Below, piece after piece: positions 1-64,000 of a DNA stretch of 64,000 nucleotides (positions are counted from its first letter, which is position 1; each line of letters opens with the position of its first letter). The stretch comes from Paraescarpia echinospica (taxonomy: Eukaryota; Annelida; Polychaeta; Sabellida; Siboglinidae), in assembly GCA_020002185.1 (NCBI GenBank), contig CM034535.1:64908757-64972756 (forward strand), read 5' to 3'. The position numbers and the translations under genes are program-made. Below the pieces are notes generated by a model that searched no databases, was not told the origin of the DNA, and was given only the letters and a program-made list of their open reading frames with translations.

Positions 1-230
1 TTCCATTTCACTTGTGTATTCCCTGCATTTAGCTCATTTGTGTAAGTTTCAGAACCCACTTTCTGAAGCTAACCCACAAGCAACTGACGACCACTTGAAG
101 GTAGTGACACATTTCTCTGAGCCTGAGAGCAGATGTGCATTGTCTACAAAACAGCCTTCTAATATGCCTGATTTGTTAATTGTCCTTCTGTTGCTTCTAC
201 AGTCTCTAATGAGATTTTGACCCAAAAAAT

Positions 231-1513
231 GGGCCAAGAGGCCCTGAAGTCCTTTGGACTATAATATTATTGTGAGATTGCAATTATTAATGAAATGGTT
301 TTTGGTGAATCAGTTACATATCATTAAGGGTTATGATGGAAGTAAAATGTTTACATGTTTAGAGGAGACTATTTGCATGCCAGTGAAGATACACCTGGAA
401 ATAATATATATTCGAGTAGACCGTTTCGTGAAGATTGTACATATTAGGCCGATTTCCAGTAGTTGTAGAAACCTTGCAGGACAGTTTGTGAGCTGCAATC
501 TTGCATATAGCACAGTTAGTTGTTCTCATTTTGCCCCTACCAGAATAGAAAGAAGAAAGAGATGAACTATGATAAAACTTTATTTGTTCACAAGGTACAG
601 ATACATAGTGTGCATTTTTACTTAAAAACAGTAGCAATTAATTACATAAAACTGATTGAATTGGAGTGAAGTAATAGCTGCAACATGTATAAAAACATCT
701 TCATAACATTCCTTATAATTTTGGCTCAATATGCTTTAACCTTTTCAAGTATACTTAAGTTATTTTATGTATTATTTTATACCTAAGTTATTTTAATCCT
801 AGATCATATCATTATATTGCATTGATAATTATATTTATTACTGTTTTAAAGTTTCTCAGGTTCTGCCAGTCCAGTAGAGATTCCCATTACACATTTTAGT
901 TACAGCCCACATGGATGCATTCAGTTTTACACAGGGACAATGGCAGGCAGTGAGCAAAGGCTAGCCTGATACACAGGTTTACAGCTAGTCACCCAACTAA
1001 GCAATCCCAGTGATCAGGGCAAAGTCCACTATCCAGTTATAAATAGAGATCATTCATTCTGTTCAACACTGGGACATTGGCAGGCAGAGCAAGCTGGCCA
1101 GGTTCTCTGGCAGTGACCAATACATATAACTTGGCAGCTGGCCAGGTTCTGCCACAGTATTAAGGAAACAGACAAATTTTATAAAAATTTAGCATTTTGG
1201 GGTGAGTGATACTATACTATAGTGACACTATGACATGAAATGTCTATGCAAAATTAGAGAAAAAGTTACTGAAGAGTTTTTTGAAAAATAGGCAAAATGT
1301 AAAAATTTACCATATTTGGGGGCTCTGACGGCCCTTAGAATGATTCAATCAAATACAGATTTCTTGTGCATAGTGGCAGTACCCTAAGATATGTCTATGC
1401 AAAATTAGAGAAAAAGTTGCTGAACGGTTTCTGAGATATGGCAGCTAACGGCACACAACGGACGCAGAGTGATGGCATAAGTCCGTTGGACCTTCGACCC
1501 AAAGGACTAAAAA
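231..1513 (+). mobile_element. Interspersed repeat, family A, copy 1 (non-coding)
   Basis: Near-full copy of a repeat seen four times in the first 7.8 kb. It begins with a GGGCC..GGCCC palindrome followed by AGTCCTTTGGACT and ends near 1513 with a near-palindromic hairpin (AGTCC-TTGG ... CCAA-GGACT) followed by AAAAAT. Internal blocks (CAGTTATAAATAGAGATCA near 1035; GGCAGCTAACGGCACAC near 1440) recur in the same order in the copy at 6641-7757. There is no coding capacity, so it is probably non-autonomous. The hairpin 3' end recalls Helitron-like elements, but no CTRR end is seen, so the class is open. Confidence 0.6.
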
Positions 1514-1588
1514 TCATAAATCAATAGTTTTTTTTGGAGTTATTTAAATCAACGATTTTAATAAAATGACTTAAATCAAACAACCCTG

Positions 1589-2363
1589 TTGGTAATTATT
1601 AATCAAATGTTTTTTGGTGAATCATAGTTACAGATCATTAAGGGTTATGATGGAAGTAAAATGTTGACATGTTTAATGTTCACGTACTGCACCATGTCTT
1701 GCATTTAGAGGAATAATTATAATAGAAAATAAAATGTTTTGGCACATATTTTTAAATACATGCATTGATGAGAAACCGGGAATTACTTTTCTGTGGCCTA
1801 AGAATAACTAATTTCACAAACTTCCTGCTTATAATTACATAACAGAAAAGACAACCTCCAACCTCCATATAAAACAACTGCATAAATATATATCCATGCA
1901 AGACACATACTCCGCATATGACAGATGCTATAGGGAAGGGGTTTAGCTGCCAGGTTCTGTTTCTGGCACAATACACACAATCTACTGTTAAGAGGTGGTC
2001 TCAAGGGCCCTTCTCAAAACATCACTAGATAGTGTAAAAATTAGTATGATTCAAATACATATTTCTTGTATATAGTGGCACTACCACATGTAATATCTAT
2101 ACAAAATTACAGAAAAAGTTGCTGAAGAGTTTTTGAAAAAATAAACAAAATGTGAAACATTACCAGTTTGTTGCGCTCTGGGGGGAGAATGATTCAATCA
2201 AATACAGATTTCTTGTGCATAGTGGCAGTACCCTAAGATATGTCTATGCAAAATTAGAGAAAAAGTTCCTGAATGGTTTCTGAGATATGGTAGCTAACGG
2301 CACACGGCAGATGCAGAGTGATGGCATTAGTCTGTTGGACCTTTGGCCCAAAGGACTAAAAAT
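1589..2363 (+). mobile_element. Family A repeat, copy 2 (internally deleted)
   Basis: It starts inside the family consensus (TTTTTTGGTGAATCATAG, ATCATTAAGGGTTATGATGG) and ends with the same hairpin and CCCAAAGGACTAAAAAT tail. The middle of copy 1 is missing or replaced by sequence that recurs near 6190-6290 (TCTCAAGGGCCCTTCTCAAA). It lies directly downstream of copy 1. Confidence 0.55.
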
Positions 2364-4454
2364 GTTGTTTAGATGAATATAAATTGAACATTAAATATGT
2401 ATTGAATATTCAATAAATGAGCATTGCACAACATTTATAGGTAACAAACATTTGATTCCTGATAAGCTAAAGGTTTTCTTGTCCACTTGCTGTCTGGAGT
2501 TTCTATGCTCTGTGTTAAACATCTTGTTACACATCTCTACAAGTCATCTAAATTATATATCATTATATGTCTATATGAATAAAACATGAATTCGTAATAC
2601 ATTTATTTGAAAATTAAATATATTATTTATGATAAACTATACATAGTAATTATTTTTTTAGATACAACAGTAACGAAAGGTGTAATAGTGAAAAGAATCA
2701 ATTAAAACAAACACAATCAGATGTGAATAACATAATATTTGAATTAAATTACAAAGCAAGACCAATGTCAACAATTGTTGCAGAATAGCCATTAACAAAA
2801 TTGTTGTGTTTTCCCATAAGTCCCATACACCGCATTTTTTAACACATTTGATTGATCAAAGCGCAGGGCATTCTTACATTTGACATGTAAGCCAGCATAC
2901 TTAAGTGACATCTAGCCTGCACCTGGAACTGTGAGAGGTGTGAGTATAGGAGGTGGTAGGTACATTTATTTGGCTGTTAACATGAAGCCAGTGTGGACAG
3001 CTGCCATTAACTGCTTATAACATTTGTAATTACAGTCTAATTACAGGATGTATTGTTCTTGGCATTAAATGCTCTTTTTCAGATAGAAATGCGTGCACCA
3101 AGAAATTGTAATTTGTTTTAAAGAAGTGTCACCAGGAACCACCATTTTTAAACAGACAATTTTGTTGTGCTGTTAAATAAAAGTGATTAGTGAAATGTTG
3201 TTGACGGTGAAGACATTATGTATATAATCCTTTGGCCACAGGATTCACGGACACATATTATGTAACCTTCAAAATAAGACAAATTACTTGACAAACCAAA
3301 ATGGTCAGATATACTAATTTTTTTTGGAAGTCCAATATTTTATGTATTAGGAAAATGGTTACATTTTATATTTGGTTAGGTGATCGAGTGACTGGTTTCA
3401 CAATAGTGCATTTTGGATTAAGTCAGTTTCCACATCGGGCAGACAAGCATACTTGCAAGCAGGCTTCCTGTAGCTGCCATACCTGTCAACTAATGGTCTG
3501 CCCTGGTAAGCAACTGACACACATACACAAGTCTTAGCTGTCAGTTATTGATTGGAAAGTAAGTAGGCCACACTAAGAGCTGCAGAAGCAGTGGCAACAG
3601 CAGCCTGCTGTCAACAGATGCCTGTGGGTCTGTCTGCCTGTGTTGGCACAGCATCAGGTGGTCATTGGTCCATTGCACTGTTGTCACCAGGACACATGTG
3701 GAGGTGTGATACAGCAGCAGCAACAGTGACAGATTCATCTTACCTGTTCACACACAAGACCCACTGCAACCTGCTGCACTCAATTGTCAATATTTATTGT
3801 CCAATCCAAGAGGCCCACTGAGTGCTGTACATACTTAGCATGCCTCTGTGTGACAACCAGACATTTGTGTTTCACAATAAACGGGTGCTGAACTTTAGCC
3901 ACCTTGAGCATAGCTAGGCATATGAATGCAAAGATAAGATATACTTAATCATTATGTATGTGTATGAAACATGCCCTTGGATAAGGCGGTTAAATACTAT
4001 TATGTAAATATCCACTTACATAAACTGATAACATATAACAGATTTATGCTAAGGATGAACCAGTAGTAACTGTCTTACAATAATGATGTCCTGATAAAAC
4101 AATCAAATCAGTAAACTAATATTCTCAGCCTGTACCAATTACCCAGCATTCCGCGTCCAGGATACACCTTGACTCTCAGATAGACTCTGATAACAATGAC
4201 CCCCACCTGAATAACACAAAATTTTGGAAATCCCTATTCTAAATATATCCAATGTCAGTCTAAGAGTGAATGAGGCATTAATGTTCTGTCACTTTGCACA
4301 ACTGTGCTGCAGTTAATACCCTATAATCTTTACTGATTATGACTGGCTTATGACACATAAAATAACCATCGAGTCAGTATTTGACATGAACCGTATTCTT
4401 CTGCCCACACTATTCTGTCAGTTGCAAAAAAACTAACAGTACGAAACAAAACAT
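2364..4454. other. No gene recognised
   Basis: AT-rich sequence with only short chance reading frames. The 3560-3820 part is less AT-rich, but its frames lack codon pattern or any motif I recognise. I see no RNA gene or transposon end here. Confidence 0.5.
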
Positions 4455-5334
4455 GGGCCAAGTGGCCCTGAAGTCCTTTGGACTAATACGTCTATAAGTG
4501 ACCCGGCTGACCAAATGAGTGACAAGTCGGACAAATTGTAACATTGTTTTCTTACATCCTTGTAAAGGTTTGGTAGGGTGCTTTACACGGTTTCAAAAAA
4601 TATGACTGCTACAAAAATTGGCAAAGTTATGGAGCATTGAACATGGTAGGGATCAAAAAGTGAAAATGAAGAAAACGGCTGTTGAAGTTTTACATTATAT
4701 ATGCAAATGGATTGCATGGAAATATTACATGCACAACATTCAAATGTGGCACACAGTATGTAATATGTATGTTATGTTGCAATGATACACTGGAAGTACA
4801 AATGTGCTACTACAAAGACTTATCAAGTTATGCCAGATTATGTCTTCATGTGTAAAACTAAGAGGACAGATTATCTGAGAGCAAAAGGTAGACTCACTGT
4901 TTGACACAGTTTAAAACCTACAGGCAACTGTCCAGATTAACAGGGGTCTAGTGGCTTAATGCTGTCTGTTGACACAAGCTACTGCCAGTGACCAATTACA
5001 TATTAGTCACAGCTTCCATCAAACAATAGCAGGCAGAGAATCTTAGCTCCACAGCTGGGTGTAATATACAACCAGAGCCACCACTGATTCATGGTTAAGT
5101 AGATTAGCTCAATGCACCAACTAAGACAATACACAACACTGTGAGTGACAGTGTCCAGAGTGAGGCCTAAGCAGTATCCTCATTGCTGAATAGATCAATT
5201 AAACCTGCCAAGTGGGTGACATTCTGCACAAGAGTTCATTAATCCTTAGTGATTGTTCAGAACACCAGACTGACCACATACCTAAACAAAGCGAATGTAA
5301 TAGGTGAAGAACAGGCAGTATTCAGATAGGGGTA

Positions 5335-5622
5335 TTGGTTGAATTGTATTTGTCTCGACTCAAAAGGCTTTATTGTGTCTTCATCGATTATAAGAAAGCA
5401 TTTGATTTAGTAGACCGGTCCTCCCTATGGTCTAAGATAATTTCATGCGGTATTAATGGTATTGTGTTGAAAGTTGTATACAACATGTACAAAAATGCTA
5501 AATCATGTATAAATGAGGGCCAGGCTGTGTCAGCCTTCTTCTCATGTGTAGAGGTATGGCAAGGAGAAAACTTGTGTCCTTTGTTATTTGCTATTTACCT
5601 GAATAATTTTGAACACTGTTAG
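5335..5622 (+). pseudogene. Non-LTR reverse transcriptase fragment
   Basis: An open stretch of 95 codons reads like the central fingers/palm of a LINE reverse transcriptase: CVFIDYKKAFDLVDR (domain with the first catalytic Asp), then LWSKIISCGINGIVLKVV, and WQGENLCPLLFAIYLNNFE, corresponding to the family's RQGxxLSPxLFxIYxND block. The YxDD catalytic box, endonuclease and ORF1 are absent. It is a short dead relic inside the copy 3 repeat; no promoter or intact start is claimed. Confidence 0.75.
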
Positions 5623-5880
5623 TCACAATTATAACGGACTTGACATGGCAGCTGGTTAAATTTACATATATAGTGTATAGCGGAACTATGTCAACTCTTC
5701 TAATGGTTGACATTTGGTTGTTTCAGGTGTCAACTATATTGTGAATCTGTAATTATTAGTCTACATTGATACAATTGATTTACACAGTACCATGTCTACA
5801 CAAGGCATGGCAAGCGTAAACAGAACAGTAGAATGCATTTTATATCAATAAAGTGTAGGATATTTCACTCTATAGTTGTC

Positions 5881-5954
5881 CAGAATATTAATTTTCTATG
5901 TTTGTCACCTACAGGTGACAGAATATTAATTTTCTATGTTTGTCACCTACAGGT
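5881..5954. repeat. 38-bp tandem duplication
   Basis: CAGAATATTAATTTTCTATG followed by TTTGTCACCTACAGGT occurs twice in a row with a 38-bp period and no differences seen, suggesting a recent slippage event. Confidence 0.85.
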
Positions 5955-6640
5955 TTCTATAGACAATACATCTTTAACCAATAGACACCACACTCACACC
6001 ATTTTATAATAATTAAATGAACATCAAAATAAACACAACTTGCAATTATAGAAAATCAATAGTTTTGAAGATACAGTTTAAAAGTGTTAGGCAACTGTTC
6101 AGTCTAACAGGGGTCAAATGTGTCTACTCCGCCTGGGTGCTGTGACCAATTAAAGATTAGTCAAGGTCTCAATGGCCTAGGCTGTAGAAATTAGTCACAG
6201 CTTTTGATTTTCTGGCACACTACACATCTACTGTTGGGGGTGATCTCAAGGGCCCTTCTCAAAACCACATCACTACATAATGTAAACCTTTTGCACTTTG
6301 GGGGCCCCTTAGAATGTTCAATCAAATACAGATTTCTTGTATATAGTGGCAGCACCCTAAGATACATCTATGCAAAATTAGAAAAAAAAGTTGCTGAACA
6401 GTTTTTGAAAAAATAGGCCAAATGTTACATTTTTACCAGTTTTTTGGGTCCTTGGAGGCCCTAGGAAGCCCTTAAAATGATTCAATCAAATACAGATTTC
6501 TCGTGCATAGTGGCAGTACCCCAAGATGTCTATGTAAAATTAGAGAAAAAGTTGCTGAACGGTTTCTGAGATACGGCAGCTAACGGTGGACGCAGAGTAA
6601 TGGCAATAGTCCCTTGGACCTTCGGCCAAAGGAGTAAAAA

Positions 6641-7757
6641 TGTCGTTTGGACTATATTGTGAGTTTGTAATTATCAATGAAATGTTTTTGGTGAATCATA
6701 GTTACAGATCATTAAGGGTTATGATGGAAGTAAAATATTGACATGTTTAGTGGAGACAATATGCATGCCAGTGAAGATACACCTGGAAATAAAATATTTG
6801 AGTAGACTGTTTCGTGAAGATTGTATATTAGTTAATGTGTTATTAAAAATAATGTAGAATTTTATGCCGATACTCTGCTATTTAGGCTGATTTCCAGTGG
6901 TTGTTGTAGAAACCTTGCAGGAGAGTTGGTGAGCTGCAATCTCGCATGTAGCACAGTTAAAGGTTGTTCACAAGGTACAATTACATAGCAAGCATTTTAA
7001 CTTAAAACAGTAACAATTAATGACATAATACTGACTGAATTGGAGTGAAGTAATAGCTGCAACATGTATAATAAAACATCTTAATAATATTCCTTATAAT
7101 TTTGACTAAACATGCTTTAAACTTTTCGAGTATATGTACCTAAGTTATTTTATATATTATTTTACACCTAAGTTATTTTATTTTAATCCTAGATCATTTC
7201 GTTATATTGCATTGATAATTATGTCTATTGGTGTTTTAAACTTTCTCAGGTCCTGCCAGTGCAGTAAGAATACCCATTACACATTATAGTGACAGCCCAC
7301 ATGGAGGCAGTGACCCAAGGCTAGTCCAATACACAGGTTTACAGCTGGCTGCTCCACTCAGCCACCCTAGTGATCAGGGCAAAGTCCACTATCCAGTTAT
7401 AAATAGAGATCAGTGGCTGCAGGAGACTTACAGCTGTAGGGAAATAGCAGGAACATTTTGCATTTTGGGGGGGCCCAGAGGTGCCCTTAGAATGATTCAA
7501 TCAAATACAGATTCCTTGTGTATGGTGGCATTACCACATGAAATGTCTATGCAAAATCAGAGAAAAAGTTACTTAAGTTTTTGAAAAAATTATCAAAATG
7601 TGAAAATTTACTAGATTTGGGGGCCTTAGAAATATTCAATGAAATACACATTTCTCGTGCATAGTGGCAGTACTCTAAGATATGGCAGCTAACAGCGGAC
7701 GGCGTACACGGAGTGATGGCATAAGTCCGTTGGACCTTTGGCCCAAAGGACTAAAAA
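6641..7757 (+). mobile_element. Family A repeat, copy 4
   Basis: It opens with TTTGGACTATATTGTGAG, directly joined to the end of copy 3, and ends with the GGCCCAAAGGACTAAAAAT tail. It is collinear with copy 1, including the ATCATTAAGGGTTATGATGG and CAGTTATAAATAGAGATCA blocks, but lacks about 150 bp of copy 1. No coding frame. Confidence 0.6.
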
Positions 7758-10700
7758 TTATTCCATTTTGTATGCATATGATACAAGGAAGAACCTAGCA
7801 TGAAACAGGATAATGCAGTTCTATAAATACTACCTCAGCACATTCAGCAATGTTATACCTCGAAAATCAAAGACGTATTTCATCTGGACAATAAACTGAC
7901 TGGCCAAGTGCAATTTGCTTCGAAAATCACAGCCAATAGCTGCAGGACTGAACTGATGGTTGCCAAGACACTACCCACCACGCTGCCCGGTTCTGATATT
8001 CTTAATAGTGTCAATGTGCATTAATACCTGTTCTACGTTAAATGTGGCACCACTGCATGTCAACTATTTATGTTCACCGCAATATGTGGAGAAGACCAAA
8101 CCACCATCCACCCACTTGTAATGCACTCATGCACAATGCCTTCACAATGCAATAAACCACATTTGTACCCTCTAGTGGGCCTCTACAGGTCTTAATAATT
8201 GGTATGGTGGATGACGATTGATGATACATATTGTGTGGTGTGCAACGTGCATGTCCATAACTACAATATACGTGACGAGTGACCTAATTTCAACTGCAGG
8301 AACAAACTCATTCTGAGCAATTATGTAAACAAACTATCCCTCACACATGATTATATATCAGATAAAGAATCAATTACCATGTCCCCCAAACTGTGCATTT
8401 TCCACATATCAAAGGTTTTCTTATTAAACTTTTCTGTTTTGAATAGTAAAACTTGAAGACTGGACAAGTCTCTCCTGTAAGCAATACTTGTTCAGTCAGA
8501 CAAGTGCAATCAGAGTACTTTGGCAACTACAAATAACACTTGTACTGTGTAAACTCACTTGAGCCATTTAAAGTAGCCAGTCACTGTCTCCCAATACTCA
8601 GCAGTCTTAGGACAGCCACATTTGTTTGTAAGTGGAAACTACCCCAGGGGTATTCATTCAAATGACTACACATAAATTAATATTCAGTATACACACTTCC
8701 TTTTGTTAGCTTAGCCTACCAGTAAAATGAAAGTACTTGGTGCTCTTCTGGCTTTTGTAATAAAACTACCAAAAAAGCAGTAGATCACATTGTAGACATC
8801 TCCAATGAATCATCAAGCCTGTGTTCGTTTAATTACACAATAGTGTGGGGATGCTACTTGCTGAAATAAACAGAAACACGGTTAGTCGCCAATAAATGTA
8901 GCCCAGAATGGAATCTGTGATGGAAATAGGCTAAGTATGGGTGATAAAAATGATATTTATTCTACAGTGAAGGTGTCGACTGGTGGTACGTTGCATTCTG
9001 GAATGTGGCATTGGGAATGAGACTGATAAAAAATAACATCCCCTATCCATTCTATTAAGTGTACATGTCCTAATTAGTATATACTACCTTTTAGCAGCGT
9101 CCAACATCATGACGGCAATCTCCAATATCAACATTAACTGTTGAATCCATCATTAGAATTTATTTTTTACTAATGTCACACCAGTTTCAGAGCTCAATGA
9201 CGAAAAAAATATTGATTTGTGATCAAACTTTACATTGTTCTGGCGTCCTTTTGCTTTTATCTGTAGATGCATAAATCACTTGTCAGCCACATCTGCCAAG
9301 ATGTTTTTACCCAGGAACCCCAGGAGCCAAACAAAATATTTTCACGTCTCAAATATTTTTTAAACATACTGTACAGGGTACACTCAATAGAACAAATATG
9401 GTATATAAACTGACACATGTTGGGTTAATAAAGTTAGTCAATATAAAAAATATGGTGATAGTGAAATAATATGTGGATGGTCTCACAGGTATGGGTCAAG
9501 TAGCCAACTCAGTGTGTATTTGGAAATGGAATTAATTATTATTATTCATAACAAGTTTCTTGGCAGCTGGTGGATTAACATGTTTTATTGCTAGATGATA
9601 TTTTAGTCAAAATTAAAAAAAAAGTTCAAAACTGAACATAAAAATATTTAATTGGTAAACCAAAGTCTAATGAATTACCAGATCACTGATGCAGTGTGGT
9701 GTTTGGGTGCTTCTACAAGTACAATACAGCAACAGTATTGCACTTCTTAACAATGTTATACAATTATTTTGTATACAACATTATATTTCTTTATTAGTAT
9801 TATTATAAAACAAGAAATATTCTAGAACACAAAACTAACTGCTTGAAAAAATAATGGAAATTATGGCCCAACCCAGAATCATGACTCATGTCACATATAG
9901 ATAACAGTGGCGCAGTATCACGAATGACATTGTGGCCACATATAACAATACGTATTGAAGTGCAATACAAGTACAGTATTGTATATCACAATTCAGCCTT
10001 TTTATTGGAAGAAGAAACTATGTACAATAGTTAATACACTAGCTGCGACAGATCTTGCCGTGCAAAGAATACAGTATTATTGAGTGCACTCACAGGCAAT
10101 CAGGGGCACAGACTCTCTTCGCCTGCTATTTATAAACAGATCCTATTCAAATGTGCACTTCATTCAGCGCTACTATCAGGCTGCATTATTTGCCTAGTTC
10201 ATATGAAGAGTTGACCTACATTCCTCCCCACCGACCTGAATAAGGTTTTTAATGCACACTTAATAAAAATGAAACTTCAAATAGATCGACTAATATCTGA
10301 TTATACTGTTTTAAATACTATTTTTTTTATTTTACGCGTTATACGATTGGGATTTGTAAGACTTCTGGGATCTAACTTCTACACACAATGATGTTTGCAG
10401 CTACTGTATGTACAGGATAAGTTATGAGCTACTTAACACCTATCATGGGTCCAGGCCTACTTGCTACTACTACACATGCTGCAGGATTATTATTTTGTTC
10501 TTGTGAACACATATCTTTTGAATATTATTTGAGTCAAATTTTCCAGAAATATTTACCAGCCATTCATTATACCAGTAGTATTTGTCATGTGTATGTAAGG
10601 AGAGTAATAAAATACATATAATTAAGAATTTTTCCTCTCCAAAAGTCCACATGCAGACCGTGCCGCTAAATAAATGTGTCGAGTGACTTTTAAGTATTCA

Positions 10701-12958
10701 ATCTTTGAATATTGACAAATAGGAATGTCATAGTAAGGGTTATCTTTGGCAGATGCAAGCCTACAATGTCATTCAGCACAGGTTACACTGATACAACAAC
10801 ATCCTTCAGACGAACACAATATTTACACAGAAACAAAACATGGAATTTGACCCAGATGTTCAGTGTTCATACGCACCAACTCTCTTAAGATTTCCCCATC
10901 ATTTTTAGTATTTCTTTACCAATTTCTTTAAATTATATTATTGTCAGGGTTTACTTTACACAACATTCCTTATATTTGTGTGAATCTTGAGTGGGATCAT
11001 AGCATTTGTTAAATGGCACAATTTCGCAAACAAAATACATCTGAAGAGTTACCTTTGTGAACATTTTAGGATAATTGAGATAACTCTTAAAATCGCATCC
11101 GACTGTTTGACAGAGGAACTATTAGGAGACAAAGTTCATCTGCATATTTGCTTACATGGATGTACCATGGGTGATAGCAATATCTGCACTGCCTCACAAT
11201 GATGATAGGTTTGATAGGTACTAGGTAGGGAGGACAAGACAAAGAGAATGTTGAATAATGTTGATGCTGATTGATAAGAACAGCTGTGATGGAACGTCTA
11301 CGGAAGGTCATGATGACTGATGAAATTACAAAAGATATATTATTATATATGTATAGATAGATAGATATATATGCTACTGATATGTGTCAGACTGCCAAAT
11401 GTGTGATTTTGTTACACTTTATTCATTTCTTGCCGATCACCTGGACTGATGATTTAGCACAATGGGAGACTCGCTCCCGACACAGCCTCGATGCAGGCCA
11501 TTTACCACTCTGCCCGTGTCTTGATTATAGGAAAACACAGAAGGCAATCATCATACATAACCCTTCTACTGATTCATCGTAACACATTCTCAGAAATGTA
11601 TGGCGAAATTAAGCCAATCGCCAGAGTGCAACCACGAGTGGGTCAGCCGTACAGAATGAGTAGCACCAAGTACTAATCATTATGAATAAAATGCTGGCTG
11701 GAGAAATCTTATGATTTCCAGACATTTCCAGCATGTTACTAAATGCTCTGGGAAATGAACAGTTGGTGGTTAGTAGAGGTACGATAGATGGCTTATGATC
11801 TAGCATGTGAGGCAAAACTATACTTCCTACCAAGTCCGTCCAAGACAGTCGATGCTTCCCAGACAGGCTTTAGTTGGAAACCAAACACAAAATCAATACC
11901 ATGCCAGATTAGTGCCAGATACAACATATGAGAAAAGACACCCACACATGGTGACAGACATCCACTACTACTGTCTGGGCAGCTATGTCTCTGCTCGCTA
12001 GAAATCATAATACTTGCATCAAAACGAAATAAATCAAAACCAAATCACAAGAAACAGAACCGCATCCTGGTATTCATTTGTGGGTTTACTTTTGGTTTGG
12101 GTGTAAACACATAAGATATAATACAATATCTGACAATATCAGTAGAGCTTTATAAAATATTACCATGAAGACCCCCTTTGAATGAAAATAAATTGTGAAA
12201 AAGCAAATCTACACTAATTTTACACGCGTCATTAGTTCATACAAGAAAATCAACCAATGCCAAACTCATCAAATTATCCCATTATCATAATATATTACAG
12301 GTCGTAATTAAAACAGTCCCTATCATTTAGTAGCACAGTATATTTGAACACTGGCCCATACTGTCATGTAACAACACATTGGGCATTTATTGGGCATTAT
12401 ACGGTAGACTGTGCACATGAATTTTACAATGCAGATGTTGGTCATATGTCGCATGGTGCTGCTAGCGCAGTAGCTGAAAATAGAACCTACAGAAGGGAGA
12501 GGCAGGATTATGGTGTCAATCTCCTTCTCTGTACTGAAACAATGTGTGAAGTAGCACTACTGAAATAATGCTGTGAGTCCGAGATTACGTCTCGACATTA
12601 ACATAATTCATTACTCCATTAACACCAAAACAAGCCAACGTGAGTATCTTTCAATTGGGTGCATTTGTGTTGTAGCACGAGTCAAGTCAATGAATAAATG
12701 CAACATTATTTATGTGTGGTGGCCATTCACTGTGATTGATCTGTCTCTGACATTTGGGTCCTCCATCTAAGATTTAGGAGATCCTTTCGGTTTTAAAGGG
12801 AACAACTAGTACTGCCAGTATGTACTACAGAATGCCTTTTTACAATTTGAACACATGTTGATACTCACCATAACAAAGTAGCACACTTGCAATGTCATCA
12901 ATCTTAAAAATACATAAAAAAAAAATTTATATTTATGTCTGACAAAGAGCACAGCTTA

Positions 12959-12995
<37 letters not shown>

Positions 12996-14062
12996 CGATC
13001 TACATATTATACTTTCAGAATGTAATTCTGCCTTTTAAGGCTAGACACCCCAGCTGAAATAACGTTTTTTGACAAAAAACACCCATCATGTTTTTCAGCC
13101 AGAGTATGGTAGCACTGTATGTTTACTATCAGATCAATTCCACTGTGACTCGTGTTACTTACAGTTTTTCCCATTTCAGAAACTAAAAATTAAACTATAA
13201 TATAATGTAAAAGATTCATTGGACAAATTTTGGCATCAGTAAATATCTGCGATAAGTGTATTAAATTTCCACCTTCACTGTTAATAAGCGAAGTTGTGAC
13301 ATGTTTGGGTGGGGCAAAAGGAATATTCTTTTTGCCACCTTACCCGTCAATAAAAGTGATTTAGAGATATGTAATTGTTATAAAAGTTACCTTTATTGGT
13401 AGTAAACATACAAAGCTATTGGAATATGGAAGAAACCTATTTTTAGAATTTTTTGTAAAAAAACCACCATTCTAGCTGACATGCCTCCCCTTCTGGCAAA
13501 GCAACACAACACTCACCAAATTTAACTTTAGAACTGTTTAACATTTTCCTATGGTAGTGTTCCAAGACATTATTACAAATGTGTTTGCATACTGCATGTT
13601 TTCAACTTAGACTACAAAGTGAATTAAATTTATTCCAAAAAATGCTGGTGTTTATTTACAATGTCTTATTTCCACATAAAATATGATACAGAAAATGGCT
13701 CACATATATCAACAATTTGTTTAATATGTGTATCAATGTTACACTATTTTAATACAGTAGTTAACAGGTACATGTATACAGTCAATATAATTTGGCTACT
13801 GTCCTGAACTGCAACATTAAACCACATAGAACATCAAAATGACCAGATAATATTATAGTATGCCAAAACAATATTTCCACTGTATCTACTTTGTTGAATG
13901 TTACATTTTTTCGTGTTCTCTATTATTATTCTGTGCAGGAGCTCAACGGTGGTTTAACAATGCTCATAATAGCTGCATACATTTGATCAAGTTACTCCCA
14001 TTTCCTAAAGTGACACTAACTTTTTGTTGGGCTTGTTTTTATGACGACTTGTCTGCCTAAAC
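7758..14062. other. No gene recognised; AT-rich intergenic sequence
   Basis: About 6.3 kb with only short chance frames. The one low-complexity tract noted is a (TA)n run at about 12966-12992. No splice-flanked open frame, RNA gene or paired transposon end was found by eye. Confidence 0.5.
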
Positions 14063-15251
14063 CAGAGCCGGTTTGTAATGATGTACACTTACTTTGTTAA
14101 TTTACTTAAGTAGAAAAGTTTACTTTTCTTGAGTAACGAAGTACAAAAAATGTGTACTCTTCCAGAGTGTAACAAAGTATTCATAATGTCTGTGTTAATT
14201 TTTTGAAGCTCCCAAAATGTTTTCAATACAAGATCCATGCCAGCAGCTGAAACTGTTTGCAACCGGCAGATTTATTTATAGATATCAGTGGGAACAACAG
14301 ACAGTAGCATTTTCTGATTGGTCAATTCACTACCATTAACCTGAATGATCACCAGGTGGCATGCAAGTTGCAAATATTTTTTCGATCCATTTAAACAGTG
14401 AGGTACAAAATCCAACGCCGTTTTTGTTATCAATGTTGAAGATGTAGATTATAAAGAGGAACATTAAACTGATTATGCTTGTTGTGTGCACCAGTGTATC
14501 AGATATGTTCAATGTACAAGACATCAACAAGACATCGCCATAGAGTGACTGCGAGCATGCACAGGTAACGCGATATTATTCCTATATTTATATAACTATA
14601 TCATGTTTGCCTAAATTTGATGGATCACCATCAGTATTATTCATTCCAATTCATTCCATCATTCCACATCCAATGTTATAAAATATTGTATTTTAGGGCA
14701 TTGTTAAGGGCCAAATACGGGTTCACATCAACATGTACTGTTATATCGCTCATTTCAACCGCGGTCCTTGCTAACCCAAAAGCTCAACACTGACAAGAGC
14801 ACAAACTGATGCAAACCGAAGCAAGAACTAGTTGAACAGATCTGATGTGATTAGCCTACTAGCTGGTTTGTTACAAGTTGCCTTAATTGGTCATGAAAAA
14901 TAACGGTCCATCTGTGATTTGTAGTAGATTTTTTTTCAGTATGAACTCTCAACTAAAATGTTCACCAGCTAGTATGTGTTTTTTGTGTAACACTAGTTAT
15001 ATAAAGCTCTTGTTTAGTTTATATACTAAATGACCTTATGAATGTTTTGTTTTACTTGCAACGGGAGGTTGTGTCAGCCTTTGTATAAGTTACTTGAGAA
15101 AAGTACTTTTAGGTTTACTTCATGTACATTTGTTTACTTTTTACTTGTACTTCATGTACACTTTTTAAAAAGTACTTTAAGTTGAGTAGCTTTTTGTTAG
15201 TTACTTGTACTTTTACTCAAGTACAAAATAAAACTACTTCTACCGGCTCTG
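14063..15251. mobile_element. hAT-like non-autonomous DNA transposon
   Basis: The ends are inverted: CAGAGCCGGT at 14063 and ACCGGCTCTG ending at 15251. Both subterminal regions carry the AAGTAC/GTACTTTTACTCAAGTAC type motifs seen in many animal hAT elements. The flanks are GCCTAAAC (14055-14062) and ACCAAAAC (15252-15259), matching at 6 of 8 positions, as expected for an aged 8-bp target-site duplication. No transposase frame lies inside, so it is a 1.19 kb non-autonomous copy. Confidence 0.75.
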
Positions 15252-16569
15252 ACCAAAACCTATATATATATATCTATGCACAAATGTAATATCTTGTATG
15301 CATTCATTGCAGTTGCTGTGGTCAACACATTAGCATTCATATCGCACTTGACCTTAATTATGGTTCATGTTAGAAATAACACATAATTGTGCATAACGAC
15401 AATCTACTTGACTCCACCTTGCATATGGAGCACGCATTAACAGGCGACTTGCTGCACGTCATAATGATTTTATTGCGGTGGCTGTGCATATGCGACTGTA
15501 TGCAGTTGCTGTTTTGCTATTCATAGCTGAAATCACACATTACCAGTATTGCACGCACTATAAATCACAGTGATACGTTTCTAATTTAGGATGCACTGCC
15601 TGCAGTTACAGGGTCAATTCTGTTTTCTAGTTCTAGTCACTAAAAAAATTAATTTTAAAAATCCACCTTAAAAAATACTAAGGAAAAAAATTATTATAAT
15701 TTGTTTTAACAATTTTATTTGCACTTGAAATCATGTGTGCACAATCACATTTGATATTATTAAAAATTCATTATTGTTCATTCAATGTTATTCGAACAAG
15801 TCATGTTCATATCTGCTGCAAAAACATTTCAACATTCGAAAATCAATCCCAATTTTAGAATAGAATATACCACATGCCTGTATCACTGGAAATCTGTGGA
15901 ATGTGATGCTATTTACAAATAAATGCATATATATATATATATATATTAACAACATCGGAGGGGAAACAATATATGTTAATTATAAAAAGCATAATAAGCA
16001 AGCAAAATGGACTCCGTTGCCCAAAGGTCTGTATGATTTGTAAAATGAAATGATGTAACCTGACAAGGCAAACATTATTAATCAATGACGCAAGACAAGC
16101 TGTTAAATGACGGATGACTTTAATCACAAATTTAATAACTTTAGTAGAATATTTTAATTGATAAATATATAAACTAGGAAAAATGCCCATCACCTGACGG
16201 GATGCCTTGGTAGATGATAGTCGTGAAAGACGTCACTTAGACAACACACAGCATAGGTAAATAAACATTATAACGCACTTACAGATATACTCATTGTGTG
16301 TGCAAAATGATGGTCGGAAAGAGTGTGAAGTTCACGTGCATCGATAGGCCCAAATAATATTCAAATTGCTATGCTATTGGCATGAGGGTAGACATAAGCA
16401 TTATTGTGTCAGCTTCATGTTGCCCAGTTTATAACACAGTAGCCGTTTTTTCAAGAATCTGCCACTTACGCGTGGTTCCTGTGATTGTAAGGTTACATTT
16501 TAGGCCTACGTATCAAGCTCACATAAGTCACATTACGCTTTACGTTCCAAACTGGTTTACCTTTTAGTC
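15252..16569. other. No gene recognised
   Basis: AT-rich sequence with a short (AT)n run near 15929-15945. No coding or RNA feature seen. Confidence 0.5.
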
Positions 16570-17190
16570 AGAAACCCAACCATGACCGAGGTATTTCAGG
16601 TCTTATCAGGTTTTTGTAAGCTATTTCTTTGATTTTCTTATATCCTATTTTGATGTTCTGTCTAAGAATACTTAGGATATTGTTGCCTTGTTTTCTGTGT
16701 CATTGATGTGAGAGCTCCATGTGTTGTTGCTTGTGATGCCTAGGTATGTCATCCGGTTAACATTCATGAGGGTATGTCCATGCAGTTGGTATGATGCTTT
16801 CATTCAAATTCACTGCCTACTTTTTGTACTCAGGATGGAACACTTCTGTTGGTGCCTTGGTGGAAGGAGATTAACCACAGCTCCTCCAAATGGGAGAGAG
16901 CATCAAGAATCAAAATCCCTCTGTACAGTTATTGTTCTTTTTGGGGGATGGCACTTTGTTATCTGCAAACGTGCAGATTGTTTATGTTATACCCTCACAG
17001 GTCATTAACATAAAATAAAATGAGGGTAGGTTCAAGTAATGAGCCTTGGGGGGCTCCTGAGACAACAGACATGAAAGTAGAAAAGCCTTGGAAAAGTCCA
17101 TCATTACTACCTCTCCTAGTCCTACACACCTCTCTCCAGAGTTTCTGTAATTTCATCAATGAAGCATTATAGTTGGGTTTCACGTGAATG
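16570..17190 (-). pseudogene. LINE reverse-transcriptase remnant
   Basis: Reading the minus strand, LQKLWREVCRTRRGSNDG is followed by SGAPQGSLLEPTLILFYVND, the SGVPQGSVLGPxLFLIYIND block of jockey-type reverse transcriptases. Further downstream, across several stops and frameshifts, pieces resembling YLGITSNNTWSSHIND can be followed to about 16590. It is a 5'-truncated, badly decayed relic; the YADD box is not recognisable. Confidence 0.7.
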
Positions 17191-18020
17191 TTCTAGTACC
17201 AGAGAAACTGTTGACAATAATACAACACCAGAAGCCTAATTGCCACATGACTGACATTCAGTAATTTAGCTAGCAAGTAATTAATAAAATTAGAATGTTA
17301 TGATATAAATGCCATTATGTTCATCATAAATATCAATGCAACATCTGACAGAAAGTCAGTTAATGGGCTGCTACAGAACCATAAAATTAGTGCATTGCAG
17401 CTTGTCTGTGGTGATGTATGACGGGAAAGTTTATGATATGGTCGTCTGTATAATATTTTACTTAAAGGTAAACAACCCAAATTAGCTGTCCTGCTAATGA
17501 TACTAACACTAACCTTATTTCTCACGCAAGGGAGTACCTAGTAGGTAGACAGTGCTAATAATTTAGGAAGTAAAAGGTCATCCAAAATTTAATTGTAATT
17601 TTGTAATATAATTCTGACTAATTTCAAAGGTATCACATGGTCATTGGAAAAAACTATTTAACTGCCGGATTACCACGCCCCACATAAGGCACATTACATT
17701 TACAGTCAGACACTGTAGATAACTAGTATTAGCTTTTGTAGTTGTTTTATTTGGGTTTTTGTCTGTTTGATCTGTTCTTTTGGGTCTGACACTGCCTTGT
17801 GCAGGGTTTATTAGTACGGTGTATTTTTATCTATTTTGTAGAAGGTGGGTTTTTCTTTCCAAATGCCAGATCCCCAGAATAATGGCAGAATAATCATATA
17901 TTGATTGTGGCCACTTAACGGAAGAAATGCAATCGACCATAGAAAACTCCTTGACTTAAGTTTTTTATGCATCGATATTAAATGTTTTTACGTATATAAC
18001 CACGGTTTCGATTTATCTGC
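17191..18020. other. No gene recognised
   Basis: AT-rich sequence without a supported coding frame, RNA gene or repeat boundary. Confidence 0.45.
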
Positions 18021-18029
18021 CACTTCACT

Positions 18030-18680
18030 GTAATGATATGAATCATCATGTCGCTGTTGAAAGGGTGTCATATGGACGACTTTTCGCAATCGCGTAGCCG
18101 AACTGGCACACAAGCAGAGGCCCAGACGAAACCGTGAAGCAAAAACAGTGCGTTGCGTGTTAAACAACGTACAGATCAACACTTGCGCTGCGTTAAGTAT
18201 TACGCTTAATTTGTGTGTTTGTGCATCACACAATAAGAAAATTAGTTACACCGTGCGTTTGATCTCAACTGGGAAGACATCGCAGACACCGGGAGACACA
18301 ACAGAGACTTGTCAGCGTACGTCTGGCTTCACATTTGTCCACTTTTCTCTTGGAAACACCTCTTGAGCGGAGCTTTACTTCATGGTATTTCATTATTTAC
18401 ACCAACATGTGTTCTTCGGGGATAATCGGTTGCAGCTCACTTACCTGTGAATGTAGCCAGACCTTGCGAATGTGATTTCTTTTCGTTCGGTCAACCGCTA
18501 CTAAATCGCTTGGGCAGGTAAAATGGCGTCTTCTTTACCTCTTCCCTAGCAAATGAACGAGCAGAGGATCATTTCCCAGCGTTCACCGCGATTGCTCGCC
18601 CATTTTGAGTCGTGGGTACGTCGTAAAACGCAACCGCTGAAACTGTGGTGTAGCAGCCGGGCACTTTGTTGACATAAATA
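18030..18680. promoter_or_regulatory. CpG-richer block, possible orphan promoter
   Basis: CpG dinucleotides are dense here compared with the surrounding AT-rich, CpG-poor sequence (for example TTCGCAATCGCGTAGCCG near 18082 and GTACGTCGTAAAACGC near 18615). A YY1-like AAAATGGCG lies near 18521, right after CAG|GTAAAA, which could be a 5' splice donor of a non-coding first exon on the plus strand. No coding exon was found in either direction nearby, so this is only a candidate transcription start region. Confidence 0.35.
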
Positions 18681-19619
18681 ACAATTGGTGCCAAACAAAA
18701 TTTACTCTGAACACGTGGTGTTTGTTGATATGCTAGGTGACAAGCCACCCCTTGTTACAAACTGACTATATTCTGAGGCAAATTCGTATCGTTGAACGAG
18801 CTAACGCTTACCAGTTAGTTACCCTGAATGTCATACCAATAAATACAGCGAGGATGTAAAATAATACATGCACCAGACAATTATAAAAGCCACAATTAAG
18901 AAATTATCTAAAAGTCCTTATCGTGGACAATAACAATTGGTGAGGTTGACTGGAGCTATGCCAAACTATTGCTGATTGTGGTATACCAATCCATGAGTTA
19001 TCACATAGCATACGCACTATTCTATTTAATACACTTTACATACATTTATTATGAAAGCAAAACTTTTAAATTTTTAGTTGCATATATTTATCAGCTTTAA
19101 TTATTCTTAAACATGCAATGATGCGATGGTACATTAAAAGGTATTAACTGTAGAAAAGTAAAAGGAGCACCTAATTACAGAAAAAGTATTCATGTCAGGT
19201 CACTGGATGACTTTATCGACAGGTGATTAATGGCTTATTCTAGTGATCATGTACATGCACAAACTCTAAATTTCACTTGATGTGGACATCATGGATACTG
19301 TTTTTATTTAAATAATTATAATAAATAATTATAATTTCATTAATATTGTCTTCCTCTCATCTCACTTTTTTAATAATAAACCTGATTGCTCCCTTTCTAT
19401 GGACACTACATTATCTGCTGTAATTTTCTCAGACCTCTGTGTGGAAGCTAGAGGCCAAGTAAAAGTACTGTAATTGGTTTTGAAATCAGTTCATTCAGTC
19501 GTAATAAAATAACCAACATGATCTACAGTTTCACTGTTTTCAACAGCTCACTGGTTAGAATAGACATAACATATTCCCTGTTATAGTAGCATTACTCATT
19601 CAGACTGCCTCACTGGCAA
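18681..19619. other. No gene recognised
   Basis: AT-rich intergenic sequence with only chance frames. Confidence 0.45.
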
Positions 19620-19985
19620 TTTCACAAGAGTACTTTGGATGTATCCCTCTAGGAGTATATTTTTCTGTGTTGATATTACGACAGTATCAATGAGGACTTA
19701 GTAAGGGTACCTGAGGTGTATCTATTTCTATCTGATGATACTCTGAATGCATCAGTGAAGGTTTCACAAGTCTATTTTAGGTGTGTACATTTCTACGCAG
19801 TGATACAGTAACTGCATCACTGACAGCATCACAAGACTTACACACAATATGTCGGATGATACTTTGCCTCATTGATGGTTTCACAACAGTACTTCAGGTG
19901 TATCACTTTTATCTAATGATACTATTGACAGCATCACGGACGGTTTCATGATTTCAGGTGTATTGCTTTCAGTCTGATGAGAGTA
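19620..19985. repeat. Degenerate tandem repeat of about 70 bp, roughly five units
   Basis: Units share the phrases CTGATGATACT, GCATCACTGAC, GGTTTCACAA and TTCAGGTGTAT, spaced about 65-80 bp apart with many substitutions. It looks like an old minisatellite. Confidence 0.6.
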
Positions 19986-21678
19986 TGGTAGCGATTACAA
20001 GACAAAAAGAGCAATAAAACAAAGTTTTTGTGTACTCCGATTGTACAAAGACATTCTTAGAAGTCTCAATGTATTTTTTCCATACGATGAGACCCACAAG
20101 GCAGATACAGGAAGCAATTTTGTTGTTGTTCAAACATATACATAATAAATGCAAGCAATACCACTGGACTTCACGCATAAACAAACACATAAAAGATATG
20201 TACATATTAAATAATAGACATATGCTATACACAACCACATACAATTCAGTCTTAACTACTACACACTTTGCTTGTACACGATATTAAAACATGCCCACAA
20301 CAAAATAATCTGTTATAATTATCTCACATAATCTGTCTAAAATAGCAATTTATTTAATCACTAAGTTACCAGACATGTATGAAAGTAGTTCGAGCAATCA
20401 TGATTCAATTCTTCTCTGGATTATGCAAGTTAGTGTCTGACAATAATGTTTTGACGGGCACAGATTCTCTATATCTATGTAATGAAACTTAGCACAAGAT
20501 TGTTAAATGGTGTAAGGGGGACATATTTTGTGGATTCTCGAAGCCCAGAACAACATAGGGGACACAGACAAGGATATGAAAAACTTAGACTGCTTTGATA
20601 TCATATACACAGGCAGGCAGGCCCATAGCCAGGATTGTGAAATTTTCAAATTTACCTGTTGTCATTTTTTATTAACCTGTTCTGCACAAAACCATGTTAC
20701 ACATGTATCAGTGGTTAATTGGGAGGAGCCAAAAGAATATCCGCGATGTGCATTTACCAAGATAATGTATATAGAAACAATACCATCACATATGAATAAT
20801 GCTTATAATCTGAACTATAGTTTATACTTACATATTATTATTCAAAGATAACAGTTCAAACCATAGCCATCTGTTTGTAAATACTTGCCAGCAATGACCA
20901 TAACACTGACAAGCCATTTGCATAATATATTATATACCTGCATGCATTAAAGTTGTAAAAAATCAAGTTATAATTTAGTCATACCTTATACAGGTTGATT
21001 ACAAGTTGACACTGATAATTATAAAGGCAGATGAAATTACAGACATACTTAATTTGACAGAAAAATACCCTAATGTATACATGCTTTACATTTGGTGAAA
21101 GTATGCGGTAGGCCTATACCACTATCTGTATACGCCTGCCAGTAACTTCACTATCAAAATATTATTCGCCATAATATGTGAAATATTAACCAATATTTAT
21201 GATGGATGCAAACATTTGAAGAGTAATAAAGATAAAAAACAAGTGAACAAAATAATGCATGTCGTAGTTGTCGCGCCTACGAGTTTGGCTTGCGACTAAA
21301 ATCGTAGACTTGTTTTATAACAATGCAAACATTGTTTTGACTTTGTTGTAGGGAAAATAAAATCAAATTATGATCTAATGCAATATCATGGTATTTGAAA
21401 AACTAAAATCCCATTATCAAAAGAGCAAAGCCTCGTTATTTGAATAAGAATTTTATTAAAAATTTTCCTAAAACCTATTCACAATAATGGGACATAAGGT
21501 CTCTGGCTAAGGGCCTGCATAGTTTACTCCAAACACAAGTGCTGTGGATAAGTTGTTTCCAACAAAACTCATCTTTGGTTTGCCGAGATATTTTTTGAAT
21601 GACCTATCTTCTGAATGCACAGGTGTATATCTGATTATACCTAAAAATAAACACATGTATAGATGTAGTTGTCTATAT
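19986..21678. other. No gene recognised; possible distal poly(A) signal of the receptor
   Basis: AT-rich. The first AATAAA on the minus strand that I noticed downstream of the receptor stop codon is at 21452-21457. If used, the 3' UTR would be about 1.6 kb and would contain the GT-rich array. Confidence 0.35.
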
Positions 21679-22200
21679 GTGTGGTGTGGTGTGCGTGTGG
21701 TGTGTATGTGCGTGCGTGCATGTGTGTGGTGTGTGTGTGATGTGTATGTGTGCGTGTGTACGTGTGAGCGTGTGTATGTGACACTGTGTGTGTGGTGTGT
21801 GGTGTGTGTGCGTGTCTGCGTGTGTGAGGTGTGTGTGTGTGTGTGACACTGCGTGTGTGTGTGGTGTGTGTGTAGTGTGTGTGTGTGTGTGACACTGCGT
21901 GTGTGTGTGTGGTGTGTGTGTGTGTGTGTGGTGTGTGCTTGTGTGTGGTGTGTGCGTGTGTGTGCGTGTGTGTGCGTGGTGTCTGTGTGGTGTGTGTGGT
22001 GTCTGTGTGGTGTGTGTGGTGTGTGTGTTGTGTGTGTGTGGTGTGGTGTGCGTGTGTGGTGTGTGTGGTGTGTGTGGTGTGTGTGGTGTGTGGTGAGTGT
22101 GGTGTGTGTGTGTGTATATGCGTGCGTGCATGTATGTATGAGTGTACCTGCATGTGTGTGTGTGTGCATGTGTGCGTGAGGTGTGTGTGTGTGCATACGT
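21679..22200. repeat. GT-rich low-complexity array (TGTG/GTGTGGTG)
   Basis: About 520 bp of TG dinucleotides interrupted by GGTG, GCGTG and GACACTGCG blocks, with short higher-order repeats such as TGTGTGTGACACTGCGTG occurring at least twice. Alternating purine-pyrimidine sequence of this length can adopt Z-DNA. It opens artificial Cys/Val- and His/Thr-rich frames on both strands, which are not genes. Confidence 0.9.
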
Positions 22201-23024
22201 GTTGTGCGGAAGATGCATTATGATGGTTAAATTAATTTATGCATAAAAGTTAACCTATGAATGACAAACAAAATTATGACACATGCTAGTGTAGTTAAAT
22301 TATAACATACATCCACTGAATTGTTCTATCTCTGAAACACCCATAGGTTTGAGCTTAGCTTAACCATCTTAGACGATCTAACACTAGGAAAGGAATTTGA
22401 TACAACATGCATACTATTGCATTGATAAACGCAGTTTTACCATTAACAACAATACAACTTAATTTATAAAAGGACCTGCGAATTCATATCAACTCCTGGG
22501 TAACATATAAAGAAGTATAATTTACATATATAAATAGTAACAATAGTATTTCACATTTTTAAGTACATGTAACATCACGCTGACTTTCCTAATGTGGCCA
22601 GTCATTTTAGTTTCACACAAAAACAAAACTACTACCCTGCAACACCACACTCAGGGAGTCTCAAATTGTAGATATAAACATAAACGATACGATTGTTTGG
22701 TATAACAAACAAAATCAGGAAAAAAACACAATAATGTCCATCGACACAATATACAACCACAACAATGTACGACCACGGCTAAAAGATCTGATAACTTCCC
22801 AATTTGGGAAAAAGCTGGCAGCGGACAATTTCTGCTAGGACAATAACTTTTTCTCAGCGGTGCTCAAAAGCAAGTGATCTATATTTAGAAAAAATCCAAT
22901 TTAACAAGCCACCAACCTAAATCACGGCAACCTTAGCACGTTCACTGGATTTGCGATGGAATTTGCTTCCATGCAGACGTTGACCCCAATACCATCTCTT
23001 GTTGGCACTAGCACAGTTCCGCGC
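22201..23024 (-). other. 3' flank or 3' UTR of the nuclear receptor
   Basis: Directly downstream of the receptor stop codon on the minus strand. I found no AATAAA or ATTAAA on the sense strand in this stretch and no other coding frame. Confidence 0.45.
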
Positions 23025-23266
23025 TCATTCTATCAGGTTGAATACTTCTGCGTGGAAGTCTGCAGAAAACTCTGGCTTGCCTTTGATCGTTCCCAGCATG
23101 CATCGGTGCTCAACACTGAGTTCACGTAGACTTGAGATAATCATTAGTAGGCGGGGAAAGAGTCCGTTCTCGGTTGGGTGATTGCTGGCAATCTCAGCCT
23201 GAAGAGCCTGGATGAGTGTCTCTTGTAGCTTGCTCACAGTTTCGTGATTCTTCAGGCCATGGCGAT
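23025..23266 (-). CDS. Nuclear receptor last exon: LBD helices 9-12 and stop
   Basis: Acceptor CCTTGCCTTAACCAG; it completes the Asp of [18 protein letters not shown], runs through [17 protein letters not shown] and ends [12 protein letters not shown] then TGA. HAEVFNL fits the AF-2 coactivator helix pattern, so the receptor looks able to activate. The acceptor and first exon bases are the founder unit of the tandem array immediately upstream. Confidence 0.92.
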
Positions 23267-26200
23267 CTGGTTAAGGCAAGGACATGCTTAGAGTTAACAT
23301 AGAATTAATATATAATTAACATATAATTAACGACTCATCATTTAATCAAAACTTTTTCAGGCCTGATGATCTGGGTAAGGCAAGGTGTGCTTGGAGTTAA
23401 CATAAAATTAATGATTCTTTATGGCATGGCAATCTTGGTAAGGCAAGGACATGCTTAGAGTTATATAATTAACAATTCTTCAGGCCATGGCGATCTTGGT
23501 AAGGCAAGGACATGCTTAGATTTAACATGAAATTAACAACTCTTTAGGCCGTTGCAATCTGGGTAAGGCAAATGTGCTTTGAGTTAACATAGAATTAATG
23601 ATTATTCAGGCCGTTGCAATCTGGGTAAGGCAAGGACATGCTTAGAGTAAACATAGAATCAATGATTCTTCAGGCCATGATGATCTGGGTAAAGTAAGGA
23701 CACTGTTTAGAGTTATCATAGAATTAATGACTCTTCAGGCCGTGGCAATCTGGGTAAGGTAAGGTCATGCTTAGTTGACAGAATTAACACATTTTCAATC
23801 CATGGCAATATGGGCATGGTGACAGCTTAGAGTTAAAACAGATTTAGTTACTCTTCAATACATGGTGAACTGGGAATTGTAATGACATTAGACTTTATTT
23901 ACAGTATTAATAAGTCATCAGTCAACTGTGATATGGGAAATGTAACAGCATCTACAGAACAGTGGTTGATTCTGTTAATCATATTAGTATATGCACAGCT
24001 CAGATCACTTGTGTTCTGCCATATAGTAAACATTTATTGTACGGTGTGGAGGACAGTGTATGCACATTTATTGTACGGTGTGGAGGACAGTGTATGCACA
24101 TTTATTGTACAGTGTGGAGGACAGTGTATGCACATTTATTGTACAGTGTGGAGGACAGTGTATGCACATTTATTGTACGGTGTGGAGGACAGTGTATGCA
24201 CATTTATTGTACGGTGTGGAGGACAGTGTATGCACATTTATTGTACGGTGTGGAGGACAGTGTATGCACATTTATTGTACGGTGTGGAGGACAGTGTATG
24301 CACATTTTATTGTACGTGTGGAGGACAGTGTATGCACATTTATTGTACGGTGTGGAGGACAGTGTATGCACATTTATTGTACGGTGTGGAGGACAGTGTA
24401 TGCACATTTATTGTACGGTGTGGAGGACAGTGTATTTATTGTACACATTTGCAGTGAGGACAGTGTATGCACATTTATTTACGGGTGTGGAGGACAGTGT
24501 ATGCACATTTATTGTACGGTGTGGAGGACAGTGTATGCACATTTATTGTACGGTGTGGAGGACAGTGTATGCACATTTATTGTACAGTGTGGGTGAGGAC
24601 AGTGTATGCACATTTATTGTATGGTGTGGAGGACAGTGTATGCACATTTATTGTACAGTGTGGAGGACAGTGTATGCACATTTATTGTACGGTGTGGAGG
24701 ACAGTGTATGCACATTTATTGTACGGTGTGGAGGACAGTGTATGCACATTTATTGTACAGTGTGAAGGACAGTGTATGCACATTTATTGTACGGTGTGGA
24801 GGACAGTGTATGCACATTTATTGTACAGTGTGAAGGACAGTGTATGCACATTTATTGTACGGTGTGGAGGACAGTGTATGCACATTTATTGTACAGTGTG
24901 GAGGACAGTGTATGCACATTTATTGTACGGTGTGGAGGACAGTGTATGCACATTTATTGTACTGTGTGGAGGACAGTGTATGCACATTTATTGTACGGTG
25001 TGGAGGACAGTGTATGCACATTTATTGTACAGTGTGGAGGACAGTGTATGCACATTTATTGTACTGTGTGGAGGACAGTGTATGCACATTTATTGTACGG
25101 TGTGGAGAACAGCATATACACATTTATTGTACGGTATGGAGGACAGTGTATGCACATTTATTGTACGGTGTGGAGTACAGTGTATACACATTTATTGTAC
25201 GGTTTAGAGGACAGTGTATGCACATTTATTGTACGGTGTGGAGGATAGTGTATGCACATTTATTGTACGGTGTGGAGGACAGTGTATGCACATTTATTGT
25301 ACGGTGTGGAGGACAGTGTATGCACATTTATTGTACGGTGTGGTGGACAGTGTATGCACATTTATTGTACAGTGTGGAGGACAGTGTATGCACATTTATT
25401 GTACGGTGTGGAGGACAGTGTATGCACATTTATTGTACTGTGTGGAGGACAGTTTATGCACATTTATTGTACGGTGTGGAGGACAGTGTATGCACATTTA
25501 TTGTATGGTGTGGAGGACAGTGTATGCACATTTATTGTACAGTGTGGAGGACAGTGTATGCACATTTATTGTATGGTGTGGAGGACAGTGTATGCACATT
25601 TATTGTACAGTGTGAAGGACAGTGTATGCACATTTATTGTACGGTGTGGAGGACAGTGTATGCACATTTATTGTACTGTGTGGAGGACAGTGTATGCACA
25701 TTTATTGTACGGTGTGGAGGACAGTGTATGCACATTTATTGTACGGTGTGGAGGACTGTGTATGCACATTTATTGTACGGTGTGGAGGACAGTGTATGCA
25801 CATTTATTGTACGGTGTGGAGGACAGTGTATGCACATTTATTGTACGGTGTGGAGGACAATGCAAGCACATTTTTTAAATGGACCACTGCCATGTAATAA
25901 ATTGTCAGCCATTTTCGTTTTTTCTACTTTTCAAAGTTACACCTGCCAAATACAATTACATCAATAAAAATCATCCCGTTTAAATTATATTCGTTTTTGA
26001 AAGTCTTCTAGCAAAATAGTACAGAAGAACATTAATTCAAATGCAGTTTAATAGTTGTTGTTAACACATATTTCAATACTAAAATCTGTAGATACAGTCG
26101 AACCTCGCTTTACAGTCACCTCAGTAATACAGCCACCTCACAATCAAGGTCACACTAGGATAGTCCTGTTAAAACAGTCACCTTGCAATTCAGGTCACTT

Positions 26201-29200
26201 CTGCCCAGTGCAAAGAGTGACATTAACAGCAAGGTTCCAGCTTACTAGACACACTTAAAGTGGCACTGTAAGCATGGATGCGAAACAGAACAAAGTGCTG
26301 CCACCTACCAGGCGTGATCAGCATGAGAGCGGAGAAGAGGGCGAGTTCGTCGTGCTTCAGATTGAAGGTAGTGATTCGGATGGAGAAGTTGAAGAGTAGT
26401 TCGATGAAGTTCTCGCCAAGCAGGAAGCTCGCCTTGAGCTGGTCGCGCGTCACTGTACACCCGCTCGGCATTGACAGGTACATGATGTCTGCGGCACCAT
26501 CTATGAACGCCGCATGAACCACACAGGCCACCTGGTGGAGAAGTGTCAAAAATACCAGTGAGTTCTGTTGTTGTTCATTTCATGTTACGCGGTAGGGCAT
26601 TCGACTAAAACAAAGATGATGATCCATAAGGCATCAAGTGCTGCAAAAATATCATGAGTTATACAGTACTATAATAGTACTCTAGGAAAACTACTTAATA
26701 CTGTACGTCTGTGTTGGATGGGTTATATGAGCATTGAAAATTAGTCTCGAGAAGGTGCCTCTTAACCATCGGAGTGTCTCGGGTGGAAATTCGGCCCAAC
26801 TGTACCTGCCTTTGTTGTAACAACTTTAATTTCCTTCACGCGCAGCTGACAAGCAAACTTTGGAAGACAGATTTTTTGAGATTGTGTATATTTATTCACG
26901 AGCAGATTCAATGACAGCTACTCATAATCTAGCTTAGAAAACACGTGACGCGGTTGACGCCCACATTTTGGTGATTTTACTACATCTTGTGTACTGAATT
27001 TATGCATCCATTCATAACGTCTAGACCCCACACATGCAGTATCGATGGAAAGCTCTGTCATTGGCTGATCTGCCAAAAATTACATCAGTGGGCCGACTTA
27101 ATACAGAGAATCAGAACCATGGCTTCAAATTTGACATTACCAGCCCTCCAAAGCGAAAGTCGAAAGCAAAATGGCGTTCTTACAGGCTTTGTAAGTACAA
27201 AACATTCCAATAATAAAAAACAATTTGGATGTGGATAGGTGGGTGAAGGGTTAATTTGGAAAAAAAATTGGAAAGATGCTTCCACTGCAGACAAAGACCA
27301 GCACATGTGACTTGTGCACAGAGAAAAAAGAAACGCCCACACGACAGCAACAATGACACACAGTCACCTGCAAAAGTGAGAAAGCTGTATACAGCATGCA
27401 AAGTGTTTAAACAATTTCCTTTGACCTCACTACTTGCTCAAACACAAGGACACAGGCTACATGCAGTAGAAAAAATGAGTTACTCCACAGAACATGAAAT
27501 GTGGACAAATTCTGCTTTTTATATACATTTTCAGTTGTGCCTGTAAACATCTAGTTAGTTGTTGATATAATAAACCAGTTGCAAGTCACTGACATGTGAT
27601 ATGTTCTAACCATTCTTTTCAATAGAAAGAATTGGGAACCTGTCTGTATATACCCCGGTAATTATTTTTAGCAACTCCGTCACTTGAAGGTGTAGATACA
27701 TGTCAATGTATCACTGCAATTTGTAGGCCTTTCTAAATTTGTTTTGGAAGGGATGGGTGGGTTTCATCGACCCTATTCCTATCCTAATTTTGTTGTATTG
27801 GAATTTGTTTATATTAGACCAGTGGTTCCGAGCTAACAAATTATTGCTTAATGTGAACAAAACACATTTTATAATGTTTAATAATAAAAAACAACCTAGA
27901 ACAGATGTGAATATAGTTTTGAATGGAACAAACATTGAGCAGGTATCATATACAAAATTCCTTGGAGTAACCATTGACGAAAACTTAACATGGAGAAAAC
28001 ACATAAAAATGGTTGAATCAAAAAGCATAGCAGTTTTGTATAAAACTAGGCATGTTCTTGATTGTCAAGCGTTACACACATTATATAATTCACTTGTTGA
28101 ACCATATATGTCATATTGCTGTGAGATCTGGGGAAATACTTATCAATCTAGACTCAGAAAACTATCTATGTTACAAAAAAAGCTATACGGATTATTTATA
28201 ACCTTAATGATCATACATCTGTATTTTTCCATCTCTCAAACATGCTTAAATTTCATGATTTAGTTAAATACAAGACTGTGATCATACTTTATAAAGCAAA
28301 CAACCACTCTTTAAATGGTCGTGTTCAAGCATTATTTGAACCAACCGCAGCTATACACATACATGATACCAGACAAAGCAAACTGTTCTATGTTAGAAAG
28401 ACAAACACCACCCTCCGACTGCTAGGTATAAAAAGGGTATAAAACGTGGAACAACTTACCAAATAAATTGACTCAGCTTCCAAGTTTAACACAATTTTTA
28501 AAAGCAATCAAGTTGTCATTACTTTCTATATATTTGTGAATTGTTAATTGAAGGTGACATTTTGTTAAACCTATGTAATAGTAACACAAGCACTAAAAAG
28601 TTTATATATGAGTTGTGAATATTATTTTGTAATTTATTTATAATTCATGTTGTATTTATTCAGTTTTTTTAGTTTGAGAAGGACATAGCAACACATAAGT
28701 CTAAGACTTTAGCTGTCCTTTCAGCAGCAGCAGCAGCAGCAGCAAACAATACTGTGCATGTATTATGTTGTTGTTGAATAAACGTTCATTCATTCATTCA
28801 TTCATTCATTCATTCATTCATTCATTCATTCATTCATTCATTCATATAAGGCTACATTTGTCCCCCTGGATGTAGGGCATACAGCCACTCAGTAATTATC
28901 TGACAGCACAATGAAATGTTTGGGTTTTTATAATTTTTGTTATGAAGTTCAGATAGTAATATCCCAATGATTTTAGTACATGATCTAGTTATTATTATTT
29001 TATTACAATACAATATAGCATTCCTTTAGCAATAAAATGGTACCTCATTTATATTTAATGACAAATATTAGCAAAGATATGATTTTTATTAGAACAGTAT
29101 TCTACAGAAGATTTTCAGTGGTCACTTCTAGGGTTAACAGCCACATTCAACTGCCCTGTTCCTCAATTTTAATAAAATGTTGATAATGCTAAGAATGTTG

Positions 29201-32200
29201 TACCTTTATTGATTACACTGATTTTAAGCTTTAAAATGATACATCTTTGTTGAAACATGTTCAGCAGTTATTGCTATAAAACAAAGCAAAACTTTACAAA
29301 ACATCAGGTTTTAAAATTGGACTATATGACAAAACAATGCCCATGGCAACCACACATTTAGCAAATTATTTTATTAGTTTTGGATTCTTTGTCAAAGAAA
29401 ACGAACTGATCATTAAAAGTATTTTACCTTACATGTACCTTATTCATAAGGTATGCATTTCTGCCAAAATCACTAAATGTTCAAGTAGTAAGCAGTTGCA
29501 ACTGGCACTTATTGCGGATACTCTCACCCCACCTGCAAATACCCCTGAAGTTGGATGTTCCCACATTCCCGACCACAAACTGGAAGACTACAACTAGCTC
29601 AGTGAACATCCGGCTAGTAATCACTATCCCTGGCCGATTCCGGGTATCAGAACTTCACTTTAAAAAACACAGAATTCTGTCGCCGCTATACATGAACACC
29701 TACCTCGAAAGCTCCCCCTTTCACCAGGCACAACTGGTCGTCGATGCCGAGCTGCAGAAAGCCAGGAATCCTCTTTGAGAAGTGAATCACGTTCGTGACA
29801 ACCTCGCTGAACCTTGTGCGGAACCTCTGCCAGCAGAGGTCAGCCTGAGTCAGACCACCAACAGCAGGTGTGCCCGTCACGACCTTTCATCAAAGCTCAA
29901 GTCAGGATTTGTGCGAGTCGCTTATTGGCTATTATTCTGACTAGCAAAAATGCCCATCTATCAGCTCAAGCTATACACACACGCAGAATACCAGAGTATT
30001 CATAATTTGTGCTTGTTATGTACTAAATTGGAAGATTCGTGCTTGTTATGTAGTGAATTGGAAGTTTTTCATGTTAACGCAAGTTATATAAAACGGCCCC
30101 AACTGATTGGCGGTCATTGCAGGACAAATGTAGACAATGCAACTAACACTAGGAGTAAGTCATTTACATCCGGTTAATGTATGATACAAATCTTACAACA
30201 AGTAAGAACTCTTGACCGACAGGAATTTTGAAAATATAAAGTGTCACTTTTCTTCCGAGGGGTCGTAGATAATACCCAGAAAGTTTGGCATCTGCGATGA
30301 AAAACGTCTAGGAGGAAAACGTAAACACACACATACGCACCCTACACACATTAGCTCAACGGTAGTTATATTTTGATGTCGTCTATATCACACTGGACCC
30401 ACCCGAGTTACAAATTACCCTTGCTCGTCGCTCACTAAGGCTGTTTATACAAACGATTCTTAAAATGCAACATTGCATGACACTGGACAAACTGAACAAA
30501 AATCGCAGTCGTAGGACACCAGTGTCAAGTTACAACTCACCTGCTCATTGCTAGTTCCCACATCACTCACAGGAGTGTTGATCTGTTCCGCTATGACTCG
30601 ACTCATCACTGGCTTCACCTTGTCTGGTCCACCGTCAGCGCTGTTATTCCGTCGCTTCAAATCCGCTAGCTGCGTTTGGATGTGCTCAAAGATTTCCCGG
30701 AAACCTTTGAGAATCGCTGCTGTCAAAGTCTCGACGTCTGGAAGTTCCTGGGACTCGGACGACGGTTCATCGGTTTTCACTGGCTCGAGCATCGGCATGA
30801 TAACAGCAGCCAGTTCTGATGATGGTTTGGTTATCGTGCACAGATTTGACTTGCCTGGAAGCACCGACGAGCGTGCCTGCAGCGTTGTCATTACAGTCCG
30901 AGAGACAGCGGCTGAATCGAACATTTTCTGTATTTTAAGAGGAGGTGCTATGAGAGTGTTTGTCGTTGTCGGTTGTGAAACGAACGACTGTTGCCGTTTT
31001 TTCGGTGGAGACTGCTTAGATGGTGTTAGTGGTTTCGCCATGGTGGTAGCGGTCACCATTGGCGGGATAAGAAGGGCTTGGCCATTCAGCTGTGGTCGTA
31101 TCGTCGAGGTGAGCACATCGGCATTCTGAGGAACAATCTGCACCACTGGCGACAATGGTGCCACTCCAAGTAATTGTATCGGCAACGGTAGTGCACCGTA
31201 GTTGTTGCTCGTCGACTTGCTATGCTGCAGTATGATTGGTTGATTGTTGGTGCTTGGCGATACTACCTTCGCAAGTGGCTGGCCGAGCTTTGGCTGGCCA
31301 ATAATTGGCGCCGGTGAAATCATCAATGGAGACGGAATCGCCGCGATCATCTGCGGTGACACCTCAACACTAGATGGCGCAAAAGAAGCAGACTTTTTTG
31401 CACTTGCCGCGGCATCCGCTTGGGATTGCATCTGCAGAAGTAGCTTCACCATAGACCCACTGCCCTGGCTTTGCGAGGGCCGGATCTGACCCACGACTAC
31501 CGGGGCTATACCCGCTTTACAGTCCGCCGACTTTGCTACTTTTGCTGACGGAAGCACAATTGTCGTCATCGGCGCGGGCACAGATACCTCATAGATCATG
31601 CCATCGGGCATCTGAATGATCTGCTGTGGCTTGCAGTCTAAGCTGGCAGAGTCCGCCGGCTTGATGTGCTGGCCGACAGCTCGGAGTAGAGCAGGGAAGT
31701 TGTTGCCGACGGATGTCTCAGGGGACTTGAGACTGAGAAGGCCGTGTAGGGCCTGGGCCGTCTGAGAGTCCTCTATTGTACGCGTCGCCTCGTTGATCAT
31801 CTCTCGCATCTTCCGCGAACGACGACCAAGTTTTGCCGCTACAACAGCACATGTTGGATATAGGAAAGCTTCATCTTTGTATTACGTAAGTCTACCTCCT
31901 CCCAGGCGATGAGGTCAATTCTCCTCTGTCTTTTACCAGTGGTCTCTGATCAGAAATTCATAGTCATGGGAATAAGTTTAAGTTCAAAATACTGGAATGG
32001 TGATAACCGATGTCCTTGGTTTGGTGCTCAATCGGTATACATAATCTAGTAAGAAAATTGTCGTTATAAATTTGTGTAGCTCATATGATAGAGACCATTA
32101 TTTGATAATAGTAAGATTCCCCCCATTGCAATGCAAATATTTATGTATTTATTTTTACACTACTAAATAGATTATCATGTTGATGGTTTATTTTGTTTTT

Positions 32201-35200
32201 AATGTTTTCAATATTTATATAGTCTTGTATATATGTATAAATTGTCTCAATAACCTATGATAATATGCTATGGAAGTGATAATTTGGTAGCTTGTATGCA
32301 GCCCTATCCTCTACACAACTGTCTTCATGGGTAGTTCAGAAACCAGGCAATCAATATAATATGCGCGAGTACGATACGTAATGTTCGTACTGGAAGTTAA
32401 CAAAGATTACATAACCTTAAACAGCTGGTAACGGTTTGCATAACTATGAACATACGTAATTTGATTATTCATAGAAAGGGTAATAGCGGGTTGAATTTAA
32501 AAAAAAACAAAGCATTACAGACCCTTCATGGAACCACAAATGAATGTGTGAAAGTTGGGTGCCCGAGATGTACATTGTCTACAAATGGCGTAATGTACTT
32601 AGGGTAGATTGATTATAGTTAGATATCTAGCTTATAAAACAGAGTACGTATGGGTTTTGTATGTCCGAGAATTTCTTCATCAGTTTCCTACTCACAGGAC
32701 TGAAACTTTGTTAGTGTTCTTACGGTCAGTTGGTCACCTCGATAGTACAGCCTCCTCGCAACTGAGGTCACCTTAGGACAGTCACAAACAATTTTTGTAA
32801 CAGACAGGCGCAGGAAATTAGTCCAGCTAATACAGTCACCTTGTTAGTGAGGTCACTCCCGAGGGTGACCTTAATAATGAGGTTTGACCGTATGTTTGTA
32901 CCTGATCGAGACATGCCGAGTGCGAGACACTTCTGTAGCCGGCAGTACTGACAGCGGTTGCGGGTCTGTACTGTGATGTCACAGTTCCTGTTGTAGTAAC
33001 ACTTCTTCCGACTCGGGTCACCAATGTCTTGTAGGGCGCGGCGGAAGAAACCCTGAAATCAGGACAGTGGGTTCGGGGTCAGTAAAAGTATTTAATGTAC
33101 AAAAGGTAAGTTCTTATAAAGTGCAGTATCCAGTCCTCTGGACTGCTCAAAGTGCTTTACACTTTACTCCCTGGCAGACCTATTCAATTGAACACCATCT
33201 CGACTTCTCTTGGAAGCTTCCCATGTAGAGAGATTGCGACATGTACAAATTATACAACACATTTACGTGGTAGAATTATACTAAGATATGCAAGAAAAAT
33301 TGACAAGTTGGTCTTACAAAAAATGACATTGATAAATCAGTTAAGTAAATTAGAATAACAAACACCAATTAGAAACACAAATTGCAGAAAACTAGTTTAA
33401 AAGAAAAGGCTGCACAAATGTGTGTATAAAATTTGTTTACATAAAATTGTGTTGCCAATGTTAAAGTATTTTTAAACAAATCAAGCAGAGTTTCTCTTTG
33501 ACAAATTCAAAAAATTTATCAGATATACTCAAGAATTTCATACAATAAAACAACAATTTGTATTTTAAAACATTTACCACATAAAATTCACATTTAATAA
33601 ATGTTAGAACATTGAAAAGTACATTTTAATATAGCACAACTTATAAGAAGATTTACTTACCTTGCACCCCTCACAAGCCAGCACCCCGTAATGAACCCCC
33701 GACGACCTATCGCCACAGACGAGGCAGCGTGGCACACGCAACGGCGCCCCATCACTAGTGACCTCTGGTGTTGACGGTATCACTGCAACAGCTTTCTGTT
33801 TGATAAAGGTCGGCTTCGCATCGATCGGTGCTATCGAGGAGGTGGCAAACGATATTGTAGACGACGATGTCGCCCCTTTTGGGGCAAGTAGCTGACGCTG
33901 CATGGCGGAAGCGAGGGAGGCTGTGGAGACAATGACAGGGGAGAAACGGGGAAGTGTCGCCACCATGTTCTCCTCAGGAAGGGAGGTGACAGTCGGCGCG
34001 TTGGTGACGACGTAGCCAGAATGGGAAGGAAGTAACAGTCTGTGTCCTTGTTCGTCGACCGTCACAACCGTCATCTGGCAATACAAGGAGACGTGTTACA
34101 TGAGTTTTTCAAGGTAGAAAATGCATAATGCAACTGAACATAACAAGAGTAAAAAACAAAACAGTAACATGATGATTTAGCTTAGGAAGATCATGTCTGA
34201 GGTATCCACAAGAAACATGGATCAGAAATTCTTCTTAATAATAAATAATACAAATATTTATACAGCATCTTTTTCAGCCACGAACTGCTCTTTCATAGGC
34301 TGATTTAGCACTTTGCAAATCAAGTTCACTAATGTTTTAATTTGTAGTGCAGTCAGTTTTACAAAAGAAAGAGTACTTTTGCAAAAAAGCATCAAAAGAA
34401 TCAACTTCAAATGTTGTTTATTCTAGTGGTGTACATTATGGATTTACATAATTCCTTGAAAACCCTGCAAAATGCATATATATATATATATTAAAATGTA
34501 AACATTAATTTAATCATTATTTTAGCAACTGAAAATATTATATATATCTATGAGGCCAGAGCAAACCTGACTTTACTATGATACACAAGTAATTTCACAA
34601 TTTTTTACTGATCACCAGATCTGCTGAAAACTAGTCAAACCATAGTGCATACCTGCTCAGTGCTGCCACTTGGACTGTCCGAGTTTTCGATGTGCTTGTT
34701 CATCGCCATAATCTTGACATGCTTGACAGTCCCGTCGGAGTTGGTTTCAAAGTCGACGGTGTCACCATGTTCATTGACAGACATGACCTGCACATGGTCG
34801 CGGTCGACGGTATGTTCGTCATATAATGATGCTTCACCCAGCTCAAACATGATTCGCTTACCTCCGACTACATTCCCTTCTGTGTTCACCACTTGTTTTT
34901 CTGATGGCTCATTCGTTTCGATGATGATAATCTGGCCTGGAAAATCATCGTCAGTGGCGCAGATCGAAGCCTGCGATTTAACATCTGATATCATGAGTTC
35001 TGATGTCGATTCGGCATGATCGATCGCAGCGTCGTTTAAAGTCGTGCTTAACACTATACTAGATTCAGTGGATGGCAGATCTTGGGTTAGCATCACCTCC
35101 TGGGACACAGTAGATACCACTTCCTCTACTAGAGATGGCATTGTCTCTTGTGACATCGACGACACTGCATTCTGTTCGACGCTGGATGCTGCCTCCTGTG

Positions 35201-35362
35201 ACATGGGTGCGATGACATGTGGAGCAGCCAATAACTCATCCCCAGGGAGAGCTGACATCACGTCCTTTGGCATAGATGCTATGTCCTCCTGTGGCATTGT
35301 GAGTGCTGTTTCAGACGGATCTTTCAATAAAGTGATTGCACTGTCAGAGCCAACATCTTCGG
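23025..35362 (-). CDS. Nuclear receptor, NR1-like orphan (5' end not found)
   Basis: Ligand-regulated or orphan transcription factor. Seven exons join with matching phases: 35362-34653, 34074-33661, 33052-32902, 31838-30541, 29844-29704, 26531-26309, 23266-23025. They encode 1058 residues plus an unplaced N-terminus, long for a family usually of 400-700. Residues 1-350 are an A/B region rich in Ser, Met, Glu and Val. The DNA-binding domain spans about 352-425 with all eight zinc cysteines (353, 356, 370, 373, 392, 398, 408, 411), P-box CEGCKG and a basic [13 protein letters not shown] extension. A hinge of roughly 350 residues follows, then the ligand-binding domain (about 790-1058) with HFSKRIPGF, the conserved DRHGL turn and an AF-2-like HAEVFNL at the C-terminus. 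The Cys373-Cys392 spacing is 18 residues instead of the usual 15. P-box and LBD resemble the Rev-erb/E75/E78 side of NR1, but I cannot assign an orthologue; it is not a two-DBD receptor as far as the window shows. The first codon here is split, so an upstream exon must exist. Confidence 0.88.
23250..23880 (-). repeat. Tandem copies of the last-exon splice acceptor (about ten units of 60-64 bp)
   Basis: On the sense (minus) strand each unit holds an AT-rich spacer (GTTAACTCTAAGCATGTCC), a CCTTGCCTTACCCAG-like intron end and exon-like bases (AT[CT]GC[CA]A[TC]GGCCTGAA). The lowest-coordinate unit is the real junction of the last exon at 23266. Divergence rises with distance, and the farthest two units (near 23795 and 23855) are degenerate. 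Seven of the intronic units nearest the exon keep AG at the junction. This is a minisatellite made from a functional intron-exon border. Confidence 0.85.
24031..25871 (-). repeat. 34-bp minisatellite, about 54 units, with AATAAA in nearly every unit
   Basis: Plus-strand unit: CATTTATTGTACGGTGTGG + AGGACAGTGTATGCA. Variant classes differ at GTACGG, GTACAG, GTACTG and GTATGG and at GGAGG versus GAAGG; one rearranged patch lies at 24430-24485. On the minus strand, the sense strand of the receptor whose last intron contains the array, most units read GTACAATAAATGTGCATAC, so the poly(A) hexamer plus a TGTG motif is repeated dozens of times. The long frames across it are artefacts of the period. 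Confidence 0.92.
26095..26242. mobile_element. Small MITE, family B (pogo-like ends)
   Basis: The left end CAGTCGAACCTCGCTTTACA follows TA; the right end is the inverted, decayed GTGACATTAACAGCAAGGTT. Internal ACAGCCACCTC/GGTCAC blocks match the elements at 32723-32890 and 60189-60431. It lies in the last intron of the receptor. Confidence 0.65.
26309..26531 (-). CDS. Nuclear receptor exon F: LBD helices 5-8
   Basis: Acceptor CACTTCTCCACCAG, donor CCTG|GTAGGT. Encodes [19 protein letters not shown] through [18 protein letters not shown]. It ends one base into the Asp codon of the conserved DRxGL turn, which the last exon completes. Confidence 0.92.
26532..27719 (-). other. Receptor intron E-F, non-repetitive part
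   Basis: No supported exon. Frames around 26990-27540 with Lys-rich reading lack homology I can recognise and lack consistent splice borders. Confidence 0.45.
27720..28846 (+). mobile_element. 5'-truncated LINE with (CATT)n tail
   Basis: A plus-strand insertion in the receptor intron, antisense to the gene. Coding remnants are [58 protein letters not shown] and, after a frameshift near 28190-28250, [17 protein letters not shown]. These are the thumb and C-terminal part of a jockey/CR1-type reverse transcriptase. The 3' end has a (GCA)7 tract (28723-28743) and a (CATT)n tail at about 28785-28846. Confidence 0.85.
28847..29703 (-). other. Receptor intron E-F, part next to exon E
   Basis: AT-rich intronic sequence between the LINE tail and exon E. 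Nothing else recognised. Confidence 0.45.
29704..29844 (-). CDS. Nuclear receptor exon E: LBD helices 3-4
   Basis: Acceptor GGTCTGACTCAG, donor GAG|GTAGGT; 47 codons, phase 0 at both ends. Contains [19 protein letters not shown] and the [13 protein letters not shown] signature, the most conserved part of the ligand-binding domain. Confidence 0.92.
29845..30540 (-). other. Receptor intron D-E
   Basis: About 0.7 kb; no repeat or exon recognised. Confidence 0.5.
30541..31838 (-). CDS. Nuclear receptor exon D: basic extension, giant hinge, LBD start
   Basis: Acceptor GTGCTGTTGTAG, donor CAG|GTGAGT; 1298 bases. It starts with [18 protein letters not shown], passes through a low-complexity Pro/Ser/Ala/Thr/Gln hinge, and ends with a helical segment ([20 protein letters not shown]) that fits the first helices of a ligand-binding domain. 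Base composition is clearly more GC-rich than the introns, which supports real coding sequence. Confidence 0.9.
31839..32722 (-). other. Receptor intron C-D, non-repetitive part
   Basis: AT-rich sequence; no repeat or exon recognised. Confidence 0.5.
32723..32890. mobile_element. Family B MITE next to the DNA-binding-domain exon
   Basis: The left end TACGGTCAG..GGTCACCTC and right end GAGGTTTGACCGTA form decayed inverted ends with TA flanks. Internal ACAGTCACCTTG blocks match family B. The right end lies 11 bases from the coding edge of exon C (32902), almost touching the splice donor at 32900-32901. Confidence 0.65.
32902..33052 (-). CDS. Nuclear receptor exon C: second zinc finger
   Basis: Acceptor GTCCTGATTTCAG, donor CAG|GTACAAAC. 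It encodes [18 protein letters not shown] and [19 protein letters not shown]. The finger linker carries about three extra residues around GDPSRK. A MITE begins about ten bases past the donor. Confidence 0.93.
33115..33182. repeat. Short interspersed block shared with 36815-36858
   Basis: GGACTGCTCAAAGTGCTTTA and ACTCCCTGGCAGACC here match, in inverse orientation, GGTCTGCCAGGGAGTGAAGT and GAGCAGTCC near 36815-36858. Likely two copies of a dispersed repeat; class unknown. Confidence 0.45.
33183..33660 (-). other. Receptor intron B-C
   Basis: AT-rich; nothing recognised beyond the shared block at its 3' side. Confidence 0.5.
33661..34074 (-). CDS. Nuclear receptor exon B: A/B end and first zinc finger
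   Basis: Acceptor CTTGTATTGCCAG, donor AAG|GTAAGT. 138 residues, from [20 protein letters not shown] to the first zinc finger [23 protein letters not shown]. The exon stops exactly after CEGCK, an intron position common in nuclear receptors. Both ends are phase 0. Confidence 0.92.
34075..34652 (-). other. Receptor intron A-B
   Basis: AT-rich with a short (TA)n run near 34477-34490. No exon or mobile element recognised. Confidence 0.5.
34653..35362 (-). CDS. Nuclear receptor exon A: N-terminal A/B region
   Basis: Acceptor TTTACTCTCATTACAG, donor CAG|GTATGC. It begins two bases into a split codon. The 236 residues carry imperfect repeats of the type MPQED, MPKD, MSQEA, MSQET and VSQEV, then acidic Ser-rich sequence, typical of an activation region. 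It ends in phase 0 at ..GSTEQ. Confidence 0.82.
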
Positions 35363-36070
35363 CTGTAATGAGAGTAAACACATATGAATTATTAAAATGA
35401 TGGTAGCTTTGACATAAAATTGTAAATTACAACTGATCCCCTCCTAGGCCACAAATTTGGTGGAAGCCACACAACCATTTGCCACAATGCCCTCTGAAAA
35501 CTTGCTGTCATAACTTGGAAATGAAACACTTGTTCTCTGTCAAATTGGTGTGTCTAATAATAATAGTGTCCCAGACTCTATAAAAGTCAAGGGCAAGTGG
35601 TGTTACCCTCAATTTTGCCAAATTCAAGGCCTGTTGGTTCAGTCACTGCTGTATGACCATTAAAATTGCCATGTCTATAACCCGGAGGTTATAGACATTG
35701 CGAATTATGGGTGATCTCCTTGACAGTGAATCTCTCATTACACCACCTTGGCAGACACCACTCGCTGGCTTCCTTAGTGAAACACAATGTAACAATTCAA
35801 CTACTGCTCTCCAGTGAATGTCTTGTGGAACCTTACAATTGTGGCCACCCCTGAGACTGGGCCAAAGTGACATTAGGCAAGTTTCTTCACTCCATATTGC
35901 TCCAGTTCACTCAGCATCATGAATGAATATCTGCCGTAGACAGGGGATATTTTTGTGTGAAATTTATTTAGATGGTAGCGATGATCAAGCATTAATTCAT
36001 AGTATAAAAATGATTTGTTTTATATTACTTTATGAAAACATAAACAAAATAAGTGTCAAGAAAATGAATG
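35363..36070 (-). other. Upstream intron of the receptor, unresolved
   Basis: The exon at 35362 starts inside a codon, so this stretch begins as intron. I could not identify the preceding exon. A minus frame at 35643-35873 (RAVVELLHCVSLRKP) looks like dispersed repeat sequence and not a receptor part. Confidence 0.4.
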
Positions 36071-36158
36071 GTTCGGTGTCAGGCTTGAACCAACGTCGCC
36101 CGATTGTAAAACAAATTAAGTGAAACCAATGCGTCTACCGACTGAGCTATCGAGACCA
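36071..36158 (-). mobile_element. tRNA-derived SINE head
   Basis: The minus strand reads GGTCTCGATAGCTCAGTCGG then TAGACGCATTGG and, 30 bases on, GACGTTGGTTCAAGCC, which fit RNA polymerase III A and B boxes. The T stem pairs only with wobbles and the acceptor stem fails, so this is a tRNA-like SINE head and not a functional tRNA. Confidence 0.6.
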
Positions 36159-36589
36159 ACGGAAATTCACTGACTGATTTAAGTTGTTATGATAAGTAGT
36201 ACAACTCCTTCATATATCGATATTCTAGTGATATTATGAAATTAAACAACTTTACTTTCTGTAGCTGGATACAATATCTGTTTGCTATGTATGTTTATTG
36301 GTGTAGATTATCTCCCGTTGGTTGCAATCGATATAATTATTCTGAAAACGAGCCGAAGCTCCAAGAAACCTCGCCGGCATGTAGGCCCATTCACATTCAT
36401 TGTTTTGAATAAAATTGGATTCATGTGGCATCGTAAGGTAACTGCTTGTTCCTCTATGATGACTAGTGTTTGTATTACATCTGAATATCGCACAATAACT
36501 CATTCTGATGCTCGTTTCGACCCAAAAGCTATCCTTGTAAACATGCTCTGAGTGCATGCAAGGGGTCGGCCTGGTGAGAGTATATGTCG

Positions 36590-36660
36590 TCAGTGACGTC
36601 ACGATACCACGTGACCGCCTAGCTCACTAAATTTCAGTTTTCCCCGGGAATTGCTACACA
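36590..36660 (-). promoter_or_regulatory. Candidate receptor promoter: CRE and E-box
   Basis: A perfect palindromic TGACGTCA at 36594-36601 and CACGTG at 36608-36613 lie 7 bases apart in a slightly CpG-richer patch, about 1.2 kb upstream of the first receptor exon found. Position and orientation would suit a minus-strand start, but no TATA box or first exon was identified. Confidence 0.35.
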
Positions 36661-37133
36661 GGTGGGTTTAAAATCGAATTTATGCTACAAATGTATGTTT
36701 TTAATGTTCTCGAATGTTACATATGATGTTAAACTTTGTATACACATGGAAAACGGATTTTAGCTAATGCCTTGTTTTTATTCCCTTTAATATCTTAGTG
36801 AAATGGTTACCAGGTCTGCCAGGGAGTGAAGTGGCTTTTGAGCAGTCCTGAGAACTGGGTTTCAATTTACGTTTCAGAAAACTGTCCAGTAACACTGTTG
36901 CTGTGATGGGATCTTAAGTTATGTGGTTATAATCCAGCGTTTGGGGATAAATTCGAAAGGTACACAAAACTACACATAGTGCTACACAGGCAGTTCTTCT
37001 TCTTCCAGTAATCCCCTACTGTCATTACTGACGACTTCGTGGATGGTGTGGTGTTTGTTGCGTGTGCTAGGTGTGCAGGTGTGCAGTGCTGGTTGTGACT
37101 GTTTATAAAGTCATGTGCAAGTTAAAAGGCCAA
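36660..37133. other. No gene recognised
   Basis: Contains the inverse copy of the short dispersed block (36815-36858). Nothing else recognised. Confidence 0.45.
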
Positions 37134-38606
37134 CACTAAAAGGCGGACCGTGAACGGGCGGACCAGGCGGACCACATTCACAAGGATGCGCGCGATCTTT
37201 GTTCGTTCTTTACAAGCGTTGTTGTTATTTGCGCGTGCGTTCGTAAATATTGAAGTGTCTTTAATTATTGTATTATTACACAATATTAACAATTCTAAAC
37301 ATAATACCTGAATGGTGTAACTTGCATTTAGAAAATCTTAACATAATAATAAATTAATAGTTTACTTACTATAAAAGAACACTCTGAATATCCCACGCAG
37401 AGTCAGTTTATTTAAATCGTTTGATGTAACCACTCGTCTAACGCTACATGTTTTCACGGGACACTATCAGTGTATCACCTGTTATTGAACACTGACCTTA
37501 TTAAAACAATTACAATAGACCCAAGTGAGGAATTCTGAGACTCCAGCAGTCTTTTGATTTTGCTTGATCTATTGTACAGGGCCAGGCATATTTGGTTTGA
37601 TTTCAGTTGGATTCCACTGCTAGCTCCATATGTGTTAGTGAGTGTGTGAGTACTTCACGTTATTTGAATGTTTCTGTTAACCGAGATCGTGGACAGCATC
37701 GCTGTGACTATAGCTGTCCCAGACACATTCACAACTTTGTTTTATAGGCCTAATTAATGCATTTATTAAATTCACACTCATTTTGTAATTATATAATAAA
37801 TACCAAATTTAAATTAGCTTAATCTAAATTATAACCTATTTTAATATAAATCTTAGCATGTAAATGACTGCATACTTTTTATGTATGAATATCTGTACAT
37901 GCTGTTTGTAACAGTTGAGAATGACATATGGAACAATTATTTGAATATATTTCAGAGTTAATTAGTTCATATACAGTAGCCCTATAATTGGCATATCGCA
38001 TTTGTTTTAACTGTTGTTTGAATGTAATATTTAGGGATTATTAAATTTATTTATGCAACTAGGACAACTCTACCTATAATAAGATTACTGAACACAAAAG
38101 TCAAATGAAAAATGTTATATAGAAATAAGAACACAATTAATAGTAACTCAGCTGTTTTATAGATGATAAAAGAATACAAGGACTAACAACAAAGGTGGGG
38201 AACAGGCCAAGTGCAATATTCTGATTCAATGTTTAAATATTTACCACATTTTGTGGACACAAATCTTGGTTGTGTGGAATTCATAAATTCATAGCAGCTG
38301 TTTATTATATTATTTGACATGTGGTTTGTAGTTAATTATACATATCATCAGAGCATTCGTTAAAATAAATACAAACAACAAATCCAAGAATTGTTATATT
38401 ATTAATTGCACTGTTCTGTTCATTTTGTACAATAATTAATGCTTTCTCATATTTCCATGCATATAGTATTATTGAAAGACATCTCAATGTTTACACACGA
38501 ACGCACAAGAGCGCACCCGAAGGAACAATGCACATAAACATGGAACGTAGAGATCGCGCGCATCCGTGTGAATGTGGTCCGCCCGTTCGCGGTCTGCCTT
38601 TTAGTG
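37134..38606. mobile_element. 1.47 kb DNA transposon with CACTA...TAGTG ends
   Basis: Long inverted ends: the left begins CACTAAAAGGCGGACCG, followed by ACGGGCGGACC, CCACATTCACAAGGATGCGC and GTGCGTTCGT; the right end mirrors these (CCGCCCGTTCGCGGTCTGCC, then TTTTAGTG). The termini match the CACTA/EnSpm pattern, but the 3-bp flanks (CAA and TCT) do not agree, so the target-site duplication is not confirmed. The AT-rich interior has no transposase frame; it is non-autonomous. Confidence 0.75.
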
Positions 38607-38639
38607 TCTGCCAGTTAAAAACAAACAGGGGTCACTCTT

Positions 38640-38940
38640 AGTTAGACTTTGTTTGTGGCAGTGTCGACAAGGCACTGCTTGAAAGCATCTAGAGAGGGAG
38701 ATTGAACTGATTGGGCGGTTAGGTTATTCCAGGGTATTATTGTTATAAAAAGGAATGTTGGAAAGACTGTGTTCGGGAATGTTGAAACATTAATTGGAAT
38801 GGACGCCCTCTGCACCCCTCAGCTAAGAGTTCTGTGGCGCAGTGGGTATGGGCTGGCTTTGTGTATAGGCTGGCAAGGATGTCGACGATAGTTCGGGATA
38901 AGTAAACAACGACCTCCTTTGCCGTATCCGTCACAAAGTT
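38640..38940 (-). pseudogene. LINE C-terminal remnant
   Basis: On the minus strand, broken by a frameshift, NVSTFPNTVFPTFLFI..IPWNNLTAQSVQSPSLDAF and KQCLVDTAT fit the extreme C-terminus of jockey/CR1-type ORF2 proteins. Separate from the larger element at 39041-42905. Confidence 0.6.
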
Positions 38941-39040
38941 GTTATTAACCCTATCACGACCACACCAACATTGTCATGATTGAATGCTGAGGCGATGGCC
39001 GAGGCATTGCCATGATTGGGCCTGGCCGATGCGTTGGCAA

Positions 39041-42000
39041 CTTCATACATACATACATACATACATACATCCTCTTCGGTCTTCAGGCAAATTTGCCTAT
39101 GTACCGCTCTTTAACCATTGTTGCTTTATAATCAAATTTGACTGGTTGGTGCATCCATAATATATCGAGTTGGTTCTTCAGTGCATTGACAGTTGGAGCT
39201 GTGACAAAGGCTTCGGGTAAGGTGTTCCATACATCAATTACTCTCTCACTAAAGAAGTGTCTCCTTAGTTCTCGTTTACTCCTGTTTTTATAAAACTTTA
39301 AAGAATGCCCCCGTGTTCCTTCATACAGGTCCAGGTTAAACATAGTGTGCGTGCAAGTAAATATGCCATTCAAGTATCTGAAAACATTAATAACGTCCCC
39401 TCATAATCTACGATATGTTAACGTTGGTAAGTTTAGGACCTTTAGTCTTGTTTCATAATCAGAATGTTTTAATTCTGGCACCATTCGTGTTGCTCTTCGT
39501 TGGACAGCCTCCACAGCATCAATATCGTACTGATACTGTGGAGACCAGACTGCTACGCCATACTCCAGAGATGGTCGGACAAGTCCCTTATAAAGATGCA
39601 GAAAGGTTATCTTGTCTAGATATTGATATGTACGACGAATTACACCCAGCAACTTGTTTGTGTTAGATACAGCCTTTTGGATATGTTGCGTGAATTTCAG
39701 CTGATCATCGACATGGATGCCCAGGTCTTTCTCGACATGGCTACACTCCAGAGGATTTGTACCTGCTACTGTAGTCAAGGTGTAGTTAAAATCTGGGTTC
39801 CCATGTCCAATTCTCATTACTTTGCATTTGTCTGGGAAAAAGTTTAACTGCCACTTTTCAGCCCATTCCTGTAATTTGTCTAGGTCTTTCTGCAGATCTA
39901 CGCAAACTTTTCTTGTTGAAATTTCTTGGTATATTTTTGTATCATCCGCAAAAATCTTCATGCCACATCCTACTACATTTGTTATATCATCAATATACAA
40001 TATAAAAAGAATGGGGCCAAGAACACTTCCCTGGGGTATCCCACTCAGAACATCTGACCAGGGGGATGATACACCATTGACTAAGACCCTTTTCTTGCGG
40101 CATGTGAGGAATGCTTCTATCCATTTCAGTAGTTTTCCTTTGATTCCATATCCATTTAACTTTGAAAGTAGTCTCTGATGCGGTACCGAGTCAAATGCCT
40201 TCTTGAAGTCCATGTATATAGCGTCTACACATTTTCCTTCATCTAATGTTCTTGTCCAGTCATCCAGCGTTGAAATTAGTTGTGTGATACATGATCTACC
40301 AGCAATGAAACCATGCTGCTGGTCTGCAATTAACTTGTTAGTTTCCATGTGTGTTATAATGGCATCCTTAATCAGCGATTCCATGACTTTACAAGCCACT
40401 GCAGTCAAGCTTACTGGCCTGTAGTTTGCTGCTAGATGCCTACAGCCTTTCTTGTAAATTGGTGACACATTCGCAGTTTTCCAAACTTTTGGTAATATGC
40501 CTGTATCCAAGGACTTCCTGAATTTGATGTATAATGGCACTCTCAGTTCCTTCGTGAGTTCCTTTAGTACACGGGGGTGTATACCATCAGGTCCTGGTGA
40601 TTTCCCAGTTTTGAGATCTCTCAGTTTTTTCTCAACATCTTCAATGGTGAAGTTGATATCATCTAGGGTATCGATTCCCTGGTGCTCCCTGGTGCTCCCT
40701 GGTACATTTGTTAAATCTTCCCTAGTGAAAACATCACTAAAGAATTTACTCAGAACCTCTGCCTTCTCTTTGTCTGTAGTTGTTAGTTCTTTAGTGTCTT
40801 CCTTTTGGAGATCACCAACTGTTGGTCTTGTTTTCATTTTTGACCGAGCATAGTTCCAGAAATGCTTTGGATTGCTTTTAATCTCATGTGCAATGGACTG
40901 CTCAAGTGTCTGGACTGCCTGTCGAGTAGCTCTTCTTGCTTGATTCCTAGCTTTCGTGTAATCTAGGTAGTCTTTCCATTCCTTTGTTCGTAGGTATTTC
41001 TTCCAAGCCCTGTGCTTTTTCCTCACTTTCTCCATTGTTTTCTTGTTCATCCATAATGGTTTATACTTTCCTGATTCCCTTGTTTTCTTCTTGTGGATAC
41101 ATTCATGATCTGCCTTTTCTAGTCTACTTGTAAGCATTTCCCAGCTTTCCTCTGGATCTAGTTTCTCAAATTTGGTTTCCCAGTTATCTCGTAACATTTC
41201 CCGTAATTGTTCATAATTTCCCTTCTCATACATGAACGTTTCGCTGCTTTGACCTGGAACTGGTGTATGACATTGGTAAGTAAATGTGATCAAACAGTGG
41301 TCACTCTTTCCGAGAGGATCCTTGACATTGTAGTGGTTTACCATGTCCTCTTCATTAGAAAAGACTAAGTCTAATAGATTGATGATCAACAACTGAATGA
41401 AGTAGAGAAATATACATACCTGGGTGCAAACGTCAGCAAGCAAGGAGGGGATGACGATATTAACAACAGAATATGAAAAGCAAGGACATCATTCATGAAA
41501 CTCAAATGTGTACACATTAAAAACTAAACTCAGATTATACAATACTCTGGTCAAATCAGTGTTACTGTATGGATGTGAAACATGGAAAGTAAACAAATGC
41601 GACAACAAAAAACTTGACATTTTCCATTTCAACTGTCTCAGAAGAATTTTAAAAATTAGATGGCCAGTAATAATTTCGAACAAAGACATTGAGAACATAA
41701 CAGCAGAAGAGAAGATCAGCACAGAAGTACAGAGAAGAAGGTGGAATTGGATCGGACATGTGCTGAGAAAGAAGGACCAAAACCACTGCCTGACAGCACT
41801 GACATGGACGCCGGAAGGAACAAGAAAAGTTGGTCGACCAAAAACAACGTGGAGAACCAGTGGAAAAAGAACGGAAGCAACAGGGCTGGGCAACTTGGAG
41901 CAAAGCCAGACACATAGCCATTGACAGGGCGAGGTGGCGGAGTCGCACAGCAGCCTTATTGGCCACAAGGCCCGAAGAGGATAGGTAAGGTAATAGATAT

Positions 42001-42905
42001 TGGACTTAATCTGTAGCGTGTCGGTTCCATGATGTGTTGTATAAGGATTGCATCTCTTGTGCTTTCTAAGAACTGTTTCTCTGTTCTGCATGCTCTCTCA
42101 TCAATATTTGCATCGTCCATCCAGTTGATATTTGGGTAATTGAAGTCTCCCATCATTAATATGTGGGACGCGTTCATGTCGTCTAACTTGCGTATAAGTT
42201 CGCATAGCTTCTCGTTGTTGGCATCACTGCTGTTGGGGCTGCGGTATACACATCCAACAAGTAGTTCATCTTTTTTGTCTTTCCCATCTAGTTTTACCTC
42301 CACCCAAACACACTCCTCAAAAGATATAGTATCATTTATGTTAAATTCTGTGGGTTTAAGTGAATTGTGCACATACAGGCACACCCCCTTCCACTCTTCT
42401 CTAGATTAGAAAACATTTCATATCCTTCAATGTGAAGGTCACATGGCTCAACATGTTATCTACAATTTTTTGGTTTTACCTCCGTTATTCCTATTATCAT
42501 TGGTTGCAAATGTGCCACTTGTGCTTTTAATTCAGGCAGCTTGTTCATTAGTGAATCTGCATTTGTGTATATACAATTTTTGTTCGCAATCGGTGCTGAT
42601 GGTGCAGATCGTGTGGAGCTTTGTTTAGCTCCTGTTTGCTGTGCTTTCTCATCCTCTCCAATTGGACGTGCAGAATGTGCTTTCAGTGTTTCTTTTTTTT
42701 GCATTTTCTTCACCACATGTTTAGTGTTTTCTTTCTGTTCTTGTCTTGTCTGATGGCTCTTCCTGCCTACGAAAAGGCTTCTTTCTGACTATTCTGCCAT
42801 CCCGTATCATCAGATCATCTTCTCCTTCCTGCTTCCGCTTTTCCAATTCTTTCTTCAGCTCTCTTCTCTCCTCTCTTTGCCGCTGGGTCATGTCACTTCA
42901 TTCGC
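39041..42905 (-). mobile_element. Jockey/CR1-like LINE, nearly complete but broken
   Basis: Non-LTR retrotransposon. From 5' to 3' on the minus strand: the end of ORF1 (about 42890-42726, REERRELKKELEKRKQEGED, ending in a stop); the apurinic-type endonuclease start (YTNADSLMNKLPELKAQV, about 42600), broken near 42400; endonuclease core with GCVYRSPNSSDANN and MMGDFNYPNINW; reverse transcriptase 41380-39404 with YRPVSLTAVACKVMESLI, YMDFKKAFDSVPHQRL, SGIPQGSVLGPILFILYIDD and the catalytic FADDTK; and the C-terminal domain to 39083. Defects: an in-frame TGA at about 39401, frame breaks in the endonuclease, and a second LINE inserted at 41380-41990. The 3' tail is (ATGT)n at 39041-39070 (sense strand). 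No longer autonomous. Confidence 0.88.
41380..41990 (+). mobile_element. Nested 5'-truncated LINE with 8-bp target-site duplication
   Basis: A 611-bp plus-strand insertion inside the minus-strand LINE, flanked by TAATAGAT at 41372-41379 and 41991-41998. It encodes only the C-terminus of another reverse transcriptase: EKYTYLGANVSKQGGDDD, LYNTLVKSVLLYGCETWKVN, FNCLRRILKIRWPVI, RRRWNWIGHVLRKKDQNH and GTRKVGRPKTTWR. It ends ATAGGTAAGG just before the duplication. The insertion is younger than the host element. Confidence 0.88.
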
Positions 42906-43090
42906 AAATCGTTATTTATTCCAGCAGCCCAATTCCATTGCCCCCACCCGAAGCCAATATACAAGGGCGATATGCTAACAGTGAATTGTCCAAATCCTAT
43001 TACACAGAAGAAGGTATTTGTAGCCGCGACTGCCGCGGTTCATTTCTGAATCGAGTGCATCGTTATACTGGGCCATGATGACCCAATTAT
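42906..43090. other. 5' edge of the LINE, boundary unresolved
   Basis: Short stretch upstream (minus sense) of the ORF1 remnant; exact 5' end of the element not seen. Confidence 0.35.
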
Positions 43091-43099
43091 CCTCTCGAC

Positions 43100-43440
43100 G
43101 TGGTGCGAAACGTCAGAAAACAAATACAAACAACGGGCAAGAGCAGAGGGAAACGATCATTCTATGGTAAGCGAACGTTAAAACTCCGCGGATCCTATCA
43201 ACAGGTGCGGCGTTTTTGCAAACTGTTTTTTCCTTTATTCTTACCGGACAAATTTTCCTCATGCGGTACAACTGACCGATTTTCCTCTGCCATGTTTCGT
43301 GTTGACCCGTTTTGGCTTGTTACCCACAATGCAAAGCGCGTACGTATTCATTATAACGAGGGGCGTGCAGTAGGTGACGTGAGCTGGGAGCTATCAAAAT
43401 CCAACTCTCCAAACAGCTCGTCCAGGATTAAGATGTGACG
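43100..43440 (+). promoter_or_regulatory. Candidate promoter region for the C12orf4-family gene
   Basis: CpG-richer block upstream of the plus-strand gene. It holds TTACCCACAATGCA near 43320, resembling the ZNF143/Staf core, and a good splice donor TATG|GTAAGC near 43165 that could end a short first exon. The first coding exon found (45666) has an acceptor directly upstream, so a 5' non-coding exon must exist; this is a plausible place for it. Confidence 0.35.
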
Positions 43441-43987
43441 ACGAAACCGGGGTATATGTCAACATATACATGCGACGCGTAACAGTATCATTGCGATAAT
43501 TACACACGATTTACAAAATTATGAGTTCTGTAAGTTGTGACTGTAATACGTTCGCTTGAGCGTTGTACATAAGTACCTGGCTGTACGAAACCTATAGCTA
43601 TACAAACAAAGGCATACACTGAGTATCGTGAACGCCACATTCGCCCTCTGTTGGATAATGTTGCGTAATTTCCTAAATAATACTTGTTAACCCAAGATTT
43701 CTATAGAACATGTGCCCCCCAGTCAGTTGATGTGCACAATCATTGGATGAAAATGAATGTACCTAAATTGATTCAGTGTCAGTAAAATTCATGTTCATCA
43801 AAACAAAACCTGTAATTAATAAATTTATAAATAAATAAAATACTTATATAGCACCCGATCAATTAGAATTGTTTTCAGGTGCTTTAATTACATACATGCA
43901 CACATATATAATAGTATTTTATATAAAAAGAAATGCTAACTAAGAAATAAATATGAAAAAATTATAACATTGCAGGATATAAGACTA
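43441..43987. other. No gene recognised
   Basis: AT-rich; if the candidate promoter is right, this is intron 1 of the C12orf4-family gene. Confidence 0.4.
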
Positions 43988-44343
43988 CAGTAAACCTCGC
44001 CTAAGTCGGATTCAATCAGACCGAGTGATTTAATCCAAGTTACGCGAAAATCTGACTTAACCGAAGATGATATATCCCAGCACTAACACCATAGACAGCC
44101 CTCTAAAAGCCCTTAGATACTTGAAAGATGACTCTATACTGCAGTAATATACATAATATGTTGATGTCCACAACCAACACAGAACATTACCCATTATTAG
44201 AACAATTCTGTGCTTCATTTTGGCACGAATCTCTAACGTTATAGAATGAATAATTATTATTGATTGTGTCAGTCATTATGCTCTATGTATGTCTTTGTTG
44301 CGACTGTCTCATGGGAATGATCCAACTTAGGCGAGGTTTACTG
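43988..44343. mobile_element. 356-bp pogo/Tigger-like MITE with TA target site
   Basis: The left end CAGTAAACCTCGCCTAAGTC and right end CTTAGGCGAGGTTTACTG form inverted ends of about 25 bp with one or two mismatches, flanked on both sides by TA (43986-43987 and 44344-44345). No coding capacity. The good match between the ends suggests a fairly young insertion. Confidence 0.88.
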
Positions 44344-45189
44344 TATATAAAAACGATAGTATGGTCTTCGGGTATGGTAGAGTTGGGAAACGGCATCCAA
44401 AACGAGTCCCTTAAACAAGATTTGTTATAAAGTTGACATTTTGTACTCTAATAATGTTTTTTCAATGTGTTCATCTTCTCCACTTATTTAGTCTGTGCTA
44501 AAATTTTGCATATTGCTGGATCTACGGGGGTTTCAGAACACCATCTGATTTTTGACTCGCTAAAAAAGGTGCGTCCAAAACGGGCCCGCTGCACATCCAC
44601 TTGTTTTATTTAGTTATCATCATACATTTCGCAAACACATCTTGCATACTCAGATCCAGAGCAGTCATGGTGTGGCCACACCGCATATTATTCACGTTTT
44701 ATCCTTTCTTTCTCGTTCTTACTGCCTGAAAACAGTTGGTGCATTATTGTTTCTGCATCCAGTTGTTTCGCTTGTTTTCAAAGCTTCGAGACATCGCAGT
44801 GGCATAGCAAACGATCTCTTCCTTCCCCATGTAGTTCCATTTGTGCTGGGTTGTGGTATCTTCTGCGTTGACTGATTTTTGTCAGATTATGTTCTCAAAT
44901 CAAAGTTGACATGTCTGAACTGAGCATTGTGATGCATGTCTTTGCTCTGTTACTTGACTTTTGCTTTGTTGATTGATCTCCTTTCAGTATAGGTGATACA
45001 CCCGCCATGGGGTTTATTATCAATATCATGGTTTGGTGATAAATGCAGCTTGACATTATACTTGCATATTACACTACTTAATAATATAATATGTATTCAT
45101 ACAGCTGATATTGACACTGTATAAAATATATTAGTAATTGTATTGTTTTGCTTAAGAACTTTATTATTATTATTGTGTAGCTGAGTAAT
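44344..45189. other. No gene recognised
   Basis: AT-rich, with a short plus frame at 44642-44875 that shows no recognisable motif. Confidence 0.45.
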
Positions 45190-45410
45190 ATGTAACACCC
45201 TTGCTCACCTTGATGGCCTTATCCCTATCAACAAGGGGTCAGCCTAGTCCTCCTCCACTCCATGCGATCTAGGGCCATATCCACTGTAACACCTACGTCC
45301 CTCATGTCCTCTTTGATTTGTTGTTTCCACGTCTTCCTTGGGCGTCCTCACCTTCTGACACCTAGTAGCGCTAAGCTCATCATACTGCGGATGACGTTGT
45401 TCTCATCTTC
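45190..45410 (-). pseudogene. LINE C-terminal remnant (GRPRKTW motif)
   Basis: The minus strand reads GRPRKTWKQQIKEDMRDVGV then ALDRMEWRRT, the extreme C-terminus of many ORF2 proteins. Only about 60 codons survive. Confidence 0.65.
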
Positions 45411-45469
45411 TCTGGGAAGCATTCAGCCATGCTGCAATTAATCCGCGAAGACTATTCGTACACAAATAA

Positions 45470-45630
45470 CCACCACTGTCTATAGCCAGGTATTCATTCA
45501 TACAGCTGAGTGAACTGAAGCAATGTAGAGTAAACGACTTGCCTAAGGTTCGACACCACCGCACAGGATTCAAACCCACATTCCCTCAGTCGAGAGTCCA
45601 GAGCTCTTACCGCTGAGCTACTGCACTCCA
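45470..45630 (-). mobile_element. tRNA-derived SINE
   Basis: On the minus strand the head (45630-45557) carries A box TAGCTCAGCGGTAAGAG and B box GGTTTGAATCC. The body continues with TTAGGCAAGTCGTTTACTC and CATTGCTTCAGTTCACTC, resembling a conserved core domain shared by animal SINE superfamilies. It ends only about 35 bases upstream of the first coding exon found of the C12orf4-family gene. Confidence 0.68.
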
Positions 45631-45665
45631 TAAGGGGCTAAAGGTGTTCTGTTGTTTTCCTACAG

Positions 45666-45836
45666 CCTCTGTCATGCCAGGCTTGATGGCAACTGAAGAT
45701 TTCCAATTTACATTCAAGACGCAGGGACTTAAATCGACCCTGTCCATTCCTTTGAGGTTGCCCCTCAACCAGTCAGTGGAAGAGTTCTCTGAATGTCTCA
45801 TCAAGGAACATAACCTACCCTGCTTCATTGAGAAAG
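45666..45836 (+). CDS. C12orf4-family exon 1 (first coding)
   Basis: Acceptor TTGTTTTCCTACAG, donor AAAG|GTAAAT. Coding from ATG 45674; includes [16 protein letters not shown] and HNLPCFIEK. The 8 bases before the ATG are 5' UTR if this start is right. Confidence 0.85.
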
Positions 45837-48800
45837 GTAAATATCGCTAGGGCTCTAAAAGTATTAAGTCTGATTGTTAGGATCATGTTGTGTAGCATAA
45901 ATTATGTCGATTAAAGCAACTTGACCATACAAATGTGTAAATATAACTGGACTGTTAAATCTGTTTAATTTGAAAGTTTTACCTCAGATATCATGTTTGA
46001 TGTTGCATGCTGAATTATAAGATATAAATAATTTGTTTTAATTGGGTTAATTAAAACACATTTGGGCAATCAAAGTTAGATTAAATACAGTTTATATTAG
46101 GTAACATGAATGTAAAATGATTTTATTATTAAAATGATCATTCTTAGTACTTTTAACGGACACCTCGGCATTCAAGAAATAGTCTCACTGCACAAGAGCG
46201 ATCTGCTCTTCAGAGGGACATTGAAACAAGTACAGCTGTAGATTTTGCTCCACAAACTGTCTACAAAAAAGCCTGGTAAGAGCATCGGGTGGAAAGTGAA
46301 GAATGCCAAATGGGTTCATAAATGCATGTATTTTAATAGTCTTGGATTATTTGTCAAGAAAATAAACCATTGAAAGATGAGATTATTAAAAGGTAGACAT
46401 TTCTGCCAAAATCACAAATTTATGTGACATGACCTAGTCCAGCTACTTTTGGATCATGTGCAGAATATACCTGTATGACTTAATGCTTGGTTCGTTGACG
46501 TGGGTCACAAGACGTCATCCCCATTTCAGATCTGAAGGAACAGTTGGGAAAGTATGTGGAGCAGGAAACAGGTCGACTACTGGACGAGACAGCTCAGCGC
46601 GCCTTGGACACGGTCAGGGATGGGGAGGTGGACATTGACCAGCTGGTGGACAAGTGGACAAATGCTTTCACACAGGTAAAAGGGACACATTTTTTATACT
46701 GTGCTCAACTTATTAACAACGTTTCTCTAATCTACCTGTTGTTTTCACACTTCTGACACAGATATGTACCACATCTAATAACTTAAGATTTGAAACTGTG
46801 ACATGCCGTAAGCAATATGTGGGTGTTTTCCATGATATGTTACCTACATGTACCATAAAGAAGCAGAAGAAATGTGCTCCAAATAAATGATTATGATTAC
46901 ATTTATCGTCTAATAGGTGATATTAACATAAGCAACACACAAGTGATGTTACATGTTTCATCACAAAGATGTTGTAATGTTATATTTATACACGAACATT
47001 CTCAAATACCTTCACTGATACACCTATAACAATGATTGCATATACTGGTTTGTTGTGTGTGCTTATTGGATTTTAAGAAAGTTCAAAAGCTTCAAAAAGT
47101 AAATTTTCTGCCTTCTGTATAGATGAGTTCCTTGCCTAAACTCAGGGTTGGCAAGTTTAGTTCTGCAAATTGATTGTCATTTCTGAATTGTTCTAGTATG
47201 CAAATTTTTGATTTATTCAACGTATAGTGTATGTGTTTCTCTTGCAGGAAGTTGCAGAATATGCGAAACCAGAGCCAGTAACAAATGAGCTAGTATTCTC
47301 TGAAGTCTATCATGCTCTCATTCACTCCCCTGCTCTGGAGACACTGCTCAACTTTGAGCACAGATACGCCCTGGCCATGAGACACATCACAGAAGAACGG
47401 GACAGAGATCTTGCTCGTCTAGAACAAAGGTACCTTCCTGCCAAGTTCCTGGAAACTAGTTTGAATGGTATTCATATTACAAAATAGGCCAAAATTATAA
47501 CAAATATACATAAAATTCTGAAAAAAGCAAACAATTCCAACTGCCTTTTGACAGTTTTGCAGTTGATGTTTTTAAATATGACAATTTTCTAAAATGCAAA
47601 CCAGACAAACATAGTTAAGTTGACATGAACAATGAAATCCAACATAGATGTATATAAAGAAACCTAATGTTGTGACACTGTATTTATGATTTCACGTATG
47701 TTTTGTAATTAATGTGTATACGCATGAACGAGCTAGTCCCAGATATAGCGCTATAGAAGTATTAGTAATAATAATAATAATGTCCTCACAGTGCTTACAC
47801 CTAGCAGTGAATAACAGAACTTATCACATATTTGTGATAGCAAATATAAAACGGCTTCAAGTGCCCCCTCGTATGATGGTTTCAGACAACAAGTAGAGAT
47901 GGAGGACGCCGTTCACAACCTTGGTGTGACTCACACGGACGAACAGATCAACCAACTGGCACAGAGACACTTTGATAACATGCAGGTTCGTTCCTGGGCT
48001 GACAACTGAGGGCGGCCATTTCACAAAGACAATGGGCTCATGAGAACATAATCAAACAGAATCCGTTGTTATATTTAAGAAGCTTTTTAAAATTTCAACA
48101 AGCTGCCAGAGTATCACTGAGGAAACAATTTCCGTGGCACACCAACAAGTGTCCTGGTGGCGCACCCTGGTGTTGAGAGTTGTCAGTACACAAGATCACT
48201 GTTAATGAGCGTAATCAATTATAAATAGCAAAATGGGGCTTATGAGGTTATAGGAATGTTTGTGAAGCAATTCCTTGGTTTCCCAGCTCAGTGCAGTCTA
48301 GATTAGCGTGATGACCATATGTATTGGGACGCCGTATGTTTTAGGACACCCTAAAAATCTAGAAGAAGAATTATTTTTTGTATGGTATGTTTTGGGACAC
48401 CTTAATAAATATAATGTATATATATATATATATATGTCAATTTACACACAGACACATGGGATATAGGGCCATTGAGACACTAAAAAATAGTTAGTAGCAG
48501 GGTAATAGACAATGACGTCAGTATTGGGACAGTGAAGCTAAGATTTATTTTTGTGCACCATACGTTTTGGGACAGCTGATAATTTAATTATTTTTAAGTG
48601 TCCCAATACATACGGTCATTATGGTTGTACCAGTTACTTGCAACAAGGTTGCACAGACATTTTTATACATTGTGACATTTCTTAATTTTTTATCGAGAGA
48701 AATTTCTCTGCCAGTAATTTCGTACAAAAATGCAGCTATCCAGTTCACTTTGTTATGCATTTTGTGATTACTTGTTTTTGATATTTTCCATGTTGTCAAC

Positions 48801-51800
48801 ATAATTTAATATGCTATTTTTAAACTTAGTGGGATTTTCTGTGTTTCCATTGTTTCACTTTATATAAAAAATGTAAATGAATTATGTACACATTTAGACA
48901 TTATGTGATTATGAAACTATTAATCGAGTGGAATTAAAAATATTGGCTGTACCATTTAAAGAAAGTTGCCAACAAATTGGGTAAGTAGAGGCCTCAGCAC
49001 ACTGTAGTTTTCCCATTGGCGACCATGTTAACGTTTTGTGTAATTATAAGAAAACCTGACCTACAAAATTTCTTTAAATTCTCACCTGATGTTATTATCA
49101 TCTCATTGACGTGCTGGTCGATTTTAGTCAACATCTAATATTTCTAGCTCGTAGAATGCCTCTGTGTGACAACCGTCAATATTTACGAATGGATGCAGGC
49201 AGTAATCCGGCTAAAGGGTCAATTGCTGCCAAATACCCTTCCGCTTAGTAAAATCAGCTAAAAATGCACTATTTTACTGTCAACAGCTTCTACAATCACA
49301 CCGGGAAATCTGACTACTCAAATGCACTGATGTCACAGCAGGTGAATTTTGTATAAAAAAATCATTTCTCAAAAATACATTGCACTTTTTTTCATCTGTA
49401 ACGAAGCAGGAAGTCCAATGTGTCTTAATCCCAAATAGACATGGTGATTTAGAAGAAGACTGTAGTTTTGCCATTATGTATTTTCAGTAATGGTTTCAAG
49501 ATATTTGAAGTAAAACGCGGCCTCCATGATTGTGCAATGACTATAGCGTGGTTCTGTTGCCAGGCTCTCTAATTAGGCCTCAGCATACTGTTAGTTTCCC
49601 AGTGGCGACCATGTTAACGTTTTGTGTAATTATAAGAAAACCTGACCTACAAAATTTCTTAAACTTCTCACCTGCTGTTATCATCATCTCATTGACTTGC
49701 TGGTTGAATTAAGTCAAAATCTAATATTTCTAGCTCGTAGAATGCCTCTATGTGTGACAACCATCAATATTTACGAATGGATGCAGGCAGTAATTCGTCT
49801 AAAGGGTCAACTAGCCAAATTGCTGCCAAATACCCTTCCGCTTAGTAAAATCAGCTAAAAATGCACCATTTTACTGTCAACAGCTTCTACAAGCAATCAC
49901 TACTCAAATGCACTTATGTCACAGCAGGTGAATTTTTTTTTAAATAATTTCTCAAAATACATTGCACTTTTTTGTCTGTAACGAAGCAGGAATCCAACTG
50001 AGTCCTGACCCCATCCTCGCAAGCCAGGGTTGTTTGCCATGCAAAACTAACCCTGGCTGATACCCTACGCGAAGTGCGGAAGTTAGCTGAGTCAAACTAG
50101 TAATTAACTTCGCCAGTCACGACTGCATCACCCGTGAGAACAGCACAAATACCCGCCCCAATTTGAAGACGGATAAACGACTTCTGGGAATCCCAATATA
50201 TAATGACCCGTTCGCCCATTAGCACGAGCAGCTGAGCGGTATTGTGTATTCAAATAATTGCTTCTACTTCCTAAACATTGCATGTAACATGAGCCACGTT
50301 GGTTGAAATTAGTTTTATTATGACCACCTGACCCGAGTAGATCTACTGATCTAGTGAGCAATTTGATAGGCTGAGCTTAAATTCAGAGTTTTGCAAAGCG
50401 ATCAGCCAGGGGTACTGCTGGCTGGGACTGACATAATCAGCAGCAGCGACCCCTGGCACGTGAGGATGCCTGACCCCTAAACTGCCAGAGACTTGCTGGT
50501 GATTCATAGGCAAAATAGTCGCGCCACCTAGCGGGTACAACAGTGGTAGTCATAACAACAGCATAATTAGTTCATGCACTGAGTTTTAATGGAACAATGA
50601 CATGGAGGACTATTTACAGGAACACACCTCACCAGTTCCCTAATTTTTGTTAACTTGAAATCATTAATTTTGTTTTTATAGTTTGCACTTTGTACACCAG
50701 GTGACACTAGTTTCACATTAAGTGTAGCACATTTCAGTCGTTACTAGCCTGGTTTCAAATTATTCAACTGCCTGTGATGTGTTTAGCAATAATTATAGCT
50801 TTGCCTGCCAATTTTTATATGGCATTCAAGAGGTTATGTATTTTTGCAATCATTTTGCAAGATTTCTTGTCATTTTTAATTGGTGTATGCCATTCAGTTA
50901 TTCATAAAATGAAATGCTCCTCTGCAAAATTTTGTAAACACAAATTTGCATAAATTTAATTACGGGTCATTTTTGCTGCATTCAAGTGGTGGTGATTGAG
51001 GTGTTTTTTCAGCAAACCAGGTTTTTGTGAGCTTTCTAGTTTACAGTTGTTTCCAGCGCTCGGCATTGTTCTATTAACTGACTAGTCTTTATACCTATCG
51101 TGGTTAGAATCTGATGGTCATACGGTGTTTCATTCAACTAGTCAGCCTTTTCAGAACATCATCAACAAACTGACCTTTCTATGCTGGCACCGAGGGTGGT
51201 CACTGGCACCGAGGGTGGTCACTGCCAGGGTGCTTGTCATCTTTGCTGGTTCTTTTATGTCCCAAATGGAGATGGGACCAACATCAACATGATTTTTGAG
51301 TCACAAGGGACACACAGTCCCCAGTGTTGAGAGCCAGGTTTTTACCCCAAATATACCATGCTTAGTCCAGGTCTTGAACTCAGAACCCTGGCATGCCAGG
51401 CGGATGTGCTAAACTCTACACTACCATACCTCTCCGCCATGCAAATCCCATTGTGAGATGAAATAACAGCTTTTCCGTCACTTAACACCATGCAACAGAC
51501 AACACACTTGATCAGAAAGTGCACACATTTAATATAACATGCTTTACATTGACACCATACATTATGTTAATCAACTGAATGCTCAGCTAATACATTTTTT
51601 AATAAGCATATTTTTCAATGAATTGTTGATGTAATTTTAGTGGAAGAACATTCTGTTACAGCTGAACGAGAGCAAATGGGCAAGCGAACTGAGTGGTTTA
51701 CAGGACAGCCAGAAGAGGGAATATGTGGATTGGGTGATGTGCGTTCACGAAGACACACAAGCTATGCAGGGAACGCCATCATACCTGTATGTTCCTCTGT

Positions 51801-54800
51801 GTTTTTGCTCAAAAACGTTTTTCATGTCATGTTTTCTTACACAAATCTTCCTGTTTTAAATTAAACACGCCCACAGCTGCCAAGTCATTTTATATTTTAA
51901 CCCATTGTTTCAGTACACAGCTATTTTTTGCGTGTAAAGTAATAGAATCACAATTTGATTCTATAAGCAGCTGATTAACTAAAGTGAATTTCTAAGAAAA
52001 TGACAAAAAAAATTTGTTTTCATATTGATTTGTTCTGTTGGTCGTTATCATTATTGTGCAGCCGTAGTGTCCCGTGGTTGGGCGAACACCTCAGCATGTC
52101 GTTTCCAAATCTGCCTGTCATGCACTGTCCTCTGACAGATGTTGCCATTCCAGTACTCGTCTAGTTTGTCTCTTCACCGTCTAGATCGTTTCCCTTCGTA
52201 AGGTCTCCAGGTTGTGATACGCGATGTCCATCAGTTATCTCGTATCTGCTGATGTGCCCTGCCCAGGTTTACTTCTGCCTTCTGATGATTTGTTCTATCA
52301 CGTCTATAACCTTTGGCTTCTCTCTTACCCAGATGTTTGTTTTCTCTCCCGATATGTGATGTTTAACATACTTCTTTCCATCTTTGTTTGTGCGGCTGCT
52401 AGCTTGTTCTTTGCCTGGATGTTGAGTGCCCATGTTTCCGCACCATATGTCATCGCTGGAAATACGCAAGAGTTGTAGACTTGTCTCTTTAAGCAGGTTC
52501 CTGAAAATGTCGCGGTGTTTGGCGAATGCTGTCCAGCCGGCGGTGATTCTTCTTTGAATCTCCTTGTCTTGGTTTTTGTCTCTGATATTGTATCGCTGTC
52601 CCAGATAGACATAGCTTTCAACTTTCTCTATCTGTGTCGTGTTTATATATATTGGTGTGTCATTTTCTAGCATCACTTTTGTTTTCGAAATGTTCATCTT
52701 CAGACCTTGTTTTTCACTTTCATCAGCTAGCGAAGCGAATTTGACTGAGATATTCTCCGTCTATCCACAAGCCTCTGGTTTCCCAGGTTTTATTGGTATT
52801 CTTGAATAAAAATTCATAGATAGATGAAAATTTGGACTTTTGTCAATCTTCCATAAACTTGTCCAACTAACCACTGGGTGTGATTCCATTAATCAATATT
52901 AAGCACATTTTAACACTGTGGGAAAATGGAATGATCCCTTCTCAGCCATTTTGATTGTACTAAATGGCTATAGTGCATGCTTGTGTCAATCAGTGTGCAT
53001 GGTCACCCTTCACCTATCTCACCTTGCCTCTTCCTATCTCACCTTACCTCTTCCTATTTCACCTTACCTCTTCACCTATCACACCTTGCCTCTTCACCAA
53101 TCTCACCTTACTTCTTCGCCTTTCTCACCGTATGTCTGTAACTATCTTCACCTATATCACCTTACCTCTGCAACTATCTCACGTTATCTCTTCACCTATC
53201 TCACCTTATCTCTTCACCTATCTCATCTTACCTCTTCATCTACCTCACCTTACCTCTTCACCTATCTCACCTTACCTCTTCACCTATCTCACCTTACCTC
53301 TTCATCTACCTCACCTCAGACAAAAGTTTATAAACATTTATGATGATATCATATTGGTCTGAATCGTAAAATATCAATGTCCAACACCTGACAAAACTGC
53401 CGGTGACCCCCACACCCCCAAACAAAAGTAATTTTGTTTTATATCGGACATCTACGTTCTGAGATGATCCTTACAATAACAATCATCCTTCACTACACGC
53501 ATATATTTATGATGACGTATTTTCTCTGTAAATCACTTTTTGTGACTAATTTAATCTTGCACTACAATTAACATTTTAAAGTTAACGGTTTTGTGATTGT
53601 GCTGTTATAGCCACCAGTTGTGCAATCTGCCATCAGGCGTACCATGTGATGAGGAAGGCAGTGAATGTGGCTCGATGCAACCCGCGAGGAAAGAAGAAAG
53701 TTTTACAGTTCACTTAGGTACACGAGGCTGCTTTCTTAAACTATCAAACAAGATATTTTTCACCCATTCCGCAAATACTTATAAAAAACATATGGGACCA
53801 TTTCACTAAGATAATTAATTCGTTATGTAAATCCAGTGGAACCTCAGTATATAGGTACAGTAGTTCCTCACTATACAGGTACAGTGGAACCTCGTTATAC
53901 AGGTACATTGGAGCCTCACTATACAGGTATAGTGGAACCTCACTATACAGGTACAGTGGAACCTCACTATACAGGTATAGTGGAACCTCACTATACAGGT
54001 ACAGTGGAACCTCACTATACAGGTACAGTGGAACCTCACTATACAGGTACATTGGAACCTCACTATACAGGTACATTGGAACCTCACTATACAGGTACAG
54101 TGGAACCTCACTATACAGGTACATTGGAACCTCACTGTACAGGTACAGTGGAACCTCACTATACGGGTACAGTGGAACCTCACTATACGGGTACAGTGGA
54201 ACCTCACCATACGGGTACAGTGGAACCTCACTATACGGGTACAGTGGAACCTCACTATATGGGTACAGTGGAACCTCACTGTACGGGTACAGTGGAACCT
54301 CACTATAAGGTACAGTGGAACATCACTATACAGGTACAGTGGAACCTCACTATACAGGAACAGTGGAACCTCACTATACGGGTACAGTGGAACCTCACTA
54401 TACTGGTACAGTGGAACCTCACTATACGTGTACAGTGGAACCTCATTATACTGGTACAGTGGAACCTCACTATACAAGTACAGTGGAACCTCACTATACG
54501 GGTACAGTGGAACCTCACTATACGGGTACAGTGGAACCTCACTATACGGGTACAGTGGAACCTCACTATACGGGTACAGTGGAACCTCACTATACGGGTA
54601 CAGTGGTTCACACCTAAATATTATAATTACTATTATTTTAGTTATTATCTAAGTACTTTTGAATGCATTGTTATATATCAAATATCGCCTGGCATTCAGT
54701 AAGTTTTCCTGATAAGAATGTGTTATCATTGCAGGCGCCCAACTAAAGACCATGCATAACTTGCGCCTGATTGGTGCAGATATACTCGATTTGTGTCGCC

Positions 54801-57800
54801 ACAAACCACAGAATGTAGGGTGAGTTTATTTCATTTTGCCAGATAGGTCTTAAAAAGAGCCAGTCTGTTGCTTGTTTTTCATTAATTAATTAATATTATG
54901 TTCTGATGACTATACTAACTATGTTGAAGGTATAGTATCCACCAAATTGTATTTAGTAAGCCTGTAACAACGTTCGCAATATGGAAGGTACTACCCGGAG
55001 CATGTTTAAATAGTAAACAAAATATCTGGTTTCAAAAGAAGCTTTATTGGCAATACAGCCGAGTCGGGCTGAGTTAACTGCAATAGTCCTTGATGTTCAA
55101 CGATGTCCCATTTTCACACGTTCAACACAGCAGACATCCTGTTACATATTAGTTAGCCTGTTAATTCCAGGTAGAGGAACTGACAGCTCCCTTTATGAAT
55201 ACTTCCTCAATAATACTGTATTTTTTATTTTAAAGCATTTCACCATACTGTTATTGTCTTATTTTAAAGCATTTCACCATACTGTTACTGTCTTATTTTA
55301 AAGCATTTCACCATACTGTTACTGTCTTATTTTAAAGCATTTCACCATACTGTTACTGTCTTATTTTAAAGCATTTCACCATACTGTTACTGTCTTATTT
55401 TAAAGCATTTCACCATACTGTTACTGTCTTATTTTAAAGCATTTCACCATACTGTTACTGTCTTATTTTAAAGCATTTCACCATACTGTTACTGTCTTAT
55501 TTTAAAGCATTTCACCATACTGTTACTGTCTTATTTTAAAGCATTTCACCATACTGTTACTGTCTTATTTTAAAGCATTTCACCATACTGTTACTGTCTT
55601 ATTTTAAAGCATTTCACCATACTGTTACTGTCTTATTTTAAAGCATTTCACCATACTGTTACTGTCTTATTTTAAAGCATTTCACCATACTGTTACTGTC
55701 TTATTTTAAAGCATTTCACCATACTGTTACTGTCTTATTTTAAAGCATTTCACCATACTGTTACTGTCTTATTTTAAAGCATTTCACCATACTGTTACTG
55801 TCTTATTTTAAAGCATTTCACCATACTGTTACTGTCTTATTTTAAAGCATTTCACCATACTGTTACTGTCTTATTTTAAAGCATTTCACCATACTGTTAC
55901 TGTCTTATTTTAAAGCATTTCACCATACTGTTACTGTCTTATTTTAAAGCATTTCACCATACTGTTACTGTCTTATTTTAAAGCATTTCACCATACTGTT
56001 ACTGTCTTATTTTAAAGCATTTCACCATACTGTTACTGTCTTATTTTAAAGCATTTCACCATACTGTTACTGTCTTATTTTATTTCACCAGCATTTTAAA
56101 GCATTTCACCATACTGTTACTGTCTTATTTTAAAGCATTTCACCATACTGTTACTGTCTTATTTTAAAGCATTTCACCATACTGTTACTGTCTTATTTTA
56201 AAGCATTTCACCATACTGTTACTGTCTTATTTTAAAGCATTTCACCATACTGTTACTGTCTTATTTTAAAGCATTTCACCATACTGTTACGGTCTTATTT
56301 TAAAGCATTTCACCATACTGTTACTGTCTTATTTTAAAGCATTTCACCATACTGTTACTGTCTTATTTTAAAGCATTTCACCATACTGTTACTGTCTTAT
56401 TTTAAAGCATTTCACCATACTGTTACTGTCTTATTTTAAAGCATTTCACCATACTGTTACTGTCTTATTTTAAAGCATTTCACCATACTGTTACTGTCTT
56501 ATTTTAAAGCATTTCACCATACTGTTACTGTCTTATTTTAAAGCATTTCACCATACTGTTACTGTCTTATTTTAAAGCATTTCACCATACTGTTACTGTC
56601 TTATTTTAAAGCATTTCACCATACTGTTACTGTCTTATTTTAAAGCATTTCACCATACTGTTACTGTCTTATTTTAAAGCATTTCACCATACTGTTACTG
56701 TCTTATTTTAAAGCATTTCACCATACTGTTACTGTCTTATTTTAAAGCATTTCACCATACTGTTACTGTCTTATTTTTCTGTACTGGAAAGTAAGGCAGT
56801 CATATGTATTTCCTAATTTAATCCACATAAGGGGTACAATAAAAACTTACAGTAGACTTTTTAAATCAGTTGGAAAAAATGGACCTGCGCTGGGTTTCAA
56901 ACGTGATACCCCTGGTATGGAAAGCGGACATGCAACCACTAGGACTAACCTGTCTTGCTGATTGCAATTTGTTCGTTTAGAATGTAAACATGTAAATGGC
57001 ATTTCTTAATTTTATTTCTTCACATGGTTACTTAAAATATCACAATGAATAATGGTTGCTACATAAACATCTGTCACGATCGCCTACATTTGAGTGAAAT
57101 GAGTTGTTAAAATGTGATAATATTGAAATTGTAATAAGTTAAGTAGGCCTATGCCTATGAGTACAGATATGCTGCTGCCACCTACCACTGCGTGAATACT
57201 GATTGCATTGAGACCGCGTTGTTTGCAGGCAGAAGTCTAACTGTTGACACTTTTCATTGAAATTTTGTTGGCTGTATAAGTGAAGAAATATATTAATCAA
57301 TAACTTGACGGACGCCAAAATGAGATGTAGCTCCATCTGAAGGAAAGATGTGAAATGCGAAAGAGGGCACTCACCCGTATAACTGATGTAACCAACATGT
57401 ACACGTACATGTTAAGCACTGATGATTTGAAAACATCAATAACTTAAAAACTATTCAAAATTTCTGCATACATCCACCGACATATTTGTAGATGGCATAA
57501 TTATCTTTACGATGATATAGACAAACATTAAATACTGCGGCTGGAACTCCACGTACAGCCCTTTGAAAGATTGAGCTCCCCCGAGTTCTCCACCCCCTGG
57601 ACGAATTTCGAAAATGTCTAAATCTACAAATCATCTCAATGGGCCTGCATGATCACAAGCAAAATTTCAGCCCGATACATACAAAACTGATGGAGATGAG
57701 GGGGCACAAACAAACGGAGAACGAACTGTTTTCTAAAATAGAGATGTTATTCCAATCTGTCCTTGTTAAGTATTTTCTCTTATCTTGTTATTCGTACACA

Positions 57801-60800
57801 TATGTGTTTATATTGTTTGGCAGATAGCCCATGATTTCCGCAGGATTTACCAAACATTGATTTGTCAATAACACCCTGCACAGTACACTATGTAGAGTAA
57901 TTAATGTAATGTAAATTTCCAAACATGTAATTTTTTAGGTTTGCTACACAGTAATAATTCGAAACATTTGAGTGAACATTTTTAAGACTGTGTATCCTGG
58001 CATGAGTCCCGATATTCCTGTGTCAACAATCTCTTGTGTATGTTTATCAGCTGGTTGCTTGCACTGTTTCCAACAAAATATTTCAAAATGTTCACAAGCC
58101 ATCAGTTGTGTACAATCTATGATGTACAGAAGAGATTATATGTAAATTACGCATGGTCATGTACTTTACTGGATGCTCAAAGTCAAAACAAGTGTTCTTA
58201 ATCTGTATTTAATTTGTGTATGTAGGATATATTGAAAAAAAAACAGTTATGCTACCTAAACATGAAAACTATTGCCATCATTAATTTTCAGGTCCATATC
58301 GCTTGTGTACCCACGATCTGAGCATAAAAAGTAATGGAGATGTACATGTTTTAGGAGACTGTGTCAAGATAGACAGCTGTAAGCAGGTTGTGAATGAATG
58401 AAGGGTTATTCCACACACGTAACACAATTATAACTACATGACGTGATAAAATAACAATAAAACAATCTGTCTGATTCTTCATGTACCTATGGTATGGCAA
58501 TATGCATTCAATATCGCTTCTAAACATAAGCTCATCCTGAAGACTGACATAAAAGCAGAGTATTGTGGCTTGGTAATTTACGCTTACATTTCAGCAGACT
58601 GCCATAAAACAAACATAAAAGTCATAATAAAACAATTTGTCTGGTCTTTCTAACTGTGGCCATATACATTCCATATATTTTCTAAGTGGGCACAGCATTT
58701 AACCGAAATGGACATTACAATTTACATAGTTTCTATGCATTAAAATCACATATTTTATACCTTCATAAACGCAACACCAAACTTTATGATTTGCATAATC
58801 AATCAGACTGAATTCCGAGATTACCATTCTAGCATTGGACGTTTTAATTCCCAAAAATCCAATGTTAAACCGTTCCATATTTTAAGAAAACAGTATCACT
58901 GACGTTGAGATAACAGCTGAAACCGTATGTTTATTGTGTTCTGGACACATGTCGTGTAATTAATGGCGTGGTTGTGTGCGGAGACGTGTGAAACTGCTGG
59001 TGCAGTGTATAGCGCACACAAAACCAATGTGTGAAATCGTAAAACTTGACTGCACACATAAATGTCATATTGGCGTGTCGTTTTGACATGTGTCATTATA
59101 AATATGTTTTTGTATACGGCCACATGGGGCACGTCTCAAAATAAATATTTTTTTTGTTTGGTAGTCTGTTGTGTGAAGATTTTAATGTTGCAAACAATCA
59201 CAAAGACACCCAATGTGTTGGTGTTTGCATGTTTTAACTTGGACATAATCAAAATGTTATACTTTCGCCTTCACAGGGAAATTAGTTACATGGTAAGAAT
59301 TCAATAAATTAGCACAGCTACGAAAATAAGCATTTAATCCATTATCGATATGCACTTTCAGTCTCTAAGCAGTTGTTTTTGCTGCCAAAGAAATGTGTTC
59401 CTGTCGTCTTACACGCTAACGTCATCTCATATCGGGCATTACACGGATAGGTCAATACGTTTTTCAAGATAACTTTTTTATATTGTTTCTAGGTGAATAG
59501 TTGATTACATTGTGTGTTTACTGTAGGTAAGGGAGACGTGGCATTTGACGTGTAATGCGTCTGCCTGTCCTCGATTGTTCGTCCGGTTGTCTTTTTGTGC
59601 GGTTGTCGTTTTCCAAAACGGTGTCTGGTAATTTATTGTTTGCTTTGTCATGGTTGGCTGCATTCTGCCATAATTCATCAACTTATTTGTGGAGTTGTGA
59701 GCTGTTAGTTGACTGTTGAAGTAAAGGCACTCTACGTGTCCCCTATATGTGGCATGTGCCCCAGGGGGGTGGGGGATAATTCACATACCAAACATATGCC
59801 TTGTTTCTTGGCAAGAGAAACTGACATGTTGAACATAAGGAGTTATATTTAACGATTTAAAAGTGATATGTTAGGTGCAAGCTGTAGAGTACTAATTAGA
59901 GGATTACATATGTGCATACATGCATGCGTGCGTACATGCATGTGTGCGTACATGCATGCATGTGTACATGCATGCGTGCGTACATGTTGTCAGGGCTTCC
60001 AACATAAGCAACTGCTTATGTTGTGGTCATATCAGAAGGGTGACTATGCCACAACCGGAGCACATCTCTGCTGTATTACAAATGCACAGCATATATAATT
60101 ATAACCATTTCTGTTGTGATCATATCAGAGAGATGATAATGCCACAACACAAACTCTTCTGTACAGTATCATAGTTGCACCACATACACAGCCGAACCTC
60201 ACTTTGTAGTCACCTGGTTAACTGCCACCTCGTTAGTGCAGCCCCCTTGTTAATACAGCCACCTCGTTATGAGTCGTTAATACAGCCCCCCTCATTAATA
60301 TAGCCCCCCTCATTAATACAGCTGCCTCACAATTCATGTCAGTCTAAGACAGTCCCAAAGATACGGTCATCTCGCCTCTCGGGTCACTTTGGCCCAGTCT
60401 GGAGGATGACCTTGAAGGTGAGGTTCCACTGTGTTATACAGTTACAACTGTTTGTGATGTGGATATCAGAGGGGTGACAATTCCCCACCCCAAACACCTC
60501 TCTATGTACAGTATAACAGGTACACCGTATGTACTCTACAATTACAACTGTTTGTGCTGTGGTCGTATCAGAGGGGTGACAATGCCCAACCTGAGCACCT
60601 CTATACAGAATAACACATCATATATATTCTACACTTACAACTGTTTATGCAGTGGTCCTATCAGAGGGGTGACAATGCCCAACCTGAGCACCTCTATACA
60701 GAATAAAACATCATATATACTCTACAATTACAACTGTTTGTGCTGTGGTCGTATCAGAGGGGTGACGATGCCCAACCTGAGCACCTCTATACAGAATAAC

Positions 60801-62324
60801 ACATCATATATACTCTACACATACAACTGTTTGTGCAGTGGTCCTATCAGAGGGGTGACAATGCCCAACCTGAGCACCTCTATACAGAATAAAACATCAT
60901 ATATACTCTACAATTACAACTGTTTGTGCTGTGGTCGTATCAGAGGGGTGACAATGCCCAACCTGAGCACCTCTATACAGAATAACACATCATATATACT
61001 CTACAATTACAACTGTTTGTGCTGTGGTCCTATCAGAGGGGTGACAATGCCCAACCTGAGCACCTCTATACAGAATAAAACATCATATATACTCTACAAT
61101 TACAACTGTTTGTGCTGTGGTCGTATCAGAGGGGTGACAATGCCCAACCTGAGCACCTCTATTATATATACTCTACTGTTTGGTCCTATCAGAGGGGTGA
61201 CAATGTCACCTCTATACAGAATATCACTCTACAATTACAACTGTTTGTGCTGTGGTCGTATCAGAGGGGTGACAATGCCCAACCTGAGCACCTCTATACA
61301 GAATAACACATCATATATACTCTACAATTACAACTGTTTGTGCTGTGGTCCTATCAGAGGGGTGACAATGCCCAACCTGAGCACCTCTATACATAATAAA
61401 ACATCATATATACTCTACAATTACAACTGTTTGTGCTGTGGTCCTATCAGAGGGGTGACAATGCCCAACCTGAGCACCTCTATACATAATAAAACATCAT
61501 ATATACTCTACAATTACAACTGTTTGTGCTGTGGTCGTATCAGAGGGGTGACAATGCCCAACCTGAGCACCTCTATACAGAATAACACATCATATATACT
61601 CTACAATTACAACTGTTTGTGCAGTGGTCCTATCAGAGGGGTGACAATGCCCAACCTGAGCACCTCTATACAGAATAACACATCATATGTACTCTACAAT
61701 TACAACTGTTTGTGCAGTGGTCCTATCAGAGGGGTGACAATGCCCAACATGAGCACCTCTATACAGAATAACACATCATATATACTCTACAATTACAACT
61801 GTTTGTGCAGTGGTCCTATCAGAGGGGTGACAATGCCCAACCTGAGCACCTCTATACAGAATAACACATCATATATACTCTACAATTACAACTGTTTGTG
61901 CTGTGGTCGTATCAGAGGGGTGACAATGCCCAACCTGAGCACCTCTATACAGAATAACACATCATATATACTCTACAATTACAACTGTTTGTGCTGTGGT
62001 CCTATCAGAGGGGTGACAATTCCCAACCTGAGCACCTCTATACAGAATAACACATCATATATACTCTACAATTACAACTGTTTGTGCAGTGGTCCTATCA
62101 GAGGGGTGACAATTCCCACCCCAAGCACCTCTATACAGTATAACAGGTACAACATAATTATGTACTGTACAATTACAACTGTTTGTGCTGTGGTCATATC
62201 AGAGGGGTGACGATGCCCCAGCCAGAGCGGCTCCAGACTGCGATGTCGCTCTACTCCAACAACTTGTGTGCGATGGTCCTGCTCGTAGACAACAGACTCA
62301 ACTCGTATACCGGGATCAAGAGAG
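45674..62324 (+). CDS. C12orf4-family protein (N-terminal 350 residues; continues past window)
   Basis: Orthologue candidate of human C12orf4, a conserved animal protein with no enzyme motif (DUF2362 family, from memory; literature links the human gene to intellectual disability and mast-cell degranulation). Eight exons join in phase: 45666-45836, 46530-46675, 47248-47429, 47886-47985, 51641-51786, 53611-53717, 54735-54819, 62203-62324. Diagnostic stretches: [20 protein letters not shown] (across the exon 1-2 border), SGEVD-like [49 protein letters not shown] and [20 protein letters not shown]. The start is put at ATG 45674 ([10 protein letters not shown]); a second Met four codons on is equally possible. 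The last exon ends in phase 1 at ..GIKR, matching the human exon context, and roughly 200 further residues should lie beyond 64000. Intron 7 (7.4 kb) is mostly repeats. Confidence 0.88.
45837..46529 (+). other. Intron 1 of the C12orf4-family coding region
   Basis: About 0.7 kb, AT-rich; no element recognised. Confidence 0.5.
46530..46675 (+). CDS. C12orf4-family exon 2
   Basis: Acceptor CCCCATTTCAG, donor CAG|GTAAAA. Encodes [20 protein letters not shown] and [19 protein letters not shown]; helical, Glu/Gln-rich. Confidence 0.9.
46676..47247 (+). other. Intron 2
   Basis: No element recognised. Confidence 0.5.
47248..47429 (+). CDS. C12orf4-family exon 3
   Basis: Acceptor TTCTCTTGCAG, donor AAAG|GTACCT. 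Encodes [20 protein letters not shown] then [16 protein letters not shown]; the best-conserved block of the N-terminal half. Confidence 0.93.
47430..47885 (+). other. Intron 3
   Basis: AT-rich; no element recognised beyond a short (ATA)n run near 47765-47780. Confidence 0.5.
47886..47985 (+). CDS. C12orf4-family exon 4
   Basis: The acceptor was chosen at GATGGTTTCAG|ACAACAAG because only this keeps the frame from exon 3 (..[16 protein letters not shown]). Donor ATGCAG|GTTCGT. Encodes [18 protein letters not shown]. Confidence 0.88.
48311..48619. mobile_element. MITE of about 310 bp with ATTGGGAC ends
   Basis: The left end ATGACCATATGTATTGGGAC and right end GTCCCAATACATACGGTCAT are inverted with one internal mismatch. 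Inside are further TATGTTTTGGGACACC blocks in both orientations and a (TA)n run at 48415-48434. The target-site duplication is not clear. No coding capacity. Confidence 0.75.
48985..49990. repeat. Direct duplication of about 420 bp, offset 585 bp
   Basis: Two collinear copies (about 49005-49400 and 49575-49990) share GGCGACCATGTTAACGTTTT, ATAAGAAAACCTGACCTAC, TTTACGAATGGATGCAGGCA and ACCCTTCCGCTTAGTAAAAT with scattered differences. The 170 bp between them is unique. It sits in intron 4 and has no coding frame. Confidence 0.85.
50022..50058. repeat. Perfect 10-bp inverted repeat with 17-base loop
   Basis: AGCCAGGGTT (50022-50031) and AACCCTGGCT (50049-50058) pair perfectly; the loop GTTTGCCATGCAAAACT is itself nearly palindromic. 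Possibly a transposon end; no partner was identified. Confidence 0.6.
50060..51230 (+). other. Intron 4, remaining part
   Basis: Mixed unique sequence. The 50100-50560 part is less AT-rich, with no supported exon. A 21-bp direct duplication containing GGCACCGAGGGTGGTCACT occurs near 51187-51225. Confidence 0.45.
51235..51430 (-). mobile_element. tRNA-derived SINE
   Basis: The minus-strand head carries A-box-like TAGTGTAGAGTTTAGC and B-box-like TGAGTTCAAGACC. The body continues with TAAGCATGGTATATTTGGGG and a GTCCCATCTCCATTTGGGAC hairpin near 51255-51275. Not a functional tRNA. Confidence 0.6.
51641..51786 (+). CDS. C12orf4-family exon 5
   Basis: Acceptor TGTAATTTTAG, donor ACCT|GTATGT. Encodes [20 protein letters not shown] and [15 protein letters not shown]. 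Confidence 0.9.
52055..52780 (-). pseudogene. RTE-like LINE C-terminal remnant
   Basis: Minus strand, in two or three frames: [79 protein letters not shown] and [20 protein letters not shown], then decayed sequence to about 52055 that suits the family C-terminus. At least two frameshifts. Inserted antisense in intron 5. Confidence 0.82.
53003..53317 (+). repeat. Pyrimidine-rich tandem repeat of about 22 bp
   Basis: Units of CTCACCTTACCTCTTCACCT type repeated about 14 times with variation. On the sense strand it forms a 300-base polypyrimidine run ending in CTCACCTCAG near 53319, that is, a strong but apparently unused splice-acceptor context 290 bases upstream of exon 6. Confidence 0.85.
53611..53717 (+). 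CDS. C12orf4-family exon 6
   Basis: Acceptor GTGCTGTTATAG, donor TTAG|GTACAC. The only phase-compatible reading gives [18 protein letters not shown] and ends [11 protein letters not shown], the latter matching the family. The first 20 residues are poorly conserved and are the least certain part of the model. Confidence 0.8.
53837..54605 (+). repeat. 24-bp minisatellite, about 32 units, resembling a MITE end
   Basis: Unit TACAGTGGAACCTCACTATA + CGGG/CAGG. The period is 24 (8 codons), so open frames appear on both strands by chance. The core CAGTGGAACCTC closely resembles the inverted ends of the MITEs at 26095, 43988 and 60189. The left half favours CAGG and the right half CGGG, indicating two expansion phases. 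Confidence 0.92.
54735..54819 (+). CDS. C12orf4-family exon 7
   Basis: Acceptor GTTATCATTGCAG, donor TAGG|GTGAGT. Encodes [20 protein letters not shown] and RHKPQNVG; ends two bases into a Gly codon. Confidence 0.93.
55227..56776 (+). repeat. 34-bp minisatellite, about 45 nearly identical units
   Basis: Unit ATTTTAAAGCATTTCACCAT + ACTGTTACTGTCTT. Only three deviations were noticed: TTATTG in the first unit, a 20-base scrambled insertion near 56079-56098, and one TTACGG near 56290. Such uniformity implies very recent expansion or ongoing homogenisation; copy number is probably polymorphic. Confidence 0.95.
56881..56956 (-). mobile_element. tRNA-derived SINE head
   Basis: The minus strand reads GGTTAGTCCTAGTGGTTGCA (A-box-like) and ACGTTTGAAACCCAGC (B-box-like). 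The body is not delimited. Confidence 0.55.
56960..59900 (+). other. Intron 7, non-repetitive part
   Basis: About 2.9 kb of AT-rich sequence; no exon, RNA gene or delimited element recognised. Confidence 0.45.
59909..59984. repeat. ATGCATGCGTGC-type purine-pyrimidine repeat
   Basis: Alternating ACATGCATGCGTGCGT blocks over 76 bases; many short palindromes, potentially Z-DNA forming. It lies just upstream of the first acceptor-like copy. Confidence 0.8.
60005..62202 (+). repeat. Tandem copies of the exon 8 splice acceptor (21 units)
   Basis: Two diverged units (junctions near 60035 and 60127), then 19 units with junction motif TATCAG|AGGGGTGAC whose GGGGTGAC begins at 60471, 60573, 60666, 60759, 60852, 60945, 61038, 61131, 61194, 61266, 61359 and every 92-93 bases to 62103. 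The genuine junction is at 62203-62204. Most units are 93 bp (31 codons) and lack stops, which creates a 583-codon artificial frame. Each unit includes ACTGTTTGTGCTGTGGTC before the AG and exon-like GTGACAATGCCCAACCTGAG after it. A family B MITE splits the old and young parts. Confidence 0.88.
60189..60431. mobile_element. Family B MITE inside the acceptor array
   Basis: The left end CAGCCGAACCTCACTTTGTA and right end AAGGTGAGGTTCCACTG are inverted. The interior has tandem ACAGCCACCTCGTTA / ACAGCCCCCCTCATTA blocks. It separates the two old units from the homogeneous array, so it landed between expansion phases or blocked homogenisation. Confidence 0.72.
62203..62324 (+). CDS. C12orf4-family exon 8
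   Basis: The acceptor GTGGTCATATCAG|AGGGGTGACG is the only nearby AG that keeps frame from exon 7 ([17 protein letters not shown]). It encodes [20 protein letters not shown] and ends IKR plus one base at donor AGAG|GTCAGT. The acceptor and first bases of this exon are the founder-like end unit of the 93-bp array upstream. Confidence 0.87.
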
Positions 62325-62935
62325 GTCAGTAGTTCATTGTGTGGACACTTTTAAAGCGTGTCTTAAGACACATTATTTTTAACTTGCTTTCAATGTCTAG
62401 TTTTATGTGACACTCGCTCCCCATCGTCATATCATAAATATTGATATATATTAGTGTATTATTTTACTTGCCTGCTAGTATACTAGTATATTATCCTAAT
62501 CATATTATATATATATATATACATATATATATATGTATGATTATATCACAATATCAAATTGTTTTAGTTGTATGTAATGTGTATTGAATTATAACTGAAT
62601 AATGACATTTTATTTTATTACTCACATTTTAGTACCTCTATTAATCCTTACGTAAGTATTAGTATTTTAGAAACATATTGTTAACACCATTGAACAGAGT
62701 TGTACTTTGGAAACGAATGTCTAAATAAAGTTATTATTATCGTGGTCATTTACAATGGACGCTCGCTATATAAAAAAGTATCGTATTTTTTTACATATGG
62801 CCGGGTGGTGGTTTGGTCATCACCATGTATCGAGAGGAAAAATAAATCACTACAATAGCGCCACCTACTGAGTATTGGCGGCCAGTAATGGAAGCCACTT
62901 TGGATCACCCAAAATCTTAAACCCACACGACTTAT
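62325..62935 (+). other. Intron 8, start
   Basis: AT-rich, with a (TA)n tract near 62507-62534. No exon recognised. Confidence 0.5.
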
Positions 62936-63735
62936 GAGTTCACAAGGAGTAGGGGGACCGTTTCGCTAACATTCTTATGAGTTCACAAGGAGTAGGGAGA
63001 CCGTTTCGCTAACATTCTTATGAGTTCACAAGGAGTAGGTGGAACGTTTCGCTAACATTCTTATGAGTTCACAAGGAGTAGGGGGACCGTTTCGCTAACA
63101 TTCTTATGAGTTCACAAGGAGTAGGGGGACCGTTTCACTAACATTCTTATGAGTTCACAAGGAGTAGGGGGACCGTTTCACTAACATTCTTATGAGTTCA
63201 CAAGGAGTAGGTGGACTGTTTCGCTAACATTCTTATGAGTTCACAAGGAGTAGGTGGACCGTTTCACTAACATTCTTATGAGTTCACAAGGAGTAGGGGG
63301 ACCGTTTCGCTAACATTCTTATGAATTCACAAGGAGTAGGGGGACCGTTTCGCTAACATTCTTATGAGTTCACAAGGAGTAGGGGGACCGTTTCACTAAC
63401 ATTCTTATGAGTTCACAAGGAGTAGGGGGACCGTTTCGCTAACATTCTTATGAGTTCACAAGGAGTAGGGGGACCGTTTTGCTAACATTCTTATGAGTTC
63501 ACAAGGAGTAGGGGGACCGTTTCGCTAACATTCTTATGAGTTCACGAGGAGTAGGGGGACCGTTTTGCTAACATTCTTATGAGTTCACAAGGAGTAGGTG
63601 GACCATTTCACTAACATTCTTATGAGTTCACAAGGAGTAGGGGGACCGTTTCACTAACATTCTTATGAGTTCACAAGGAGTAGGGGGACCGTTTCACTAA
63701 CATTCTTATGAGTTCACAAGGAGTAGGTGGACTGT
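62936..63735 (+). repeat. 43-bp minisatellite, about 18.5 units
   Basis: Unit GAGTTCACAAGGAGTAGGGG + GACCGTTTCGCTAACATTCTTAT. Variable sites: GGGGG/GGTGG, TTTCGC/TTTCAC/TTTTGC. It lies in intron 8; I cannot tell whether the following exon, outside the window, is related to the unit. Confidence 0.93.
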
Positions 63736-64000
63736 GGGTAGTGGTTTGAACCGTTACGAAAAACTAGGTATTTTTGGAATTTGCAGACTTGTGAGACCGG
63801 CCCTGAGGATTATTCACTTAAAAGGAGCTGCTTTGAGATACCGATTCTGGTGTGTAATGTGTTCTGTTCCAATTGATTTAAGGAACATAGTTATATTGGA
63901 GCAGTGATCAAGTACCTACCTGTTCCTTAAAGCGAGAGCTGACTGTAGTTATCACTGTAATGGCTGTAGTGTATGTATTCGAACACATAAAGATACTTCA
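63736..64000 (+). other. Intron 8, end of window
   Basis: No feature recognised before the window ends. Confidence 0.4.

What the first reader, a model, noticed from the sequence alone, without database searches (positions are those of the whole stretch)
60005..62324. A splice acceptor copied 21 times in tandem upstream of exon 8 of the C12orf4-family gene
Seen: the genuine junction TATCAG|AGGGGTGACGATGCCC (62203) is repeated in at least 19 upstream units, with the preceding 30-plus intron bases nearly unchanged, plus two diverged units. Known: acceptor choice depends on branch point, pyrimidine tract and AG, all of which the copies share. Inference: the spliceosome faces a ladder of near-equivalent acceptors, all in the phase of the real one. 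Most units are 31 open codons, so use of a copy would insert repeat-coded residues; the last unit is about 101 bp and shifts frame, ending at a TGA at 62208-62210. Copy number could therefore tune productive versus unproductive splicing.
Basis: partly seen in the sequence, partly recalled or inferred. Interest (0 to 1): 0.88.

Follow-up and report, generated by a model that had tools for sequence, protein, structure and literature searches.

The report
Splice acceptor multiplied by a minisatellite
In a deep-sea tubeworm gene, a run of repeated DNA has copied the start of one exon, splice signal included, 21 times into the intron before it; spliced straight to the exon, each copy would spoil the message, so it most likely is a tolerated accident that the splicing machinery must ignore, and a good natural test of how it does so.

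Summary
Confirmed. The acceptor of coding exon 8 (AG end 62202) of FERRY3/C12orf4 ends a tandem array with 21 upstream copies of the same junction: 19 at 60464-62096 (15 units of exactly 93 bp) and two older ones at 60030 and 60123, the second split by a 243-bp insert. Genome searches found one FERRY3 gene and no second place of the array; the host is a siboglinid annelid (90% protein identity to Lamellibrachia satsuma). Protein comparison supports 62203 as the real junction. Read on into exon 8, all 21 copies meet a stop (19 at 62208, two at 60172). Variants among units show no coding constraint. On a recalled matrix 7 of 21 copies score above the real site and 7 equal to it, but so do 67 other AGs of the intron's 312. 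Best reading: a minisatellite founded on the junction, tolerated as decoy acceptors with at most low, unproductive use. The nearest known case is a mirror image, the ABCA7 VNTR that carries a splice donor. The unit may itself derive from the first 80 bases of exon 8.

The parts
54735..54819 (+). FERRY3 coding exon 7, donor AGG|GTGAGT
   Evidence: Fy-3 Pfam match; joins in phase to 62203
60009..60188 (+). oldest, diverged end of the array: junction copies at 60030 and 60123 (first part of the second unit)
60189..60431 (.). 243-bp insert with imperfect terminal inverted repeats CAGCCGAACCTCAC / GTGAGGTTCCACTG (12 of 14 paired) splitting the second unit; holds the donor-like site AAG|GTGAGG at 60417
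   Evidence: empty site gives a full 98-nt unit; (donor score 10.86 on a recalled matrix, above the 11 donors of the gene)
60464..62196 (+). main array, 19 units, 15 of exactly 93 bp (mean pairwise identity 96.9%), each starting at TATCAG|AGGGGTGAC
60348..62210 (+). open frame through the array in the register of exon 8; ends at TGA 62208-62210 because the last unit is 101 bp
62197..62202 (+). genuine acceptor TATCAG of coding exon 8
62203..62324 (+). coding exon 8 (122 nt), donor GAG|GTCAGT
   Evidence: Fy-3 match; joins to the next exon at 64434
62102..62146 (+). hypothetical 45-nt in-frame cassette from the last upstream copy to CAG|GTACAA
   Evidence: sequence only, no RNA

Best explanation
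A minisatellite was founded on the intron 7 / exon 8 junction of FERRY3 by a tandem duplication that included the acceptor and roughly the first 26-31 exonic bases or more, and later amplified on the intron side by unequal exchange or replication slippage. The 3'-most copy kept the whole exon and stays the working acceptor; the 21 upstream copies are decoys. Most transcripts use 62203, favoured by exon definition with the donor at 62324 (122-nt exon), and leaky use of upstream copies or skipping of exon 8 gives messages with premature stops that nonsense-mediated decay would remove. Shown: the array, its register, the conserved real junction, the stop in each of the 21 products read on into exon 8. 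Inferred: duplication history, preference for the 3'-most site, low use of the copies, decay of the products.
For: Junction copies far beyond chance and, by DNA search of 1.08 Gb, found only at this place (which skips simple repeats and very common words); one gene matched by the family search. Conserved junction without insert in 14 of 14 aligned homologues. The 15 full units are 92.5-100% alike and the edge units more diverged (77-91% to the consensus), as expected of a minisatellite. Other minisatellites are frequent: 9 TRF rows cover 11.6% of the window, two of them this array; 16 in 193,953 sampled bases, about 82 per Mb. No coding constraint. Stop in 21 of 21 upstream readings: 19 at 62208, 116 nt before the exon end. 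Skipping exon 8 also gives an early stop. In ABCA7, whose VNTR carries the exon 18 donor, frameshifting isoforms were 14 +/- 6 and 2 +/- 1%, the second, as I read the order, being retention of one unit (PMC5954066, passages).
Against: No RNA was seen, so low use of the copies is inferred. Copies are not weaker than the real site on a crude recalled matrix (7 of 21 above 4.88, 7 equal), and 62102 would give a 223-nt exon, within exon-definition range. Gaps avoid the junction zone in old copies, which could mean constraint. Preference for the 3'-most site is general knowledge, recalled. The ABCA7 comparison is human and concerns donors, and cycloheximide raised its stop-bearing isoforms, so 2% understates how often the copy is spliced.
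Confidence: 0.7

Rival explanations
1. Acceptor ladder as a rheostat: array length sets the share of unproductive splicing and so the amount of FERRY3.
For: All 21 upstream products read on into exon 8 are unproductive; in 19 the stop lies 116 nt before the exon end. Copies score like the real site. Gaps between old and young units avoid the junction zone. VNTR length changes splicing in ABCA7, there through exon 19 skipping (PMC5954066).
Against: No RNA, no length variation seen. No sign of constraint in substitutions. 82 of 312 AGs of the intron score at least as high as the real site on the same matrix, 67 of them neither the real site nor a copy, so the score does not single out the copies. 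In ABCA7 the use of the repeat donor did not change with VNTR length; skipping did.
Confidence: 0.1
2. The unit is a duplication of the 5' part of exon 8 itself (about +1 to +79), so the branch and pyrimidine region of today's acceptor is decayed exon, and the working acceptor moved from the leftmost to the rightmost copy. This is about origin and can hold together with the best explanation.
For: The stretch before each copy (CTCTACAATTACAACTGTTTGTGCTGTGGTCC) aligns to exon +47..+79, collinear with the 5' match: score 32, p 0.0017 on 3,000 shuffles; 1 of 6,152 other stretches of the window, both strands, reaches 32. Copy 60030 still reads VTMPQPE with only third-position changes.
Against: Weaker for the edge units (p 0.006 and 0.02), absent for the oldest unit (p 0.56) and for the stretch before copy 60030 (p 0.35); the middle of the unit matches the exon no better than shuffles (4 tests, p 0.11-0.59). 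The leftmost copy also has unit-like sequence before its AG, which this model needs an extra partial copy to explain. The comparison was chosen after seeing an alignment.
Confidence: 0.4
3. A poison cassette: one of the two old acceptors (60035 or 60128) with the strong donor-like site at 60417 inside the insert, giving an exon with a stop at 60172.
For: Donor score 10.86, higher than the 11 donors of the gene, on a recalled matrix; stop in both computed products.
Against: Old acceptors are ordinary in score (5.6 and 6.7; the gene's own range from 0.7 to 11.8); no RNA.
Confidence: 0.07
4. The array is exonic in some transcripts and the repeat peptide is made.
For: 620-codon open frame in the register of the gene; a hypothetical in-frame 45-nt cassette in the last unit.
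Against: Changes among units are mostly nonsynonymous; a given frame of a shuffled unit is open in 18% of cases; 19 of 19 readings through the main array stop at 62208; no database protein resembles the repeat peptide at E 0.001 (7,986 candidates scored).
Confidence: 0.03

Closest known systems
ABCA7 intron 18 VNTR (human; PMC5954066, passages read)
   Same: A tandem array in an intron whose unit includes the working splice site of the neighbouring exon; using the next copy adds one unit and shifts the frame.
   Different: There a donor in a 25-bp unit, about 12 to 427 units among people, with RNA data; here an acceptor plus exon start in a 93-bp unit, one assembly, no RNA.
UBC and other introns in tandem repeats, dual-specific splice sites (PMC10809524, abstract and passages)
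   Same: Splice sites repeated in every unit of a tandem array; [quoted passage not shown]
   Different: There one AGGT motif serves as donor and acceptor and the UBC units are coding; here the unit has an acceptor with only a weak donor-like GGG|GTGACA 4 nt on, and the units are intronic.
Alternative acceptors coupled to nonsense-mediated decay (general knowledge, recalled)
   Same: Upstream acceptors that bring in a premature stop.
   Different: Normally one or two sites, often conserved; here 21 similar ones with no constraint seen in substitutions.

Membership tests
Minisatellite (tandem array, unit about 10-100 bp) | Head-to-tail near-identical units of that size | tested here: met
   TRF period 93; 15 of 19 main units exactly 93 bp, 92.5-100% alike
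Minisatellite (VNTR) | Copy number differs among individuals | not testable with these tools
   one assembly; a single locus found
Splice-site-bearing VNTR (ABCA7 kind) | Array includes the canonical splice site of the adjacent exon | tested here: met
   the last junction hit, 62197-62218, is the acceptor of coding exon 8; acceptor here, donor in ABCA7
Splice-site-bearing VNTR (ABCA7 kind) | Array length alters splicing | not testable with these tools
   needs RNA from several individuals
Dual-specific splice-site array (UBC kind) | AGGT motif at each unit boundary | tested here: not met
   units read CAG|AGGGGTGAC; donor-like GGG|GTGACA scores 3.43 on a recalled matrix
Alternative acceptor with nonsense-mediated decay | Stop more than about 55 nt before a later exon junction | tested here: met
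   19 of 21 stop at 62208, 116 nt before the exon end; 2 of 21 at 60172; the 55-nt rule is recalled from mammals
Alternative acceptor with nonsense-mediated decay | Junction reads at the upstream acceptors | not testable with these tools
   no RNA collection on hand; among the 120 listed of 953 protein hits one is from a siboglinid by its name, and it has the plain junction; most unnamed rows were not opened
FERRY3 (C12orf4), Pfam PF10154 | Fy-3 profile over the exons, in order | tested here: met
   9 matches in order along one gene, none reported elsewhere in the genome at E up to 1

The most novel reading that the evidence does not exclude
A self-copied acceptor ladder: the working acceptor of FERRY3 was itself built from duplicated exon sequence, and the number of copies, changing with each array expansion, sets how much of the transcript is sent to decay, so that an mRNA-transport factor is tuned by a hypermutable splice-site array.
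Probability: 0.07. Interest if true: 0.8.

Novelty: new variant of a known kind. Interest (0 to 1): 0.42.

Why it matters
How the spliceosome picks one acceptor among near-identical neighbours is, to my knowledge, mostly studied with designed minigenes of a few sites. Here nature offers 22 in a row with much the same exon start and upstream sequence, differing mainly in position, in a conserved gene. It is the acceptor counterpart of the ABCA7 donor VNTR, and since the upstream products are unproductive, array length could be related directly to loss of message. If the copies prove silent, that too measures the strength of exon definition in an annelid.

Tried and rejected
RNA hairpins that might hide the copies: four 91-93-nt stretches folded, z from -0.67 to +1.01, nothing beyond shuffles. 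Selection on the acceptor zone of old copies: 7 comparisons, none significant for substitutions, though gaps lie mostly in the middle of the unit. Selection on the reading frame: none seen. Pfam hits of the 620-codon repeat frame, two of them above their cut-offs (PF21999, E 8.3e-8; PF04182, E 4.3e-6), have no single stretch that passes on its own; I take them for artefacts of a repetitive query. Indels in multiples of three in the 63- and 72-bp units looked suggestive by eye; they lie in two neighbouring units and may be few events, so I draw nothing from them. Related loci: the repeat-coded peptide has no relative at E 0.001; the tool states that G000 has no relatives there. Native intron before the oldest copy against the middle of the unit: no likeness (4 tests, p 0.08-0.91), so the alternative origin (old intron end plus exon start) gets no support from there either. 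Literature: 9 of 10 paper searches used; seven bore on repeats and splice sites (210, 36, 16, 0, 81, 8 and 1 papers found, of which 20, 20, 16, 0, 12, 8 and 1 were listed). In the listed titles and abstract beginnings I saw no array of copied acceptors; unlisted papers were not looked at and most subscription journals are not in the library, so this is not proof of absence. A survey of other exons for copied junctions was planned (Pfam PF00063, PF00005, PF00225) and not done: see below. The splice-site matrices (acceptor, donor) are approximate metazoan frequencies that I recalled, not trained on this species.

Full report
What is there. The window lies on a chromosome-scale contig (76.6 Mb) of a 1.08-Gb animal genome. 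The gene is FERRY3 (formerly C12orf4), a subunit of the FERRY complex (PMC11928052, beginning of the abstract as listed). Its Pfam profile Fy-3 matches nine stretches in order at this place, and the search reported none elsewhere in the genome.

Gene model. I joined twelve coding exons, eight of them in the window; the 11 donors begin GT, the 12 acceptors end AG and the frame stays open through to a final stop, also after moving the start of the fifth to 51662 because the homologues lack seven residues there. The finding's exon 8 is 62203-62324. Its junction with 54819 reads [16 protein letters not shown]. satsuma has the same residues, and none of 14 aligned homologues, chosen from the 120 listed of 953 hits, has an insert there. 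This supports 62203 as the working acceptor without RNA.

The array. The junction sequence occurs 21 times with at most three mismatches, none expected by chance; with the more diverged copy at 60123 there are 21 copies upstream of the real one. The 19 units from 60464 on are 102, 93 (six), 63, 72, 93 (nine) and 101 bp long. The 15 full 93-bp units are 96.9% alike on average; edge units are more diverged. The long second unit is a normal one split by a 243-bp element with 14-bp terminal inverted repeats (12 of 14 paired); joining its flanks gives a 98-nt unit, 82% identical to unit 60464. Taken alone, the stretch at 60123 is not significantly like exon 8 (p 0.40). So the array runs continuously from about 60009 to 62202. 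A DNA search of the genome found only this place, with the tool's warning that simple repeats and very common words are skipped.

What the copies could do. I spliced 54819 in silico to each copy and read on. The 19 main copies stay open through the array and stop at TGA 62208-62210, since the last unit shifts the frame by two; the two old copies stop at 60172. None of 21 restores exon 8. The stop at 62208 is 116 nt before the exon end, so by the mammalian rule (recalled) the messages would be decay targets. Skipping exon 8 also ends early. Of four cassettes tried, one is in frame: 45 nt, 62102-62146, with donor CAG|GTACAA; the intron after it would be only 56 nt.

How good the copies are. On a recalled acceptor matrix the real site scores 4.88; 7 of 21 copies score above it, 7 equal to it and 7 below. 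But 82 of 312 AGs in the intron reach that score, counting the real site and the 14 copies, so 67 others do as well; and real acceptors of the gene range from 0.69 to 11.83. The matrix therefore says that most copies are not weaker than the real site, and little more. Copies are not identical: six (60659, 60845, 61631, 61724, 61817, 62096) have a second AG ending 12 nt upstream, and 61187 has lost the TTACAAC stretch that could serve as branch site (the role is my reading).

Function or accident. Among 15 full units there are 12 distinct variants, 10 nonsynonymous and 2 synonymous in the open frame, against 205 and 60 possible, with 14 possible stops of which none is seen: no sign of coding constraint at this small number. 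The open frame itself is unremarkable: a given frame is open in 18% and some frame in 44% of shuffled units. Substitutions are not significantly rarer around the junction than in the middle of the unit (7 comparisons). Gaps are: 0-3 gapped columns around the junction against 6-13 in the middle in the same comparisons. Constraint on the acceptor would do that, and so would an indel-prone AT-rich middle; I could not tell them apart. No RNA structure stands out. Minisatellites are common in this genome: 16 arrays of period 10-200 and five or more copies in 193,953 sampled bases (20 stretches), 4.7% of the sequence; the window has 9 such TRF rows, two of them this array, 11.6%. With some 80 arrays per Mb, some should fall on splice junctions by chance; I could not survey other junctions to count them.

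Origin of the unit. Alignments make at least the first 26-31 bases after the junction exon-derived. The bases before it also resemble exon 8, at +47 to +79, in order with the first match (score 32; p 0.0017 on 3,000 shuffles; 1 of 6,152 other stretches of the window reaches 32). If real, the whole unit is a copy of the first two thirds of exon 8 and today's acceptor region is decayed exon. Edge units support this less (p 0.006, 0.02), the oldest not at all (p 0.56), and the middle of the unit shows no likeness to the exon. Nor does the intron before the oldest copy resemble the middle of the unit (4 tests, p 0.08-0.91), so the plainer origin, old intron end plus exon start, has no direct support from there either. 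I leave the exon origin at 0.4.

Comparison. The ABCA7 intron 18 VNTR in man begins with the GT of the exon 18 donor; frameshifting isoforms were 14 +/- 6 and 2 +/- 1% in the tissues given, the second, as I read the order, being one-unit retention, and cycloheximide raised stop-bearing isoforms; what grew with length was skipping of exon 19 (PMC5954066, passages). That is the mirror image of this case and makes low use of the copies the better bet; it also names exon 8 skipping as a thing to measure. UBC-type dual-specific sites (PMC10809524, abstract and passages) need AGGT, which these units lack.

Verdict. The regulatory reading is possible and untested. I rate it a junction-founded minisatellite, a new variant of a known kind, of moderate interest, mainly as a natural experiment on acceptor choice.

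Noticed in passing
53834-54606: A 24-bp minisatellite (about 32 units) in the intron before exon 54735-54819 of the same gene; of 29 near-matches to TACAGGTACAG in it, 14 hold AG|GT, a motif of the dual-specific kind, downstream of a weak real donor (53717, TAG|GTACAC, score 2.76).
   Followed up: partly
60189-60431: 243-bp element with inverted-repeat ends; the end motif GGAACCTCAC (its right end, reversed) also stands in the 24-bp unit at 53834-54606, which may have grown from such an end. Its copy number in the genome could not be obtained, the search did not complete.
   Followed up: partly
60417: Strongest donor-like site scored in 60000-62202, AAG|GTGAGG (10.86), inside the insert; with an old acceptor copy it would form a poison exon with a stop at 60172.
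   Followed up: partly
P0082 (Batillaria attramentaria FERRY3 prediction): A 17-residue tandem repeat, 13 full units, in the variable loop of the same protein in a snail: another minisatellite apparently read as coding in this gene.
   Followed up: no
39401-41488: 695-residue minus-strand open frame that looks like a LINE reverse transcriptase (by eye).
   Followed up: no
32768-34095: Minus-strand frames that look like the DNA-binding part of a nuclear receptor (by eye).
   Followed up: no
24030-25873, 55225-56777, 62931-63732: Three more long minisatellites (units 34, 34 and 43 bp; about 54, 45 and 19 copies), the last two in introns of the same gene.
   Followed up: no
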